From contig NZ_LXHE01000002.1 in NCBI RefSeq assembly GCF_001656295.1, forward strand, positions 310,001 to 374,000: a DNA stretch of 64,000 bases. Reading direction: 5' to 3'. The position numbers were made by a program, and so were the translations under genes. A model generated the notes under the pieces. The model was not told the origin of the DNA and did not search any database. It was given only the letters and a program-made list of their open reading frames with translations. This document shows positions 1 to 64,000 of the stretch, piece after piece. Position 1 is the first letter of the stretch; each line of letters starts with the position of its first letter. Source of the DNA: Moraxella catarrhalis (lineage in GTDB: Bacteria; Pseudomonadota; Gammaproteobacteria; Pseudomonadales; Moraxellaceae).

Positions 1-33
1 ACAATGAGTTTAAATTCCATATAAATTATTGTT

Positions 34-1164
34 ATGATCTCTCATCAAGCACTCAAAAATGGCATTGAAGCAGCATTCATGCTTGCTGTCGTGATGAGCT
101 TTGGGCGTTTTGCTTATACCGCTTTATATCCGTATATGGTGAGTGAGCGAATTTTAAGCATTGAGCAGGGCAGCTTGGCAGCTTCGGCAAATTATGTGGG
201 TTATTTGATCGGGGCTTTGATGGCGGTACGGATTAAGCCGTCCAAAGCACACCAAATGGCATTCGTTGCATTGCTTGGCACAGTGATTGGCTTGGCAGCT
301 TTATATTTTGTGCAGTCAAGCTTTGGTATTATTTTTGTGCGTCTGTTGGCTGGTGTGCTCAGCGCGCTGGGGATCGTATCAACTTCGATGTGGCTTTTGG
401 GGCAGCGTCATCTGCCGCAAGCCGCGCCCATGATGTACGCTGGTGTGGGCTTGGGCATTGCGCTATCGGCAGAAAGCGTGGTTTGGGCGGTCGGTCAAGG
501 ATGGCACTCACCGATGATGTGGCTGGTGCTGGGCGCAGTGGCAGTTTTGGTGATGATAAGCGTCTTACATGGGCTATTTTTTGACAGACGCTTTGGGCAG
601 GGAGATCAAGCCGCAGCCCGGCAGCCAGATACGCGCATTGGCGCCAATGCCTTGATTGGGGTGTATGGATTGGCAGGATTTGGTTATATCATCACAGCCA
701 CTTACCTGCCACTGCTGGTCCAAATGGCGCTGCCTAAGGCTAATATTGGTCATATTTGGGCGGCATTTGGCTTGAGTGTGATCCCGTCTTGTTTTATTTG
801 GTATCGATTGCGTCAGCGGTTTGGTAGTCGCACAAGTCTGACTTTGAATATGGCGATGCAAGCGCTGGGCGTGATACTGCCTTTAATTTTGCCTAATACT
901 TGGGGATATCTGCTAAGCGCTGTGCTTGTTGGAGGTGGGTTTATGGGTACGGTCACTTTGGTGATGCCGATCGCACAGCAGCTGGCTAAGGACAGCGGTA
1001 AAAATCTCATCGCCATTGTGACGGTCTCATACAGCGCAGGACAGATCATCGGTCCGCTAATTTCAGCAAAGCTTTATCAGTGGACACATGATTTTCAAGC
1101 TTCGCTGGTCTTAGCAGCCTGTGCGCTGAGCCTGGGTGCGCTCATTGCTTGGAAAAAAGGTTAG
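34..1164 (+). CDS. MFS transporter, YbfB/YjiJ-like
   Basis: A 376-residue, strongly hydrophobic protein with about twelve membrane segments and few charged loops, as in the major facilitator superfamily. The N-terminus has a short run with F-G-R-F-A-Y (about residues 23-28) followed by Y-P-Y-M, which resembles the opening of the YbfB/YjiJ carriers of unknown substrate. It should act as an inner-membrane secondary carrier. No clear Shine-Dalgarno sequence precedes the ATG, and only 33 bases lie upstream in the window, so the start is not certain. A 4-oxalocrotonate tautomerase homologue follows 74 bases downstream on the same strand. The substrate cannot be inferred. Family level is fairly sure; subfamily is a judgement from sequence character. 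Confidence 0.8.
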   Translation: MISHQALKNGIEAAFMLAVVMSFGRFAYTALYPYMVSERILSIEQGSLAASANYVGYLIGALMAVRIKPSKAHQMAFVALLGTVIGLAALYFVQSSFGIIFVRLLAGVLSALGIVSTSMWLLGQRHLPQAAPMMYAGVGLGIALSAESVVWAVGQGWHSPMMWLVLGAVAVLVMISVLHGLFFDRRFGQGDQAAARQPDTRIGANALIGVYGLAGFGYIITATYLPLLVQMALPKANIGHIWAAFGLSVIPSCFIWYRLRQRFGSRTSLTLNMAMQALGVILPLILPNTWGYLLSAVLVGGGFMGTVTLVMPIAQQLAKDSGKNLIAIVTVSYSAGQIIGPLISAKLYQWTHDFQASLVLAACALSLGALIAWKKG

Positions 1165-1238
1165 TTGCAGGATTTTAAATGCGTTAAATTCTTAAACAAA
1201 AACTTTATTCTTGAACAACGTCAACACAGGAGGGCGAT

Positions 1239-1448
1239 ATGCCGTATGTCAATGTCAAAGTCACAGGGGGCAGCGAAGCGCCCACTACTGAGCAAAAGCA
1301 GCAGATCATCGAAGGCGTGACCGAACTGCTTGCGCGCGTTTTGAATAAAAATCCTGCCACAACTGTCGTCGTCATCGATGAAGTTGATATGGATAACTAT
1401 GGTTTGGGCGGCAAGACCATTACCGAAGTGCGTAAGCTTGCCAAATAA
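1239..1448 (+). CDS. 4-oxalocrotonate tautomerase family protein
   Basis: A 69-residue protein beginning Met-Pro, so that removal of Met exposes the N-terminal proline that is the catalytic base in the 4-OT superfamily. The size (about 62-75 residues), the early beta strand P-Y-V-N-V-K-V and the later V-V-V-I-D-E-V strand followed by N-Y-G-L-G-G fit a 4-OT subunit, normally a hexamer in the cytoplasm. A strong AGGAGG at 1228-1233 sits well placed before the ATG, so the start is secure. It follows the MFS gene and may be co-transcribed with it. The physiological substrate is unknown; no aromatic meta-cleavage genes lie nearby, so a true xylH role is unlikely. Confidence 0.88.
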   Translation: MPYVNVKVTGGSEAPTTEQKQQIIEGVTELLARVLNKNPATTVVVIDEVDMDNYGLGGKTITEVRKLAK

Positions 1449-1494
1449 GGTTAGATGATTGAGGCGTCAATGCGCCAGCTACTGTATTGGTGCC

Positions 1495-2241
1495 TCATTG
1501 CCACGCTTCTTTGATCCAGTCGCTAGGCAGCACATGCCGATACCATTTACCGCCACCACCCGTGATGGCATCAGGTGGGTTAATTTCCCCATGGAAGATC
1601 ACAATTTTGGCATTGGCAGGTTTTTTAGGCGGTACAAAATATGCCATAGGAATCTTTTGTAGACAGTGGTATTTAAAGCTTACGCACCAAGATGGATCCC
1701 AATATTCCAAATGGTGATGCTCTCTCAGATAATTTGACAAAAATGCCTGTTCATGGCGAACCTCTTTACGGATTTTCTCAAAATTTTGCTCAAAATATTC
1801 CAATAAATGCGGATAAGTATGATACCCAACCTTGAAGCGATATACTGAACTGTTGCCCACCATTCGCCATGGTTTCTTCCAATCACGAATAATCATCACA
1901 CTGTCATCATGTTGGGCTTTATGAGTAAAAAAAGCATCAATATTATCAATGATAACAATATCAATATCCAAAAACAGTGCCGTACCTTTTAGCCCATATA
2001 AGTCAGGCTTAAAAGTGGTGAGTTTTTTCCAGCCACGCTCTGGGATATCACTTGGTAAATTTAGCTCTGGGATGGGATAGCAGGTGATTTCATCACGAAT
2101 ACCTGTACTGTTGTCGGTTAGACACACCATCGTAAATGGTAAAGTCAGATTACGCTTGACCATATTATATAAGCGATTGACATATTCGGCACCGTATTTG
2201 GTACCCCATTTCATACAGATGATATAGTTGGTATCACTCAT
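1495..2241 (-). CDS. glycosyltransferase, GT-A-like with DXD motif
   Basis: A 248-residue soluble protein. A hydrophobic strand ends in F-L-D-I-D (DID at about residues 92-94), a DXD-type metal and nucleotide-sugar site. Near the C-terminus V-I-F-H-G-E-I-N-P gives the histidine-glycine seen as a late metal ligand in GT8-like enzymes. It probably transfers a sugar from a nucleotide sugar to a cell-surface glycan. The start codon lies inside the 3' end of the upstream acyltransferase gene (8-base overlap), so the two are translationally linked. Position behind a lipid A-type acyltransferase suggests work on lipooligosaccharide or a related lipid-linked glycan, but this is inference. Donor, acceptor and exact family are unknown. 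Confidence 0.7.
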   Translation of the reverse strand: MSDTNYIICMKWGTKYGAEYVNRLYNMVKRNLTLPFTMVCLTDNSTGIRDEITCYPIPELNLPSDIPERGWKKLTTFKPDLYGLKGTALFLDIDIVIIDNIDAFFTHKAQHDDSVMIIRDWKKPWRMVGNSSVYRFKVGYHTYPHLLEYFEQNFEKIRKEVRHEQAFLSNYLREHHHLEYWDPSWCVSFKYHCLQKIPMAYFVPPKKPANAKIVIFHGEINPPDAITGGGGKWYRHVLPSDWIKEAWQ

Positions 2242-3157
2242 AACTATCCTTTGACATGGCTTGAAGCTCGATGGCTATTTTTTTTAGCTCATTTTCATTA
2301 AGTAAATAAGGATTATTTAATAGTGGTGTATGCTTGAACCGACGATAGCTCCACATATAATGCAAAAAATGTGGATAAATCATTTGTTCCATCGCACTAT
2401 TTAAAGCAGCGGTTGCAGTTTTGGTATTTTTGGAATAAAGTTGTTCATCATTTAATTCATAACAAAAAATTTCAAAACCATCACCATCTTCACGTTTTAT
2501 ACAGCTTAAACCAACCAAAGCACAGCCAGTTTTTGCGGCAAGCTTTGGGGCTAGCGTACTGGTGATGGTCTCAATCCCAAAAAAGGGGACGATCTCACCA
2601 CCTGACACATCAGGCACATGATCGGGCAATATGATACTAAAGCCACCTTCTTTGAGTGTTTTAAAAATTGCCTTAACACCGCTGGCATCCGTAGGTACCA
2701 GACTGGCATTAAGCCGTTCGCGCCCTTGTAAAACAAAGCGATCTACCGCCGCATTTTTGATGGGCTTATACATGATGGTAGGGGAGCCAAAGGTATTGAG
2801 CCAAGCATTCATCATCTCCCAAGTGCCGATATGAGGTACAATGGCAAGCATACCGTTGGGATTGGTAAGTGCTTTGATTAGGATATCTTCATGATGAACC
2901 GTTTTGATTTGTGCGATAGACCATTTTGGTGGCATTGCCCAAGTTTTAAGGCTGTCGACTGCACTGATGAGCTGATTTTTTAGGATTTGTTTGGTCAGTT
3001 TTTGCCGCTGCTTGTCCGGCATCTGAGGGTGAGCCAAGATTAAATTGGCTTGGATGCTGCGATAAATGCTAAGCTGACAATGATAGGCTATATAAGACGC
3101 ACACGCTGCCAATCCATGCAGGACTGACAGCGGTACATATCTTAAAAAGCCAAGCAC
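2234..3157 (-). CDS. LpxL/HtrB-family lysophospholipid or lipid A acyltransferase
   Basis: A 307-residue protein of the lipid A late-acyltransferase family. The H-X4-E catalytic motif is visible as H109-I-G-T-W-E114, followed by a typical I-L-P-D-H-V-P region and a V-P-F-F-G segment. The N-terminal stretch (about residues 1-30) is hydrophobic and would bind it to the inner membrane. It would use acyl-ACP to acylate a lipid A precursor or other lipid. The gene starts 3 bases after the aspS stop and overlaps the following glycosyltransferase by 8 bases, so the three form one transcription unit. It could be lpxL, lpxM or a paralogue with another acceptor; sequence alone does not decide. Confidence 0.82.
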   Translation of the reverse strand: MLGFLRYVPLSVLHGLAACASYIAYHCQLSIYRSIQANLILAHPQMPDKQRQKLTKQILKNQLISAVDSLKTWAMPPKWSIAQIKTVHHEDILIKALTNPNGMLAIVPHIGTWEMMNAWLNTFGSPTIMYKPIKNAAVDRFVLQGRERLNASLVPTDASGVKAIFKTLKEGGFSIILPDHVPDVSGGEIVPFFGIETITSTLAPKLAAKTGCALVGLSCIKREDGDGFEIFCYELNDEQLYSKNTKTATAALNSAMEQMIYPHFLHYMWSYRRFKHTPLLNNPYLLNENELKKIAIELQAMSKDSYE

Positions 3158-3160
3158 TGA

Positions 3161-4957
3161 TTATTCTGCTTTTTGTTTTTCGCGAATGCGAATGCCCAAA
3201 TCGCGCAACTGGCGATTATCTACTTCGGCAGGTGCTTCGGTCAATGGGCAGTCAGCAGTTTTGGTTTTTGGGAAAGCGATCACATCACGGATTGAGCTTG
3301 CGCCGACCATCAGCATGATCAGGCGATCCAAACCAAATGCCAAGCCACCATGCGGCGGCGCGCCGAAACGCAGTGCATCCATCAAGAATTTAAACTTAAG
3401 CTCAGCTTCTTCTTTTGAGATACCTAGCGCATCGAAGACCGCCTCTTGCATCTCGACCGTATTAATACGCAGTGAACCACCACCAATTTCCGTACCATTT
3501 AGCACCATATCATAAGCGATGGATAGAGCGGTTTCAGGATTTTGTTTAAGCTCTTCAACCGAGCCTTTAGGGCGTGTGAAAGGATGGTGAACTGATGTCC
3601 ACTTACCATCGTCGGTTTCTTCAAACATTGGGAAATCAACGACCCAAAGTGGCGCCCATTCACAGGTAAATAAGTTTAGATCAGTACCGATTTTAACACG
3701 CAATGCACCCATAGCGTCATTGACGATTTTGGCTTTATCGGCACCAAAGAAAATGATATCGCCAGTTTGGGCATCGGTACGCTTGATCAGCTCAACCAAG
3801 ACCTCATCGGTCATATTTTTGATGATGGGCGATTGCAGACCAGAATCTTTATCGACGCCGTTATTGATGTTGGTGGCATCATTGACCTTGATATATGCCA
3901 ATCCACGCGCACCATAGATGCCGACAAATTTGGTGTATTCATCAATTTGCTTACGGCTCATCTCGCCGCCACCAGGAATGCGCAGTGCCACAACGCGACC
4001 TTTAGGGTCTTGTGCTGGTCCTGAAAAAACTTTAAATTCAACATCTTGCATGATATCAGCGACATCGACAAGTTTCAAAGGAATGCGCAAGTCTGGCTTA
4101 TCCGAGGCATAGTCACGCATGGCATCTGCATAGGTCATGCGCGGGAAAGTATCAAACTCAACATCCAGCATGGTTTTGAACAAATCTTTGGTTAAGCCCT
4201 CGGCGATATCCATGATTTCTTCATCTGATAAAAATGAAGTTTCAATATCCACTTGAGTAAATTCAGGCTGACGGTCAGCGCGCAAATCTTCATCGCGGAA
4301 ACATTTGGCGATTTGGTAGTAGCGATCAAAACCTGCTACCATCAACAGCTGCTTAAATAACTGAGGTGATTGGGGTAGGGCGAAGAAGTTGCCTTGACGC
4401 GTACGCGATGGCACCAAATAGTCACGCGCACCTTCAGGTGTTGCGCGCGTCAATACGGGTGTTTCGACATCCAAAAATCCATGATCGTCCAAATAGCGGC
4501 GAATGGTTGAGGTTGCTTTGGCACGAAATTTCATCCGCTCTTGCATCTCAGGGCGGCGCATATCTAAGAAGCGATACTTTAAGCGAAGCTCTTCAGAGAC
4601 GGTGATGTTATCATCATTCAAAGGAAATGGCGGCGTGTCCGCTTTGGCAATCAGTTCAATTTCTTTACCTAGCAGCTCAACCTGACCGCTGACCATATTT
4701 GGATTTTCGGTACCTTCATAGCGACGACGCACACGCCCCGTAATCTTAAGCAAATATTCTGAGCGAGCGGCATCGGCGGTAGCAAAAGCTTCAGGCGTAT
4801 CAGGATCGATCACCACTTGCAGCAAGCCTTCACGGTCACGCATATCCAAGAAGATCACCCCGCCATGGTCGCGGCGACGATGTACCCAGCCTGCAATGGT
4901 AATGGTTTGGTCAATCAGCTCTTCGGTCACCTGACCGCAGTATGTGCTACGCATCAT
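3161..4957 (-). CDS. aspS: aspartyl-tRNA synthetase
   Basis: A 598-residue class II aminoacyl-tRNA synthetase of bacterial AspRS length. It has the N-terminal OB-fold anticodon-binding domain (opening M-R-S-T-Y-C-G-Q), then motif 2 with [10 protein letters not shown], the GAD insertion domain in the middle, and a C-terminal motif 3 with G-L-A-F-G-L-D-R. It charges tRNA-Asp with aspartate in the cytoplasm. Two ATGs are adjacent (4957 and 4954); the second matches the usual AspRS N-terminus and either could serve the upstream AGGGC. The gene heads a minus-strand unit with the acyltransferase and glycosyltransferase genes. Whether the enzyme is discriminating or non-discriminating (Asp/Asn) cannot be told by eye. 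Confidence 0.97.
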
Positions 4958-5035
4958 AATTTTGCCCTAAAAACAGCGCTACCGGATTCACACGGTTGCG
5001 AAAAATGTTAAATTAATAAGAGTTTAAAACGCTAC

Positions 5036-5064
5036 ATTATGCCTTTTAATTGGCTTTCGTGCAA
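5036..5064 (-). promoter_or_regulatory. candidate sigma-70 promoter for aspS
   Basis: On the minus strand TTGCAC (5064-5059) and CATAAT (5041-5036) are separated by 17 bases, about 80 bases before the aspS start. Four or more of six bases match each consensus hexamer. The rest of the 496-base interval 4958-5453 between aspS and the antiporter gene is AT-rich; I see no ORF, repeat or RNA gene in it. A TATGAT at 5327-5332 may be a -10 for the antiporter gene, but it lacks a good -35. Confidence 0.45.
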
Positions 5065-5453
5065 GTATTGCCGCGAGAAAATTTATTGTTTTTGGGAGCG
5101 ATTTTGACTGATTTTAAGCGATGACTGACTTTATTGTATTAGGTTGATTGATGAAGTGAGTGATAAAAAGAGTAGGCATGTTTTTATCTGCTCATACAGT
5201 CCACTTATATAGAATAAAAATACAGTAAAAATTTAACACTTATCAAATTTTCAAATCTTAACCATTTATATTTTGCATAAAAAATGGCAATTTTTTCAAG
5301 ATTTTTTATGGCATCTGACGGGTAGCTATGATAGGATTTGAGTAATTTGATGGCGCAAGTTTGAATGGATTTAAAATTTAGCCAATCACTGATATTGAAA
5401 CTTGTTGTATTTGCGGTAAATGAGTCGCCCTAGATTAGGATTGTAAATTATCG

Positions 5454-7316
5454 ATGGTCACCTTAAATATTTTATATGTCGTTGCTTCATTATTGATATT
5501 TGCCAGTATCATGACGAGCACGCTGTCAGCGCGTTTGGGCGTGCCTTTGCTGTTGTTTTTTTTGGGCGTGGGCATGTTGGCGGGCGAAGAAGGTATTTTG
5601 GGGATTGAATTTGCTGAATATAATTTGGCAAACTTTATCGGTCAGGCGGCGCTTGCGTGTATCTTGTTAGATGGCGGTCTTCGTACTTCGATGCGCTCGT
5701 TTCGCGTGGGGCTTAAGCCTGCGGTCACTTTGGCAAGCTGGGGCGTATTAGCGACGGTGTTGGTGACAGGCATTTTTGCCACTTGGCTTTTGGATGTGGA
5801 CTGGCGGCTGGGCGTCTTGATGGCGGCTATTGTGGGTTCAACCGATGCAGCAGCGGTATTTAGTCTGCTAAGAAATGGTGGTGTCAAGCTAAACGACCGT
5901 GTACAAGCCACGCTTGAGATTGAGTCAGGTGCAAACGACCCATTGGCAATTTTATTGGTTACGGCGATGATTGCCTTGAATCTTGATCCGACAAGCCAAG
6001 GGATTGGTGACATTATTTTTATGCTCATCAGCCAAATCGGTATTGGTTTGGTGCTTGGGTTATTGTCAGGTTGGGCATTATCCAAGATGCTACCAAAAGT
6101 CCACTTGGCAGATGGTATGTATGCCATTTTGATTTTATCTGCTGGCTTGATTGTTTTTGGTATCACAAACCTTTTGGGCGGTTCTGGATTTTTGGCGGTC
6201 TATTTGGCAGGCGTGGTAATCGGTAATACCAAAGTGCGCGCCACAGAGCATGTGCTGCGCGTGATGGACAGTTTTGCTTGGTTATCTCAAGCGGTGCTAT
6301 TTGTGGTGCTTGGTTTGTTGGTGCAGCCCTCAAGCATCTTAGAGGTAATTCATTATTCACTACTGATCTTTATCTTTTTATTATTTGTGGCGCGTCCGAT
6401 CGCAGTATTTAGCTCATTATTACCGTTTCGTTTTGGTATTCGTGAGATCGGTTTTATTTCTTGGGTTGGTTTGCGGGGGGCGGTGCCGATCACGCTTGCC
6501 ATTATCCCAGTGACGATGGCGGTGCCTGGCGCTGACTTGGCATTTAATATTACTTTTGGCGTGGTAATTTTATCCTTATTAGTACAAGGTGCAACCATTC
6601 CACTGATGTCTCGTTTATTTCGGGTGTGGGTACCAACGAATAACGAGCCAAAAGCTGAGCACGAAATTTGGGTGGGAGATCAGGCAAATATTACTTTATA
6701 CGAATTTGAAGTCAAGCAGGGCGCGTTTGCCATCGGTCGCCATCCTCAAGCGATTTCTACCAAATTTGATGCTCAAGCCTTGTCTTTATTTGCGTTGGTG
6801 CGCCATGATAAGCTTGTCAATGTCAATGAAGATACCATCTTAAAGATGGGCGATGTGGTTTGGTATGCCATGCGCGGTGATGATGCGCCGAGCATTGCCA
6901 AGATTTTTAATAACTCCGCCACCCAATACCAAAAAAATAGTGAGTTTTATGGCGATTGGCTGTTGTCTCCCCATGCACGCATTGCTGATTTGCCGTTTTA
7001 TAATTTGGCGACGCGCTCACTTGCCGCCAATTCATCAAGCCGCTTACCAAGACCTGTCGCCAGTGCCTTTGATGTATTTACCGTACCGCCAACGGTTGGG
7101 GCATTAGCTGGGGTTGATGAAGATTTGGTGAATAAATTGACCGAAGCTAAAAATCAAACTGTCGAAGAATTTATGATGCAGTATTTGAAGACCGAACCTG
7201 TCAAAGGAGATGAGGTATATCTGAATGAAACTTGGTCGCTCATCGTGCGTGATGTGGACGGACGAGGTCGCTTGCGTGGCGTGGGTCTAAAAAATAAAAT
7301 TAAAAAAGACACTTAA
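5454..7316 (+). CDS. K+/H+ antiporter, CPA1 family (NhaP2/CvrA type)
   Basis: A 620-residue protein. Residues 1 to about 390 are a monovalent cation:proton antiporter domain with roughly a dozen membrane segments; the ion-site region is seen as S-T-D-A-A-A-V-F and E-S-G-A-N-D-P. Residues about 400-480 form a cytoplasmic TrkA_C-like domain (I-T-L-Y-E-F-E-V onward), followed by a C-terminal domain as in NhaP2/CvrA. It should exchange K+ (or Na+) for protons at the inner membrane in ionic or pH homeostasis. An AGGA lies about 13 bases before the ATG, which is rather far. The gene is divergent from aspS across a long spacer. Family assignment is firm; ion preference is not shown. Confidence 0.92.
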   Translation: MVTLNILYVVASLLIFASIMTSTLSARLGVPLLLFFLGVGMLAGEEGILGIEFAEYNLANFIGQAALACILLDGGLRTSMRSFRVGLKPAVTLASWGVLATVLVTGIFATWLLDVDWRLGVLMAAIVGSTDAAAVFSLLRNGGVKLNDRVQATLEIESGANDPLAILLVTAMIALNLDPTSQGIGDIIFMLISQIGIGLVLGLLSGWALSKMLPKVHLADGMYAILILSAGLIVFGITNLLGGSGFLAVYLAGVVIGNTKVRATEHVLRVMDSFAWLSQAVLFVVLGLLVQPSSILEVIHYSLLIFIFLLFVARPIAVFSSLLPFRFGIREIGFISWVGLRGAVPITLAIIPVTMAVPGADLAFNITFGVVILSLLVQGATIPLMSRLFRVWVPTNNEPKAEHEIWVGDQANITLYEFEVKQGAFAIGRHPQAISTKFDAQALSLFALVRHDKLVNVNEDTILKMGDVVWYAMRGDDAPSIAKIFNNSATQYQKNSEFYGDWLLSPHARIADLPFYNLATRSLAANSSSRLPRPVASAFDVFTVPPTVGALAGVDEDLVNKLTEAKNQTVEEFMMQYLKTEPVKGDEVYLNETWSLIVRDVDGRGRLRGVGLKNKIKKDT

Positions 7317-7452
7317 TTGAGCGATGACCAATCTTGGTTTAGCTGGTTTGTACGATTTTTGTAATCAAGTTATGTTGGGCATTTAAATCATGTATTTTTT
7401 CCCCATTTACCACCAAATACGCTTTTATTGATTGATATTTTAAGGCAAAATT

Positions 7453-8430
7453 ATGTTACACACTTCAAAAAAACCCATTGAGCTACACATTACCCATCTA
7501 AATAACGCTCAAAAAGATACCAAAAACAAAATCAAAACCATCCAATCTGAGCATCATGGTGCATCACACAAATTCAAAGATAAATTGTGTCAATTATTCA
7601 AAGATATTAAAACATTAGACAAAAAATGCCAGCAGTCTACCGACGCTCACACACAAAAAGCAGCAATTTATGTCCTTGATTTTGATGGAGATATTAAGGC
7701 AAGTGCGGTCGCTCATTTGCGTGAAGAGATCAGTGCCATCATCAGTGTGGCAAATCGTGGTGATGAAGTGGTGCTTCGCCTCGAAAGTGGCGGCGGTCAA
7801 GTGCATGCCTATGGGCTGGCTGCCGCACAGCTTGTGCGTATCAAAGAAGCAGGGTTAAAGCTCACCATCTGTGTTGATAAGATTGCCGCCAGTGGTGGCT
7901 ATATGATGGCATGTACTGCCGATAAAATTATTGCCAGTGATTTTGCGGTCATTGGTTCGATTGGTGTTGTCAGTCAGCTGCCTAACTTTCACGAGTTTTT
8001 GAAAAAGCATGATGTGCAATTTGAGCAGTTTACAGCAGGTGAGTATAAGCGTACTGTCACGATTTTTGGAGAAAATGACGATGAAGATCGTGCCAAGCAC
8101 CAAGCTGATATTGAGCGTATTCACGAGTTATTTAAAGGTTTTATTCATAAATATCGCCCCCAAATGGATCTTGAGCGTGTCGCAACAGGTGAAGTGTGGT
8201 TTGGTGAAGATGCTCTAGAGCTTGGGTTGATTGATGAGATTGGTACTTCAGATGCGTATTTGCTCGATCAGCTAAAAACTTGTGAAGCGTATTTATTACA
8301 TTCTCGCAGTAAGCCCACTTTGGTAGAGAAAATTGGCTTGGCTGAGCAGCTTGGTCGTAGCGTCACAGATGTGATTGGACAAACAGGCAATTTACTTGGG
8401 CAAGCTTTGGCTAAATTTAGCAGACCTTAA
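7453..8430 (+). CDS. sohB: S49-family peptidase, SohB-like, without membrane anchor
   Basis: A 325-residue Clp-fold peptidase of family S49. The catalytic dyad is visible as Ser147 in A-A-S-G-G-Y and Lys199 in A-G-E-Y-K-R, with G-S-I-G-V-V between them. Similarity to SohB runs from V-L-D-F-D-G (about residue 74) to near the end. Enterobacterial SohB begins with a hydrophobic segment that anchors it in the inner membrane; here residues 1-70 are hydrophilic and Lys/His-rich. An in-frame TAA at 7441-7443 rules out a longer N-terminus. The protein may therefore be cytosolic or peripheral. It stands alone, 136 bases after the antiporter gene. The substrate is unknown. Confidence 0.88.
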   Translation: MLHTSKKPIELHITHLNNAQKDTKNKIKTIQSEHHGASHKFKDKLCQLFKDIKTLDKKCQQSTDAHTQKAAIYVLDFDGDIKASAVAHLREEISAIISVANRGDEVVLRLESGGGQVHAYGLAAAQLVRIKEAGLKLTICVDKIAASGGYMMACTADKIIASDFAVIGSIGVVSQLPNFHEFLKKHDVQFEQFTAGEYKRTVTIFGENDDEDRAKHQADIERIHELFKGFIHKYRPQMDLERVATGEVWFGEDALELGLIDEIGTSDAYLLDQLKTCEAYLLHSRSKPTLVEKIGLAEQLGRSVTDVIGQTGNLLGQALAKFSRP

Positions 8431-8556
8431 GTGATGACCAAAGCGTCTTTAGAAAATTTAAGCTAAATATAATTAATACTGTGATTTTTGGCTTGGCTGC
8501 GTTAAAATATGCAATTTAGTCATTTGATGATGTAGATTAGCTTGGTTGTAATTTCC

Positions 8557-9411
8557 ATGAAAAAACTTGAAGAATTATTTAGTAAGGCCGATAAATTCGG
8601 CCGTATTGTCGCCAACCGTTTTAATAAAATTAAAGACTTAAATGACATTCGTGGCATTGGGGCGGGTAAGACAGTGCTGATTACAGGGGCAAGCTCGGGT
8701 CTGGGTGCGATGATGGCGCGTAAGTTTGCTTTTTTGGGCTATGATTTGGCGATTTGTGCACGCCGCCTAGAAAGGCTTGAGGCGATCAAAGCTGAGCTTG
8801 AGGGCGATTATGGCATCACGGTACATATCAAGCGATTAGATGTGACGGATTATGAACAGATTTTTGAAGTCTTTGGCGAATTTGCCAAGCAAATTGGTCA
8901 AATTGATAAAATCATCGTCAATGCAGGCGTAGGCGACAGTCGTGTGATTGGGCATGGTCGATTTAATATTAACCGTGCGACCGCCGAAATAAACTTTATT
9001 GCCGCCATTGCCCAGTGTGAAGCGGCAATGCAGATTTTTCGCCGTCAAAATAGCGGTCAGTTGGTCGTTATCTCAAGTATGTCAGCGGTGCGAGGGTTAC
9101 CGCGTCATTTGACAACTTACGCCGCCGCTAAGGCTGGTCTTGCTAGACTTGCTGAGGGCATTCGTGCCGATATGATCAAAGAAAAGTTACCGATTACGGT
9201 ATCGACCATTTACCCAGGTTATGTACGCACAGATTTAAATATTGGGGCGAAATATCTGCCTTTTGAAGTTGAAGAAGATGAAGGTGCTGATGTCATTATC
9301 AAAGCCATTGAAGCCAAAGTTGATGAAGCTTATGTGCCACTATGGCCGTGGTTACCTATCGGACTTGGTATGAAATATTTACCATTAAGACTAATTACTA
9401 AGTTTATGTAA
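8557..9411 (+). CDS. SDR-family oxidoreductase
   Basis: A classical short-chain dehydrogenase of about 285 residues. It shows the nucleotide-binding V-L-I-T-G-A-S-S-G-L-G motif, the I-V-N-A-G-V segment, the catalytic serine in I-S-S-M-S and the Y-A-A-A-K active-site pair. About 40 residues precede the Rossmann fold, more than usual, and the C-terminus has a hydrophobic stretch that may contact the membrane. The ATG at 8557 is preferred over an in-frame TTG at 8542. The overall form recalls SDRs that reduce lipid or fatty-acyl ketones, but no substrate can be read from the sequence. It precedes the MscS gene by about 115 bases with no terminator seen between them. Confidence 0.85.
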   Translation: MKKLEELFSKADKFGRIVANRFNKIKDLNDIRGIGAGKTVLITGASSGLGAMMARKFAFLGYDLAICARRLERLEAIKAELEGDYGITVHIKRLDVTDYEQIFEVFGEFAKQIGQIDKIIVNAGVGDSRVIGHGRFNINRATAEINFIAAIAQCEAAMQIFRRQNSGQLVVISSMSAVRGLPRHLTTYAAAKAGLARLAEGIRADMIKEKLPITVSTIYPGYVRTDLNIGAKYLPFEVEEDEGADVIIKAIEAKVDEAYVPLWPWLPIGLGMKYLPLRLITKFM

Positions 9412-9527
9412 TGAATTGATATAATAAATAATAAAATGATTTGTTAGGTTTTTGCCATAAGTAAGATAAGTATCTAGACTTGGCAAATAGACTTAAAGGT
9501 TATAAAAATAGAATTGATGGAAAAGTC

Positions 9528-10562
9528 ATGAGTCAAAGCAATAAAGCAGCCAGCGGCGAGTCTAATGCCGTTGTTCGTACGGTCGCTGATACCGCTGAAA
9601 CAGCCAAAGAGGTTGCGACAGACGCAGCAAGGCTGACAAAAGATACCCTTGAGCATGGTGCCAATGATACTTTACAATTTTTGGGCGTACCAATTGATAT
9701 CAATACATTAACCCAGCTGGCAATTGACTTTTCGGGTCGTTTGGTATTGGCATTGCTGATTTTCTTTGTAGGTCAATGGATTGGTAAACGCATCGTTGGC
9801 GTTGCCAAACACATTATGGTAAAAAGCCGACTGGATCGCACGGCTGCCAACTTTTTGGGTAATTTATTATATGGTTTGATGTTGGTCACGGTGATTTTGG
9901 CATCCTTGAACAAATTGGGCGTCAATACCAACTCATTTGTTGCTGTCTTGGGTGCAGCAGGTGTTGCTATTGGTGTATCGCTCAAAGACCAGTTATCAAA
10001 CTTAGCGGCAGGTGTTTTGATTGTGATTTTTAGACCATTTGGGCGTGGTGATTTGGTTGAGATTGGCGGTAAACTTGGCACAGTACTTGATATTAGCTTG
10101 GTCAATACCCGTATTCGTACCGCCCATAATCACGAGATTATTATCCCAAATGGTGATATTATGACCTCTGCTAGTATCAATTATTCCTCCTTGCCAAATC
10201 GCCGTGTAGATGTCGAGGTGGGTATCGGTTATAATGCAGATATTCGAGCGGCACGCAAGGTAATGATTGGTCTTGCCGAAGCCCATCCAAATGTTTTGGA
10301 TGACCCAAAACCAACTGTCATTGTTACAGCATTGGCGGATAGCTCTGTGGATTTGGCGCTAAGAGTATGGACTAATAATGACGATTGGTTTATGACTCAA
10401 GCAGATTTGCTTGAGCAGGTGAAATATGCGTTTGATGAAGCGGGCATTGATATTCCCTTTCCTAATCGCACGGTACAGATTGAGGGGCTGCAGATGGATA
10501 AAGTTAAAACAATTTTTGAATCAAATGCTAAGCATCCTGAACCTAATTCATCCAACCCATAA
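9528..10562 (+). CDS. small-conductance mechanosensitive channel, MscS family
   Basis: About 344 residues. A hydrophilic N-terminus of some 60 residues is followed by three membrane segments. The third, pore-lining helix has the Gly/Ala-rich run V-L-G-A-A-G-V-A-I-G-V-S-L, then L-S-N-L-A-A-G, as in MscS. The cytoplasmic beta domain follows with P-F-G-R-G-D and I-I-P-N-G. It should open under membrane tension to release solutes during hypo-osmotic shock. An in-frame TTG at 9480 would lengthen the protein by 16 residues, but ATG 9528 has a purine-rich GGAAAAG just before it and is preferred. A strong hairpin terminator follows. The N-terminal extension is somewhat longer than in E. coli MscS. 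Confidence 0.93.
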   Translation: MSQSNKAASGESNAVVRTVADTAETAKEVATDAARLTKDTLEHGANDTLQFLGVPIDINTLTQLAIDFSGRLVLALLIFFVGQWIGKRIVGVAKHIMVKSRLDRTAANFLGNLLYGLMLVTVILASLNKLGVNTNSFVAVLGAAGVAIGVSLKDQLSNLAAGVLIVIFRPFGRGDLVEIGGKLGTVLDISLVNTRIRTAHNHEIIIPNGDIMTSASINYSSLPNRRVDVEVGIGYNADIRAARKVMIGLAEAHPNVLDDPKPTVIVTALADSSVDLALRVWTNNDDWFMTQADLLEQVKYAFDEAGIDIPFPNRTVQIEGLQMDKVKTIFESNAKHPEPNSSNP

Positions 10563-10596
10563 ACAGCCTAAGTAAATTTAATCAATCCATTGATTT

Positions 10597-10634
10597 AAGC
10601 CCTTTGTATCTATGATAATACAAAGGGCTTTTTA
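10597..10634 (+). terminator. bidirectional rho-independent terminator (mscS/tag)
   Basis: A 13-base perfect stem (arms 10597-10609 and 10618-10630) with an 8-base loop. A T run follows on the plus strand and the complementary arm starts with AA. It lies between the convergent mscS-type gene and tag; the tag stop codon falls in the tail. Confidence 0.85.
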
Positions 10635-11207
10635 GTGAAAATCACAATCAACCAAATGATCGTTTACCATACCAACTGCTTGCATAAAGGCATAGCAGGT
10701 CGTTGAACCAATAAACTTAAATCCTTGCTGTTTTAGGGCTTTTGCCAATCTTGCCGAAACTTCATTTTGGGTGGGTATGTCGGCAAGTGTTTTGGGGTGG
10801 TTGATGATGGGTTTGCCATCTGGTGTTGTCATCCCCCACAGATAGTCACTAAAACTTTGATGCTCTGTGATGGCAAGGTAGGCTTTGGCGTTATTGATGA
10901 TGGCGTTGATTTTACCAAGGTGGCGGATAATATCCGTATTTTGCATTAATGCCTCAATCTTAGCTTGATCGTACTGGGCAATTTTTATGGCATCGAACTC
11001 ATCAAAGGCACGATAATAATTATCACGCTTTTTTAAAATCGTAATCCAGCTTAAGCCTGATTGCATCGACTCTAGGCAAAGTTGAGCAAATAGCCTCTGA
11101 TCATCATAAATGGGCTTGCCCCACTCATGATCGTGGTAGCTAATGTAAAGTGGATCGGATAAGCACCAACTGCAGCGATTGGCTGTTTTTGCGATTGGAT
11201 TGTTCAT
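10632..11207 (-). CDS. tag: DNA-3-methyladenine glycosylase I
   Basis: About 191 residues, the usual length for Tag. The zinc-binding residues are in place: the N-terminal R-C-S-W-C and the C-terminal D-H-L-V-D-C-D-F-H. The family signature Y-H-D-H-E-W-G follows the first cysteine, and a helix-hairpin region with S-G-L-S-W is present. It excises 3-methyladenine from alkylated DNA in base-excision repair. The ATG at 11207 lies one base beyond the cysE stop codon, so translation is probably coupled. An in-frame start at 11225 would overlap cysE and is less likely. The pairing with cysE has no obvious functional meaning. Confidence 0.94.
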   Translation of the reverse strand: MNNPIAKTANRCSWCLSDPLYISYHDHEWGKPIYDDQRLFAQLCLESMQSGLSWITILKKRDNYYRAFDEFDAIKIAQYDQAKIEALMQNTDIIRHLGKINAIINNAKAYLAITEHQSFSDYLWGMTTPDGKPIINHPKTLADIPTQNEVSARLAKALKQQGFKFIGSTTCYAFMQAVGMVNDHLVDCDFH

Positions 11208-11208
11208 A

Positions 11209-12015
11209 TCAAATGTGATAATCAAGCTCTAAGCCTTCGCCATCAAAAACATCTAAATCATCTTTGCACAGTGATTTTATGCCTTGGGGGTTGAAATTTG
11301 GATCTAGTTTTTTGACTGCGGCGGTGAGTTCACAGATTTGCTTATCACGCTCTTGGATATGTGCCAATAAAGCTGCAATACTTGATGCAACAGGGTCTTT
11401 GGAATCAGGTTTTAAGCCATAAGCGTTAAACAGCTCCTCGGATTGTGCGTGATGTTTGGTGGATATTTGTTCTTGTTTGTGCTTGACGACCATGCGGGCG
11501 GCACTACCAACCATCGTGGCACCAGCTGGCACTGTCTTTACGACAACAGCATTTGAGCCAATCTTGGCATCATCACCAACACGAAAGCCACCCAAAATCT
11601 TAGCACCTGCACCAACAACCACATTGTTGCCAAGGGTCGGATGGCGTTTGGCGCCTTTTTCCCAAGAGACGCCACCTAAAGTGACACCGTGATACAAAGT
11701 GACATCATCACCAATTTCGGCAGTCTCGCCAATAACGACGCCCATGCCATGATCAATAAAAAAACGCTTACCGATCTTAGCAGCAGGGTGAATTTCAATG
11801 CCTGTTGTGCAGCGACTAAAATGAGAAAGTGCTCTGGCCATAAACTTATGGTCCAAATTCCACAAGTAGTGTGCCCCTCGGTGCATGATACGCGCATGAA
11901 TACCAGGATAGGTTAAAAGCACTTCCATCTGACTGCGTGCAGCAGGGTCTCGTGCAAGCACAGCCTTAACATCATCTTTGATGGCATTTTTTAATTTAAA
12001 TAGTTTTTTTAGCAT
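11209..12015 (-). CDS. cysE: serine O-acetyltransferase
   Basis: A 268-residue serine acetyltransferase with the left-handed beta-helix hexapeptide repeats in the middle ([26 protein letters not shown]) and the active-site stretch F-I-D-H-G-M-G. It makes O-acetylserine from serine and acetyl-CoA, the first step of cysteine synthesis. About 60 residues after the hexapeptide domain form a hydrophilic tail with K-Q-E-Q and E-R-D-K-Q helical segments, longer than in E. coli CysE. The short N-terminal domain before the helix resembles the EpsC/NifP type. It heads a two-gene unit with tag. The regulator CysB is encoded elsewhere in this window (48319-49263). Confidence 0.93.
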
Positions 12016-12115
12016 GTATTTTTCCTAAAATTTCTGTCATCATATCGCTCAATGTGAGATTTATCAAGTCAATCTTGGCATATTGATATGATTGAATATG
12101 AGCAATCACGCCAAC

Positions 12116-13000
12116 CTAGGGCAAACTTTTATTAATCTTAGCAATCAAAGCACGGACTAAGGCGTATTCTTTTTGGTCGAGCTGTAAGCGGCTATTCAAT
12201 CGAGATAAGCGATTTGGTAGGTGCTTAAGATCATCGTCGTGTGCAAGATTGAGCCGTTGCATTAATGCGATGAGCGCACTTTCAAGATTGGCTGCCTGTG
12301 CTTGAGTGATCGCAGGCTCATCCCAGTCGCTGCGTATGTGTATGGGCAGCGAGTGATCCTCTTGCTGCACGCCTTGTGTCTGCTTGGTGCTGATAAGAGG
12401 GGATGATGTCAGCGTACTGGCAAATTGATCAAAAAAGTTAGCCGTGATGACTTGTATGGCACTGGCAACATTAAGTACAGGATAGTCTGGATTGGCAGGA
12501 ATCTGAATGTGATAATCAGCCAATGACAGCTCTTCATTGGTCAAGCCTCGGTCTTCACGCCCAAATAAAATGGCAATTTTAGGTAAGGCATTGACCGAAT
12601 CATCAGATGATTGAGCTTTATCAGCCAAAGATGGCGCTAAATCACTTGTCGGATCAGTCTTTGATAATTGCTTAAGTGCAACTTGTGCCGCCATACTTGG
12701 GGTGAGTACAGGTCTAGGCATTTGGCGTGAGCGAGCACTGGCCGCAAAAATAAGCGTACAGTCATCAATAGCATCTTTAAGGTCTTTTGTGATGCAAGTT
12801 TTATCCAGTAATGCGCCTGCGCCTGCGGCATTGGCATAACTGCTGTCATCAATCGGCAGACGCGGATTGACAACTACCAAATCGTCCAATCCCATGGTAT
12901 GAAGTGCACGTGCCGCCGAGCCGATATTGGCAGGCAAGGTAGTGCCAATCATCACGATACGAATGCGTGATAGCCAAGATTTGAGTAAATTGTTCGTCAT
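12116..13000 (-). CDS. trmJ: tRNA (cytidine/uridine-2'-O)-methyltransferase TrmJ-type
   Basis: A 294-residue SPOUT-class RNA methyltransferase. The N-terminus has the strand R-I-V-M-I-G-T-T followed by N-I-G-S-A-A-R-A. The knot region has I-L-F-G-R-E-D-R-G-L-T-N-E-E-L and P-V-L-N-V-A-S-A, typical of the TrmH/TrmJ group. A long acidic, low-complexity insert (about residues 115-140) lies before the knot. It should 2'-O-methylate position 32 of tRNAs using AdoMet. Its ATG shares a base with the dnaE stop codon (TAATG), so the two genes are translationally coupled. The C-terminal helical region, with A-L-I-A-L-M-Q-R, fits TrmJ dimer proteins. Confidence 0.88.
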   Translation of the reverse strand: MTNNLLKSWLSRIRIVMIGTTLPANIGSAARALHTMGLDDLVVVNPRLPIDDSSYANAAGAGALLDKTCITKDLKDAIDDCTLIFAASARSRQMPRPVLTPSMAAQVALKQLSKTDPTSDLAPSLADKAQSSDDSVNALPKIAILFGREDRGLTNEELSLADYHIQIPANPDYPVLNVASAIQVITANFFDQFASTLTSSPLISTKQTQGVQQEDHSLPIHIRSDWDEPAITQAQAANLESALIALMQRLNLAHDDDLKHLPNRLSRLNSRLQLDQKEYALVRALIAKINKSLP

Positions 13001-16000
13001 TAGCGGAACACCAAATGATCATCAGTGAGATGATTTTTTAATTGAGCGATGTTTTGGTCGCTGGGGTATAGTCGCAATCGGTCATTGGTTTGGACGCGCG
13101 CAACACTGCATTCATCATATAAATACAGTGATAAAGGTACGCACAAATCGCCTACTTGACCGATATCCATAGCGTCATCATGCTCTGAATTTGGGTAGGA
13201 GCCCCGTTTGATGACTTCAGGCGGCGGGCTATTTTCTTTGATCACGCTCAAAATCCCCGCAAGCGCTTGGGTGTCATCACAAGCAAGCTTAAGATGGATT
13301 TCCTTAAGTCTGCGAATCCGCGCGGTTTCGATGGACTCAATGTGATGTAGGCGAGTAAAAATCCGACCATCATCACTTTCACGGACACCGATTTTGGCGA
13401 TGACGATATTAGCGATGGTCATATTTGCACGCTCACCTTTGGTATATAAAGGTTCATACTCTTCATCAATGCCAGGCACGCGTTTACCTGCGGTCAAAAC
13501 ATCTTTAAATTTATTAAAAGTTTCGCCATAACAGCTCATCTCAATGCGACCTTTACCATCGTCAAGCTTCACGACAATGCGCTCCCCAAAAAACGCCACA
13601 TCATAGATCAAGCCTGCAATCCATGCAAAGCCTTTGCCGGTATCTTTTAGATCAATGACACTCTTGACGGTGGTGTATAAGGGTAGCTCACTGCGATACT
13701 CATCCAAAGGATGACCCGTCAAATACAGTCCAAGTGTGGCTTGTTCATAGCGTAAGCGATCTTGGGGCTGCCAGTAGACATCCTCAACTGGTGGTGCAAC
13801 AAACAGCGCATCATCAACATCTGCAAATAAATCCATCGTCCCGGACAGTTGATTTTGGCGGTTTTGGTCAGCTGCTGCCATCGCTTCGGGGAGCTGTCGC
13901 CATAAGCCGCGGCGAATTTGGTAGCTTTGATCTGACTGATCGGTGATATAATGTGGTTTTAAGGTTTCGGCTAAAATATCAAAACAGCCCGCTTTGATGA
14001 GTGCTTCTAGTGAGCGCTTGCCCACTTTTTTGATGTCAACGCGATTACAAAAATCATATAAATCCTTAAAAGGACCGTCCTTGCGTGCAGCGACAATGCT
14101 ATTAACCGCCTCTTCACCGACGCCCTTGACAGCGCCAAGCCCATAAACAATCGTCTTGGCGTCCCTGACTACAAATTTCCACTGGCTGTGATTGACACTG
14201 GGTGGGATGATAGTTAGCCCAAAATTATCCCGACAATCCGACAACAAAAAAACCACCTGGTCGGTATCATCCATTTCGGATGTCAAGACCGCTGCCATAA
14301 ATTCAGCTGGATAATAATGCTTTAGGTAAGCAGTCTGATAAGCAAGCACACCATAGGCTGCCGAATGTGATTTATTAAACCCGTAGCCGGCAAATTTTTC
14401 AACCAAATCAAAAATCTGCGCCGCCAAGCTGCCATCGATATTCTGTCCAATCGCTCCATCAACAAAAGTACTACGCTGCTTGGCCATCTCTTCGGGTTTT
14501 TTCTTACCCATGGCACGCCTTAGCATATCTGCACCACCTAAGGTATAACCTGCTAAGACCTGCGCGATCTGCATGACTTGCTCTTGATAGACGATGACCC
14601 CATAGGTTGATTCAAGGGGTGGCTGTAGCAGCTCATGCTGAAATTGAGGATGGGGATAAGCCACTTCTTGAATACCATGCTTTCTGTCGATAAAATCAGA
14701 TACCATGCCCGACTCAAGTGGGCCGGGTCGATATAAAGCACACATGGCGATGACATCTTCGATATTTGAGGGCTTAAGCTGTGCTAAGTATTTTTTCATG
14801 CCGCTACTTTCTAGCTGAAATACCGCACTGGTTTTGGCTTCTTGGAGCACTGAGGTATATACATCAGCATCATCGAGTGGCAAGGTTTCTAAATCAATTG
14901 GGGATTGACCTTGGGCTTGGCGAGTTTGATTGATGTTATCGACCGCGGCTTGAAGTACGGTCAAATTTCGAAGTCCTAAGAAGTCAAATTTTACCAAGCC
15001 GACAGCTTCGACATCGTCCTTATCATATTGGCTGACAGGATGACCTTCACTATCACAATAGATGGCTGAAAAGTCACTGATACGATTCGGGGCGATGAGT
15101 ACGCCGCCTGCGTGCTTACCGACATTACGCGTCAGACCTTCAAGTTTTTTGGCCATCTCCCAAATCTCAAGTGCCAGCTCATGATCTGGCGCATCTGGAT
15201 TGGTGAGCAGCTCTTTGAGCTGCGGCTCTTGATCGAAGGCATCTTCAAGCTTAATGCCAGGTGTTTTTGGAATCATCTTTGAGATGCGATCACCCAAGCC
15301 AAAAGGCTTGCCCTGAACACGCGTGACATCGCGAACCACAGCACGCGCCGCCATCGTACCAAAGGTGATGATCTGACTGACCGCTTGACGACCATACGCC
15401 TGCGCCACGTAGTCGATCACGCGGTCACGCCCTTCAATACAAAAATCGATATCAAAGTCAGGCATCGAGACGCGCTCAGGATTTAAGAATCGCTCAAATA
15501 ACAAATCATAGCTCAAAGGGTCAAGATCAGTAATATTAAGCGAATAAGCAACCAAAGAGCCTGCACCTGAGCCACGACCAGGACCGACAGGTACACCATT
15601 GGCTTTTGCCCAGCGGATAAAGTCCATCACGATTAAAAAATAGCCAGGAAAACCCATCTTAAGAATGATATCAAGCTCATAGTCAAGCCGTTCATCATAA
15701 GGTTTGCGTACCTGATCCCAATCGTCACCTCTTTCCTCAACGGGATAGAGCTTCTCAAGCCGTCTGTTTAAGCCATCAGCGGACACTTTCTTAAAAAAAG
15801 TCTCAATGGTCTCACCTTTTGGGATAGGAAAATCGGGCAGAACATTAATCCCAAGTGTGATCGTTACATTACATCGGCTGGCGAGTAGGCGTGTATTTTC
15901 AATGGCTTGGGGCAAATCAGCAAACAGCTCGGCCATCTGCTTTTGGCTTTTGAAATATTGAAGTTCGGTGTATTCTCTTGGGCGTCTGTCATCTGCTAAG

Positions 16001-16725
16001 GTATAGCCATTTGCGATACACACACGAGCTTCATGTGCATCAAAGTCTGTACTGACGGTATTATTTTTGTCATTTGTCTCAGTTGGGCTTGCGTGAATAA
16101 AGCGTACATCATTATGTGCAATGATAGCAATGCCAAGTTTGACCGCTTGAATGATGGCACTTTCATTAAACTTATCATCGCTGGCTTTGACGCGGCGAAT
16201 GCCAATGTAGAGCCTATCGCCAAAAATATTTTGCCATGTTTGTAAAATAGGTAGGGCATTGTCAGGGTTATGGCTAAGTAAAGGCTGAGCGATCTCTGAG
16301 CGATGTGTCAAGATGGCGATCAATCCATCAGAGCGTTCCGCCAAAGCCGCTTTGGTGATGACGGGTGTTTCAAACTCTACCGAACCATGATTATTCATTG
16401 GGCGGTTGGTATAAGCGTCCGAAATCAGGCGCATCAGATTTTGGTAGCCATCATTATTCATCGCATACAAGATGACGCTGTGGCGCGCATCGGCAGCATC
16501 TTTATCACTATGCTCGCCGACCACCACCTCAGCCCCAATGATTGGCTTAATGCCAGCGCCGATACACGCTTTATAAAATTTCACCGTCGCAAACATATTA
16601 TTCCAGTCAGCCAAAGCAAGCGTATCTTGACCATCAGCGACGGCGGCTTTGACCAGGTCTTTGATGCGGACGATTGAGTCTACGATGGCGTATTCGCTAC
16701 GAATACCTAAATGTACAAAGGACAT
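13000..16725 (-). CDS. dnaE: DNA polymerase III alpha subunit
   Basis: A 1241-residue C-family replicative polymerase subunit. It has the N-terminal PHP domain, the palm with the aspartate pair in P-D-F-D-I-D-F and the third acidic site in K-F-D-F-L-G-L, the G-P-G-R-G-S-G-A-G-S motif, tandem helix-hairpin-helix elements (V-K-G-V-G-E-E) and a C-terminal OB fold. It is about 80 residues longer than the E. coli subunit. Visible extra segments include one in the PHP region around residues 210-230, rich in Asn, Thr and Asp. It is the catalytic core of chromosome replication. The downstream trmJ gene is coupled to it; a 42-codon gene lies 32 bases upstream. Confidence 0.98.
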   Translation of the reverse strand: MSFVHLGIRSEYAIVDSIVRIKDLVKAAVADGQDTLALADWNNMFATVKFYKACIGAGIKPIIGAEVVVGEHSDKDAADARHSVILYAMNNDGYQNLMRLISDAYTNRPMNNHGSVEFETPVITKAALAERSDGLIAILTHRSEIAQPLLSHNPDNALPILQTWQNIFGDRLYIGIRRVKASDDKFNESAIIQAVKLGIAIIAHNDVRFIHASPTETNDKNNTVSTDFDAHEARVCIANGYTLADDRRPREYTELQYFKSQKQMAELFADLPQAIENTRLLASRCNVTITLGINVLPDFPIPKGETIETFFKKVSADGLNRRLEKLYPVEERGDDWDQVRKPYDERLDYELDIILKMGFPGYFLIVMDFIRWAKANGVPVGPGRGSGAGSLVAYSLNITDLDPLSYDLLFERFLNPERVSMPDFDIDFCIEGRDRVIDYVAQAYGRQAVSQIITFGTMAARAVVRDVTRVQGKPFGLGDRISKMIPKTPGIKLEDAFDQEPQLKELLTNPDAPDHELALEIWEMAKKLEGLTRNVGKHAGGVLIAPNRISDFSAIYCDSEGHPVSQYDKDDVEAVGLVKFDFLGLRNLTVLQAAVDNINQTRQAQGQSPIDLETLPLDDADVYTSVLQEAKTSAVFQLESSGMKKYLAQLKPSNIEDVIAMCALYRPGPLESGMVSDFIDRKHGIQEVAYPHPQFQHELLQPPLESTYGVIVYQEQVMQIAQVLAGYTLGGADMLRRAMGKKKPEEMAKQRSTFVDGAIGQNIDGSLAAQIFDLVEKFAGYGFNKSHSAAYGVLAYQTAYLKHYYPAEFMAAVLTSEMDDTDQVVFLLSDCRDNFGLTIIPPSVNHSQWKFVVRDAKTIVYGLGAVKGVGEEAVNSIVAARKDGPFKDLYDFCNRVDIKKVGKRSLEALIKAGCFDILAETLKPHYITDQSDQSYQIRRGLWRQLPEAMAAADQNRQNQLSGTMDLFADVDDALFVAPPVEDVYWQPQDRLRYEQATLGLYLTGHPLDEYRSELPLYTTVKSVIDLKDTGKGFAWIAGLIYDVAFFGERIVVKLDDGKGRIEMSCYGETFNKFKDVLTAGKRVPGIDEEYEPLYTKGERANMTIANIVIAKIGVRESDDGRIFTRLHHIESIETARIRRLKEIHLKLACDDTQALAGILSVIKENSPPPEVIKRGSYPNSEHDDAMDIGQVGDLCVPLSLYLYDECSVARVQTNDRLRLYPSDQNIAQLKNHLTDDHLVFR

Positions 16726-16757
16726 AATCTTCTAATTTTGAGTTAAGCTGACTGTGC

Positions 16758-16886
16758 CTAAAACACAGAAACCACAGGAATGGGATTGATATTGTCTGAA
16801 TGATGATTTTGGAATTGACCAAACACATATGCACCAATCAACAAAAGAATCATAAATAGCATCAGCATACGAATGACGCTTAACAT
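16758..16886 (-). CDS. small single-pass membrane protein, 42 residues (unrecognised)
   Basis: An open frame of 42 codons in the interval between roxA and dnaE, on their strand. It begins M-L-S-V-I-R-M-L-M-L and continues with an uninterrupted hydrophobic stretch (about residues 4-23, rich in Leu, Met and Ile), then a short polar tail containing Q-N-H-H-S-D-N and ending V-V-S-V-F. One membrane helix is predicted with the polar C-terminal half outside it. It stops 32 bases before dnaE and starts 20 bases after roxA, so it would be co-transcribed. No good Shine-Dalgarno is seen. I do not recognise the family. The clean hydrophobic segment favours a real gene, but a chance frame remains possible. 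Confidence 0.5.
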   Translation of the reverse strand: MLSVIRMLMLFMILLLIGAYVFGQFQNHHSDNINPIPVVSVF

Positions 16887-16888
16887 AA

Positions 16889-16920
16889 TATTAAACCAAA
16901 ATCATATTAAACCAAAATCA
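16889..16920. repeat. perfect 16-bp tandem duplication at the roxA 3' end
   Basis: Two identical adjacent 16-base units occupy 16889-16904 and 16905-16920. The unit carries the last codons and stop codon of roxA, so the duplication repeats the end of the gene between roxA and the small downstream gene and sets the spacing before the latter's ATG. Confidence 0.9.
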
Positions 16921-18052
16921 GCCAATTATCATTAAGCCACTGGCTAAGCCAAGGTAGATTTTGTAAATTGGCGTCTTCGGCAGTAATGGCATCACCGTGA
17001 ATCAAATGCTTAAGATATGCTCGTTCATCATCTGACAAGTCAACTTTTTCGCCATTGATATACCACACATCACGCACATGGACAAAGCGGCAGGCAGGGT
17101 TTAATACCAAGCACTCACCATCTTCAAGGCGAGTTTTGAGTGTATCAGCGTCAAGCTCATCTTCAAACGCAAGTAATTCATACTGGCGTTGACTGACCAG
17201 CTCGCCGATGGCATCTGTCAATAACGCATCGCCTTCTTTGGAATTTAGCAGGGTAATTAGCTTATCTTTGAGTGCTTGAATGCTATCTTGGCTAAGCTCA
17301 TAGGCATCTGGCTGGTCAGCTTGCGGTAAGGTTAGGACATGAAACAGATTGGCGTGATTGGTGGCGACATCTGCCAGCTCGTCCATAATTTGCACAAGAT
17401 TGGGTCTGCGAAAACCAAATGAAAATGTCAAGCAATCATTCATCGCAATCCCATGATGGCTAAGCCTTGGCGGTACATAAAGCACATCACCTGCTTGCAA
17501 GACTTCATCAAAAATAATCTCACCCATGTCATCTAAAAGGCGTATTGGTTGATTAGGCACAAAAGGGGTATCGGCAGTACACATTTTGCCCAACTGCCAT
17601 CGACGCGCACCATAACCTTGGGCAAGAAATACATCATATTCATCATAATGTGCACCCACCGAACCGCCTTTTGGAGCAACAGATACCATGATATCATCTT
17701 GTTGCCATTTGGGAATAAAATCAAAATGCGACCAAAGCTCACCAAGCTCAGGCGACCATTGCTCAAGATTTTGTACCAAGATTGTCCAAAGCTTGGGGGC
17801 TTGATGGATATCGTCCTCATCAAGTGGTGCAGATTTTAGCGACCATTGATTGATATTTTTATCACTTTGGCTGATCAATCGAGCAGACACGCCTTCTTCA
17901 AGTGCCAAACCAAGTATATCTTCAGGCTCAAACATCCCTATCAAGTCAGGCAAACCTCCCTTAATTAGCAGCGGCTTTTTTTGCCAATATTCTGCCAAAA
18001 AAGTCTTATGGCTCATGCCTTTGGGTAGGCAAAATCTTATAGTATCGGTCAT
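16907..18052 (-). CDS. roxA: 50S ribosomal protein L16 3-hydroxylase, JmjC/cupin oxygenase
   Basis: About 381 residues, matching the YcfD/RoxA ribosomal oxygenases. The JmjC-like fold shows the iron ligands H-Y-D (in G-A-H-Y-D-E-Y-D-V-F-L) and a later histidine in P-P-R-L-S-H-H-G, followed by the conserved F-S-F-G-F-R. The N-terminus has the family's F-L-A-E-Y-W-Q-K-K-P-L segment. It is a 2-oxoglutarate and Fe(II)-dependent enzyme that hydroxylates an arginine of ribosomal protein L16. The start at 18052 gives M-T-D-T-I; a longer frame to 18148 would add 32 residues unlike the family. It is divergent from prmB, another ribosomal-protein modifier. Confidence 0.9.
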   Translation of the reverse strand: MTDTIRFCLPKGMSHKTFLAEYWQKKPLLIKGGLPDLIGMFEPEDILGLALEEGVSARLISQSDKNINQWSLKSAPLDEDDIHQAPKLWTILVQNLEQWSPELGELWSHFDFIPKWQQDDIMVSVAPKGGSVGAHYDEYDVFLAQGYGARRWQLGKMCTADTPFVPNQPIRLLDDMGEIIFDEVLQAGDVLYVPPRLSHHGIAMNDCLTFSFGFRRPNLVQIMDELADVATNHANLFHVLTLPQADQPDAYELSQDSIQALKDKLITLLNSKEGDALLTDAIGELVSQRQYELLAFEDELDADTLKTRLEDGECLVLNPACRFVHVRDVWYINGEKVDLSDDERAYLKHLIHGDAITAEDANLQNLPWLSQWLNDNWLILV

Positions 18053-18298
18053 GATGGTCTCAAAATTAATCAAAAAATGCGATAAAATTTGGCATACTTT
18101 ATGCTTAATATAAACCTTTAGTTTAACAATTTTTTGGTTTAAAACCAATCACATTCACCAAATTTTAGTATTTTTGTGGTTTTTATTGAATAAGATTGTA
18201 CCAAGATTTTGGTTGGTATGATGAAAACAGTGGCAAATTTGTGCTAAGTTGATTATAATAAATAGCACTGTGACAGGGCATGACGAAAAGGCAGCTTG

Positions 18299-19411
18299 AT
18301 GACAACTGATACCCACTTTGACGCTGACGATTTGGCGGAATATGACTTTGATTATACGATGAATGAAAATGGTCAGCTCACCCAAGCGGAGATTGCTACA
18401 TTATATACCGAGCTTGGTGAAGCTGAGCAGGCATTGGTAACCATTCGTGATTTTATCCGCTTTGTGGTGACCAAGCTTCGCCAGTATGATGTCGTTGTGG
18501 CACAAGGGACGACAGATGAGTTTGCTGAAGCGGCGGCAATTGTTTTGCATTCTTTATCGCTTGAATGGTCGGCAGATGAGCAGATTTTGGAGTGTAAGCT
18601 GACTCCCAGCGAAAAGCAAGAAGTCTTGACTTTATTATCTGAGCGTATCATTCAGCGTAAGCCTTTGTCCTATTTGATTAATTTGGCGTATTTTTGTGGG
18701 CTGCCTTTTTATGTTGATGAGCGTGTTTTGATTCCACGCTCTCCGATTGCCGAGCTGATTAATCAGCAGTTTTATCCATATTTTGATGTCGATGATGTAC
18801 GCAAAAACTCATTTTTTAGCCACGGTTTAGAAGAGTCGCAGTTGGCAGCACCTGAGCGTATTTTGGATTTATGCACAGGTTCTGGTTGTATTGCCATTGC
18901 ACTTGCTAAGGCATTTCCTGATGCCAATATTGATGCCACAGATATTGATAAAGATGCCCTAGAAGTGGCATGGACAAATGTTGAGCATCATGAGCTTGCT
19001 CATCAAGTCAACCTACTTGAATCAAATTTATTTGCCAAACTGCCCGCTGAAAATCAGTACGAGCTTATTGTGACTAATCCGCCTTATGTGGATGCGGCGG
19101 TGATGGCAGATCTGCCACCTGAGTTTTTGCATGAGCCTGAACATGCACTTGCAGCAGGTCAAGATGGCTTAGATTTGGTACATCAAATTTTATACCACGC
19201 ACCTGATTATTTGACCAAAGATGGCTTGTTGGTCTGTGAAGTTGGTGATAGCGAGTGGGCATTACGCCAAGCTTATCCTGAAATTCAGTTTGATTGGCTG
19301 ACCTTTGAAAAAGGCGGTAGCGGTGTTTTTGCCATCACATGTGAAGAGCTTTTGGAATACCAAGAAGATTTTGCCAGACAAGTTGAGCGTGTGCAAGGTT
19401 TGACCCACTGA
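18299..19411 (+). CDS. prmB: 50S ribosomal protein L3 glutamine methyltransferase
   Basis: About 370 residues with an AdoMet-binding Rossmann domain (I-L-D-L-C-T-G-S-G-C-I-A-I) and the N-P-P-Y-V motif that binds the glutamine amide. The segment P-R-S-P-I-A-E-L-I is characteristic of PrmB, while PrmC has P-R-A-D-T-E. It is some 60 residues longer than E. coli PrmB; the extra length is an acidic N-terminus (about residues 1-35, many Asp and Glu). It would N5-methylate a glutamine of ribosomal protein L3. ATG 18299 is preferred over a TTG one codon upstream. A hairpin terminator follows. The PrmC paralogue is at 50980-51864. Confidence 0.93.
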   Translation: MTTDTHFDADDLAEYDFDYTMNENGQLTQAEIATLYTELGEAEQALVTIRDFIRFVVTKLRQYDVVVAQGTTDEFAEAAAIVLHSLSLEWSADEQILECKLTPSEKQEVLTLLSERIIQRKPLSYLINLAYFCGLPFYVDERVLIPRSPIAELINQQFYPYFDVDDVRKNSFFSHGLEESQLAAPERILDLCTGSGCIAIALAKAFPDANIDATDIDKDALEVAWTNVEHHELAHQVNLLESNLFAKLPAENQYELIVTNPPYVDAAVMADLPPEFLHEPEHALAAGQDGLDLVHQILYHAPDYLTKDGLLVCEVGDSEWALRQAYPEIQFDWLTFEKGGSGVFAITCEELLEYQEDFARQVERVQGLTH

Positions 19412-19434
19412 TACCGTTTTATGATGTGTTGAAT

Positions 19435-19466
19435 AAAAAGCAAATGGAACATCCGTTTGCTTTTTA
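19435..19466 (+). terminator. rho-independent terminator after prmB
   Basis: Inverted repeat of 13 bases (19435-19447 and 19453-19465) with a 5-base loop, ending in a T run. Confidence 0.85.
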
Positions 19467-19490
19467 TTATCTGTATCTGAGTGCATTGGC

Positions 19491-19519
19491 ATGACTTTGA
19501 TGCAAAATTTTAGTATAAT
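19491..19519 (+). promoter_or_regulatory. candidate promoter for rlmN
   Basis: A perfect TATAAT at 19514-19519 with ATGACT at 19491-19496, 17 bases apart. It lies 36 bases before the rlmN start and directly after the prmB terminator. The -35 match is moderate. Confidence 0.45.
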
Positions 19520-19554
19520 AATGGGTTTAATTAAATACTTGTATAGAGTGTACC

Positions 19555-20742
19555 GTGAATAAAATTCCTGTCATCACCTCCGCTGAGCAGTCCGACCAAG
19601 CAGCCAAGAAAGTCAATCTTTTAGGTATGTCAAAAGATGAATTATCGGCGTTTTTTGTGTCTTTGGGCGAAAAGCCGTTTCGTGCAACGCAGGTGATGAA
19701 GTGGATTTATCAATTTGGTGTGACAGATTTTTTTGAGATGACAAATATTTCAAAAAAACTTCAGCATAAGCTACATGAGGTAGCTTATGTAGTGCCACCG
19801 ACTGTGAAATATAAAGAGTTTAGCCAAGATGGCACACGCAAATGGGTCTTTGAGGTGGCGGGTGGTTCGTTGGTTGAGACAGTCTTGATTCCTGCTGATG
19901 ATGGTAAGCAATTTGGGCGTAAGACTTTATGCATTTCATCACAAGTGGGTTGTGCGTTGGATTGTTCGTTTTGCAGTACAGGCAAGCAGGGTTTTGAGCG
20001 AGATTTGACGCCAAGCGAAATCATCGGACAGCTTTGGGTCGCCAATCAGTCTTATATGGAAAATGTGCCGCCAACTGAGCGAGAAAACCGTGTGACCAAT
20101 GTCGTCATGATGGGCATGGGTGAACCGTTATTAAACTATAATCCTGTGGTGGCAGCCATGTCACTCATGCTTGATGATCATGCATTTGGCTTATCCAAAC
20201 GCCGTGTCACGCTTTCAACCTCAGGCGTTGTCCCAAAAATGTATGATTTGGCCAAAGATATTGATGTGGCACTTGCCATCAGCTTACATGCACCTAATGA
20301 TGAGCTTCGTAATGAACTTGTGCCAATTAATAAAAAATATCCTTTAAAAGATCTTATTAAGGCTGCCAAATCTTATGTGTACGATGAAAATCCTCGTCAC
20401 AAAAAACACATTACCATCGAATATGTTATGCTAGCAGGCGTTAACGATTCTGATGAACACGCACATCAGCTGGTTGATTTGCTCAAAGATTTGCCGAGCA
20501 AAATTAATTTAATTCCGTTCAATCCATTTCCGCATGCACCTTATGGGCGTTCAAGCAATAATCGGATACATGCTTTTAGTCATATTTTAAACCAAGCAGG
20601 ATTTGTTTGTACAATTCGCCAGACTCGTGGTGATGATATTGATGCTGCTTGTGGGCAGCTGGTCGGTCAGGTCGCTGATCGTACACGCCGTGCCAAAAAA
20701 TGGCAAGAAAGTATCCAAAAACGCCAAAGCCATCATGAATGA
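19555..20742 (+). CDS. rlmN: dual-specificity 23S rRNA/tRNA adenine-C2 methyltransferase
   Basis: A 395-residue radical-SAM methyltransferase. The CX3CX2C iron-sulfur motif is at C133, C137 and C140 ([10 protein letters not shown]). The substrate-activating cysteine near the C-terminus is in [10 protein letters not shown]. It methylates C2 of A2503 in 23S rRNA and of A37 in some tRNAs. The start is a GTG at 19555; the next in-frame ATG (19627) begins at M-S-K-D-E-L and would still leave the family core whole, so the exact start is not certain. It heads the run pilF-ispG-extra gene-hisS-yfgM-bamB-der, a well-known gammaproteobacterial order. Confidence 0.96.
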
Positions 20743-20794
20743 ATTGATACATCTATTTACTAATAATGTCAAAGCCTGATAGAATGGACGCTGC

Positions 20795-21391
20795 ATGAAA
20801 ATCCGAGTAAAGTGGCTTATGGTCATGGTGACGGGGGCGGTATTGAGTGCCTGTCAAAGTACACCAATACCGCCTAAAAATAATCCGCAATTGGCACAAA
20901 TCCGAACCCAAATTGCAATCTCGCTACTGGACATGGGTAAGCTTGATCAAGCCAAACAGCAGTTGGATGCTGCCTTATCGGCTGATCCGCAGTTTGCACC
21001 TGCCTATCGCACCTTGGCAAAGGTTTATCAGGCGTCAGAGGATGCTGCTCACCAAGCCAAAGCTCAACGCTTGTTTGAAAAAGCGATTGAACTAAATCCC
21101 AAAGATATGCAAAATTATATGGATTATGGATTTTATTTGGTACGGATGGGAGATTTATCAGGTGCGTTGACTTATTTTGACAAGCCTAGCCGAGCTATCG
21201 GCTATGAAGGGCGTGTGATCGCCATCGAAAATATGGCATATATTTATTATCATCAATATGAAGCTGCCAAATCACCAACAAAAGATGACTATCATAACGC
21301 CAAATCAGCACTTGAGCGTGCGTTAACTTCAGGCACTCAGCATGATGAAATCAAAAAGTCTTATGACAAATTATTAAGTGATTATAAATAG
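20795..21391 (+). CDS. pilF: type IV pilus biogenesis lipoprotein PilF/PilW
   Basis: A 198-residue lipoprotein. The signal peptide is short and basic (M-K-I-R-V-K-W) with a hydrophobic core ending in the lipobox L-S-A-C at residues 17-20. After it come TPR-like helices (for example A-L-S-A-D-P-Q-F-A-P-A-Y and A-I-E-L-N-P-K-D-M-Q-N-Y). In related bacteria PilF/PilW is the outer-membrane pilotin needed for assembly of the PilQ secretin, hence for piliation, twitching and often DNA uptake. Its place between rlmN and ispG is the classic position. It is shorter than Pseudomonas PilF, and the last TPR looks weak. Confidence 0.88.
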   Translation: MKIRVKWLMVMVTGAVLSACQSTPIPPKNNPQLAQIRTQIAISLLDMGKLDQAKQQLDAALSADPQFAPAYRTLAKVYQASEDAAHQAKAQRLFEKAIELNPKDMQNYMDYGFYLVRMGDLSGALTYFDKPSRAIGYEGRVIAIENMAYIYYHQYEAAKSPTKDDYHNAKSALERALTSGTQHDEIKKSYDKLLSDYK

Positions 21392-21449
21392 TTTATGATG
21401 ATTATCACGCCATGTATTTGGTCAATTGAACAAGAATAACGGTAATACC

Positions 21450-22565
21450 ATGTCAATACACAATCCGATTAAACGCCGACCCACCAAAAAAATCCATGTT
21501 GGCAATGTCGCCATCGGCGGTGATGCACCCATCAGCGTGCAAAGTATGACAAATACAAATACCTGTGATGTTGATGCAACAGTTGCACAAATTCAGCGAT
21601 GCGTGGACGCAGGTGCGGACTTGATGCGTGTATCGACACCAACGATGGAAAGCGTTGCTGCCTTCGCTGAGATAAAAAAACGCGTATCCATTCCACTTAT
21701 TGCCGATATTCATTTTGATCACAAAATCGCCATTGCGGTGGCAGATGTGGGTGCAGACTGCCTGCGTATCAATCCAGGCAATATTGGCAATGATCAAAAA
21801 GTCAAAGAAGTGGTTGCGGCGGCACGCCATCATAATGTGCCGATTCGTATCGGTGTGAATGCAGGCTCACTTGAAAAGGATTTACAAAAAAAATATCGAG
21901 AACCGACAGGTGAGGCGATGCTAGAATCGGCGTTACGCCACATTGATATTTTAGAAAATCTTAATTTTCAGAATTATAAAATCTCAGTCAAAGCCTCCAA
22001 TGTATTTTTAACCCTTGATGCGTATCGGCTGATTTCAGCACAAATTGATAATCCATTGCATCTTGGCGTTACCGAAGCGGGCGTATATCGCACTGGCACG
22101 GTCAAATCTGCCATTGCTTTGGGCGGTTTGCTACTTGATGGCATTGGCGATACCATGCGTATCTCTTTGGCGGCAGCACCAGAAGAAGAGATTAAAATCG
22201 GCTTTGACATTCTAAAATCACTGGGCATTCGTAGTAATGGCGTCAATTTTATTGCTTGCCCAAGTTGTAGCCGTCAAGAGTTTGATGTGATTAAAGTGAT
22301 GAATGAGCTTGAGGCTCGCTTAGAGGATATCCGTGAGCCGCTAGATCTGTCAGTTATTGGCTGTAAAGTCAATGGACCAGGTGAAGCCAAAGAAGCGACG
22401 ATCGGTGTCGTGGGAGCAAGCCCCAATAGTTTGGTTTATAAACATGGTGCAAAAAGCCATCTGATTGATACCAAAAAATTGGTAGATGAGATTGAGGCGA
22501 TGGTGCGTGCACAAGTCAAAGACATTCAAGATAAACGGGCAAATGAGATCATTCGCATAGGCTAA
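21450..22565 (+). CDS. ispG: 4-hydroxy-3-methylbut-2-en-1-yl diphosphate synthase
   Basis: About 371 residues, the usual length. The N-terminal TIM barrel shows V-Q-S-M-T-N-T-N and R-I-N-P-G-N-I-G. The 4Fe-4S ligands are in A-C-P-S-C-S-R (about two thirds along) and later G-C-K-V-N-G-P-G. It converts methylerythritol cyclodiphosphate to HMBPP in the non-mevalonate isoprenoid pathway. ATG 21450 gives M-S-I-H-N-P and is preferred over a TTG at 21426. The next gene begins only 4 bases after the stop. ispB, a downstream user of isoprenoid precursors, lies at 35765. Confidence 0.97.
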
Positions 22566-22569
22566 ATGT

Positions 22570-23520
22570 ATGAGCGATCAGGATAAATTGGGCTTTGTGG
22601 ATTTGGCGGTGCATGCGATGAAAATGGTCAATCGACCAATGACAACGACGCAGCTGTGGGATTTTATACTTATAAATAAGCTGCATCATCGGTTATACAC
22701 TTTTGATGTACAAAAAAATAAATTTTCTGGTAAAACGCCATCGGTGACTTTTGCCACCACGATTTCTCAAAATAAACATTTTTTTGAAGCAATCCCAAAT
22801 ACCAAGCCAAAACAATATATTTTAAAATCTCAGCAAACAAAGTTGGAAGTAACAAAAAATCTTGATCAAACTACTCATCGCTTAGCAAAATATCATGAGC
22901 GAGAGTTACATCCTATCTTGACTTATTTTTTGAAATCTGATAAATATTTTCAAGCTTATTCAAAAACCATTTTTCATGAAGTCAGTCCAAAAGGAGCAAA
23001 AGGCGAGGATAAATGGCTGTATCCAGATATGGTGGCGGTGCATTTTGAATACGCCAATTACCAAAAAAACTATGTACTTGATTTTATTACGAAATTTAAT
23101 AAGCCGCCAATAAAAATCTACTCATTTGAGATTAAAAAAGAGCTAAATTTTAGTAATTATAAAGAAAGCTTTTTTCAGGCAGTCAGTAACTCAAGTTGGG
23201 CAAATGAAGGTTATTTGGTGGCGGCACAAATCCTGCCTGATGGTCAATTTATCGAGGCGCTCAAAAAACTTAGCCAAAGCTTTGGGATTGGTATTATTGA
23301 GCTTAATAGACACAATGTGAAACAAAGTAAGATTTTATCACCTGCCAAATTTAAAGAGATGATGGATTATTCGGTGGTTAATGAATTGGCGAATAAAAAT
23401 GCCAATTTTTCACAATTTTTAAAAACCATTATCGACTTTGATGTCAATCACCCCCACCGATTTAAAGGTGAGTTTGATAAAATTTTGAACTTACATGAAC
23501 CCAATGACAGCAATCATTGA
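22570..23520 (+). CDS. HARE-HTH / PD-(D/E)XK nuclease-like protein (COG2958-like)
   Basis: A 316-residue protein. Residues about 5-85 resemble the HARE-HTH winged-helix domain (F-V-D-L-A-V-H-A-M, then G-K-T-P-S-V-T-F-A-T-T-I-S and a closing Y-I-L). Residues about 105-250 look like a PD-(D/E)XK endonuclease fold: Y-P-D153-M-V, then F-E187-I-K189-K, then F-F-Q-A-V-S. Such two-domain proteins are widespread and uncharacterised; a DNA-cleaving or DNA-sensing role is inferred from the folds. The gene begins 4 bases after ispG and ends 23 bases before hisS, so it rides in a core operon. Its codons are richer in A and T (many AAA and AAT) than its neighbours, which suggests transfer. No partner methylase is adjacent. 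Confidence 0.72.
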   Translation: MSDQDKLGFVDLAVHAMKMVNRPMTTTQLWDFILINKLHHRLYTFDVQKNKFSGKTPSVTFATTISQNKHFFEAIPNTKPKQYILKSQQTKLEVTKNLDQTTHRLAKYHERELHPILTYFLKSDKYFQAYSKTIFHEVSPKGAKGEDKWLYPDMVAVHFEYANYQKNYVLDFITKFNKPPIKIYSFEIKKELNFSNYKESFFQAVSNSSWANEGYLVAAQILPDGQFIEALKKLSQSFGIGIIELNRHNVKQSKILSPAKFKEMMDYSVVNELANKNANFSQFLKTIIDFDVNHPHRFKGEFDKILNLHEPNDSNH

Positions 23521-23543
23521 TTGTATATAATTAAGGAATATTT

Positions 23544-24812
23544 ATGAATAAAATTACCGCTATCCGTGGCTTTAATGATGTGCTGCCCGAGCAAACACCA
23601 GCATGGCGTGCAATGGAACGAACATTAATTGAGGTGATGGATAGCTATGGCTATAGCCAAATCCGTTTGCCTTTGGTTGAAGAAACTCAGCTATTTGCAC
23701 GAGGTGTCGGTGAAGCGACAGATATTGTTGAAAAAGAAATGTTTGGCGTTGTACATGGCGGAAATAAGGGCGATGAAGGATCTTCTTTTACTTTACGCCC
23801 CGAAGGTACTGCAGGATGTGTACGGGCAATTGTTGAGCATAACTTAACTCGTGGCGATACACCAAAATTATGGTACTTAGGTCCGATGTTTCGTTATGAA
23901 CGCCCCCAAAAAGGTCGCTATCGCCAATTTCATCAATTGGGCGTAGAGTATTTTGGCGCTGAGTTGCCTGATGCTGATGCTGAGTTGATCGCTATGACTT
24001 ATCATATGTGGCAAAAACTGGGCATCAGTGAGCATGTGACACTTCAGCTAAACACCTTGGGCGAGACTGATGAGCGTGCGGCATACAAATCAGCACTGGT
24101 TGAATATTTGACAACACACCAAGAGGCTTTGGATGATGATTCAAAACGCCGTTTAAATACCAATCCACTGCGTATTTTGGATTCCAAAGATGAAAACACT
24201 CAACAAATCCTAAAAAACGCCCCTAAGCTTGGTGAGTTTTTGGGTGAGGCATCGTTGGCTCATTTTGAAAAAGTACAAAATTATTTGTCCGCATTGGGTA
24301 TTTCGTTTGAGATAAACGATAAATTGGTGCGTGGCTTGGATTATTATAACAAAACCGTTTTTGAATGGGTAACTGACAAATTAGGTTCACAAGCGACCGT
24401 CTGCGGTGGCGGTCGTTATGATGGCTTGGTGGGTATCATCAAAGGCAAAGCTGAGCAGTCAGAGCCTGCGGTTGGGTTTGCTATGGGTCTTGAACGCTTA
24501 ATGCTATTGATTGATGCCGTTAATCCTTATCAAGCAGCATCTTGGTGTGATGTTTTTGTGATCGCCCACCCTGATTATTATATTGATGGCTTAAAATACG
24601 CCGAATCACTTCGCTTGCGTCAGAATAATTTACGCGTCAAAATGGCAAGTGCGACAGGCTTAAAATCACAAATGAAAAAAGCTGATAAATCAGGTGCAGC
24701 TTATACGGTCATCATCGCAGAAGATGAGGTAAATGCCAACCAAATCACCATTAAGACAATGGCAACGGGTGAACAACGCCGTGCACCCATTGATTATCAA
24801 TTTATACGATAA
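23544..24812 (+). CDS. hisS: histidyl-tRNA synthetase
   Basis: A 422-residue class II synthetase of normal length. It shows motif 2 ([10 protein letters not shown]), the histidine-specific loops L-V-R-G-L-D-Y-Y and G-G-G-R-Y-D-G-L, and motif 3 [10 protein letters not shown]-terminal anticodon-binding domain follows. It charges tRNA-His in the cytoplasm. A clear AAGGA precedes the ATG. It lies between the nuclease-like gene and yfgM; without that insertion it would adjoin ispG as in related genomes. Confidence 0.97.
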
Positions 24813-24873
24813 AATGTGTATGATTTTGCGATAAAATGTATATGGATAAAAACCGCATGAAAATGGTTGTGTG

Positions 24874-24882
24874 TGATATAAT
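24874..24882 (+). promoter_or_regulatory. extended -10 element before yfgM
   Basis: TGATATAAT at 24874-24882 is a full extended -10 (TGN plus TATAAT), 28 bases before the yfgM ATG. No good -35 is seen, which an extended -10 can tolerate. It suggests that yfgM-bamB have their own promoter apart from hisS. Confidence 0.45.
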
Positions 24883-24910
24883 GCATGCAATTTTCAATTA
24901 GAGTTTGATT

Positions 24911-25744
24911 ATGATTGACACTCCGAAGAATGACAATAATTTTACTGATCAAAAATCCTTAAATGCCTTAAAATTGCATGGCGAAAAGATTATTTATGCC
25001 GTACTTTTGGTATTGGCTGTCTTTTTTGGGTGGCAGTATTATCAAAAGAATTATGCCAAGATAGACACCGTCGCTGCAGATGCTTATACATCGATCTCGA
25101 CACGCGACGAGCAGCTGGTACAGGCATATTTAAATCCACAGCTCGATGCAGCTGGCAAGCAGGCATTGGCGGAAGAAGAAAAGCAGTTATTTGGCGATAT
25201 TGATGCACTTGTTGCAGCGCATGGCGATACTGCTTATGCCTGGCAAGCGCTGATGATCAAGGCGCGCCATCAGACCAATAATAATGATCTTGAAGGTGCG
25301 GTCGCAACGCTCAGCCAAGCCGCTTCAATCGATCTTGATGACGACGGTTTAACAGCAATAGCTAAAATACGCCATGCACGAGCCATGTTGGCAAATGGTG
25401 ATACAAACGGTGCGTTATCGATCGCTAATGAAACCATGCCGACAGCGTTTGAAGCGTCGCGCCAAGAGCTTTTGGGTGATATTTATCATGCCAAAAACGA
25501 AATAGACAATGCCAAAGCTGCTTATACCAAAGCCTGGGAGGCACTGCGTGAGCGCCAAGAAAACCGCGCGGTATTGGCTTTAAAATTGCAGTCGCTTGGG
25601 GTCAGTGTTGAGCCGATCGAGCCTGCCCCATCGGTGGTATCGATACCAAATACTCAGCCAACAGTTGAGGGTGGGGACGCATCACAGATCGTTGAGCACG
25701 ATTCGGCAGTGACAGACACACAAAACCCACAAAATGGCAATTAG
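24911..25744 (+). CDS. yfgM: YfgM-like TPR protein of the SecYEG translocon
   Basis: About 277 residues. One membrane helix follows a short cytoplasmic N-terminus (I-I-Y-A-V-L-L-V-L-A-V-F-F-G-W-Q, about residues 25-40). The rest is a periplasmic helical domain with TPR-like repeats (A-M-L-A-N-G-D-T, L-L-G-D-I-Y-H-A-K). This is the architecture of YfgM, which sits near SecYEG and PpiD and aids periplasmic chaperoning. The final 45 residues are a Pro/Thr/Ser/Asp-rich tail not typical of the family. The ATG at 24911 is preferred to a TTG two codons upstream. It directly precedes bamB, as in many gammaproteobacteria. Confidence 0.88.
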   Translation: MIDTPKNDNNFTDQKSLNALKLHGEKIIYAVLLVLAVFFGWQYYQKNYAKIDTVAADAYTSISTRDEQLVQAYLNPQLDAAGKQALAEEEKQLFGDIDALVAAHGDTAYAWQALMIKARHQTNNNDLEGAVATLSQAASIDLDDDGLTAIAKIRHARAMLANGDTNGALSIANETMPTAFEASRQELLGDIYHAKNEIDNAKAAYTKAWEALRERQENRAVLALKLQSLGVSVEPIEPAPSVVSIPNTQPTVEGGDASQIVEHDSAVTDTQNPQNGN

Positions 25745-25815
25745 TGCTTAGTAAAGACACCTTATAATAATTGGTCAAATACACTTAATTAAGAATAGCA
25801 AAGTAAGGATATTTT

Positions 25816-26994
25816 ATGTATCAGCGCTTTATCAATACCGCATTGGTTGCAGCTTTGGCGGTAACTATGGTGGGCTGCGGCACCAAAGCCATCAAGCCAA
25901 CCGAACGCAAACCTGCCAAATTGGTTAATATTCAGGCGCCAGTCGCTGTATTAACACAGGTATCGAGCGTCCGCTTGGATCAAGGTCGATCGGCGTTAAG
26001 CCGCAGTGGCGCCAAAGTGCGAAAGGATGTGATTGATTTACAAATTGCACCTTTGGCAGATGGTATGATTGCAGCAAGTCGCAGCGGTATTGTTAGTGGG
26101 TACATGGGTGGATCTACTGCTTGGCAATATAGCGCTGAAGATGCGATTACCAGTGGTGTTGGCATTGATGATCAAGGAAGGGTGGCGGTCATTGGCACAC
26201 GCTCTGGCAAAATGATTGCGCTCGATGCCCACACAGGTGCGCCGCGTTGGACAGCGGAGCTTGGTTCTTCAAGTTTGGCGCCAGCTTTGATCAGCGGTGA
26301 TAAAGTGATTGCCATCACTAACAGCGGCGCGATTTTTGGATTGGATATTAACAGTGGTGCGACAGTTTGGCAGTACAATACCCAAGCACCAAATACCAGT
26401 GTGCGCGGTATGGCAAAGCCTTTGGCGCTTGATGCTCGCACGGTATTGATAGGCGGCTCGGATGGGCGTATTCATGCACTAGATACCATGACAGGTGCGC
26501 CTGTATGGGCTCGCCGTGTGGGATTGGCGATGGGTTCTGGAGAGATTGATAAGCTGCGTGATGTCGATGGCACACCGATCGTAACAGGGAATCATCTGTA
26601 CGCTGCCAGTTACAGTGGGCAATTAACCGGCTTTGATATGACAACAGGGCGCACCATGTTCGTCAGCGAGCTATCTAGCACCAAAAAACTGACCACTTTG
26701 GCGAACGCTGTCATCGGTAGCAGCACCGATGGTGATGTGGTTGCCTTTAACCGACTGACTGGTGATAAGCTTTGGGAAAATCATGATCTAAAATATCGCG
26801 GATTAACCAACCCTGTAACCATCGGCTCTTATATCGCTGTTGGGGATGCAGATGGCGTGGTACATATTTTAAATCATCAAGGCAAAATTATCAGCCGAGT
26901 CAATACTAAGGGTGCTTTGACCAACTTAACTGTGATCAATAATCGTTTATATACCCAATCAGCAGATGGCGTTGTGACTGTTTGGCAGTTTTAA
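25816..26994 (+). CDS. bamB: outer-membrane assembly lipoprotein BamB
   Basis: A 392-residue lipoprotein. The signal peptide ends in the lipobox V-G-C (cysteine at about residue 21). The mature protein consists of PQQ-like beta-propeller repeats, seen as recurring A-L-D-A-H-T-G-A-P-R-W, G-L-D-I-N-S-G-A-T-V-W and A-L-D-T-M-T-G-A-P-V-W units, and ends V-W-Q-F. BamB binds BamA in the complex that inserts beta-barrel proteins in the outer membrane. It is preceded by AAGGA and followed by a hairpin terminator. Position between yfgM and der is the classic one. Confidence 0.95.
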   Translation: MYQRFINTALVAALAVTMVGCGTKAIKPTERKPAKLVNIQAPVAVLTQVSSVRLDQGRSALSRSGAKVRKDVIDLQIAPLADGMIAASRSGIVSGYMGGSTAWQYSAEDAITSGVGIDDQGRVAVIGTRSGKMIALDAHTGAPRWTAELGSSSLAPALISGDKVIAITNSGAIFGLDINSGATVWQYNTQAPNTSVRGMAKPLALDARTVLIGGSDGRIHALDTMTGAPVWARRVGLAMGSGEIDKLRDVDGTPIVTGNHLYAASYSGQLTGFDMTTGRTMFVSELSSTKKLTTLANAVIGSSTDGDVVAFNRLTGDKLWENHDLKYRGLTNPVTIGSYIAVGDADGVVHILNHQGKIISRVNTKGALTNLTVINNRLYTQSADGVVTVWQF

Positions 26995-27014
26995 TTGATC
27001 AATAAAATCAGCAT

Positions 27015-27045
27015 CCTTTGTCACTTCATGAGTGGCAAAGGTTTT
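27015..27045 (+). terminator. terminator-like hairpin after bamB
   Basis: Arms 27015-27025 and 27031-27041 pair over 11 positions with one internal mismatch, followed by TTTT. Confidence 0.6.
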
Positions 27046-27130
27046 GCTGTTTTGGGTCACTGATTATTAATACGGCATCACCCAAATCCTAAGTGCTATA
27101 GATTTAATTTCAATATATTAAGAGTAAAAC

Positions 27131-28549
27131 ATGAGTATAAAACCTGTGGTCGCCTTGATTGGTCGTCCCAATGTCGGCAAATCGACCTTATTTAATCAGT
27201 TGACTAAGAGTCGTCAAGCACTGGTGGCGGATTTGGCAGGTCTGACCCGTGACCGTCAGTACGGCGATGCACATTTTGAAAATAAGTCATTCATTGTCGT
27301 TGACACTGGTGGTATCGGTGAGATGGATGATGGTTCAGGTAATATCGACGATTATATGGCGACTCAGTCATACACGGCGATTCATGAAGCAGATATCGTT
27401 GTTTTTGTGGTAGATGCGCGTGCAGGATTGATTGGTGCGGACAGTGAAATTGCCCGTTTTTTGCACACCTTGGGTAAGCCTGTATTTTTGGTGGCAAACA
27501 AGATGGATGGCGTTCATGAAGCGGCATATGCAGAGTTTTTTGCCTTAGGTTTTGGTGAACCGTACGCTACTGCAGCCAGTCATGGTAGAGGCGTTACCAA
27601 TTTGCTTGAGTCTTTGACGGCGGATATGCCCGAAGATATGCCCGAAGATGAACTTGATGACAAAGCCTTAAAGCTTGCCATCATTGGTCGCCCTAATGTC
27701 GGTAAATCAACCTTAGTCAATCGCTTGCTGGGCGAAGATCGTGTGGTGGTCTTTGATATGCCAGGCACAACGCGTGACAGTATTTATATTCCTTTTGAGC
27801 GAGAAGGGCGTAGCTATGTTCTGATTGATACAGCAGGCGTGCGTCGCCGTGGTCGCATTGATGAGAAAGTAGAAAAATTTTCTGTGGTTAAGACGCTGCA
27901 AGCGATCAAAGATGCCAATGTCGTGGTAGTAGTCATCGATGCCAAAGAAGGCATTGTTGATCAAGATTTACATATGCTTGGCTATGCACTAGACGCAGGG
28001 CGCGCCATTGTCGTGGCAATCAATAAATGGGATGGCTTAAGCCAAGATCAAAAAGACTCTGTCAAAATTGAAATTGATCGCCGTTTTAATTTTGTGCCTT
28101 GGGTAAAAATTCATTTAATTTCTGCTTTATATGGTAATGGTGTGGGCAATCTTTATCCTTCGATCCATAAAGCTTATGAAGCATCGATGTTTAAGGTGTC
28201 AACCAATCAGCTGACGCGAATCTTGGAAGATGCTGTTGCCAGCCATCCACCGCCGATGGTGGGTGGTCGCAGAATTAAGCTGAGATATGCACATTTGGGT
28301 GGGCATAATCCTCCTGTCATCGTCATTCATGGTAATCAAACGAGCAGCCTGCCAAAAAGCTATCAGCGTTATCTTGAAAATGTTTTTCGCAATGTCTATA
28401 AACTCGAAGGGACACCACTGCAGGTAGAATTTAAGCAAAATACCAACCCATACGAAGGTAAGAAAAATCCTGTCGTTAAAAACAAAGCCAAGCTGATGCG
28501 CGAGAAAAAACGCATTCAGCGGTTTAAGCGTGCTGAGAAAAAACGATAA
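27131..28549 (+). CDS. der: ribosome-assembly GTPase Der (EngA)
   Basis: A 472-residue protein with the two tandem G domains that define Der. Each has its P-loop ([12 protein letters not shown] near residue 10 and [12 protein letters not shown] near residue 185), its switch glycine motif (D-T-G-G and D-T-A-G) and its N-K-x-D (N-K-M-D and N-K-W-D). A KH-like C-terminal domain follows, with a Lys/Arg-rich tail. It acts in 50S subunit maturation. An acidic linker (M-P-E-D repeated) separates the G domains. A terminator directly follows the stop codon. Confidence 0.97.
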
Positions 28550-28576
28550 AAAAGCGGGTAATGCCCGCTTTTTTAT
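28548..28576 (+). terminator. bidirectional terminator between der and rnhB
   Basis: A GC-rich stem (AAAGCGGG pairing with CCCGCTTT around a short loop) with an A run before and a T run after; it can serve der on plus and rnhB on minus. Confidence 0.85.
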
Positions 28577-28624
28577 TTATGGTGATTCAGCCGTCAGACG
28601 CTTGATATATAATGATCACTATGA

Positions 28625-29368
28625 CTACCAGTGATTTGGATTGGTAAATCCTTGATCATATAATTCACGAATCGGTGAGAAGCTGCGACGATGCTCGGGT
28701 AAAATACCATATTCTAAGATAGCAGCTTTATGCCTGGCGGTCAAATAGCCTTTATGCTTATCGAGCAGATATTCAGGATAGGATTTGGCATACTGAATCA
28801 TCAAACGATCACGATGCACTTTAGCCAGTATGCTGGCACAAGCAATACTGCTATGCGTGGCATCACCTTTGATCATAGCATGAATTTTAAAATACTCGCC
28901 TAATCCGCCAACCATTGAGGGCAGCTGATTGCCATCCACCAAGATGGTTGTGTTTTTTTCACTTAAACCATGCTTCATAATCAATGTCTCAATGGCACGG
29001 CGCATACCGAGCATGGTGGCTTGATAAATATTTATCTCATCAATGATCGCCCTTGGAACATCAATAATCGCATAGTCAAGCGCCACATCTGAGATGATGT
29101 CAAACAGCTGCTCTCGCCGTTTTTCGCTCAGCTTTTTACTGTCATTTAATAAAGAAATTTTTGTATTGGTTAAATCTATCTCATCAAAGCGACCGCTGAG
29201 ATCATCAGGTAAGATGGCCGCCCCGACAGTCATATTTCCGAACAGCGCACCTCGTCCGACCTCATCGATGCCGATGATGGGTGCTTGACTTGATAAAACG
29301 GCATTGGGCTTGGTGTGGATGGAGCAATCATTCATAAGCTTTGCCAGTGGTGAGATGGTGTTTGTCAT
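28625..29368 (-). CDS. rnhB: ribonuclease HII
   Basis: A 247-residue type 2 RNase H. The signature I-G-I-D-E-V-G-R-G holds the first two catalytic acids. D-G-N-Q and the later K-G-D-A, with S-I-A-C-A-S-I-L-A-K-V-H-R-D, complete the active site. It nicks RNA-DNA hybrids and misincorporated ribonucleotides. About 30 residues precede the usual start of the family, and a second ATG (M12) is possible. The gene begins one base after the lpxB stop; lpxB-rnhB is a conserved pair in gammaproteobacteria. Confidence 0.95.
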   Translation of the reverse strand: MTNTISPLAKLMNDCSIHTKPNAVLSSQAPIIGIDEVGRGALFGNMTVGAAILPDDLSGRFDEIDLTNTKISLLNDSKKLSEKRREQLFDIISDVALDYAIIDVPRAIIDEINIYQATMLGMRRAIETLIMKHGLSEKNTTILVDGNQLPSMVGGLGEYFKIHAMIKGDATHSSIACASILAKVHRDRLMIQYAKSYPEYLLDKHKGYLTARHKAAILEYGILPEHRRSFSPIRELYDQGFTNPNHW

Positions 29369-29369
29369 A

Positions 29370-30614
29370 TTAATTTTTGGCGTTCATCAAATAGTGGTCT
29401 AACACTGCCTTGGCAGGACTTTGGCGGCTTTGGCTGCGCAGCCACGCCGAAATTTCGCTCAAATCTGCGCTCTGCTTACTTGGGTGATGTAGAATCTCTA
29501 GCGCTTCGGTGCTGACTTTTTCGGCGGTGGCGTCAGATTGTAGTAGCTCAGGCACGATCGGGCGACCAAGATGCTGATCAGCCAAGATGTTAGGCAGTGA
29601 TACATAAGGAATTTTGACCAAGCGCTTGGCGATCATAAAGGTCAGCGGATTGACTCTATAGACCACGACCATGGGGCGCTCAAGCAATAAGCATTCCAGC
29701 GTGGCTGTACCTGATGCCAAAAGCACCACATCACTGATGGTCATGCAAGCATGACTGATCGCAGGCTGATTTGTCTTTTGAGACTGATTGCGATGATCCA
29801 AAATATGCACGCAATCGATCAAGCTGGTATGATGAGCGTGTAAAATTTCAGTCACCAATTGTGCATGCTCGGCGCTAACCACTGGCAGCACAAACTGAGC
29901 GCTTGGTAGATGCTGATGAATTTTTTGGGCGCTTGTTAATAATAGCGGTAAAATGGCTTGAATCTCAGAAGTGCGCGAACCTGCCATGATGCAGATGATA
30001 TGACTTGCTTGCGTGAGCGCTGGCGCACCATGATATTCATCATTAAATTGTTGAATAAAATTCTCCAAACGAGTCTTTGGCTGATTTTGATCCGCGTGTA
30101 GTTTATTCAAAAGTGGATGTCCGACGCAGACAGCAGGATGGGCGTGCTTTTGATACACGCCCAATTCAAAAGGAAACAAACACAGTACCAAATCTGTCGC
30201 CGTCTTAATGTGATGAATGCGACCTTCTCGCCATGCCCATACCGAAGGACTGACATATTGCACACAAAATATGCCCTGATTTTTTAAAACCTTACCAATT
30301 CGTAGATTAAAATCAGGTGCATCAATGCCAATAAATAGGTCGATGTGATGATCTTGAAACCCGCTGATGATCTGCTTTTTGGCTTTTAGTAAATCGGGCA
30401 AATGCATCATCACTTCTGCCAAGCCCATCACCGATAAGCGCTGCATATCGATCACTGAGCTTAGCCCTTGTGCCGCCATGGATCGCCCACCGACACCGAC
30501 CCAGCGAATGTTTGGGTGCAGAGCGTTCATTTGCTGCATAAAATCACCGCCAAGCGCATCCCCTGAAACTTCACCTGCCACGATGCCGATGGTCAGTGAT
30601 GATGTGTTTTTCAT
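29370..30614 (-). CDS. lpxB: lipid-A-disaccharide synthase
   Basis: About 414 residues of glycosyltransferase family 19. The N-terminus has G-I-V-A-G-E-V-S-G-D, the middle F-I-G-I-D-A-P-D-F-N and Y-V-S-P-S-V-W-A-W, and the C-terminal donor domain A-S-G-T-A-T-L-E and V-V-Y-R. It joins UDP-2,3-diacylglucosamine and lipid X to form the lipid A disaccharide at the inner membrane. ATG 30614 is preferred over a 21-residue upstream extension. The usual upstream partners lpxD, fabZ and lpxA are absent here; instead an AT-rich spacer and glnK follow on the other strand. Confidence 0.95.
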   Translation of the reverse strand: MKNTSSLTIGIVAGEVSGDALGGDFMQQMNALHPNIRWVGVGGRSMAAQGLSSVIDMQRLSVMGLAEVMMHLPDLLKAKKQIISGFQDHHIDLFIGIDAPDFNLRIGKVLKNQGIFCVQYVSPSVWAWREGRIHHIKTATDLVLCLFPFELGVYQKHAHPAVCVGHPLLNKLHADQNQPKTRLENFIQQFNDEYHGAPALTQASHIICIMAGSRTSEIQAILPLLLTSAQKIHQHLPSAQFVLPVVSAEHAQLVTEILHAHHTSLIDCVHILDHRNQSQKTNQPAISHACMTISDVVLLASGTATLECLLLERPMVVVYRVNPLTFMIAKRLVKIPYVSLPNILADQHLGRPIVPELLQSDATAEKVSTEALEILHHPSKQSADLSEISAWLRSQSRQSPAKAVLDHYLMNAKN

Positions 30615-31261
<647 letters not shown>

Positions 31262-31295
31262 TTTAATATGACTACAATGAAAAAGGGAGGGGATC

Positions 31296-32582
31296 ATGAA
31301 TCGGTTTGGTAAATGGGCGTCGCTGAGCGTTGGGCTTGGCTTGCTGAGTGCATCAAATTTGGCATATGCTGAAGATGTACTGGATACTGGTGATACGGCT
31401 TGGGTTTTAATTTCGACGGCATTGGTTTTGATGATGACACTGCCAGGGCTTGCGCTGTTTTATGCTGGGATGGTGCGTAAGAAAAATATCTTATCAACCA
31501 TGATGCACAGCTACGGAGCCACCGCTGTGGTGTCGGTGCTTTGGGTGATCATAGGCTACTCATTGGCGTTTTCAGAGGGTAGTTTTAATGCCTTTGTGGG
31601 TGGGTTTGATCATGTGATGCTAGCTAATATTGGGCTTGATGACGTGAGCGGCACCATTCCTGTGATCTTATTCGTGGTCTTTCAGCTGACTTTTGCAGTG
31701 ATTACAGTGGCAATCTTAGCGGGCTCATTGGCAGAGCGTATTAAGTTTGGTGCGTTTATGTGGTTTTCTGCCGCTTGGGTCGTTCTGGCGTATGCGCCAG
31801 TTTGTCACTGGGTGTGGGGCGGTGGCTGGCTCACTGGATATGCACTTGATTTTGCTGGAGGTACAGTAGTTCATATCAATGCTGGTGTGGCAGGGCTGGT
31901 GCTGGCAGCATTACTTGGTAAGCGTAAAGATTATGGCAAAGGTATTTTGGCACCTGCAAATCTTTCACTCACGCTCATTGGTGCAGGCTTGGTATGGGTA
32001 GGCTGGTTTGGATTTAATGGTGGATCAGCTTTGGGAGCCAACGGATCAGCGGCGATGGCACTGGTCGTATCACAGGTGGCAGCAGCGATTGGCGCGATCG
32101 CTTGGATGGTGTGTGAATATATTGTGCGTAAAAAAGCATCTGCACTCGGCGGTGCTTCAGGTGCGATCGCAGGCTTGGTTGGTATTACACCTGCGGCAGG
32201 CTTTGTTGATGTCTTTGGTGCACTTGCCATCGGCGCTATCACAGCAATTGCTTGCTTTGTCATGATTCATTATGGTAAGCGCCGTTTGGGTATTGATGAT
32301 AGCTTGGATGCGTTCGGATTGCATGGTGTGGGTGGTATTGTGGGGGCGGTATTGACTGGGGTTTTTGTTAGCTCAACCATTTATCCAGATGCCGCTGAAG
32401 TGAGCATGGCAACTCAATTATGGCTACAAATTGAAGGCGTACTTGCCACTATCGCATACAGTGCAGTGATGACGGCGATTATTGGACTTGTCATCAAATA
32501 CACCATCGGTCTGCGTGTCGATGCTGAAGATGAATATCAAGGTCTTGACTTAGCAATCCACGGTGAGAAAATCGCAGATTGA
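31296..32582 (+). CDS. amtB: ammonium transporter AmtB
   Basis: A 428-residue Amt/Rh channel with a cleavable signal peptide (M-N-R-F-G-K-W then a hydrophobic core ending S-N-L-A-Y-A), as in E. coli AmtB, and eleven membrane segments. The twin pore histidines are visible in V-H-I-N-A-G-V-A-G and F-G-L-H-G-V-G-G. The D-F-A-G-G family signature precedes the first. It conducts ammonium across the inner membrane and is blocked by GlnK. A strong GGGAGG lies before the ATG. A terminator follows, so glnK-amtB is a two-gene unit. Confidence 0.97.
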   Translation: MNRFGKWASLSVGLGLLSASNLAYAEDVLDTGDTAWVLISTALVLMMTLPGLALFYAGMVRKKNILSTMMHSYGATAVVSVLWVIIGYSLAFSEGSFNAFVGGFDHVMLANIGLDDVSGTIPVILFVVFQLTFAVITVAILAGSLAERIKFGAFMWFSAAWVVLAYAPVCHWVWGGGWLTGYALDFAGGTVVHINAGVAGLVLAALLGKRKDYGKGILAPANLSLTLIGAGLVWVGWFGFNGGSALGANGSAAMALVVSQVAAAIGAIAWMVCEYIVRKKASALGGASGAIAGLVGITPAAGFVDVFGALAIGAITAIACFVMIHYGKRRLGIDDSLDAFGLHGVGGIVGAVLTGVFVSSTIYPDAAEVSMATQLWLQIEGVLATIAYSAVMTAIIGLVIKYTIGLRVDAEDEYQGLDLAIHGEKIAD

Positions 32583-32596
32583 TTTTGATAAATAAA

Positions 32597-32625
32597 ATAA
32601 AACGCTGCCAAAACAGCGTTTTATT
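32597..32625 (+). terminator. rho-independent terminator after amtB
   Basis: Inverted repeat with the core AACGCTG and CAGCGTT, flanked by A and T runs. Confidence 0.75.
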
Positions 32626-32665
32626 TTTGTCACTCAATCCAGATCATTACCAACATCAATGGCGT

Positions 32666-33445
32666 TTATCTAAAAACCATACCGCCATCAGTTAAGATAG
32701 TCTGACCTGTGATATAGTCAGCATCAGAAGATGCCAAGAAAGAAACCAAATTGGCAACATCATCAGGCTCTTGGGGGCGACCCACCAAAATACCACTGGT
32801 AAACTCATTCCAAGCTTGCTTAGGCTGATAGTCCTTATGCTTGACAAAGGCAGCATCGATGCGCTCCCACATAGGTGTGTCAGCCACACCAGGGCAGTAA
32901 GCATTCACACGAATATTATAAGGCGCAAGTTCTTTGGCGGTAGAGTGGGTCAATGAGCGTACCGCATGTTTGGAAGCGCAGTATAAACTAAGCATTTCAT
33001 AAGATTCATGTCCTGCGATGCTGCACGCATTGATGATCTTGCCAACACCGTCTTGTTTTTTTTATCTATTCGGCAGCAGCTTGCGTGCCATAAATCACGC
33101 CTTTGATATTGATGCCAAGCACCCGATCAATCTCATCGCCCTGAATTTGCATAAAAGGCTCCACAGATTCTACGCCTGCATTATTGACAAAGACATCGAC
33201 CTGACCAAATGCCTCTACTGCTTCTTGAACGAGTCGAAATTGGTCATCGCGATTGGTGCTGTCGCCTTGAACAGCGATGCTTTTGTATCCTTGTGAGTCA
33301 AAGTCTTGCTTAGTTTGATTAAGATTTTCTTCATTAATATCGTGCAAAACTACCGCAAAGCCATCTTTGGCAAGCCGAGTGGCGATGGCTTTACCGAGTC
33401 CTGCAGCAGAGCCAGTAACATAGCAACTTTTTGAGCGTTCATCAT
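32666..33445 (-). pseudogene. broken SDR, acetoin reductase / 2,3-butanediol dehydrogenase-like
   Basis: The remnants make one SDR when read across frames. From ATG 33445 or 33442 (behind AGGGGAA) the frame reads M-N-A-Q-K-V-A-M and then leaves the family: one base is missing near 33419-33421, after which another frame gives V-T-G-S-A-A-G-L-G-K-A-I and N-N-A-G-V-E. That frame ends at G-T-Q-A-A-A-E with a TAG at about 33064-33066, next to a run of eight A on the coding strand. A third frame continues Q-D-G-V-G-K-I-I-N, then Y-C-A-S-K-H-A-V-R and ends T-I-L-T-D-G-G-M-V-F. The C-terminus looks like BudC-type acetoin or diacetyl reductase. With at least two frame changes and a stop, function is unlikely unless these are sequencing errors. 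Confidence 0.82.
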
Positions 33446-33603
33446 AATTCCCCTGAGTGAATGTGTGTGTCAGTCGATGATAAACCAAACCTAAGGCTGA
33501 TTTGATCATCGTACCAAAAGATAGTTTAATCACTACCACAATCATTATAGAAGGCTTGATTATCCCAAATGGCACTCATTATGATAGGTTTTGTTGGTTT
33601 TTG

Positions 33604-34317
33604 TTACGGATCTTTTTTGGATGACTTCTTTTTGAGTAGCACCAACACCGAGCCATTGCCGCCATCTTTGGCAGGTGCAGAGACGAACGCCATGACATCT
33701 TCCATTTGGCGCAGCCAGCCATTGACACAGGTTTTGATGATGGCATCTTTACCCTTGCCGTGCACAATCTTGACGACGGTTTCGTCTTTATTGATCGCTT
33801 GGTTGATAAGCAATAAGACGGCATTGCGCGCATCTTCAATGCTTGAGCCATGTAAATCTACCGCATCATACCAGCGCAGTTTGCCTTGTTTGAGCTGCTC
33901 AAAGACTTTGTTTTGTAGGGTGGGATTTTTGTAGGATAAAAAAGCCTCGCCCGTTACAGGATTTAATAAAGCTTGTATGTCAGACAAAACGCCTTCGATC
34001 TGCTCACCGCCTTCGGCTGATGCACGGCGACGCAGCGTATTTTCATCAGCTTGGGCGGGCTTGGTGTGGCTGACGACGGCATCGGTTTTTAGGGGCGTAA
34101 CACCGCTCATCGCCTGCATAAACAGCACGGTGTCATCAGTGATGGCATCGTGATTGAAGCGTTTGACTTCATTAGCGATGGCTCTTGAGCTGGGCAGTTG
34201 TACGTTTTCATTGGGCTTGTCATTTGCCAATTCAGGTTTGGCGGAAGGCTTGACCATTTGTTTTAGGTCTTCTTGGAGTGACTTTGATAATAAATCTTTA
34301 AAACTTGGATTGCTCAT
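33604..34317 (-). CDS. Smr-domain protein (DNA-nuclease-like)
   Basis: About 237 residues. The C-terminal third is an Smr domain: V-D-L-H-G-S-S-I-E-D-A opens it and I-V-H-G-K-G-K-D-A-I holds the second motif. The N-terminal part is hydrophilic and contains R-R-R-A-S, as in the SmrA/YdaL-type stand-alone Smr proteins. Smr domains are nicking endonucleases or RNA-binding modules; here the cellular role is not known. ATG 34317 is preferred, giving M-S-N-P-S-F; a 14-residue upstream extension is possible. It follows the aroG terminator. Confidence 0.85.
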   Translation of the reverse strand: MSNPSFKDLLSKSLQEDLKQMVKPSAKPELANDKPNENVQLPSSRAIANEVKRFNHDAITDDTVLFMQAMSGVTPLKTDAVVSHTKPAQADENTLRRRASAEGGEQIEGVLSDIQALLNPVTGEAFLSYKNPTLQNKVFEQLKQGKLRWYDAVDLHGSSIEDARNAVLLLINQAINKDETVVKIVHGKGKDAIIKTCVNGWLRQMEDVMAFVSAPAKDGGNGSVLVLLKKKSSKKDP

Positions 34318-34356
34318 ACTAATCTTCTGATGATGTTTTGATAAATTAAGATGAAA

Positions 34357-34386
34357 CAAAAACCGCTCATCAACAGCGGTTTTTTG
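34357..34386 (-). terminator. rho-independent terminator after aroG
   Basis: Ten-base arms (34358-34367 and 34375-34384) with a 7-base loop and flanking A and T runs. It ends aroG on the minus strand. Confidence 0.85.
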
Positions 34387-34402
34387 GGTATTTTGGGATC
34401 AT

Positions 34403-35485
34403 TTAGCGATTTGGCAGGTGCGTTTTCACTGTTTTGGCAAAAGCGCGCAAGGTCTCAACTGTCGCCTCCCAATCCAAACAACCGTCTGTGACAGACTTGC
34501 CGTACTCCAAATCCGCCAAATTAACAGGGATATTTTGGCGACCACCTTTAAGATGACTTTCGATCATCAAGCCCATGATAGACAGATTGCCATTCTCGAT
34601 TTGACTGGCGACATTTTGGATGACCATAGGCTGTAAATATGGGTCTTTGCCACTGTTGGCATGGCTGGCATCGATCATGATTTTGCCGTTAGTTTTACCT
34701 TTGGCAAGCTCATTTTCGGCAGCAGCGACCGCGGTTTCGTCATAATTGGGTTTGTCATTGCCGCCGCGTAGCACGACATGAGCATAGCGGTTGCCTTTGG
34801 ATTTGATGATAGAGACTTGACCGTCGCCAGACAATCCCAAAAAGCTGTGACCTGACTGCACTGCCTGCATGGCATTGACCGCGACCGTCATGCTGCCGTC
34901 TGTACCATTTTTGAAGCCGACAGGGCAAGATAGTCCAGAGCTCATCTCACGATGTGTCTGACTTTCAGTCGTACGCGCGCCAATGGCAGACCAGCTGATC
35001 AAATCTTGCATATACTGCGGAGTATTGGGATCAAGCGCTTCAGTGGCACAAGGCAGGCCTTTTTCATTCAGCTCAAGCAAAAGCTTTCTTGCGATATGTA
35101 AGCCTTTTTCGATATCAAAGCTGTCATTCATATCAGGGTCATTGATCAAGCCTTTCCATCCTGTGGTTGTGCGAGGCTTTTCAAAATAAACACGCATCAC
35201 GATGAACAGCTCATTTTTAAGTTCTTCTGAAAGAATTTTAAGCTTATCAGCGTATTCATGCGCGGCGACTGGATCGTGAATAGAACAAGGTCCGACGACA
35301 ACCAAGATACGCTTATCCACACCATCTAAAATATCTTGGATGGTTTTTCTTCCTTCAAGGACAGTCTTGTAGGCAGCATCAGATAATGGCAGTTCGCTTT
35401 TGAGTCGATTTGGTGTAATCAGCGGAATGAATTGTTCAATATTCACGTCATCAATTTCTTTATGTTGTGTAATGGGTTGGCTCAT
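34403..35485 (-). CDS. aroG: 3-deoxy-7-phosphoheptulonate synthase, class I
   Basis: About 360 residues, the length of the AroF/G/H enzymes. It shows V-V-G-P-C-S-I-H-D, the P-R-T-T-x-G-W-K-G segment that binds phosphoenolpyruvate and metal, and D-A-S-H-A-N-S-G-K near the C-terminus. It condenses PEP and erythrose 4-phosphate as the first step of aromatic amino acid synthesis. The start at 35485 has AGGGAGT in front; a longer frame adds 22 unusual residues. Which aromatic amino acid inhibits it cannot be told by eye. Chorismate synthase (aroC) of the same pathway is at 41101. Confidence 0.94.
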   Translation of the reverse strand: MSQPITQHKEIDDVNIEQFIPLITPNRLKSELPLSDAAYKTVLEGRKTIQDILDGVDKRILVVVGPCSIHDPVAAHEYADKLKILSEELKNELFIVMRVYFEKPRTTTGWKGLINDPDMNDSFDIEKGLHIARKLLLELNEKGLPCATEALDPNTPQYMQDLISWSAIGARTTESQTHREMSSGLSCPVGFKNGTDGSMTVAVNAMQAVQSGHSFLGLSGDGQVSIIKSKGNRYAHVVLRGGNDKPNYDETAVAAAENELAKGKTNGKIMIDASHANSGKDPYLQPMVIQNVASQIENGNLSIMGLMIESHLKGGRQNIPVNLADLEYGKSVTDGCLDWEATVETLRAFAKTVKTHLPNR

Positions 35486-35703
35486 GGTTGACTCCCTGTA
35501 TAATTTGGGTGTGCACAGTGGCTTGGGATGTAAGCACAAATTTAAATCCACATTATGCCTATAGTTGGCTTGATTTACAAGCAGAAAAGCTGATTTTCTC
35601 TATTAAAAAATAACATAAAGTTATGAAATTTTTTTCTAACCAATCCAACCAACTGACCGATAAATAATTTCGCCCAAGCCTTTTGAAAGCATCAATGCAA
35701 GGT

Positions 35704-35731
35704 TTGAGTTGTCATAATTTTATGCTATGAT
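35704..35731 (+). promoter_or_regulatory. candidate promoter for ispB
   Basis: TTGAGT (35704-35709) and TATGAT (35726-35731) lie 16 bases apart, with TGC just before the -10 (extended -10). It is 33 bases before the ispB ATG. Confidence 0.55.
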
Positions 35732-35764
35732 AGCGTTTTTGATTTTAAGACAGATTTATCAATT

Positions 35765-36757
35765 ATGAATGCCTATCAGCTGACTTATGCCGACATCCAA
35801 GCCATTGTTTCTGAAGACTTTGCCATTATGGACAAACAGGTCTTTGGCAGTCTAAATTCCAAAGTGCAACTGGTGATGAGCGTCTCGAAACATGTGATCG
35901 ACGCAGGCGGTAAAAGAATGCGTCCTTTGATCACGCTTTTGACGGCGCGAATGCTGAATGATGTACAAAGTGAGCAAGCGATGCAGCTGGCGGCGATCAC
36001 TGAGATGCTACACACGGCGACTTTGGTGCATGATGATGTGATCGATGCTTCAGGTCTTAGACGAGGCAAACCGACAGCAAACGCCACTTGGGACAATCCG
36101 ACGGCAGTTTTGGTGGGGGATTATTTGATTGCTCGATCATTCAATTTATTGGTCGGTTTTAATAATTTGCCGCTGTTAAAATTATTCAGTGATGGCACTT
36201 GTGATATCGCTGAAGGCGAGGTGCTTCAGCTGCAGCATCAGCATAATCCCAAAACCGTAGAAGCTGACTATTTGCAAATCATTGATGGTAAAACCTCAAG
36301 GCTATTTATGATGGCGACCAAAGGCGCGGCGCTGCTACAAGGTCGTGATGAGCTACTTGATGATTTGGGCGCATTTGCTTACCATTTTGGCAATGCCTTT
36401 CAGATGATTGATGATGTGCTGGATTTTAGTGGTAATGCTGCCGTCATGGGCAAAAACTTGGGCGATGATTTGGCAGAGGGCAAGCCTACGCTACCCATCA
36501 TCAAAACCTTAGACCTCTTAGAAAATACAGATCCTGCAGCGTATGATAAGCTGCGCATCGCGGTGCAAACAGGCAAAGTCGATGATGTGCAAGTGCTCAT
36601 CAAGCTTGTGCAGTCATCAGGCGCGCTTGACTATTGTAAGGCGCGTGCACTTGAAGAAACTCAAAAAGCCCAACAAGCCCTTAATAATCTACCCAACAAC
36701 CGCTATCGTCAGGGGTTGCATCTGCTGACCGAGCTTGCCAGTGCTCGTCTTGTGTAG
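35765..36757 (+). CDS. ispB: octaprenyl diphosphate synthase
   Basis: A 330-residue long-chain trans-prenyl synthase. Both aspartate-rich motifs are present: V-H-D-D-V-I-D (first) and M-I-D-D-V-L-D-F (second), along with G-G-K-R-M-R-P near the N-terminus. It builds the C40 (or similar) side chain of ubiquinone from IPP and farnesyl diphosphate. The product chain length is not fixed by the visible sequence. It is divergent from aroG and has its own promoter. Confidence 0.94.
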   Translation: MNAYQLTYADIQAIVSEDFAIMDKQVFGSLNSKVQLVMSVSKHVIDAGGKRMRPLITLLTARMLNDVQSEQAMQLAAITEMLHTATLVHDDVIDASGLRRGKPTANATWDNPTAVLVGDYLIARSFNLLVGFNNLPLLKLFSDGTCDIAEGEVLQLQHQHNPKTVEADYLQIIDGKTSRLFMMATKGAALLQGRDELLDDLGAFAYHFGNAFQMIDDVLDFSGNAAVMGKNLGDDLAEGKPTLPIIKTLDLLENTDPAAYDKLRIAVQTGKVDDVQVLIKLVQSSGALDYCKARALEETQKAQQALNNLPNNRYRQGLHLLTELASARLV

Positions 36758-36828
36758 AGTCTAGTTTGATTAAGATGCTGTCAATGATGATGGCATTTTT
36801 ATTAAGCTTAAAACAGTCTAAAAGCTGA

Positions 36829-37206
36829 TTAATTGAGTAAATTTATCACATCCATCAGCCCAAAAGGATACAGCATTATCTGATCTTGAGTGATCAAAAT
36901 GGGAATGTGTGTGCCAAGTGCGTCAATCAATGCTTCATCTTGACTATCCGCCAAATCCAAAACACGAAAAACAATCGGCACAGCAGTCATTGCCAAAGCA
37001 TGCTCAATGATAGCTTGAGTGTTGTGGCATAAATGACAGCCTTCTGTACCAAGCAAATACCAACCCTTATTTGTTACACCCAAAGCCGCCAAAATTTGGG
37101 CGTAAATGTGCTGATAAGTTTCTTTGGGTAATCTTGATAGAGCATGGCGATCATCCAAAAGCTGACCGAGTGCTTTAAGTGTCTGTAAGCTAAGGTAATT
37201 TGACAT
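36829..37206 (-). CDS. glutaredoxin-like protein (DUF836 type)
   Basis: A 125-residue protein with a C-terminal thioredoxin-fold domain: strand W-Y-L-L-G-T, then the redox pair C57-H-L-C60, then a helix, and a cis-proline region T-H-I-P-I-L. It ends in a short beta strand and helix. The first 48 residues form a helical extension not found in minimal glutaredoxins. Such DUF836 proteins are probably thiol-disulfide or metal-site proteins, but no substrate is known. It sits alone between ispB and mtgA, convergent with ispB and divergent from mtgA. Confidence 0.75.
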   Translation of the reverse strand: MSNYLSLQTLKALGQLLDDRHALSRLPKETYQHIYAQILAALGVTNKGWYLLGTEGCHLCHNTQAIIEHALAMTAVPIVFRVLDLADSQDEALIDALGTHIPILITQDQIMLYPFGLMDVINLLN

Positions 37207-37280
37207 AAATTTGCAAGGCTATACAACAGAGTGCCGATAGGGTATGATAAGCGTATTAATTAACAAATGAGTATTTTAGC

Positions 37281-37952
37281 GTGTTTCGCACATTTTTTAA
37301 ATGGATTCTGACACCTTTATTAGTACTATTTTTTAGTTTCCATATGATGGTGATGGGGCTGTTGGTGGTGTGGGGGAATTTGCCTGTTCAAAATTCTGCT
37401 TTTATGCTTTGGCACAGGTTATCAGGCGGTCATGTTACCCAAATTTGGGTAGATTATGAGCACATTGCTAAGTCTGCCAAGCAAGCTGCAATTGCCAGCG
37501 AAGATGGTAAATTTGTTGCCCATTATGGATTTGATTTTGACAGTATGCAAAAAGCCATGCACCGTAATGAGAGTCAAGGTGCGGTATCGGTAGGCGGCTC
37601 AACCATTAGTCAACAGCTGGCAAAAAACTTATTTTTGACATCGCATCGCTCTTATGTCAGAAAAGCAGAAGAAGCGATCATTGTTGTGATGATGGAAACC
37701 TTATGGTCAAAGCAGCGTATTTTGGAGGTATATCTTAATGTGGCTGAATTTGGTGAAGGGATTTATGGTATTGAAGCTGCGTCACGGCATTATTTTGGGC
37801 GTTCGGCAGCAAATTTGAGCCGTGATCAGGCGGCTTTATTAATCAGTTTGTTACCAAATCCTAAATATTATGGAGAAAGGCTTAACGCCAAGCGACTCAG
37901 AAATAAGCAAAGAATCATCATGCGGCGAATGAATAGCGCACAGATTCCCTAA
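37281..37952 (+). CDS. mtgA: monofunctional peptidoglycan glycosyltransferase
   Basis: A 223-residue GT51 enzyme. One N-terminal membrane helix (about residues 8-32) is followed by the catalytic domain with A-S-E-D-G-K-F (catalytic glutamate), G-G-S-T-I-S-Q-Q-L-A-K-N-L-F and the E-V-Y-L-N-V-A-E-F-G segment. It polymerises lipid II into glycan strands at the periplasmic face and has no transpeptidase domain. The start is a GTG at 37281. It stands alone, followed by a region with a Pho box for ppk1. Confidence 0.93.
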   Translation: MFRTFFKWILTPLLVLFFSFHMMVMGLLVVWGNLPVQNSAFMLWHRLSGGHVTQIWVDYEHIAKSAKQAAIASEDGKFVAHYGFDFDSMQKAMHRNESQGAVSVGGSTISQQLAKNLFLTSHRSYVRKAEEAIIVVMMETLWSKQRILEVYLNVAEFGEGIYGIEAASRHYFGRSAANLSRDQAALLISLLPNPKYYGERLNAKRLRNKQRIIMRRMNSAQIP

Positions 37953-37992
37953 GACAGTTTGAGAGTTATAATATAGACATTATCAGCTTGAT

Positions 37993-38026
37993 TTGTCATT
38001 AAGCTGTCATTAATTTTTGGTATTTT
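37993..38026 (+). promoter_or_regulatory. Pho box and -10 before ppk1
   Basis: Two 7-base units, TTGTCAT (37993-37999) and CTGTCAT (38004-38010), are separated by TAAG, giving the 11-base direct-repeat spacing of the PhoB box (CTGTCAT-N4-CTGTCA). TATTTT at 38021-38026 lies 10 bases farther on, the position of a -10 in Pho promoters, where the box replaces the -35. The ppk1 ATG is 163 bases downstream of this -10. Confidence 0.7.
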
Positions 38027-38189
38027 GACGGGGATCCACAAGTGCCCACATGGCAGTCGGTGACCGGTTAATTAAGCTCAACAATAATTTAAGCTGTAAT
38101 CATCGAAATGCAATATGAATCATAAATTTCGCCTTCAGGCATTATACACATCCATCCTCCAAATTTTGGCAACTTTTAGGGAATATGCC

Positions 38190-40502
38190 ATGATTAACAC
38201 TATGAATAATGTCAATCAAGCCAATCAAGCTGACACTAACAAGCCAACCGATCAATTTGATCAAACCAACCAAAACACTCAAATTTACCAACCTGAGCAA
38301 CTCGACCAAGTTGAGCAAAGCGCTCAAAGCTACTCAAGCCCAATCGCTCTTGGTGAGCTTGATTTGGCGGATGCCCCTGTTCCTGTGAGCGAACCAGTAG
38401 CTAAGTCGCATCTGACTCAGATTGATCATTTATTTGATGAAAAGGGTGGTTTTACGCCTGAATGCTATATCAATCGTGACTTATCGGCGCTGAGATTTCA
38501 GCTCAGAGTCTTAGCGCAAGCTGCCAACCCAAATCATCCTTTGCTTGAGCGTATGTTCTTTTTGACCATTTTTTCCTCAAACTTAGATGAGTTTTTTGAG
38601 ATTCGCGTTGCCGGCTTATTACAAAAAATGAAGCAAGGCGATCAGGTGAGCAGCCTAGATGGTCGTAAGCCCAGCGAAATTTTACAAATCATCAGCGATA
38701 TCGCTCATGGCGCCGTCGCTCAGCAGTATCAGATCTTAAATGATGAAATCCTGCCAGAGCTTGCCAAGCACGAAATCCGCTATCTGCGCCGTGATGAGCT
38801 GGATGCAGAACAGCGCGCTTGGCTAAGAGAATACTTCTTAAGCCAAGTTAAGCCAGTATTGACACCGATCAGCATTGATCCGGCACATCCTTTCCCAAGA
38901 CTTGTGAACAAATCTTTGAACTTCATCATCAGTCTAGAAGGTAAAGATGCCTTTGGTCGTGATATCAATCGTGCGATCGTACCTGCGCCTCGTTCATTGC
39001 CTCGTGTCATTCGCCTGCCTGATGAGATCACCGATGGTAAAGAGCATCATGTCATGCTCTCGGCGGTCATTCATGAGCATGTCAATGAGCTGTTTTTGGG
39101 TATGAAAGTAACTGGCTGCTATCAGTTCCGCCTCACTCGAAACGCTGATTTGGCACTGGCTGATGATGTCGATGATATCGCCAAAGCGTTAGAAGGTGAA
39201 CTTGATAATCGCCGCTTTGGTCAAGAAGTGCGATTGGAAGTTACCACAAATTGTCCTCAAGAAATTTGCGATTTTCTATTGGATGAATTTGAGTTAGATG
39301 AATCTCAGCTGTATCGCGTCAATGGCCCTGTGAATTTAACGCGGCTTTTGACCAGTTTTGATCGACCTGAATTAAAATTTAAGCCTTTTACGCCTGCCAT
39401 GCCAAAGGCGTTTCGTGATATAGATATGAGTAGTGCAGGTTCGATGTTTGCGGCAATATCACGCCAAGATGTGCTTGTCCATCATCCATTTCATACCTTT
39501 AATCCGGTGATTAACTTGCTGTGGCAGGCGGCCAATGATCCCAATGTTCTCGCCATTAAGCAGACCATTTATCGATCAGGAGTGAACTCTGAGATCGTTC
39601 AGGCACTTGCTGCTGCCGCTCGAAGCGGTAAAGAAGTGACCGCAGTCATTGAGCTGCGCGCAAGGTTTGATGAAGCGTCAAATATCGCTGTCGCCAATAT
39701 GCTCCAAGAAGCAGGTGCCGTGGTTGTTTATGGTATCGTAGGCTATAAGACACATGCCAAGATGATGCTGATTGTACGCCGTGAAAATGGCAAAATTCGC
39801 CGCTATGTGCATTTGGGTACGGGCAACTATCATGCAGGGAATGCCAAAGCCTATACAGACTATGGTCTGTTCACTGCCAATACCGAAGTCACCGAAGATG
39901 TGGCAGGCGTGTTCCAGCAGCTGACAGGGATGGGTAGACCCGTACCATCCAAGCAGATTCTTCATGCACCATTTACGCTCCATAATACCTTGATGCATCT
40001 GATTGATGATGAAATTGCTCATGTCAAAGCCGGCAAAAAAGGGCGCGTCATCATGAAATTCAACGCGCTGACTGAGCGAAAAATTATCAATAAGCTGTAT
40101 GAAGCAAGCATCGCGGGTGTTCAAATTGATTTGATTGTACGCTCTATTTGCTGTCTTCGTCCGCAAGTGGCAGGTCTTTCTGAGAATATCCGTGTTCGCT
40201 CAATTGTCGGGCGTTTTCTTGAACATACCCGAGTATATTATTTTGCCAATGGTGGGCAAGAGCGTCTGTACTGTAGCTCAGCGGACTTGATGGATCGCAA
40301 CCTACTGCATCGTGTTGAAGTGGCATTTCCTATACTTGATAAAAAAATATTTAAGAAAATCTATGAAGATGGCTTGATGAATTATCTAAAAGACGATGTA
40401 CAGGCTTGGGAGCTGTTGGGTGATGGCAAATGGCAACCGCTTTTAGCATCAGGTGGCACACACGATGCCCAAAAAACTTTACTTGAGAAAATCACCTTGT
40501 GA
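38190..40502 (+). CDS. ppk: polyphosphate kinase 1
   Basis: About 770 residues. The PPK1 core is intact: the N-terminal domain (F-I-N-R-D-L-like Y-I-N-R-D-L-S), the phosphorylated-histidine loop G-Y-K-T-H-A-K and the second catalytic histidine in L-E-H-T-R-V-Y-Y-F. It makes polyphosphate from ATP, usually at the inner membrane. ATG 38190 has AGGGAA at good spacing; the frame opens earlier, at 38115. The first 80 residues or so are a Gln/Asn/Asp-rich low-complexity stretch with repeated N-Q and D-Q pairs, absent from E. coli PPK1 (688 residues). A Pho box lies upstream, and ychJ is coupled downstream. Confidence 0.96.
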
Positions 40503-40984
40503 AATTAGATGATAATTGCCCGTGCGGCTCACTAAAATGCTATGCTCACTGCTGCCATCGGTATCATGGCGGTGATGAGTTTGCACCTACCGCCGAATGC
40601 TTGATGCGATCTCGCTACAGTGCGTTTGTATATCAAAATATTGATTACATCGTACAAACTACTCTACCAGCTTTGCAACCACTTTTAGATGTCGCTGCAC
40701 TAAAGGCATGGGCAGAGCAAACTTGGTGGACTTATCTTAAGATAATATCTACTACGCCTAAAATTGGCAAGCGTCATGCCCAAGTGCATTTTTGTGCGTA
40801 TTTTGAAGAGTTGGGTATTCAAGGGTGTCATAATGAGCGCTCGGCATTTGTTAAAATCAATGAAAATGGACAAAATCGGTGGTATTTTCTTGATCCGACA
40901 TTGCCAATCACTTTGGGTGGCAAGCAGCCATGCTTATGCGGTTCTGGTGAAAAATTCAAGGCATGTTGCGGTAAATTTTTATAA
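40499..40984 (+). CDS. YchJ-family SEC-C zinc-binding protein
   Basis: A 161-residue protein with two SEC-C-like zinc motifs. The N-terminal one is [13 protein letters not shown] and the C-terminal one is [13 protein letters not shown]. Between them is the YchJ domain with R-S-R-Y-S-A-F-V, a cystatin/NTF2-like fold. It starts at a GTG that overlaps the ppk stop by 4 bases (GTGA), so translation is coupled to ppk. The function of YchJ proteins is unknown; linkage to ppk may be local. Confidence 0.9.
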
Positions 40985-41100
40985 ATCATTGTTGATCAAT
41001 CATCACGATATTAACAAGCAAAGCATAAAATATCTTGCTTTTTAATGACCCAAAATATGCTAAAATAACACATTTATATTAATCCGATAAAGGTAGCATC

Positions 41101-42192
41101 ATGGCAGGTAATACCATTGGGCAACTATTTACTGTAACAACCTGTGGAGAATCGCATGGCACAGGTTTGATGGCGATTGTGGACGGCGTGCCACCAGGGC
41201 TTAAGCTTGATGCTAAAGATTTACAATGTGAGCTTGATCGCCGAAAGCCTGGCACATCCAAATTTGCCACCCAGCGTCAAGAAGAAGATAAGGTTGAGAT
41301 TATCTCTGGTGTCTTTGAGGGACATACAACAGGCACACCGATTGGGCTTTTGATTTATAATACCGATCAAAAATCCAAAGATTATGGCAATATTGCCAAT
41401 ACATTTCGCCCAAATCACGCCGATTATACTTATACCATGAAATATGGTTTTCGAGATTATCGTGGTGGTGGTCGTTCATCCGCTCGTGAAACCGCAATGC
41501 GTGTGGCAGCGGGTGCAATCGCCAAAAAGTACCTAAAAGAGCGTTTGGGCATCGTGATACGAGGGCATGTTACCCAAATCGGTACGCAAAAAGCCCATGC
41601 ACTTGATTGGGACTTGGTGAATACCAATCCGTTTTTTTGTGGCGATAAAGATACCATTCCCAGATTTGAAGCACTGGTGACATCGCTGCGTGAACAAGGC
41701 ACTAGCTGCGGTGCTAAGCTTGAGATATTTGCCGAGAATGTCCCTGTCGGGCTTGGTGAACCTGTTTTTGATCGTCTGGATGCTGATATTGCTCATGCCA
41801 TGATGTCAATCAATGCCGTTAAGGCGGTAGAAATTGGCGATGGTTTTGATGTAGCCGCTCAATTTGGGCATGAAAGCCGAGATGAGCTAACGCCTGATGG
41901 ATTTACTGGCAATCATGCTGGCGGTATTTTGGGCGGTATCTCAAGCGGTCAACGCATTCGTGTTGCCATTGCTCTAAAGCCGACCGCCAGTATCACCACA
42001 CCTGGTAAAACAATCAATTTGGCTGGTGAAGCGGTTGATGTGATTACCAAAGGTCGCCATGATCCTTGTGTGGGTGTGCGTGCCACACCAATCGCTGAGG
42101 CGATGCTTGCCATTGTGATTTTGGATCATTATTTGCGTCATCGTGCTCAAAATGCTGATGTTGTGCCACCACTAACGCCCATTGAAAATTAA
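41101..42192 (+). CDS. aroC: chorismate synthase
   Basis: A 363-residue enzyme of standard length. It begins with G-Q-L-F-T-V-T-T-x-G-E-S-H-G, the first chorismate synthase signature, and has [12 protein letters not shown] and the late R-H-D-P-C-V-G-V-R. It turns EPSP into chorismate with reduced FMN as cofactor. An extended -10 (TGCTAAAAT at 41058-41066) and an AAAGG before the ATG suggest its own promoter. ybaK follows 31 bases later and is probably co-transcribed. Confidence 0.97.
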
Positions 42193-42223
42193 TACCTCTT
42201 ATTAAACTGACTAATGGACTGTC

Positions 42224-42694
42224 ATGACACCTGCTATCAAATTGTTACAAAAACAAAAAATTGCACATCAGGTGCTTGAGTATGAGCATGATCCAAATGC
42301 GTCTAGCTTTGGGCTTGAAGCTGCCCAAAAACTTAATTTGCCCGCTGATCAAGTATTTAAGACGTTATTGGCGACAGACGGCAAAGCCTGCTTTGTGGCA
42401 ATTTTACCTGTGGATTGTCGATTGAGTCTCAAAAAACTGGCAATGGTCGTGGGCGCTAAAAAATTACAAATGGCGAACGCTGAAGATGCCGAGAGAATCA
42501 CCGGTTACCTGGTGGGTGGCATCAGTCCCTTGGCTCAAAAAAAGCGTCTCAAAACCGTGATACAAACCCAAGCAAGACACCTTGAGTGTATGTATGTCAG
42601 CGGCGGTAAGCGTGGCTGTGATGTTGGTATCCATCCAAATGATTTGGCAAAATTGTTGAATGCGATGTTTGCTGATGTCATTGAGTCGGTATGA
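42224..42694 (+). CDS. ybaK: Cys-tRNA(Pro)/Cys-tRNA(Cys) deacylase, YbaK/EbsC type
   Basis: A 156-residue single-domain YbaK protein. Family landmarks are visible: V-F-K-T-L-L-A, the catalytic-lysine region K-K-L-A-M-V-V-G-A-K-K, and G-G-I-S-P-L-A-Q-K-K. It hydrolyses Cys mischarged on tRNA-Pro, working with ProRS. The start ATG is plain and the stop lies 79 bases before the decayed lipoprotein gene. Family assignment is secure. Confidence 0.92.
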   Translation: MTPAIKLLQKQKIAHQVLEYEHDPNASSFGLEAAQKLNLPADQVFKTLLATDGKACFVAILPVDCRLSLKKLAMVVGAKKLQMANAEDAERITGYLVGGISPLAQKKRLKTVIQTQARHLECMYVSGGKRGCDVGIHPNDLAKLLNAMFADVIESV

Positions 42695-42773
42695 TGTGTG
42701 TGAATGGATATGAGCGAGATGATGACTGATCAATTATCTGACATTTTTGATGATGCAGCCATGAAGTGTGTTA

Positions 42774-43254
42774 ATGGTGAAGATACTGCTACCAATTAAG
42801 CAAACGCTTAAAAATTATAACAGCTATCCTGCTGCAATGATATTATCGCTGATGGGATTAACTGCTTGTCAAGAGGATCAGGCAAGCCAAAAATAGTACA
42901 GTGAATCCACCCAATCTGCTCAAAAAAGCCAAAGCCCAAAACAGCTGCCCAAGATTAGTACAAAAAAAGGTTGATCGCACTCAAATATTAAGACACGACA
43001 CCTTGGCGACCGATTCTTGTGATTATTTCATTTATCCTAATATTGGCGACACTGTTGAGGTGAGCGTCTCGGATCGACGGATTGAGCTTAAATTAACACG
43101 GTCAGATTGGCATGATTTTGACAATGGTGGATTTATGGTGACCAAAAATGGTCGTCATGTGATCCGTTTACAATACGATGCATTTGGTAGTAGACCGCCA
43201 ATCATGGATTATGTCATCCAAATTGATATCATTCCACCTAAAGATGAGTATTAA
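42774..43254 (+). pseudogene. decayed lipoprotein gene
   Basis: From ATG 42774 a frame encodes M-V-K-I-L-L-P-I-K-Q, then a hydrophobic core ending in the lipobox L29-T-A-C32, then a polar start of a mature protein. It stops at a TAG (42894-42896) after 40 codons. Reading past the stop gives Ser/Gln/Lys-rich sequence like a lipoprotein linker, then a run of seven A (42962-42968) that shifts the frame. The next frame continues V-D-R-T-Q-I-L and a globular C-terminus ending I-I-P-P-K-D-E-Y (open from a GTG at 42901). Removing one A joins the two. I read this as one lipoprotein gene with a stop and a frameshift. The family is not recognised. A separate small protein from 42901 is the alternative, but its GTG has no ribosome site. 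Confidence 0.6.
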
Positions 43255-43287
43255 AAAATGGTCGAAAACTGATTTTCGACCATTTTT
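43254..43287 (+). terminator. perfect 15-bp stem terminator, bidirectional
   Basis: Arms 43254-43268 and 43273-43287 are perfect complements around a 4-base loop and end in T and A runs. It lies between the decayed lipoprotein gene (plus) and ppa (minus). Confidence 0.88.
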
Positions 43288-43302
43288 ATCGATATGCCCA
43301 AA

Positions 43303-43833
43303 TTATTGCTCTGTCCAGCGTTTTTGGCTTTCTTTGATGACCTCTTTGGCAGTGTTGGCATCAAAAAAGCCCTCAACCACAGTTGAGCCTGGTTTTTTTA
43401 AGTCTTTATAATGGCTAAAATGAAATTCAAGTTGCTTTATTAACTGTGGTGGTAGGTCATCAAGACTATTATAAGCGTTGCCATTATTGCGATCATCGGC
43501 AGGAACAACGATGACTTTATCGTCGACCTCGCCATCATCTACAAATTTCATCACCCCAATGACTTTGGCTTTAAGAAAAATACCCGTCGTCAAAGGCTGT
43601 TCTGTGATGATTAAGGCGTCAAGCTCATCACCATCTTCGTCTAAGGTTTGGGGGATAAAGCCATAGTTGCATGGTTTGGCAAAGGCAATTGGCTCAACAC
43701 GATCAAGCTCAAAGCATGCCAAATGACGATTCCACTCAATTTTGTGGTTTGAGCCAGTCGGAATTTCAACAACCACATTGATGATACCGCCATCAACATC
43801 GCCTGCATCTAGAATTTTATTAAAATCTGCCAT
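43303..43833 (-). CDS. ppa: inorganic pyrophosphatase, family I
   Basis: A 176-residue soluble pyrophosphatase. The signature D-G-D-E-L-D-A-L-I carries three metal-binding aspartates, with more acidic ligands in F-V-D-D-G-E-V-D-D-K. The N-terminal E-I-P-T-G-S-N-H-K-I-E-W and the K-D-L-K-K region fit too. It hydrolyses pyrophosphate made in biosynthesis. It follows lipB on the same strand (40-base gap) and shares the terminator described at 43254. Confidence 0.96.
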   Translation of the reverse strand: MADFNKILDAGDVDGGIINVVVEIPTGSNHKIEWNRHLACFELDRVEPIAFAKPCNYGFIPQTLDEDGDELDALIITEQPLTTGIFLKAKVIGVMKFVDDGEVDDKVIVVPADDRNNGNAYNSLDDLPPQLIKQLEFHFSHYKDLKKPGSTVVEGFFDANTAKEVIKESQKRWTEQ

Positions 43834-43873
43834 GAGTTACTCCATAAAGTAAATAAGATAATAAAAACCAAGC

Positions 43874-44617
43874 TCATTTTAGCGTATCTTGGGGTCGTAA
43901 TTCAACCAAACCAGCGTGCCGACGAGCAATATTTTTAATCAACTGGGTGATAAATGCCCCCATGTCATCTGCTGTAAATTGCCCAAAACTTGATAATTTC
44001 GCCATTGGCATCCCTGCATAACCACAAGGATTGATGGCATGAAAGGCACTTAAATCATTGATAAGATTAATGGCGATACCATGATAGCTAAAACCTTGCT
44101 TAATCTTAAATCCTAAACTTGCAATCTTGCCAAGCATATCGCCTGTATGATTATAAATATATACACCGGGTGCATCACGGCGTGCTTTGACGGTGAGTGT
44201 TTTGGGTAAATAGTGTGCCACAATATCAATGATGGCTTGTTCGGCATGGCTAACTAAGTCTCTTACGCCAAAATTTAAACGATGTAAATCAAATAGCCAA
44301 TACACGATCAATTGACCATCTCCATGCCAAGTGACCTGACCGCCTCGATCTGTTTGAATGATGGGCGTGTCTGTACGATATAAGATATGCTCAGGCTTAC
44401 TTGCTTGCCCAAGTGTATAGACATTTTGATGCTCAACAATCCATAGCTCGTCAGCATGATGCTGTGCTGACTTTTTATCCTCGATGCGCTGCAGGGTGTG
44501 ATTTAGCATAGCTTCGTGAGTGGCTTGATAGTCAGCATCATCAAAAAGCCGCACGATCAGATCATCGGTCGATAGAGTTTGAAGCTCAGGATAACAAGAG
44601 GGCGTGATAGTATTCAT
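43874..44617 (-). CDS. lipB: octanoyl-[acyl-carrier protein]:protein N-octanoyltransferase
   Basis: A 247-residue LipB. The active-site regions are visible: R-G-G-Q-V-T-W-H-G-D-G-Q-L, the catalytic lysine in G-K-I-A-S-L-G and the acyl-accepting cysteine in I-N-P-C-G-Y. It transfers octanoate from ACP to the lipoyl domains of 2-oxoacid dehydrogenases and the glycine cleavage H protein. It is slightly longer than E. coli LipB because of the N-terminal 40 residues. LipA is not in this window. Confidence 0.95.
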   Translation of the reverse strand: MNTITPSCYPELQTLSTDDLIVRLFDDADYQATHEAMLNHTLQRIEDKKSAQHHADELWIVEHQNVYTLGQASKPEHILYRTDTPIIQTDRGGQVTWHGDGQLIVYWLFDLHRLNFGVRDLVSHAEQAIIDIVAHYLPKTLTVKARRDAPGVYIYNHTGDMLGKIASLGFKIKQGFSYHGIAINLINDLSAFHAINPCGYAGMPMAKLSSFGQFTADDMGAFITQLIKNIARRHAGLVELRPQDTLK

Positions 44618-44700
44618 GTCAAAGGGATTGGACTTGGTTTTTATGGTTATAAACTTTTGTCATAATAAGGGGTTTATTGGCAGATTGCAAGATAATTTAT

Positions 44701-44712
44701 GGTCAGCTGACC
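44701..44712. promoter_or_regulatory. perfect 12-bp palindrome upstream of pncB
   Basis: GGTCAGCTGACC is a perfect palindrome in the lipB-pncB intergenic region. A TATAAT at 44745-44750 follows 32 bases downstream. It could be an operator for pncB or lipB; no regulator is evident nearby. Confidence 0.35.
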
Positions 44713-44850
44713 GTAGGGCAGAAGATGTTTGATAATTATTAATGTATAATTAATGAAAAATAGATAAAAACCCCATAAAATGATGCAAATAAGGGTGTTT
44801 TTGTGTATGATAGGGATTTTTTATAAGAATCAACCACGGATTTAAGGCTT

Positions 44851-46083
44851 ATGGATGTCTTTTTGAACGCCGATGAACCGATTGTCACATCGCTGCTTGA
44901 TAATGATTTGTATAAATTTACCATGCTTCAAGCCATGCTGCACCAGTTTCCGCAGACGCATGGTGTTTATCGGTTTCGCTGTCGCAATAATCACGAAACC
45001 GCCTTTGCTTTGGGGGAGATTAAAGCAGATCTTGAGCAGCAGATGGATTATTTGTGTCAGCTAAAATTCACTCAAGACGAGCTTGATTATTTGCGCAGCT
45101 TGCGATTTATTAAATCGGATTTTGTGGACTATTTAGAATTATTTTCGCTTAAGCGCCGTTTTATTACGGTTTCTACAGATGGCAATAATTTTTTAAACAT
45201 CGATATCGAAGGTCCGATGATCCAAGCGATGTTTTTTGAGATTTTCGTGCTTTGTATTGTCAGTGAGCTTTATTATCGTCGCTTGGTGACGGATGATATC
45301 ATGGCAGAAGGTCAAAAACGATTGGATGCTAAGATTGCGTTATTGCGCGACTATCAAGCCAAACAAAGCGCCGAGCCGATGTCCGCTGATAAAGCCTTTA
45401 CGGTGGCTGATTTTGGGACGCGTCGCCGATTCAGTAAAGCGTGGCAATATCATGTGGTCAAATCACTTTATGAGGCGTGCCCTGAGATCGTTCGTGGCAC
45501 TTCCAATGTTTATTTGGCTAAGCAGCTTGGCATTACGCCAATTGGGACGATGGCGCATGAGTTTATGCAAGCCTTTCAAGCTTTGGATGTACGACTAAGA
45601 GATTCTCAAAAAGCGGCACTGGATTGTTGGGTGCGCGAGTACCGCGGCGATTTGGGCATTGCGCTGACCGATGTGGTCGGTATGGATGCGTTTTTGCGTG
45701 ATTTTGATTTGTATTTTGCCAAATTATTTGATGGGCTTCGCCATGATAGTGGCGATCCTTATGAGTGGGGCGAAAAGGCAATCGCACACTACCATCAACT
45801 AAAAATTGACCCAAAAACAAAAATTCTGACCTTCAGCGACGGCTTGACCCTACAAAAAGCGTGGGATTTGCATCAGCATTTTAAAGGAAAAATCAAAACA
45901 GGCTTTGGTATCGGCACAAACCTGACCAATGATATGGGTGTGGTGCAGCTAAACATCGTCCTAAAACTGGTTGCTTGTAATGGACAGCCAGTCGCCAAAC
46001 TGTCCGACAGTCCAGGTAAGACGATGATTGATGATGATACCTATTTGGCGTATCTTAAGCAGGTCTTTGAAATCAAAGAATAA
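44851..46083 (+). CDS. pncB: nicotinate phosphoribosyltransferase
   Basis: A 410-residue enzyme of the NAD salvage pathway. The N-terminus [12 protein letters not shown] is typical. The active-site stretch with F-G-T-R-R-R-F-S and the later G-L-R-H-D-S-G-D-P is present, as is the phosphate loop with G-F-G-I-G-T-N-L-T. It converts nicotinate and PRPP to nicotinate mononucleotide, driven by ATP hydrolysis. A strong hairpin terminator follows. A 12-bp palindrome upstream may be a control site. Confidence 0.96.
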
Positions 46084-46087
46084 GCAT

Positions 46088-46126
46088 GAAAAGCTGGATG
46101 AACTGATTTGGTCATCCAGCTTTTTA
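46088..46126 (+). terminator. rho-independent terminator after pncB
   Basis: A 13-base stem (AAAGCTGGATGA pairing with its complement) around a 10-base loop, followed by TTTTT. Confidence 0.85.
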
Positions 46127-46168
46127 TATGAATAAAAGTCTGCTATGAAAGTGTAATAAAGCGTAAGA

Positions 46169-46390
46169 TTATTCGTCTTGGGTGGCGACTTCTGCTTGTT
46201 CAAAAGCCGATTGCAGCGCCCGCTCCACTGCCTCAATGCGAGATTGACAAATACGGTACGCCGCCAAAGACTCCTCCACAATCGTCACCAGATTATCGAT
46301 ATCTAAGGTTTGAGACTGCTCAAGTTTATCGGCGTTGGTTTTTAAGATGTGGTAAGCGTCTTTAAAATTTTCAGGGGTGGTTTGGCTCAT
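46169..46390 (-). CDS. xseB: exodeoxyribonuclease VII small subunit
   Basis: A 73-residue, mostly helical, acidic protein that fits XseB: F-K-D-A-Y-H-I-L-K-T-N-A-D-K-L-E, then L-V-T-I-V-E-E-S-L-A-A-Y, then C-Q-S-R-I-E-A-V-E. In complex with XseA it degrades single-stranded DNA. ATG 46390 (M-S-Q-T-T) is preferred over one four codons upstream. It stands alone, convergent with pncB. No xseA, ispA or dxs is adjacent, in contrast to the enterobacterial xseB-ispA-dxs order. Confidence 0.82.
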   Translation of the reverse strand: MSQTTPENFKDAYHILKTNADKLEQSQTLDIDNLVTIVEESLAAYRICQSRIEAVERALQSAFEQAEVATQDE

Positions 46391-46544
46391 GGTATTCATC
46401 ATTTGATCGTCAAAGTATTCTGGTTATTGTAACGAATTTTTGGGATGATGTTAAGTCGTTTATAAATTTAACCATTAAGCACGCTCATTATCAAGATAAA
46501 ACCTATGAATTGCTAATCTTTGTTTGGTGGGTGTCATAAAATCA

Positions 46545-46572
46545 TTGTAAATTATTATATTTTTGTTATCAT
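46545..46572 (+). promoter_or_regulatory. candidate promoter and leader for the DASS transporter gene
   Basis: TTGTAA (46545-46550) and TATCAT (46567-46572) lie 16 bases apart. The transcript would carry a leader of about 155 bases. In it an ATG at 46593 opens an 8-codon frame; I see no convincing hairpin. The rest of the 346-base interval 46391-46736 shows nothing else. Confidence 0.35.
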
Positions 46573-46736
46573 ATTTTTAATAGTGGAAAATCAATGGGCA
46601 AAAGGGGGAGGGTCTACTAGTCGTGGCTTGCAGACTTTTTTGTGCTTAAGTTGATTTTCGTCGATTTGGGTGAGCTTATGGGTGTTGACGAAGTGATCAT
46701 CGGCACTGCATGAGAGTTTATGATCTAGGATTTAAT

Positions 46737-48182
46737 ATGACACGATCAGATCAATCAAAAGAAACAGACTTTACGCTGAGAACAGATTTTCAGCATGATG
46801 ATGATGGCGTACCACCCTCTGGTGAGGTACGACCCGATGCCATCAAAGGCATCGTGATTACCGTTATTGCAGCCATCATCGCTTATGTGCTGTATGCTTT
46901 TTTACCATTTGAGCCTTTGGCAAATAAGGGCTTGGCGCTGCTAACATTCATCGGTATTTTGTGGCTTACCGAAGCAATTCATGTGACCGCAACAGCGATT
47001 TTGGTGCCACTGCTTGCATTATTTATTGGTATTCCTGATTTTAATACCAAAGCGGCATTGACCAGTTTTGCTGACCCAATCATTTTCGTATTTTTTGGTG
47101 GTTTTGCGCTGGCAGCTACCTTGCATGTCCAAAAGCTGGATAAAAAAATTGCCTATGGCTTGATTGGGTTGGCTGGTGGTCATTTGGGGCGTGCTGTGAT
47201 CATGATGTTTGGCGTCACAGCGGCATTGTCAATGTGGATCAGTAACACGGCGACAGCTGCCATGATGTTGCCTTTGGCGATCGGCTTGCTGGCCCAAGTA
47301 GATGCCACCAAAGATCGTAATACCTTTTTATTTGTGCTTTTGGGCATTGCTTATTCTGCTTCTATCGGCGGCTTGGGTACATTGGTTGGCTCGCCGCCTA
47401 ATGCGATCGCCGCCAAGGAGCTTGGCATCGGCTTTAGCGAGTGGATGAGTTTTGGCTTACCGATGGCGATCGTACTCATGCCATTTTTGATCGGTGTCAT
47501 GTATCTGATTTTGCGCCCAAACTTAGGTCAGCGTGTTGAACTTGGTACCCAAGAAGCCATCCCAATGACAATGCCGCGTATTTTGACGACGATTGTGTTT
47601 GTCATTACGGCTGCCAGCTGGATTTTTGGTAAGCAGCTTGGTACTGCTTTGGGATTTAGTAGTCCTGATACAGTCATCGCTTTGTTTGCTGCGGTGGCGG
47701 TATTGCTGCTTGGTTTGGTTAGCTGGAAGCAAATCTCGGATAATACCGACTGGGGTGTCTTAATGCTGTTTGGTGGTGGTATCGCTTTATCAAATATCAT
47801 GAAAGACACAGGTGCATCTGCAGTCTTGGGTGAGAGTATCGCAACTTTCTTAAGCGGATCATCTAGCTTGCTTGTGATCTTGGTGATTGCAGCATTCATC
47901 ATCTTTTTGACAGAATTTACCAGCAATACCGCATCTGCTGCCTTACTTGTGCCACTGTTTGCACCAATTGGCGTTCAGCTTGGGCTGCCGCCTGAAGTTT
48001 TGATTATGGTTATCGGCATTGGTGCATCTTGTGCATTTATGATGCCAGTTGCCACACCACCGAATGCCATCATTATGGGTTCAGGTTATGTCAAACAAAA
48101 AGATATGATGAAAGTTGGCTTTTGGCTAAACTTAGTTGCTATCGTGATTGTAACCGCATGGGCGTATCTATTCTTGGCTTAA
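46737..48182 (+). CDS. DASS (SLC13)-family anion:Na+ symporter
   Basis: About 481 residues. A hydrophilic N-terminus of 35 residues leads into some eleven to thirteen membrane segments. The two S-N-T motifs that define the divalent anion:sodium symporters are present, in W-I-S-N-T-A-T-A-A-M and F-T-S-N-T-A-S-A-A. The family carries succinate, malate, citrate, sulfate or the like with sodium. The substrate cannot be assigned; position opposite cysB invites a sulfate role but the two are convergent, so this is weak. AGGA before ATG 46737 makes it the likely start over 46710. Confidence 0.9.
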   Translation: MTRSDQSKETDFTLRTDFQHDDDGVPPSGEVRPDAIKGIVITVIAAIIAYVLYAFLPFEPLANKGLALLTFIGILWLTEAIHVTATAILVPLLALFIGIPDFNTKAALTSFADPIIFVFFGGFALAATLHVQKLDKKIAYGLIGLAGGHLGRAVIMMFGVTAALSMWISNTATAAMMLPLAIGLLAQVDATKDRNTFLFVLLGIAYSASIGGLGTLVGSPPNAIAAKELGIGFSEWMSFGLPMAIVLMPFLIGVMYLILRPNLGQRVELGTQEAIPMTMPRILTTIVFVITAASWIFGKQLGTALGFSSPDTVIALFAAVAVLLLGLVSWKQISDNTDWGVLMLFGGGIALSNIMKDTGASAVLGESIATFLSGSSSLLVILVIAAFIIFLTEFTSNTASAALLVPLFAPIGVQLGLPPEVLIMVIGIGASCAFMMPVATPPNAIIMGSGYVKQKDMMKVGFWLNLVAIVIVTAWAYLFLA

Positions 48183-48197
48183 TGTGATTGTAACAAC

Positions 48198-48228
48198 AAA
48201 TCCCCAAATGAGATTTTGGGGATTTTAA
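48198..48228 (+). terminator. rho-independent terminator after the DASS gene
   Basis: AAATCCCCAAA pairs with TTTTGGGGATTT around a short loop, followed by a T-rich tail. Confidence 0.75.
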
Positions 48229-48318
48229 TCTTTTTGATTTTTGTAAATGCTCATTAATCCTTAAAATCAAACAACCATCACTCAACGGTGGTTTAAAAAA
48301 GGTTTTTTGGGGCTTAAG

Positions 48319-49263
48319 TTAGTTTTGGTCAAACTGTGCTTGGCATAATTTGATAAATTCATGACCAAATTTACGAATTTCGCTGTCGTCACGCACCGCA
48401 ATCCAGCTGGTAAATCGCCCAAAATGGTTCACAGGAATGGCAACCAAATCAGGATAGTGTTTGGGCTGATATGCCATCTCAGCAATGATGCCAATGCCAA
48501 GCCCTGATGATACATAAGTGCTGATGACATCTGAATCAAGTGCCGCCAAAACAATGTCAGGAGAAAATCCTGCTTTTTCAAAGACCTTATCAATCGTACC
48601 ACGACCTGTAAATCCGCCATGATAAGTGACAATCGGATAACTGGCTAAGGTCGGTAAATCAATACCATCAGGCACATCGGCAAATTCTGCCAGCTCATGT
48701 GTTTTTGGAACAATCACCACATGCGACCAATCATAATAGCGATAACAACGAAGCACGGCATTATTAAGTAGCGACTCGGTGGCAATACCAATATCGGCTT
48801 GACCACGAATCACCATTTGAGCTATCGTTTCAGGGTCAGCCTGCTGTAATACTAAGTTGACTTTATCAAATTTTTCACGAAATTCTTTGACGATTTGGGG
48901 TAGGACATAGCGGGCTTGGGTGTGTGTGGTGGCAACAGTCAAAGTGCCTGCTTGAGCATTATTAAAATCAAGGCTTAAATTCTCAATGGTACGAATTTCA
49001 GCAAAAATCGCTTCAATGTGTGGCAAAAGTGCCCGACCGATAGGGGTTAGACCTGTTAAACGCTTACCTTGACGCGTAAATACATCTGCTTTTAGCTGAT
49101 TTTCAAGTGCGGCGATTTGCTTGGATAGGCTGGATTGACTGGTGTGCAAAAGCTCAGCTGCTTGGCTAAGATTATAGCCATTCACCACAGTATGCCAAAC
49201 AGTCTCAAGCTGTTTGAGCTGAATTTGTAGGTGACGCTGGTTGATGACAATGTCGATAGCCAT
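48319..49263 (-). CDS. cysB: LysR-type regulator CysB
   Basis: A 314-residue LysR-family regulator. The N-terminal winged helix has L-S-Q-A-A-E-L-L-H-T-S-Q-S-S-L-S-K-Q-I; the effector domain has T-T-H-T-Q-A-R-Y-V-L-P and A-D-I-G-I-A-T-E, hallmarks of the CysB/Cbl group. CysB activates cysteine synthesis and sulfate assimilation genes on binding N-acetylserine. The length matches CysB. An in-frame Met-rich longer start is not seen. It is divergent from the ampG gene across about 170 AT-rich bases and convergent with the DASS gene. Confidence 0.9.
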   Translation of the reverse strand: MAIDIVINQRHLQIQLKQLETVWHTVVNGYNLSQAAELLHTSQSSLSKQIAALENQLKADVFTRQGKRLTGLTPIGRALLPHIEAIFAEIRTIENLSLDFNNAQAGTLTVATTHTQARYVLPQIVKEFREKFDKVNLVLQQADPETIAQMVIRGQADIGIATESLLNNAVLRCYRYYDWSHVVIVPKTHELAEFADVPDGIDLPTLASYPIVTYHGGFTGRGTIDKVFEKAGFSPDIVLAALDSDVISTYVSSGLGIGIIAEMAYQPKHYPDLVAIPVNHFGRFTSWIAVRDDSEIRKFGHEFIKLCQAQFDQN

Positions 49264-49431
49264 AAAATTCCTTGAGTAAATAAGTTGTCAAGATAAATTG
49301 GCTTATCATACCGAATTTTTACCCCAAAAGGTAAAAAAATTTACCAAACAAACAAGAAAAGTATACAAAATTCAGGTAAAATGGGAAAATTTTATTATCC
49401 CATTGTCATCATTCAACCTAAGCAGGCTATT

Positions 49432-50976
49432 ATGAACGGTCCAATCCAGCATCAAGCCAATCCAAGCGCATGGCAGGCATTTCGTCAGGCGTACTTTAAT
49501 CAGCAGGCGGTCGCGCTATTATTTTTGGGATTTGCAGCAGGTGTACCCTTCTCGTTGGTGTTTTCAAGCTTGGGGCTTTGGCTTCGTGAAGCGGGCATTG
49601 ATCGCGCGACGGTGACGATGTTCAGCTGGGCGGCGCTGGGTTATTCGTTTAAATTCATTTGGGCGCCGTTGGTGGATACGCTGCCATTACCTGTGCTGAC
49701 GCGCCTTTTGGGCAGACGCCGCGGATGGCTATTACTTACCCAAATTTTGGTCATCAGTGCATTGATTCTGATGGCGATGACCAATCCCCAGGGTAGTGAA
49801 GCGATGCTAAGCATCATGGCAGCAGGCGCTGTCTTGCTTGGTTTTTCTTCAGCTTCCCAAGATATCGTGATTGATGCCTATCGTATTGAGAGCGCGCCTG
49901 CTGATATGCAGCCTGCTTTATCGGCGACTTATGTCATGGGCTATCGCATCGGTATGATCGTGTCGGGCGCAGGTGCACTGTATTTGGCAGATTTTTTTGG
50001 TTCGACGATGGAGGCGTATTCTTATGCAGCATGGCAAAAAACCTATCTCATCATGGCAGCTGTCATGGGCATTGGTGTTTTGACCACGCTGATCATTCCA
50101 GAACCAAAAACGGTGGTCAGACCCATCACCCAAGACTCAAAAGACCATGTCAGATTGGTGATGGTGTTTGTGCTGTCAGTGGCTGCATTTATTTTGGTGT
50201 TCCGAGGCGTGGGCGGCGTGCTGCCAGAGACTGACAGCACGCTGCTTGGATTTATATATGGGACGCTTCGATTTATGGCAAGTCTGACCGCCTTTGGTTT
50301 GATGGGCTTTGGCTTGGTCAAAGCAGGGCTGGTACCCAAGCAAATGGCTGTCAAAACTTGGGTTGAGCCTGTGATGGATTTTTTCCGCCGCTATGGCAAA
50401 AAAGCCATCTTTTTGTTGGCGCTGATTGGGCTATATCGCATCAGTGACGTCATCGCAGGCAATATTTCAAATATTTTTTATCAAGACTTAGGCTTTAGCA
50501 AGACCCAAATTGCCGAGGCAGTGAAAGTAGTGGGGGTGATCGCCAGTATTGGCGGTGGTTTCATTGGTGGCTGGCTTGCCCAAAAGATGAATATCATCAA
50601 GGCGATGAGTATTGGCGCCATCTTGGCTTGTGTGACCAATCTTTTGTTTATTTTACTGTTTTATACCCCGACAGTGCCTATGATGTACTTTGCGGTGATT
50701 ACGGATAACTTAGCGGCAGGCTTGGCAAGTACGGTGTTCATTGCGTTTTTATCGGCGCTGACTTCGATTCGTTTTACAGCGGTGCAATATGCGTTATTTT
50801 CATCATTAATGACTTTGGCGCCAAAGTTGATCGGCGGCTATTCAGGCAGTATTGTGGATGCAACAAGCTATGCGTTTTTCTTTGGATTTACCTTTTTGGT
50901 TGGTATTCCTGTGCTATTTTTGATTTATCTTGTGAATAAGTATATTGACATCAGCCAGCCCCAAATAGGTGAATAA
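49432..50976 (+). CDS. ampG: AmpG-family muropeptide MFS transporter
   Basis: About 514 residues with some 12-14 membrane segments. It has the AmpG N-terminus with L-L-F-L-G-F-A-A-G-V-P and the L-W-L-R-E-A-G-I-D segment, W-A-P-L-V-D, and G-R-R-R-G-W in the first cytoplasmic loop, then S-S-A-S-Q-D-I-V-I-D-A-Y. AmpG imports anhydro-muropeptides for peptidoglycan recycling. ATG 49432 is preferred because AGCAGG precedes it; the frame opens 17 codons earlier. prmC follows after 3 bases. Muropeptide specificity is inferred from the family. Confidence 0.9.
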   Translation: MNGPIQHQANPSAWQAFRQAYFNQQAVALLFLGFAAGVPFSLVFSSLGLWLREAGIDRATVTMFSWAALGYSFKFIWAPLVDTLPLPVLTRLLGRRRGWLLLTQILVISALILMAMTNPQGSEAMLSIMAAGAVLLGFSSASQDIVIDAYRIESAPADMQPALSATYVMGYRIGMIVSGAGALYLADFFGSTMEAYSYAAWQKTYLIMAAVMGIGVLTTLIIPEPKTVVRPITQDSKDHVRLVMVFVLSVAAFILVFRGVGGVLPETDSTLLGFIYGTLRFMASLTAFGLMGFGLVKAGLVPKQMAVKTWVEPVMDFFRRYGKKAIFLLALIGLYRISDVIAGNISNIFYQDLGFSKTQIAEAVKVVGVIASIGGGFIGGWLAQKMNIIKAMSIGAILACVTNLLFILLFYTPTVPMMYFAVITDNLAAGLASTVFIAFLSALTSIRFTAVQYALFSSLMTLAPKLIGGYSGSIVDATSYAFFFGFTFLVGIPVLFLIYLVNKYIDISQPQIGE

Positions 50977-50979
50977 GCC

Positions 50980-51864
50980 GTGCCAACGATAACTCAGTTA
51001 CACGGTTTGACTGTGCGCCAGATCCGTGAGATTTTTAAAACGCTTAGTTCTGATGCCTTGCCGCTGCATTGGCTTGATGGTTGGCTAAGTTATGTGCTTA
51101 ATCAGCCGTTGGCATTTTTTATCACTGATGGCGACTATCAGCCGACCGAAGATGAGCTGTCAAGCATTCAAGCAGGCTTGGCAAGACTGTCATCAGGTGA
51201 GCCGCTCGCCTACCTCATTGGGCGGCAAAGCTTTTGGGGTCGTGAATTTTCGGTCAATGCACACACGCTGATTCCTAGAGCAGATACCGAGATTTTGATT
51301 GAAACTGTATTAAATCATCCTAAATTTAAGCAAAATACTGACCGTCTAGATGGCATCACAAAACCCGTCACTATCTTGGATCTGGGCACAGGCACAGGCT
51401 GTATCGGTATCACGTTGGCGCTTGAGCTGCCTTTAGCGCAGGTAACGTTGGTCGATGTCAGCACTGAAGCGCTAAATGTCGCCGCACAAAACAGTCAGCG
51501 CCTTGAAGCTGATTGCCAAGTTTTGCAGTCTGATTGGTTTGTAAAGGTGGTGGATAAATTTGATTTGATCATCACCAACCCACCTTATATTAATGAAAAC
51601 GACGAGCATTTGGCACATCTTAAGCATGAGCCAATCACGGCACTTGTGGCAGCTGAGAATGGTTTGACAGATATTCGCCATATTATTGAAACGGGTAGGG
51701 CGTATCTCAAAGATGGCGGATTGATGGCAATTGAGCATGGTTTTGACCAAGCGGAGGCGGTGCGTAACTTATATTTGTCATCTGGTTATCTTGATGTATA
51801 TACTATCCAAGATTATGGGGGTAATGACAGAGTAACGCTTGGGAGATATAAAAACTGTGGATAA
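50980..51864 (+). CDS. prmC: peptide chain release factor N5-glutamine methyltransferase
   Basis: A 294-residue AdoMet-dependent methyltransferase. I-P-R-A-D-T-E, I-L-D-L-G-T-G-T-G-C and N-P-P-Y-I mark it as PrmC. It methylates the GGQ glutamine of release factors RF1 and RF2. It starts at a GTG only 3 bases after the ampG stop, with AGGTGA upstream, and so is probably coupled to ampG; a moeB-like gene follows 23 bases after it. Together with PrmB (18299-19411) it forms the usual pair of N5-glutamine methyltransferases. Confidence 0.95.
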   Translation: MPTITQLHGLTVRQIREIFKTLSSDALPLHWLDGWLSYVLNQPLAFFITDGDYQPTEDELSSIQAGLARLSSGEPLAYLIGRQSFWGREFSVNAHTLIPRADTEILIETVLNHPKFKQNTDRLDGITKPVTILDLGTGTGCIGITLALELPLAQVTLVDVSTEALNVAAQNSQRLEADCQVLQSDWFVKVVDKFDLIITNPPYINENDEHLAHLKHEPITALVAAENGLTDIRHIIETGRAYLKDGGLMAIEHGFDQAEAVRNLYLSSGYLDVYTIQDYGGNDRVTLGRYKNCG

Positions 51865-51887
51865 ACTATGGATAAATAAGGTGCGTT

Positions 51888-52649
51888 ATGGACAGTCATG
51901 CAGTTGATGGTCATCTCACTGATGATGAAATGATGCGATATGCTCGTCAAATCTTGCTGGATGATTGGGATATCACATCACAAATTCGCCTAAAAAATAG
52001 CCATGCGATTATTGTGGGTATGGGCGGCTTAGGCTGTCCTATCGCACAAATCTTGGTACGAGCAGGGATTGGCTCAATAGATATCATTGATCATGATGTG
52101 GTTGATGTCAGTAATTTGCAGCGACAGATTTTATACACTGCGTTGGATGTCGGCAAATCTAAAGCGGTGGCTGCCAAAGATGCACTACAAAAGCAAAACG
52201 AATGGGTGAGCATCACCGCCATCACTGATAAAATTACCCAAAGCAATACCGATCAATTCATCAAACATGCCGATCTGGTGATCGATTGTACGGATAATTT
52301 TTTGATTCGTGATATATTAAATCGCACCTGTCATCACCATAAGATTGCGTTGTTATCAACATCTGCCATCGCTCAGACAGGACAAATTGCACTTTATACG
52401 ACTGATACGGCGTGTTATCAATGCGTCTTTGGTGAGGAGGCGGGCGATGAGATGAACTGTAGCACCTCTGGCGTGTTGGCAAGTACCGTATCTGTGATTG
52501 GTGCTTTGGCATCGCAGGTTGCACTTAGTTTTTTGGGCAAGTGTATCAATCCAATTGCCAATGAATTACTGATTTGGCAAGGTGAGCAATTTCAATTAAA
52601 AAAACTAAACATTTGCCGTGATGAGCATTGTTCGGTTTGTGGCTCATGA
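51888..52649 (+). CDS. ThiF/MoeB/HesA-family adenylyltransferase
   Basis: A 253-residue E1-like enzyme. The nucleotide site G-M-G-G-L-G-C-P, the D-x-V-x-x-S-N-L-Q-R-Q stretch and the catalytic region D-N-F-L-I-R-D mark it. Zinc cysteines are in C-Y-Q-C and C-x4-C-S-V-C at the end. It adenylates the C-terminus of a ubiquitin-like sulfur carrier, such as MoaD or ThiS. No thi or moa genes lie next to it, so MoeB versus ThiF cannot be decided. It is probably co-transcribed with prmC. Confidence 0.88.
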   Translation: MDSHAVDGHLTDDEMMRYARQILLDDWDITSQIRLKNSHAIIVGMGGLGCPIAQILVRAGIGSIDIIDHDVVDVSNLQRQILYTALDVGKSKAVAAKDALQKQNEWVSITAITDKITQSNTDQFIKHADLVIDCTDNFLIRDILNRTCHHHKIALLSTSAIAQTGQIALYTTDTACYQCVFGEEAGDEMNCSTSGVLASTVSVIGALASQVALSFLGKCINPIANELLIWQGEQFQLKKLNICRDEHCSVCGS

Positions 52650-52740
52650 CCGCTGAAGCAGTTTAAGTATTTTTGTGGTACTCTTGAATTTACGGTCTTT
52701 GATGACCATTTCAATTACAATTTCAATTATTTCATAAAAA

Positions 52741-54069
52741 ATGATGATTATGCCAACATTTTTACCAAAAAATCCAGTATCTACCGCCAAAAAAGCACTG
52801 AACCAAAGTGTGCATGTCTTAGGTCGTATTCAAAAAACTGCCAGTGTTGCAGGCTTGTCAGCACTTAGAATGGCTAAGGGTGATAAAATGGATGCACACC
52901 TTTTGCGTGAAGCGTTTGAGCAGATGGGTGTAACTTATATCAAACTTGGACAGTTTATCGCAAGTACACCTTCTATTTTCCCCAAAGAATATGTTTTGGC
53001 TTTTCAAGGGTGTTTAGACCAGACAACGCCAGTACGATTTGAGCAAATCCGCCAAGTGTTGATTGATGAACTTGAAACGCCTGAGCGTGGATTGGGCGAT
53101 ATTTTTTCTTATATTGATCCTAAGCCTCTGGCATCTGCCAGTATCGCCCAAGTGCATAAAGCAGTACTTGCTGACGGCAGACAAGTGGCACTAAAAATCC
53201 AAAAACCAGGCGTAGATACGATCATGCAAACCGATTTAGGGGTACTGCATAGTGTATTTTGGGTGCTAGAAAAAGCAGTACCGAGCCTAAAAGCGGCAAA
53301 TCTTGCACCAATTATTGATGAAATGCGTGCCAGAATGTTGGCAGAAACTGACTTTTTGGCGGAGAGTCATCATATTGATAAATTCTTAGCACATCTACAT
53401 CAAGTGGGCAATACCCAAGTGACCGCACCCAAGGTACATCATAGATTATCCACCAAAAAAGTACTGGTCATGGACTTATTAGTCGGTAAGTCATTGGTGG
53501 ATGAGTCGCTTGTTTGGGATGGCACAGCAGGCAAAGACAGTAAAAAAATCATGAATGATGTTTTGGATACATGGTTTTTATCCTTGATGATGACGGGTGA
53601 GTTTCATGCTGACTTACACGCAGGCAATCTGATGTTGCTTGATGATGGACGGATTGCTTTTTTGGACTTTGGCTTAATGGGGCAAATTCAACCAAGTAGC
53701 CTGCAGGCATGTTTTAATCTGGTACAAAGCCTACAAATGAACGATTATCATGGTATGGCACAAGCGATGGTCAATATTGGTATGACACACGCACCTGATA
53801 AAATGAATATTGATCATCTGGCAAATGACTTACGGCGGATGCTTGGCAAAATCACGCCTGAGTCCACGCCTGCACCAGCCAATAACGATAGCCTAAATGC
53901 CATGATGCTAGAAATGGTCGATATTGGTAAGCGTCATGGCATCCATTTCCCTAGAGATTTTGCATTATTAACCAAGCAGCTTTTATATTTTGACCGCTTT
54001 ATGGTAACTTTGGCACCAGATATGGAGCTGTTTGAAGGCAATCGCTTGGACTTGGTTAGATTGAATTAA
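52741..54069 (+). CDS. ABC1/UbiB (AarF) family atypical kinase
   Basis: A 442-residue protein kinase-like protein of the ABC1/ADCK family. It shows the K-L-G-Q motif (Y-I-K-L-G-Q-F), the A-S-A-S-I-A-Q-V-H loop, V-A-L-K-I-Q-K-P with the ATP-site lysine, D-L-H-A-G-N-L-M catalytic loop and L-D-F-G-L-M-G. UbiB itself is about 546 residues and ends in membrane helices; this protein ends without them, so it may be a paralogue rather than the ubiquinone-synthesis UbiB. Three ATG or ATT-ATG choices cluster at the start. The target is unknown. Confidence 0.82.
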   Translation: MMIMPTFLPKNPVSTAKKALNQSVHVLGRIQKTASVAGLSALRMAKGDKMDAHLLREAFEQMGVTYIKLGQFIASTPSIFPKEYVLAFQGCLDQTTPVRFEQIRQVLIDELETPERGLGDIFSYIDPKPLASASIAQVHKAVLADGRQVALKIQKPGVDTIMQTDLGVLHSVFWVLEKAVPSLKAANLAPIIDEMRARMLAETDFLAESHHIDKFLAHLHQVGNTQVTAPKVHHRLSTKKVLVMDLLVGKSLVDESLVWDGTAGKDSKKIMNDVLDTWFLSLMMTGEFHADLHAGNLMLLDDGRIAFLDFGLMGQIQPSSLQACFNLVQSLQMNDYHGMAQAMVNIGMTHAPDKMNIDHLANDLRRMLGKITPESTPAPANNDSLNAMMLEMVDIGKRHGIHFPRDFALLTKQLLYFDRFMVTLAPDMELFEGNRLDLVRLN

Positions 54070-54163
54070 ATTAAATTGAATTAATCTGTCTGCGTGCATG
54101 TGATTGGGTCAGATTTTAAATTTAATACATTGACTTAAAAATTTGGACATTGATCAAACTTTT

Positions 54164-55561
54164 TTAGTGATTGATGGGCAGTCTTTGTAAGTGTGTCACT
54201 AAAATTTCTGCCAAATGTTGCGCCAAATCCGATCTAAGCGCTACCTTGTCATCGTAGCTGCCATTGAGACTTGAATAGTTAGGATGGCTGCGCGCTTTTT
54301 TGATCGGGCTTGGTAATTTATCGCTTTGCCAAGGCAAATTTTGATCGCTGGCGGCAATCTCTGAGAAGCTGGCGTGCCCACGATGTCTTAGGTGGTGGTG
54401 TAGATTTTGGGCACGAGCGGCGAGCAATGTGATTGTCGATGCATCAATCATGAGCGTCTGCACGCCCATCGCTTTGTCTTTGATGGTGGTGGAATTGGGC
54501 AGCAGTCCGCCAATCACACCGCCGATGGCTGTGCCAAGACCAAGGCTTGCGCCCAAAGTCGCCACATCAATGCCTGCACCGATAATCATTCCCGTAACGC
54601 TACCGCCTGCTGTGCGTATCCCATACTGAGCCAATAGTTCGCTATCAAACACGTCTTGGATGCTGCTTGTGATGTCTAGCCGCTCAGAGGTGATGCTTTG
54701 ATGATAAAATCGATATAAATTTAGTAATTTATCATGTAGAATAGATTCGCCTTGACGCACTGTATTTTGCATCTGCTCCAGTGTTGGTGTAGCATCGGCG
54801 TCGCTTGCGATTTTTTGGTGATATGCGGCGACATTAATCAAAAAATCAGCGATCATCTCAGAGCCAGTTTCCATCAGCTCATGCCATGTGTCGCTGCGCT
54901 CTTGCTTGAGTCTTTCGATATTTTGATCATGGTTGGATAATAGGCTAAGATTTGACCATAAAGCCATCTCATTTTCAAAGTCAAAAGCAACTGTATCAAA
55001 GGCATTGACCACATGTAGTGCACGCCGTGACAGCATCTCGCGCCAAGTCTGCATGTGATGATTGGGATGATTAATGAAGTTAAAAACCGGTAAAATCGGC
55101 GTGCCTGATCCAGCCAAGATGGCAAGCTCATCTTTATATTTGCCAAGCACCGGCTCTTTGGCATCAATAATATAAAGCGCAATATCTGCCTCAAGTAAGC
55201 TTTTGATGACTTTGGCTTCTTGGCTAAAATCCCCGTCTAGTCGCGCATCATTATTATGAACTGCCTGTAAAAAAGCAGATAGGCGCTCCACACCATCGGC
55301 GCGTCCATTGGTATGATCCTGCAAAAAATCCATGACACCTGTGGCATCCTCTAATCCTGGCGTGTCATGTAAAGTGATTAGCGGTACATTGTCTTTGCTT
55401 AGTACATCAACAGCACTGACATGGCGCGTGGTCGCTGAAGCGTTTTGCACTTCGCCAAAATAGCTGTCGCGCAGCAAGGTTCTTAGTAGCGATGTCTTAC
55501 CGACATTGGTATGCCCGATCACAGAGATGGTGGTCAGGCGATTGGATGAAGTGGGCGTCAT
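54164..55561 (-). CDS. GTPase with DUF3482-type C-terminus
   Basis: About 465 residues. An Era/TrmE-like G domain fills the N-terminal third: G-H-T-N-V-G-K-T-S-L-L (P-loop) and H-D-T-P-G-L-E-D (switch II), with a late N-F-I-N in place of N-K-x-D. The C-terminal part is long and helical, with a Gly-rich segment (V-T-G-M-I-I-G-A-G and A-S-L-G-L-G-T-A-I-G-G) that may enter or span the membrane. It matches the DUF3482 GTPases of unknown role. It lies last in the tusD-tusC-tusE-yciA unit, 5 bases after yciA. ATG 55561 is preferred. Confidence 0.8.
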   Translation of the reverse strand: MTPTSSNRLTTISVIGHTNVGKTSLLRTLLRDSYFGEVQNASATTRHVSAVDVLSKDNVPLITLHDTPGLEDATGVMDFLQDHTNGRADGVERLSAFLQAVHNNDARLDGDFSQEAKVIKSLLEADIALYIIDAKEPVLGKYKDELAILAGSGTPILPVFNFINHPNHHMQTWREMLSRRALHVVNAFDTVAFDFENEMALWSNLSLLSNHDQNIERLKQERSDTWHELMETGSEMIADFLINVAAYHQKIASDADATPTLEQMQNTVRQGESILHDKLLNLYRFYHQSITSERLDITSSIQDVFDSELLAQYGIRTAGGSVTGMIIGAGIDVATLGASLGLGTAIGGVIGGLLPNSTTIKDKAMGVQTLMIDASTITLLAARAQNLHHHLRHRGHASFSEIAASDQNLPWQSDKLPSPIKKARSHPNYSSLNGSYDDKVALRSDLAQHLAEILVTHLQRLPINH

Positions 55562-55566
55562 AAATT

Positions 55567-56049
55567 TTACCATTCGTGCTGCTGAAGCTCGATGCGCAGC
55601 TCTTTACGTTTTTTTGCCATTTCGTAGCGCTGTTTGGCAAGCGGATCATCCAAAACCAAAGGCGGTACAGGCACAGGTTTGCCTTCTTGATCGACAGCCA
55701 CCATATTAAAATAACAGCTGTTGGTATGACGCGCTGTGCGAGTTTGGATATTTTCCGCTTCTACGCGTATGCCTACTTCCATTGATGTGGTGCCTACATG
55801 GTTAATACGCGCCAAAAAAGTTACCAATTCACCAACATAAATCGGTTCTTTAAAAATCACTTGGTCAACAGACAGCGTCACCACATAGCTGCCCGCGTAG
55901 CGACTGGCGCAGGCATAAGCAACTTGGTCAAGCAGCTTCAAGATAGTGCCGCCATGCACATTCCCTGAAAAATTCGCCATATCAGGCGTCATCAGTACCG
56001 TCATGGTCAAGTCAGTCGGGGCGATATTTAGAGTACAAAATCCACTCAT
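55567..56049 (-). CDS. hotdog-fold acyl-CoA thioesterase, YciA-like
   Basis: A 160-residue hotdog thioesterase. N-V-H-G-G-T-I-L-K-L-L-D carries the catalytic acid and G-G pair, and V-T-L-S-V-D-Q-V-I-F follows. The C-terminal 30 residues are a charged helix (K-R-Y-E-M-A-K-K-R-K). It hydrolyses acyl-CoAs in the cytoplasm; chain length is unknown. It sits 21 bases after tusE and 5 bases before the GTPase gene. Confidence 0.88.
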   Translation of the reverse strand: MSGFCTLNIAPTDLTMTVLMTPDMANFSGNVHGGTILKLLDQVAYACASRYAGSYVVTLSVDQVIFKEPIYVGELVTFLARINHVGTTSMEVGIRVEAENIQTRTARHTNSCYFNMVAVDQEGKPVPVPPLVLDDPLAKQRYEMAKKRKELRIELQQHEW

Positions 56050-56070
56050 GGCAAATCCTTATGTAATGAA

Positions 56071-56391
56071 TTATAAACAATTCGGTGGCTTAGGCAAACC
56101 TGCAATGCGGTTGACATGCCGAGCGACCAAGCCTGTCTTAAACAGCTGTTGTAGCTTTTGATTGCTAATATCAAGGTTTGGCAAGCGTGCCATCAGATGC
56201 TTGATTAATGGGCGTGTTGATGGACTGTGGTGATAAGTTTCAAAAAAAGCACGCACCTCACTAATGATCTGATAATGCTCGCTTTCAAGTGTCACTCCGA
56301 GCGTATCAGCAAGCCTTTGTGCGATTTTGGGTGTCCAATCGGTATGATCTTTTAGGTGACCGTCGTCATCTAGGCTGGGTAAATGGTTCAT
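56071..56391 (-). CDS. tusE: TusE/DsrC-like sulfur carrier
   Basis: A 106-residue DsrC-family protein. It has D-D-D-G-H-L-K at the N-terminus, a helical middle and the C-terminal arm G-L-P-K-P-P-N-C-L, whose penultimate cysteine is the sulfur-accepting residue. In the 2-thiouridine relay it takes persulfide sulfur from TusBCD and passes it to MnmA. It lies 15 bases after tusC on the same strand. Confidence 0.92.
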   Translation of the reverse strand: MNHLPSLDDDGHLKDHTDWTPKIAQRLADTLGVTLESEHYQIISEVRAFFETYHHSPSTRPLIKHLMARLPNLDISNQKLQQLFKTGLVARHVNRIAGLPKPPNCL

Positions 56392-56406
56392 AGTGATGAT
56401 AATTAT

Positions 56407-56712
56407 CTACTGAAAATAAAGTTTTGAGTCATAGTCATCCAATGCCAAACTGCCTGATTGTAATGATAATTGAATGACCTTATCTAAGGCGTCAACTACT
56501 TGAAAATCATGATATGCTTTGGGAAGATCATAAAGCGCCAAAGACTGGATCATACCATATAATCGGCTTTTGGGATTATTTAATAAAACTAAAACTTTTT
56601 CACCCAGCTCAATCTGAATATCATGATCAAATGTCGCCAAAGTCAGTGTCAAAGCAATCGCTTCATAGCCGATTAATTCGCTGTCGGTATTGATATGAAT
56701 TAAAAATTTCAT
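56407..56712 (-). CDS. tusC: TusC/DsrF-like subunit of the sulfur relay
   Basis: A 101-residue DsrE/F-fold protein. The segment S-L-A-L-Y-D-L-P near residue 56 and the end D-D-Y-D-S-K-L-Y-F fit TusC. It lacks cysteine, which fits TusC or TusB, whose cysteines are not essential in the relay. It is shorter than E. coli TusC (119 residues). Only this gene lies between tusD and tusE, so tusB is missing from the operon. Family assignment is moderately sure. Confidence 0.7.
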   Translation of the reverse strand: MKFLIHINTDSELIGYEAIALTLTLATFDHDIQIELGEKVLVLLNNPKSRLYGMIQSLALYDLPKAYHDFQVVDALDKVIQLSLQSGSLALDDYDSKLYFQ

Positions 56713-56721
56713 CTATTATCC

Positions 56722-57099
56722 TTAAAATTGTACCACTGACGAGGCATCATCAATCATCATGGCAAGCTCAGACAGTCCAACCAAAGAAAACGGTGGCAAC
56801 AGATTATCCCCTGTCAGCCCATGTCGAGCGGCATTTTGGGCATCGCAGACACCTCGAGCCAAAGCAGTACTGACACAAACGGGCAGGGCGATGCCATGAT
56901 CGTTTGCCAATACTTGCCACTGCTTAGCAACACTTGGTACATCAGCGGTCTGCCATATCAGTCGATTGGCGGTATAAGCCCCATCGCCATAAAAAAACAC
57001 CGAGATTGGATTGCCTAAGTGTAATTGCTTGGCGGCGTATTCAACCGCAAGCTTGCCTGCATGGCTGTGCGGTGATGAGGTAACAAGTAGTAAAGTCAT
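56722..57099 (-). CDS. tusD: TusD/DsrE-like sulfurtransferase subunit
   Basis: A 125-residue protein starting M-T-L-L-L-V-T-S-S-P. It has the DsrE fold with F-F-Y-G-D-G-A-Y and the sulfur-accepting Cys75 in L-P-V-C-V-S-T-A-L-A-R-G. It takes persulfide from TusA in the tRNA 2-thiouridine relay. The open frame extends far upstream on the minus strand into glnE, but the family start and the spacing fix it at 57099. It heads the operon tusD-tusC-tusE-yciA-GTPase and is divergent from glnE. Confidence 0.9.
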   Translation of the reverse strand: MTLLLVTSSPHSHAGKLAVEYAAKQLHLGNPISVFFYGDGAYTANRLIWQTADVPSVAKQWQVLANDHGIALPVCVSTALARGVCDAQNAARHGLTGDNLLPPFSLVGLSELAMMIDDASSVVQF

Positions 57100-57215
57100 A
57101 AATGAAAGCAGCTTTTTAATCAACAAATCATGATAATCGTTTATTATAGCCCAAAAATTGGTGTAAAATAAGCCCAAGTCATTTTTTATTGATACATGGA
57201 TTTTAAGGCGACTGC

Positions 57216-60029
57216 ATGGCTTCTTTGTATTTTGTGCCCAATCAAACTCAGCTTGACTACTTATCACTGGCAAGCCCATTTGCATCTCAAATTTATCAAA
57301 AACACACCGAAGACGCCCAAGTATTTTTGGGAGAATATGGGTTTGGGCGAAGTTTGTCAAGGTCAGATTTTGACGCATTAGTCCGCCGTTTTGTTGGGCT
57401 TGGCACGACCAATTACCTTGATTTTACCAATGAAGAGATGGTTATGTCGGGGCTTCGTAAGCTACGCCAAATGCTGATGCTGAAGTGGATTTGGCAAGAT
57501 GCCTTGTCGGTGATTTCTTTGGAGGAGCTGACGCGTGAGCTGTCAGATTTTGCCGACAGTTGCATCCAGTTTTCAAAGGATTTTGTGTATCACAAGCTGA
57601 CCAAACGCTATGGCGAGCCTATGATTCACCAAAAAAATAAAACGCTCAAAGATGAACTTGCCATCATCGCCATGGGGAAATTGGGCGCACAAGAGTTGAA
57701 TTTATCCAGTGATATTGATTTGATTTTTGTGCATATTGATAATGGCGAAACAGACGGCAAAAAAATCATTGATAATCATAAATTCATGCGCGATCTTGGG
57801 CGCGGCGTGATTAAGCTTTTGGATGAAAATACCGAACATGGCTTTGTCTTTCGGGTGGATATGCGCCTGCGTCCTTGGGGCGATGGCTCACCACTGGTGA
57901 TGCACATGGCGGCATTGGATAAATATTTTAGCCAACATGGGCGGACTTGGGAGCGTTTTGCTTGGCTAAAGGCACGCGTGGTCAATGACATTAGCGATGA
58001 ATTTTCACAACAGCTTAACCAATTATCAAGAAACTTTGTGCATCGCTATTATATTGATTATAGTGCATTTAGCGCGCTGCGCGAAATGAAAGCCATGATC
58101 ATCAATCAGCAAACTCAAAGGCAGGATTTGGATAATATCAAGCTTGGGGTGGGCGGTATCCGTGACATTGAATTTATTGTTCAAGCGTTTGCCTTGATTT
58201 ATGGCGGTCACCATATTCGCATTGCTGAAAATCCTGCATGTCTTGACTGTTTGACGGTATTAACTGAGCTTGATTATATTGATAAAGATGAAAGTAAACA
58301 ACTGGCGGCGGCGTATCGATTCTTGCGCCGATTAGAACATGCCATCCAAGCGCGCCACGACCAACAAACCCAATGCCTGCCAAGCAATCCTGATGAGATG
58401 CTTGCCATCGCACAGACCTTGGGCTATGAGTCGGTTAAGGCATTTCGCTCGGTGCTGGATGCACATCGTCATAATGTCAGCAGACCCTTTGGGCGCATGG
58501 TGACAGATAGGCAGTCTCCTAAGCAAGAAAGCTTAGACATTATTCAGATTCAGTCGTCATTGGACGATGCGTTGGGGGATAATTCAGCGGTCGTGCTCGA
58601 TGAGTTTATGAGTTCTCGGTTGGTGACGGGGCTTGATGATGTCGCAAAAGATCGGCTCAATCAAGCCTATCCCATCATCTTGCATGCTTTATTGACACAC
58701 GCCGAAAAAGATGGCGCAGAGTCAGCAAAAATCGCCTTGCCCAGATTGATTGCGCTCCTAGAAGCCATTTGCCGTAGGTCAATTTATCTGGTGATGCTGA
58801 GCGAAAATCCAGATGCAACGGTGCGCCTGATCCCGACTTTATCGGCAAGCCCATGGATCGCCCGAGAGCTTGCGCATTATCCAGTGCTGCTTGATACATT
58901 CCTTCAAAAACGTTATTTGCATTTGCCTGATAAAACTGAGCTTACCGATATTCTCAGACAAAGCCTGCTTAGAGTGGAGCTCTTTGATGACGAAGGCTAT
59001 TTGACCACCATACGATTATTCAAAAAAACTCAAGTTCTGGCAGTGGCGACCGCAGATGTACTGGGTTTGCGCCATACGATGAAAGTATCCGACAGTTTGA
59101 CCTATATCGCCGAAGTGGTACTTGAATCAGCGCTGTATCGAGCGTTCCATGAGCTGTCCGTCAAGCATGGGTTTCCTTTATTAAATAACGGTGAGCGTGC
59201 GCACGTCGCCGATTGTGGCTTTGCGATCACTGGTTATGGCAAACTGGGCGGTCTTGAGATGGGTTATGCGTCGGATCTGGATTTGGTGTTTTTGCACCGC
59301 ATCGACGAAAAAAGCGAAACCGATGGCGACAAGCCAATCAGTGGCATGAAATTTGCTTCTCGCTTGATCCAAAAACTGATGAATTATCTGGCAACCCAAA
59401 CCCGTGATGGGCGCGCCTATGAGATCGATACGCGCTTACGCCCCTCGGGCAATGCTGGCGTGCCGGTAATTTCTACCCATGCTTTTGAGCTGTATCAGAC
59501 AGACAAGGCTTGGGCTTGGGAGCATCAAGCTTTGGTTCGGGCGCGGGGTCTGACAGGCGATGTGTCAGTGCTAAAAGAGTTTGACCGCATTCGTAAGCAA
59601 GTCCTGACCACGCCCAGACAAGCGGCACAAGTGCGCCAAGATGTCATTGAAATGCGCCAAAAAATGCAAAATCATTTGGGCACAAAGACGACGAGACGTG
59701 AGCATGGAGAAGCCGAGCAATTTAATCTCAAACAAGATTTTGGTGGCTTGATAGATATTGAATTTTTGGCTCAATTTATGGTGCTTGCCTATGCGCACGA
59801 GCACCCAAATTTGGCAATTTGGCCAGATAACGTACGCATTTTTGAGGAAGTAGAAAAAACAGGCATTTGGACTGCCGATCGCTGTCAAAAGCTGACGCAA
59901 GCGTATTTGGACTTGCGTAAAAAAACCCACGAACTTGCCTTATCTGAACAAAAAAATATCGTCGAAGATAAAGAGTGGCATGAGCTGCGTCAATTTGTGC
60001 GAGAGGTTTGGGAAGATGTCTTAGGCTAA
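57216..60029 (+). CDS. glnE: bifunctional glutamine synthetase adenylyltransferase/deadenylase
   Basis: A 937-residue GlnE. Two nucleotidyltransferase domains are present: the N-terminal deadenylase has M-G-K-L-G-A-Q-E-L-N-L-S-S-D-I-D-L, the C-terminal adenylyltransferase has G-K-L-G-G-L-E-M-G-Y-A-S-D-L-D-L. It adds or removes AMP on glutamine synthetase in response to P-II state and glutamine. The P-II protein is encoded at 30923-31261. The length matches E. coli (946). It is divergent from tusD with a 116-base spacer. Confidence 0.97.
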   Translation: MASLYFVPNQTQLDYLSLASPFASQIYQKHTEDAQVFLGEYGFGRSLSRSDFDALVRRFVGLGTTNYLDFTNEEMVMSGLRKLRQMLMLKWIWQDALSVISLEELTRELSDFADSCIQFSKDFVYHKLTKRYGEPMIHQKNKTLKDELAIIAMGKLGAQELNLSSDIDLIFVHIDNGETDGKKIIDNHKFMRDLGRGVIKLLDENTEHGFVFRVDMRLRPWGDGSPLVMHMAALDKYFSQHGRTWERFAWLKARVVNDISDEFSQQLNQLSRNFVHRYYIDYSAFSALREMKAMIINQQTQRQDLDNIKLGVGGIRDIEFIVQAFALIYGGHHIRIAENPACLDCLTVLTELDYIDKDESKQLAAAYRFLRRLEHAIQARHDQQTQCLPSNPDEMLAIAQTLGYESVKAFRSVLDAHRHNVSRPFGRMVTDRQSPKQESLDIIQIQSSLDDALGDNSAVVLDEFMSSRLVTGLDDVAKDRLNQAYPIILHALLTHAEKDGAESAKIALPRLIALLEAICRRSIYLVMLSENPDATVRLIPTLSASPWIARELAHYPVLLDTFLQKRYLHLPDKTELTDILRQSLLRVELFDDEGYLTTIRLFKKTQVLAVATADVLGLRHTMKVSDSLTYIAEVVLESALYRAFHELSVKHGFPLLNNGERAHVADCGFAITGYGKLGGLEMGYASDLDLVFLHRIDEKSETDGDKPISGMKFASRLIQKLMNYLATQTRDGRAYEIDTRLRPSGNAGVPVISTHAFELYQTDKAWAWEHQALVRARGLTGDVSVLKEFDRIRKQVLTTPRQAAQVRQDVIEMRQKMQNHLGTKTTRREHGEAEQFNLKQDFGGLIDIEFLAQFMVLAYAHEHPNLAIWPDNVRIFEEVEKTGIWTADRCQKLTQAYLDLRKKTHELALSEQKNIVEDKEWHELRQFVREVWEDVLG

Positions 60030-60150
60030 TCAATAAAATAGCGGTTAATCCACAAAATTTATGATGAAATTTATGATCAAAAGTGTGTTTTGACATAATA
60101 AAAAGCAATCAATTTGACCAAGAAAACCATTTTATTATTTTTATGGCATC

Positions 60151-60159
60151 TGTTATAAT
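60151..60159 (+). promoter_or_regulatory. extended -10 promoter element for ilvE
   Basis: TGTTATAAT (TGN plus a perfect TATAAT) lies 52 bases before the ilvE start. No good -35 is seen, as can occur with an extended -10. Confidence 0.5.
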
Positions 60160-60210
60160 CGCTTGAGATATGAAATGGTAATAATTTTAACAACCGATAT
60201 GGAGTAATTT

Positions 60211-61143
60211 ATGAGCATGGCAACCCAAGAAGGCAAAATGTGGCTAGATGGTGCCTTGGTAGAGCAGCCAGATGCTAAGGTACATGTGCTGACTCACAGC
60301 TTGCATTATGGCTTGGCGGTGTTTGAAGGGGTGCGTGCGTATCAGACGCCAGATGGGCGTACAGCTATTTTCCGTTTACAAGATCATACAGAGCGTCTAT
60401 TAAACTCTGCCAAAATTTTTCAATTAGATTGTACTTATGGCTTTGATGAGCTTGTCCAAGCTCAAAAAGATGTTGTGCGTCTGAATAATTTGGCATCAGC
60501 ATACATTCGCCCATTGATTTGGGTGGGTTCTGAAAAGCTTGGTATCGCCGCCAAAGATAATACCATTCATGCTGCGATTGCTGCATGGCATTGGGGGGCT
60601 TATTTGGGCGAAGAAGGTATTAAAAAAGGTATCCGTGTTAAAACCTCAAGCTATACCCATCATCACCCAAATGTCACCATGTGTAAGGCAAAAGCTGCCA
60701 GTAATTATCCTGTCTCAATCCTAGCCAACCAAGAGGTGACTCGTAATGGCTACGATGAAGCCATCTTAATGGATCCACAAGGTTTTGTCTGTCAAGGCTC
60801 TGGTGAGAACCTATTTTTGGTCAAAAATGGCGAGTTGCATACCCCTGACTTGTCAGGCGGTGCACTTGATGGCATTACACGCCGCACGATTATTGAATTT
60901 GCCAAAGATTTGGGCATTAAGGTCATTGAGCGTCGTATTACTCGTGATGAGTTTTATTTGGCAGATGAGGTGTTTATGACTGGTACAGCGGCTGAAGTGA
61001 CGCCGATTCGTGAATATGATGATCGCATGATAGGCAATGGCGGTCGTGGTGAATTGACCGAACAACTACAGACTTTGTATTTTGATGTTGTTCAAGGTCG
61101 TAGCGATAAGTATCAGCATTGGTTAAGCTATATCGATGAATAA
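60211..61143 (+). CDS. ilvE: branched-chain amino acid aminotransferase
   Basis: A 310-residue fold-type IV PLP enzyme. L-H-Y-G-L-A-V-F-E-G-V-R-A-Y and the PLP lysine region C-K-A-K-A-A-S-N-Y are present, with D-E-A-I-L-M-D and G-S-G-E-N-L-F farther on. It interconverts valine, leucine and isoleucine with their 2-oxoacids. A GGAG before the ATG fixes the start. A terminator-like hairpin follows. It stands apart from other ilv genes. Confidence 0.96.
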   Translation: MSMATQEGKMWLDGALVEQPDAKVHVLTHSLHYGLAVFEGVRAYQTPDGRTAIFRLQDHTERLLNSAKIFQLDCTYGFDELVQAQKDVVRLNNLASAYIRPLIWVGSEKLGIAAKDNTIHAAIAAWHWGAYLGEEGIKKGIRVKTSSYTHHHPNVTMCKAKAASNYPVSILANQEVTRNGYDEAILMDPQGFVCQGSGENLFLVKNGELHTPDLSGGALDGITRRTIIEFAKDLGIKVIERRITRDEFYLADEVFMTGTAAEVTPIREYDDRMIGNGGRGELTEQLQTLYFDVVQGRSDKYQHWLSYIDE

Positions 61144-61211
61144 TCAGCCATTGCAATCATATCAATCATCTTGAGATTGGTCTTGATAGATTTCTTAATA
61201 GTATTCTTAAC

Positions 61212-61251
61212 AGTTAAAAGGCGCTTTGGGCAACTTAAGCGCTTTTTAACT
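61212..61251 (+). terminator. terminator-like hairpin after ilvE
   Basis: Long imperfect inverted repeat (AAAGGCGCTT with AAGCGCTTTTT, one bulged G) with a T run inside the 3' arm. Confidence 0.65.
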
Positions 61252-61294
61252 TTAATCAAAGTTAAAATACAAAGGTTAAAATATAAACAGGTTG

Positions 61295-61477
61295 ATGATG
61301 ACTCAAAGTGATTTTAATGAAGTGCTATTACCTAAGCCTGACTATCCTGAAGCATGGGAATGCTGTGGCAGCGAGTGCGGAGAGTACTGTGTTTATGAGA
61401 TTTATCAGCGTGATAAGATAGACTATGATGCACAGCAAAAACGCCTTAAGGAATTTTTAGACCAAAAAAACAGCTGA
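61295..61477 (+). CDS. small oxidoreductase-like (Cys-rich) protein
   Basis: About 60 residues. P-K-P-D-Y-P is followed by C-C-G-S-E-C-G-E-Y-C-V-Y-E-I-Y, the four-cysteine motif of the 'oxidoreductase-like' N-terminal domain family found in short bacterial and mitochondrial proteins. The tail is charged and helical (A-Q-Q-K-R-L-K-E-F). The cysteines may bind metal or be redox-active, but no function is established. Two ATGs (61295, 61298) are adjacent behind ACAGG. A hairpin overlapping the stop codon ends it. Confidence 0.75.
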   Translation: MMTQSDFNEVLLPKPDYPEAWECCGSECGEYCVYEIYQRDKIDYDAQQKRLKEFLDQKNS

Positions 61478-61494
61478 ATGATTCGCTGTTTTTT
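61465..61494 (+). terminator. terminator after the Cys-rich small gene
   Basis: AAAAAACAGC and GCTGTTTTTT pair around a 10-base loop that contains the stop codon of the preceding gene. Confidence 0.75.
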
Positions 61495-61520
61495 ATTTCA
61501 TCGTGATGGATTAATCCAAT

Positions 61521-61550
61521 AAAAAACCCTGCCAATCGGCAAGGTTTTTT
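61521..61550 (-). terminator. rho-independent terminator for tRNA-Leu
   Basis: On the minus strand AAAAAACCTTGCC pairs with GGCAGGGTTTTTT (one mismatch) just after the tRNA 3' end. Confidence 0.8.
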
Positions 61551-61556
61551 AAAAAA

Positions 61557-61641
61557 TGGTGGGGACGGAGAGACTCGAACTCTCACACCTTGCGGCGCTG
61601 GAACCTAAATCCAGTGCGTCTACCAATTTCGCCACGTCCCC
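61557..61641 (-). tRNA. tRNA-Leu (UAG)
   Basis: A class II tRNA of 85 bases including an encoded CCA. The acceptor stem is GGGGACG with CGTCCCC, the discriminator is A, the anticodon stem CTGGA/TCCAG closes the loop TTTAGGT with anticodon TAG, a long variable arm is present, and the T-arm reads GTTCGAGTC. It decodes CUA and other CUN codons. It has its own promoter and terminator and no other tRNA beside it. Confidence 0.97.
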
Positions 61642-61677
61642 AAATTTGGTTATAAGCATTACTATTTTGTGCGTGCT

Positions 61678-61705
61678 ATTATAGCGGATTTTTATCATTT
61701 GACAA
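61678..61705 (-). promoter_or_regulatory. promoter of tRNA-Leu with GC-rich discriminator
   Basis: On the minus strand TTGTCA (61705-61700) and a perfect TATAAT (61683-61678) are 16 bases apart. The bases after the -10 (AGCACGC) are GC-rich, as in stable-RNA promoters under stringent control. Confidence 0.75.
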
Positions 61706-61816
61706 GCATTTTATGCAAATTTTATTTTTTCAGGGATTTGACATATTGTTATGATTGATTTTGACAAGTCATCGTGGTATTGCTGGTATTGATGATGGAT
61801 CTGACATATTCGTCGA

Positions 61817-61845
61817 TTGATTGGTACGGAATTTAGCGGTATAAT
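61817..61845 (+). promoter_or_regulatory. candidate promoter P1 for the DUF475 gene
   Basis: TTGATT (61817-61822) and a perfect TATAAT (61840-61845) are 17 bases apart. A transcript from it would have a leader of about 135 bases carrying the hairpin and repeats described next. The 346-base interval 61642-61987 holds these elements and the tRNA promoter; no ORF is seen. Confidence 0.55.
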
Positions 61846-61871
61846 TATTCTTGAGTCAATGGCAAATCCTG

Positions 61872-61906
61872 TCGCTCGGTAGTGATGTTCTCTGGGCGAT
61901 TTTTTT
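61872..61906 (+). terminator. attenuator-like hairpin in the DUF475 leader
   Basis: TCGCTC (61872-61877) pairs with GGGCGA (61894-61899), one G-U included, followed at once by seven T. It is a weak intrinsic terminator shape inside the leader. The long loop makes it uncertain. Confidence 0.3.
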
Positions 61907-61908
61907 GA

Positions 61909-61980
61909 CAATTATTTTTAACACAATCTAAAGAATTATTTTTAATACAATCTAAATAATTATTTTTAATATAATATAAA
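61909..61980. repeat. three 24-bp tandem repeats directly before the DUF475 gene
   Basis: Units at 61909-61932, 61933-61956 and 61957-61980 share AATTATTTTTAA plus ATA/ACAATCTAAA-like ends; the third has diverged to end in ATATAAA. A perfect TTGACA sits at 61905-61910 and TCTAAA (61927-61932, end of unit one) lies 16 bases after it, a possible second promoter. Each unit carries this -10-like hexamer. The array ends 7 bases before the ATG. Confidence 0.88.
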
Positions 61981-61987
61981 GGCAGTT

Positions 61988-63064
61988 ATGCGACATTTTT
62001 TATTTGATATCATTTTCACTTTTGTCTGTTTGGTGATTGCAGCATGGTGGGGGTATAGCCATGGTGGCATCTCTGAGATGTTTTTAGCACTGGGTATTAC
62101 AGCAATTTTGGCAATCATGGAGATTTCATTATCATTTGATAATGCCGTGGTGAATGCCTCTATTTTAAAGGGTTGGAATGATTTTTGGAAAAAGATTTTT
62201 TTGACCGTCGGTATTTTGATCGCAGTTTTTGGGATGCGATTGATATTTCCAATCGCCATCGTCGCAGTAACTGCCAATTTGGGTATGGGCGAGGTGATTC
62301 ATCTGGCACTGAATAATCCAGTCCAGTATGCCGAGCATCTTAATGCACATCATGCCGAAATCTCAGCATTTGGGGGGATGTTTTTATTACTGGTGTTCTT
62401 AAATTTCATGTTTGGCGATAAGGATGTACATTGGTTTAAGTGGCTAGAGTCTCGCTTGGTCAAGTTTAGTAAAGTGGACGCCATGAGTGTGTTTGTTGCG
62501 CTGGTTGTTTTGATGATCTCTATGAGCTGGGTAGAAGAAGCAAAGCAAGGCGTTGTCATGGTTGCAGGCATTTGGGGGATTTTGGTCTATTTGGGCGTGA
62601 GTGTACTATCGGCTCTCCTAGAGGGTGATAGTGACGATGAGGAAGCCGTATATGACGCAAACGGTCATAAGATAACAAATACCGCTGGCGTGTCGTCCAC
62701 AATCCTAAAGGGTGGCATTGCAGGCTTTTTATATCTTGAAGTGCTTGATGCATCTTTTAGTTTTGATGGCGTCATTGGTGCTTTTGCCATCACGAATGAT
62801 GTGATTGTGATTATGATTGGTTTGGCGATCGGTGCGATGTTTGTACGCTCTATGACGATTTATTTGGTAGATAAAGGGACTTTGAGTGACTTTATTTATT
62901 TGGAGCACGGCGCACATTATGCCATTGGGGCGCTCGCTATCATCATGTTGCTATCGACACGCTTCCATGTGCCTGAGATTATCACTGGATTGATTGGCGT
63001 GGCATTTATTGTGTTGTCAGTATTTAATTCGATTCAATACAATAAAAGACATGCCAATGATTAA
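61988..63064 (+). CDS. DUF475/TerC-family integral membrane protein
   Basis: A 358-residue protein with eight or nine membrane segments. The segment A-I-M-E-I-S-L-S-F-D-N-A-V-V-N-A near residue 42 and the later D-A-S-F-S-F-D-G-V-I-G-A-F repeat each other, giving two S-F-D acidic sites in the membrane as in the TerC/Alx superfamily. An acidic cytoplasmic loop (D-S-D-D-E-E) divides the halves. TerC relatives export manganese or other metals or support metallation of secreted proteins; for DUF475 this is inference. The leader holds a promoter, a hairpin and three 24-bp repeats. A terminator follows. Confidence 0.85.
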   Translation: MRHFLFDIIFTFVCLVIAAWWGYSHGGISEMFLALGITAILAIMEISLSFDNAVVNASILKGWNDFWKKIFLTVGILIAVFGMRLIFPIAIVAVTANLGMGEVIHLALNNPVQYAEHLNAHHAEISAFGGMFLLLVFLNFMFGDKDVHWFKWLESRLVKFSKVDAMSVFVALVVLMISMSWVEEAKQGVVMVAGIWGILVYLGVSVLSALLEGDSDDEEAVYDANGHKITNTAGVSSTILKGGIAGFLYLEVLDASFSFDGVIGAFAITNDVIVIMIGLAIGAMFVRSMTIYLVDKGTLSDFIYLEHGAHYAIGALAIIMLLSTRFHVPEIITGLIGVAFIVLSVFNSIQYNKRHAND

Positions 63065-63065
63065 T

Positions 63066-63094
63066 AAAAAAGCCAGTATCTTACTGGCTTTTTT
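63066..63094 (+). terminator. bidirectional terminator after the DUF475 gene
   Basis: A 13-base perfect stem, AAAAAAGCCAGTA with its complement, around a 3-base loop. It can also serve the convergent GST gene. Confidence 0.88.
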
Positions 63095-63107
63095 ATTAAA
63101 TTAATAA

Positions 63108-63743
63108 TTAAACAGCATCTTCTTGGTTTTCGGGCATCGCAGCAATAAAGGCAGGCTGAGTGTTGGCATATTCATAAATCCGCCGAAGTGTCGGATAGGC
63201 GCTCAGATCCACATTAAAGCGAATGGCGTTGTACATTTGAGGAATTAAAAAACAATCAGCGAAGGTCGGCGTATCGCCAAAGCAATATCGGCCTGCTGTT
63301 TGGCTTAATATTGTCTCTAAGGCATCAAAGCCAAGCTGTATCCAATGTGCGTACCAATCATCAACGGCAGCAGCACCCAAGTGAAGTGTGTTTTTTAGAT
63401 AATTGAGTACTCTTAAATTATTCAGCGGATGAATATCACAAGCGATGTGCTGCACGACGCTTAAAACCTGAGCTTTTTTGGCAGGATCGCTGGGCAATAG
63501 GGCGGGTGTGGGATATTTATCCTCAAGAAGTAGCATGATGGCAAGAGACTGGCTATAGCTCCCAGAATCATCCTCCCAAGTAGGAATTAGTCCTTGAGCA
63601 TTGATTTGTTGATAGTCTTCTGCGGTCTGCTGCCCCTGTCTTAGATTAACAAACGCCTTTTGATACTCCAGACCTTTGAGTGCCAAAAAAATGCGTACCC
63701 GATAAGCAGCCGAGCTGCGAAAATAAGTGTGCAAAGTCGCCAA
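63108..63743 (-). CDS. zeta-class glutathione S-transferase / maleylacetoacetate isomerase-like
   Basis: A 211-residue GST. It opens Y-F-R-S-S-A-A-Y-R-V-R-I, the zeta-class signature holding the active-site serines, and continues with G-L-I-P-T-W and S-L-A-I-M-L-L-L-E. The C-terminal domain has Y-C-F-G-D-T-P-T-F-A-D. Maleylacetoacetate isomerase belongs to this class and acts in tyrosine breakdown, but fahA and hmgA are not adjacent, so the role may be another glutathione-dependent reaction. It is convergent with the DUF475 gene. Confidence 0.85.
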   Translation of the reverse strand: MATLHTYFRSSAAYRVRIFLALKGLEYQKAFVNLRQGQQTAEDYQQINAQGLIPTWEDDSGSYSQSLAIMLLLEDKYPTPALLPSDPAKKAQVLSVVQHIACDIHPLNNLRVLNYLKNTLHLGAAAVDDWYAHWIQLGFDALETILSQTAGRYCFGDTPTFADCFLIPQMYNAIRFNVDLSAYPTLRRIYEYANTQPAFIAAMPENQEDAV

Positions 63744-63885
63744 ATTCCAAATCCTTTTTTAGGTTGTTCATTAATTGTGATAAACTTATCCATCTGGATT
63801 TTTATTATTGCTGATATTGATGAATTTATCAATATAAATCAACCAAGCCTGACATTCTCCATTTAAAATTGGATGTCAATTTGGG

Positions 63886-64000
63886 TTATTGTGGCTGGTA
63901 CAAATCCACCACACGACCAACAATGATGATGGCAGGCGCGCTGATACCAGATTTATCTTTTTTATCAATAATATCTGTCAGTGTGCCCGTCAATACTTGT
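63886..64000 (-). CDS. uroporphyrinogen-III C-methyltransferase (3' end)
   Basis: The last 38 codons of a minus-strand gene cut by the window edge. It reads V-L-T-G-T-L-T-D-I then A-P-A-I-I-I-V-G-R-V-V and ends L-Y-Q-P-Q. The A-P-A-I-I-V-V-G-x-V-V pattern is the C-terminus of SUMT enzymes (CobA or the CysG C-terminal domain), which methylate uroporphyrinogen III on the way to siroheme. Because only the end is seen, CobA and CysG cannot be told apart. Confidence 0.7.
   Translation of the reverse strand, partial: QVLTGTLTDIIDKKDKSGISAPAIIIVGRVVDLYQPQ

Follow-up and report, generated by a model that had tools for sequence, protein, structure and literature searches.

The gene at positions 22,570–23,520 on the forward strand of the window, the 64,000-nucleotide stretch of Moraxella catarrhalis DNA analysed here, is a real, intact and accessory gene, and comparison with annotated relatives places its product in the HrgA family, which takes its name from hrgA of Helicobacter pylori. 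It is lodged between ispG and hisS, in a slot that behaves like that of a minimal mobile element, and its 316-residue product is predicted to join an N-terminal HARE-HTH domain to a PD-(D/E)XK nuclease. On balance, we lean slightly towards the view that it acts as a stand-alone restriction nuclease, possibly modification-dependent, with expression from the host operon and transformation as its means of spread. The HrgA family is already known but poorly understood, and the window gene adds a member to it.

The reading frame starts with ATG, encodes 316 amino acids and contains no internal stop. Upstream lies ispG (gcpE; 21,456–22,565, + strand; Pfam GcpE, 6.9e-142) and downstream hisS (23,544–24,812, + strand; Pfam tRNA-synt_His, 1.1e-43), each of which is present in 20 of 22 Moraxella genomes. 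The first-pass annotation of the window had thus named both flanks correctly (Pfam: GcpE, histidyl-tRNA synthetase), and the gaps that it gave, 4 bases after ispG and 23 bases before hisS, agree with the end of ispG at 22,565 and the start of hisS at 23,544. Direct reading of the latter gap (23,521–23,543, + strand) reveals a hisS leader with an AAGGA ribosome-binding-type sequence, retained 3' of the window gene; leaders of the AAGGA or AGGAA type also precede hisS in Moraxella relatives, both where the slot is empty and where it is occupied. The start of the four other intact Moraxella copies can overlap the ispG stop, while the window copy begins 4 bases past it. It was likewise rightly noted that the gene is richer in A and T than its neighbours: among 49 non-overlapping window ORFs of at least 150 amino acids (mean GC 0.446, SD 0.027), it shows the lowest GC (0.343) and GC3 (0.332), and four Moraxella relatives at the ispG–hisS site are similarly AT-rich (GC 0.30–0.35 versus 0.44–0.48 in the rest of the locus). 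The ten pairs among the five intact Moraxella copies yield pN/pS values of 0.26–0.40, a purifying signal obtained at high pS (0.61–0.72), which is near saturation.

While the product had initially been described as an uncharacterised COG2958-type protein, a known family is available for it, given that plasmid-borne relatives are annotated as HrgA. A tblastn search matched the window protein to 25 plasmid records; among the 20 of these 25 matches listed, 11 carry the HrgA annotation and two, from Persicobacter and Leptospira, are full-length matches named "HTH domain-containing protein". Two Helicobacter proteins annotated as HrgA match with E-values of 2e-45 and 3e-45, establishing homology, and the identity to Helicobacter plasmid HrgA amounts to 42–43% over residues 92–287 or 101–287 of the window protein. 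Since the window protein alone has no match in Pfam, NCBIfam, PADLOC or PHROGs at E-values up to 10, the domain assignments given below rest on its relatives and on a structure model. Searches of named phages by tblastn, with the window protein and the Proteus form as queries, returned nothing, and a single-sequence scan of IMG/VR confirmed no relative; an alignment-based scan of the same resource identified 63 loci (52 clusters at 98% identity), some of which may represent cellular islands rather than viruses. We found no paper on hrgA in Moraxella and no mention of COG2958 in the open-licence literature, and the accessible portions of open-licence papers on hrgA contain no description of HrgA biochemistry.

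The N-terminal part of the protein (about residues 1–90; 22,570–22,839, + strand) is predicted to form a HARE-HTH domain of the winged-helix type. Pfam PF05066 does not match the window protein directly at E-values up to 10. However, a hold-out HMM built from seven relatives that are Pfam-positive and lie outside Moraxella gives residues 1–100 a score of 27.7 bits, as compared to 9.8 bits for the best of 200 shuffled sequences. Of the 21 relatives examined with Pfam, some of which have another N-terminus, eight score above the PF05066 cutoff: L013, L014, L090 and L091 in a first set of ten and L101, L158, L161 and L162 in a second set of ten, with none in the remaining set of one (L215). One of the eight, L013, aligns to residues 10–307 of the window protein. 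The match in L012 stays under the cutoff and L215 lacks a Pfam HARE match, and most other relatives that fail have a different N-terminus. In structure alignments, residues 1–90 of the model match winged helices, with PHF1 at Z 9.6 and, lower, RpoE at about 7.5. A second form of the family carries an N-terminus that appears winged-helix-like by eye, with no naming Pfam match in the members scanned. Two further relatives (L097:3377-4681 and L156:4482-5666) combine an HrgA-type nuclease domain with a long N-terminal part that looks unlike both other forms and has no Pfam match that names it, which suggests an exchange of the reading domain.

A low-confidence linker (residues 92–104; 22,843–22,881, + strand; pLDDT < 50) leads to the putative nuclease core (about residues 107–260; 22,888–23,349, + strand). 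The residues P152-D153, E187-I-K189 and Q203 had been numbered correctly from the start. D153 of the PD motif (23,026–23,028, + strand), E187 and K189 of the (D/E)XK motif (23,128–23,136, + strand) and Q203 in the helix with the sequence FQAVSNSSWA (23,176–23,178, + strand) are invariant in alignments of 21 and of 32 sequences, the larger set overlapping the smaller one. E110 and F202 are invariant in both as well, S185 and S206–A211 are so in the 21-sequence alignment, and P152 is invariant in the smaller and nearly so in the larger set. AlphaFold2 modelled the full protein from the 32-row alignment with a mean pLDDT of 86.5 (pTM 0.65) and the catalytic part alone with a pLDDT of 87.5 (pTM 0.85). 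The canonical PD-(D/E)XK core follows the order alpha-beta-beta-beta-alpha-beta. The model reproduces this order, with a helix at 110–123, strands at 130–133, 154–159 and 181–192, a helix at 197–208 and a strand at 213–221, and it places D153 and E187/K189 where they are expected.

Structural comparisons point in the same direction, although Foldseek, which counts against this assignment, found no match below an E-value of 1e-3, whether with the catalytic part or with the model as a whole. In VIA, the best matches of the catalytic part were SPO1766 (Z 9.3, rmsd 5.9) and PaqCI (Z 9.3, 134 residues aligned, rmsd 3.2), followed by AF1548 (8.0), a Pyrococcus EndoMS-type (EndoMS/NucS) protein (7.9, 100 residues aligned, rmsd 2.9), AF2093 (7.5), AspBHI (6.5), HindIII (6.0), EcoT38I (5.9), MspJI (5.8), FokI (5.7) and Hjc (about 5), keeping in mind that Z-scores of 8–10 are just modestly above the stated background of the tool and that values below 8 alone are not strong. 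We take SPO1766, PaqCI, AF1548, EndoMS, AspBHI and HindIII to be PD-(D/E)XK enzymes, and most of the best 50 rows are nucleases, with a few unrelated proteins lower down. PaqCI, a joint best match that reaches Z 9.8 with the full model, differs from the window protein in that it is a type IIS enzyme, about 500 residues long, with 10% identity over the aligned part. Together, the Pfam HARE matches of relatives, the hold-out HMM, the invariant residues and the AlphaFold2 model with its structural matches support the predicted combination of HARE-HTH and PD-(D/E)XK domains, including the core whose presence in a model had been proposed as a check. The assignment as a PD-(D/E)XK nuclease appears well supported, and a DNA-targeting role, as deduced from this architecture, is supported with it.

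The position of the gene was compared across 22 Moraxella genomes, seven of which contain a match to the window protein. In six of them, it lies between ispG and hisS (G000, the window genome, and G001, G009, G010, G011 and G019), with one internal stop in the G010 copy; the seventh match (G012) is a second-form relative located after glyS. The interval is readable in 17 of the 22 genomes; in G015, G016 and G017, ispG and hisS fall on separate contigs, and both genes went undetected in G007 and G014, leaving these five unjudged. Among the readable intervals, six hold hrgA, six hold other genes (G002, G003, G005, G006, G008 and G012; 865–2410 bases) and five hold no callable gene (G004, G013, G018, G020 and G021; 36–298 bases). 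The site thus combines conserved flanks with different cassettes or none, the pattern that defines a minimal mobile element, and the patchy presence of hrgA in a variable slot shows that it behaves like one. This occupancy, with one of six copies broken, contradicts the earlier suggestion that residence in an essential operon makes the gene hard to lose, as do the broken or fragmented copies that are frequent in Campylobacterales and Neisseriaceae. In a tree of ispG and hisS from the 17 genomes, the hrgA carriers are scattered and form no single clade, which fits either ancient presence with subsequent losses or transfer through the flanks. We also considered whether the slot is a defence hotspot, an idea that its other content does not support: the eight other slot genes scanned, from four of the six genomes with other genes there, comprise one solute-binding protein, one sub-cutoff YceI match and six genes without a Pfam match. 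By eye, several of the other slot genes start like lipoproteins or secreted proteins.

In wider groups, the gene occurs in 22 of 299 Moraxellaceae (either form), 53 of 298 Campylobacterales and 14 of 83 Neisseriaceae genomes. Its limitation to 22 Moraxellaceae genomes means that it is not a core housekeeping gene, and the patchiness in both slot and family bears out its accessory distribution; the view of it as a single gene is supported as well. Copies in pieces or with internal stops were seen in Neisseriaceae (L227, L228, L230 and L233–L235) and Campylobacterales (G753, G766, G779, G811, G812, G837 and G885); in L230, two hrgA pieces about 720 bases apart enclose an ORF that looks transposase-like by eye. 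In 44 of 5426 genomes of E. coli, a remnant of at most 97 bases from the start of the second form persists while the rest of the gene is missing; at the DNA level, nothing in E. coli matched the window gene. The same remnant is seen in enterobacterial plasmids such as those of Klebsiella.

Our survey of chromosomal neighbourhoods covered 70 loci: five Moraxella loci at the site, all 16 other matches in Moraxellaceae, 7 of 13 from a class sample, the 30 listed for Campylobacterales (53 matching genomes) and 12 of 20 from Neisseriaceae, after setting aside the window itself, fragments in the class sample and eight Neisseriaceae fragments. Sixty of the 70 loci were classed as intact, 40 being of the HARE type and 20 of the second form, as classified by an N-terminal profile with the window among its training rows and with mechanically assigned gene starts. 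A same-strand gene lies within 60 bases upstream in 29 of the 40 HARE-type copies and within 5 bases or overlapping in 24, compared to 21 and 9 of 54 baseline genes in the window (Fisher 0.0017 and 2e-5, values that are descriptive only, since loci with a common slot are not independent observations and a single window provides the baseline). An ABC-F group of seven copies (L209, L215 and L217–L221) has weaker HARE scores (22–52 bits); without it, the counts are 22 of 33 and 17 of 33. The 11 copies that are not tightly spaced upstream are L192, which lies 64 bases after pheS, L205–L207, L210, L213, L214, L216, L222, L225 and L226. Altogether, HARE-type copies occupy nine neighbourhoods, namely ispG|hisS, tyrA-aroA|cmk, rnj|kpsF, hisA|hisF, add|queF and pheS|pheT as well as positions after an rluB-like gene, a U32 peptidase gene and an ABC-F gene, as identified by NCBIfam or Pfam on one or two representatives each and by BLAST for the others. 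In Moraxellaceae, the second form follows glyS (five intact copies) or a ubiH-family gene (three), mostly less tightly. At one Neisseriaceae locus (L224, genome G966), situated before pheT, the hrgA-bearing ORF has a nucleotidyltransferase-like (MNT) sequence at its beginning, and ORFs ahead of it resemble MNT and HEPN sequences by eye, so this slot may hold a toxin–antitoxin-like pair beside hrgA.

The case for a role in restriction or defence is one of guilt by association, built on the neighbours of relatives. In a Proteus plasmid and in L185, a second-form gene is flanked by hsdS on one side and hsdR on the other; in a Shewanella plasmid, such a gene immediately precedes hsdR, in Vibrio it comes two genes behind HsdR, and in L181 it follows an HsdR-like gene. 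Moreover, the fetched stretches of 23 of the 63 IMG/VR loci (21 clusters) contain an HsdR-, HsdM- or HsdS-like gene, although some of these matches may be other helicases because they are mostly only 22–36% identical. This linkage to hsd genes is seen for second-form relatives and is absent at the window site. No type I-like gene was found at the seven IMG/VR loci with a HARE-like N-terminus, two of which begin at a contig end, no type I match in the 16 other Moraxellaceae regions and no HsdR- or HsdS-like gene within about 1.5–8 kb of the 40 intact HARE-type chromosomal copies. HsdM-like matches occur at four of these 40 loci, the three recovered on re-check being weak (22% identity, or 61 residues at 38%). 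On the other hand, DNA methyltransferase genes adjoin four HARE-type copies of Campylobacterales (C5 in L198; N6/N4 in L211, L214 and L222), and L199 and L207 have fragments of such genes no more than 1.5 kb away. By eye, the C5 methyltransferase frame upstream of hrgA in L198 (L198:2447-3457) appears to end in the tail of the rluB-like gene that occupies this place in L197. Two null results count against restriction or defence: no restriction or methyltransferase gene is adjacent at the Moraxella site, and no PADLOC model matches the window protein; nine of ten relatives likewise gave nothing, and L091 a single weak AbiEii match (E 0.0032). Taken together, we consider a defensive role to be moderately supported.

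If the protein recognises modified DNA, the nature of the modification is of interest. The idea that HrgA excludes C5 methylation is not supported: among the five genomes with an intact copy, G009 and G019 contain C5 methyltransferase genes as well, whereas G000, G001 and G011 have none. Because of this coexistence, any dependence on 5-methylcytosine would need a specific context, and a generic 5-methylcytosine-dependent activity is not favoured by these gene contents. As a separate observation, G001 and G010 share 99–100% identical IspG and HisS proteins, the former having an intact hrgA and no C5 methyltransferase match and the latter combining two C5 methyltransferase genes with an hrgA that is broken; this would fit C5 exclusion, in one pair only. 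The window genome also contains a 725-residue frame (G000:C7:3011-4807) with two matches to D12-class adenine methyltransferases, which is possibly a FokI-type double methyltransferase.

Comparison with known systems places the window gene in a familiar yet distinct setting. In H. pylori, hrgA is reported to replace hpyIIIR in the hpyIII locus and to be a homologue of C. jejuni cj1602 (PMC4687069, PMC6563999); the hpyIII methyltransferase gene is found downstream of it, and the accessible part of the latter report calls the significance of the replacement unknown (PMC6563999). The same text describes an hrgA gene of A. baumannii that adjoins the gene for the beta subunit of glycyl-tRNA synthetase without a modification system (PMC6563999), matching the glyS neighbourhood found here, and another partial source mentions a Campylobacter hrgA that replaces no restriction system (PMC4615327). 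The window protein shares with Helicobacter HrgA a homologous catalytic region, as judged from the Helicobacter plasmid proteins, and its nature as the product of a lone accessory gene. Unlike H. pylori hrgA with its methyltransferase gene, it is accompanied by ispG and hisS, and the Helicobacter plasmid protein L092 differs further in that Pfam does not detect HARE-HTH in it. Because HrgA members occupy many places, the hpyIII-type restriction locus is a feature of H. pylori and not of the family. By description, the same domain combination occurs in HARE-HTH–REase fusions linked to Dnd and BREX systems (PMC10853773, PMC12839542), whose genomic setting is unlike ispG and hisS; the available passages propose a discrimination of modified DNA for such fusions (PMC10853773) and consider HARE-HTH more likely to sense cytosine modifications (PMC11037411). 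The Drg nuclease is described as encoded by an AT-rich gene at a leuS/dam locus; its target is methylated DNA, and no methyltransferase of its own accompanies it (PMC4269198). The Drg/DpnI case thus resembles ours, by description, in having an AT-rich nuclease gene beside a tRNA synthetase gene; Drg itself cuts Gm6ATC. Finally, minimal mobile elements were defined in Neisseria by conserved flanks that enclose different whole-gene cassettes (PMC3082526), and a restriction cassette has been reported between pheS and pheT in this genus (PMC7973814). The ispG/hisS site follows the same pattern, and HrgA itself is found at pheS|pheT, with the difference that our comparison of ispG–hisS is between species rather than strains.

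In the reading towards which we lean, the HARE-HTH domain would recognise DNA by either a base modification or some feature of its sequence, and the PD-(D/E)XK domain would cut the recognised DNA with the help of metal ions, such that a single protein without an adjacent methyltransferase might restrict incoming phage, plasmid or transforming DNA. The protein would probably be translated from the ispG–hisS operon, its gene having hardly any leader or none, and the spread of the gene would resemble that of minimal mobile elements, with recombination taking place in the conserved flanks of naturally competent hosts. Natural competence is a property of the genera concerned.

Several other explanations deserve consideration. 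The similarity of the catalytic part to the Pyrococcus EndoMS-type protein and Hjc, together with the selection against amino-acid changes, could indicate a sequence- or structure-specific repair or recombination nuclease (EndoMS/NucS- or Hjc-like) that is carried as an operon accessory. Its sparse occurrence in all three groups, the many broken copies and the ties of relatives to restriction genes in Proteus, Shewanella and the IMG/VR loci make this unlikely. These same ties, with the second form at hsdS/hsdR, before hsdR or near type I-like genes, might instead mean that the protein serves type I restriction-modification systems in an accessory or backup capacity and stands alone in Moraxella; the lack of HsdR- and HsdS-like genes at the 40 HARE-type loci, with HsdM-like matches at only four, and of type I matches in the 16 other Moraxellaceae regions render it distinctly unlikely.

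Two further ideas were weighed. A DNA-binding regulator of the host operon, with a nuclease core that is structural or inactive, would agree with the structural matches of residues 1–96, which include chains of RNA polymerase delta (RpoE; Z about 7.5), and with the fact that the gene abuts or overlaps ispG in all six Moraxella carriers, but the PD-(D/E)XK residues are invariant and, because the relatives adjoin many unrelated genes, there is no common regulon; we regard this as highly improbable. Barely plausible, in our estimation, is a selfish nuclease of the homing kind, which would promote its own spread by cutting ispG–hisS alleles that are empty. It would account for the repeated occupation of the same slot inside a clade, and the best phmmer match in the PDB, albeit with an E-value of only 0.015, is a putative homing endonuclease (5gkk, residues 196–316). 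However, a family profile finds no PDB sequence, the relatives reside in nine or more unrelated neighbourhoods, the junctions vary among species and five Moraxella sites are empty.

It is tempting to extend the restriction reading to the whole family and to view HrgA proteins as stand-alone restriction nucleases with exchangeable N-terminal readers that spread by lodging, promoterless, in narrow gaps within housekeeping operons of naturally competent bacteria, a generalisation that we consider doubtful at present. Surveys of strains and virulence genes in H. pylori feature hrgA, as far as the accessible parts of these reports show. Our analysis gives the HrgA family a biochemical prediction, with a HARE-HTH reader and a PD-(D/E)XK cutter, as well as target residues and homologues outside Helicobacter. 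The family itself being known, it is the pattern of operon lodging that makes the finding interesting: the repeated insertion into housekeeping operons suggests that genes of the restriction type can also occur outside defence islands, at sites that neighbourhood-based discovery would overlook. If the generalisation were true, HrgA would be an operon-borne gatekeeper acting on both transforming and phage DNA, and it might favour its own slot.
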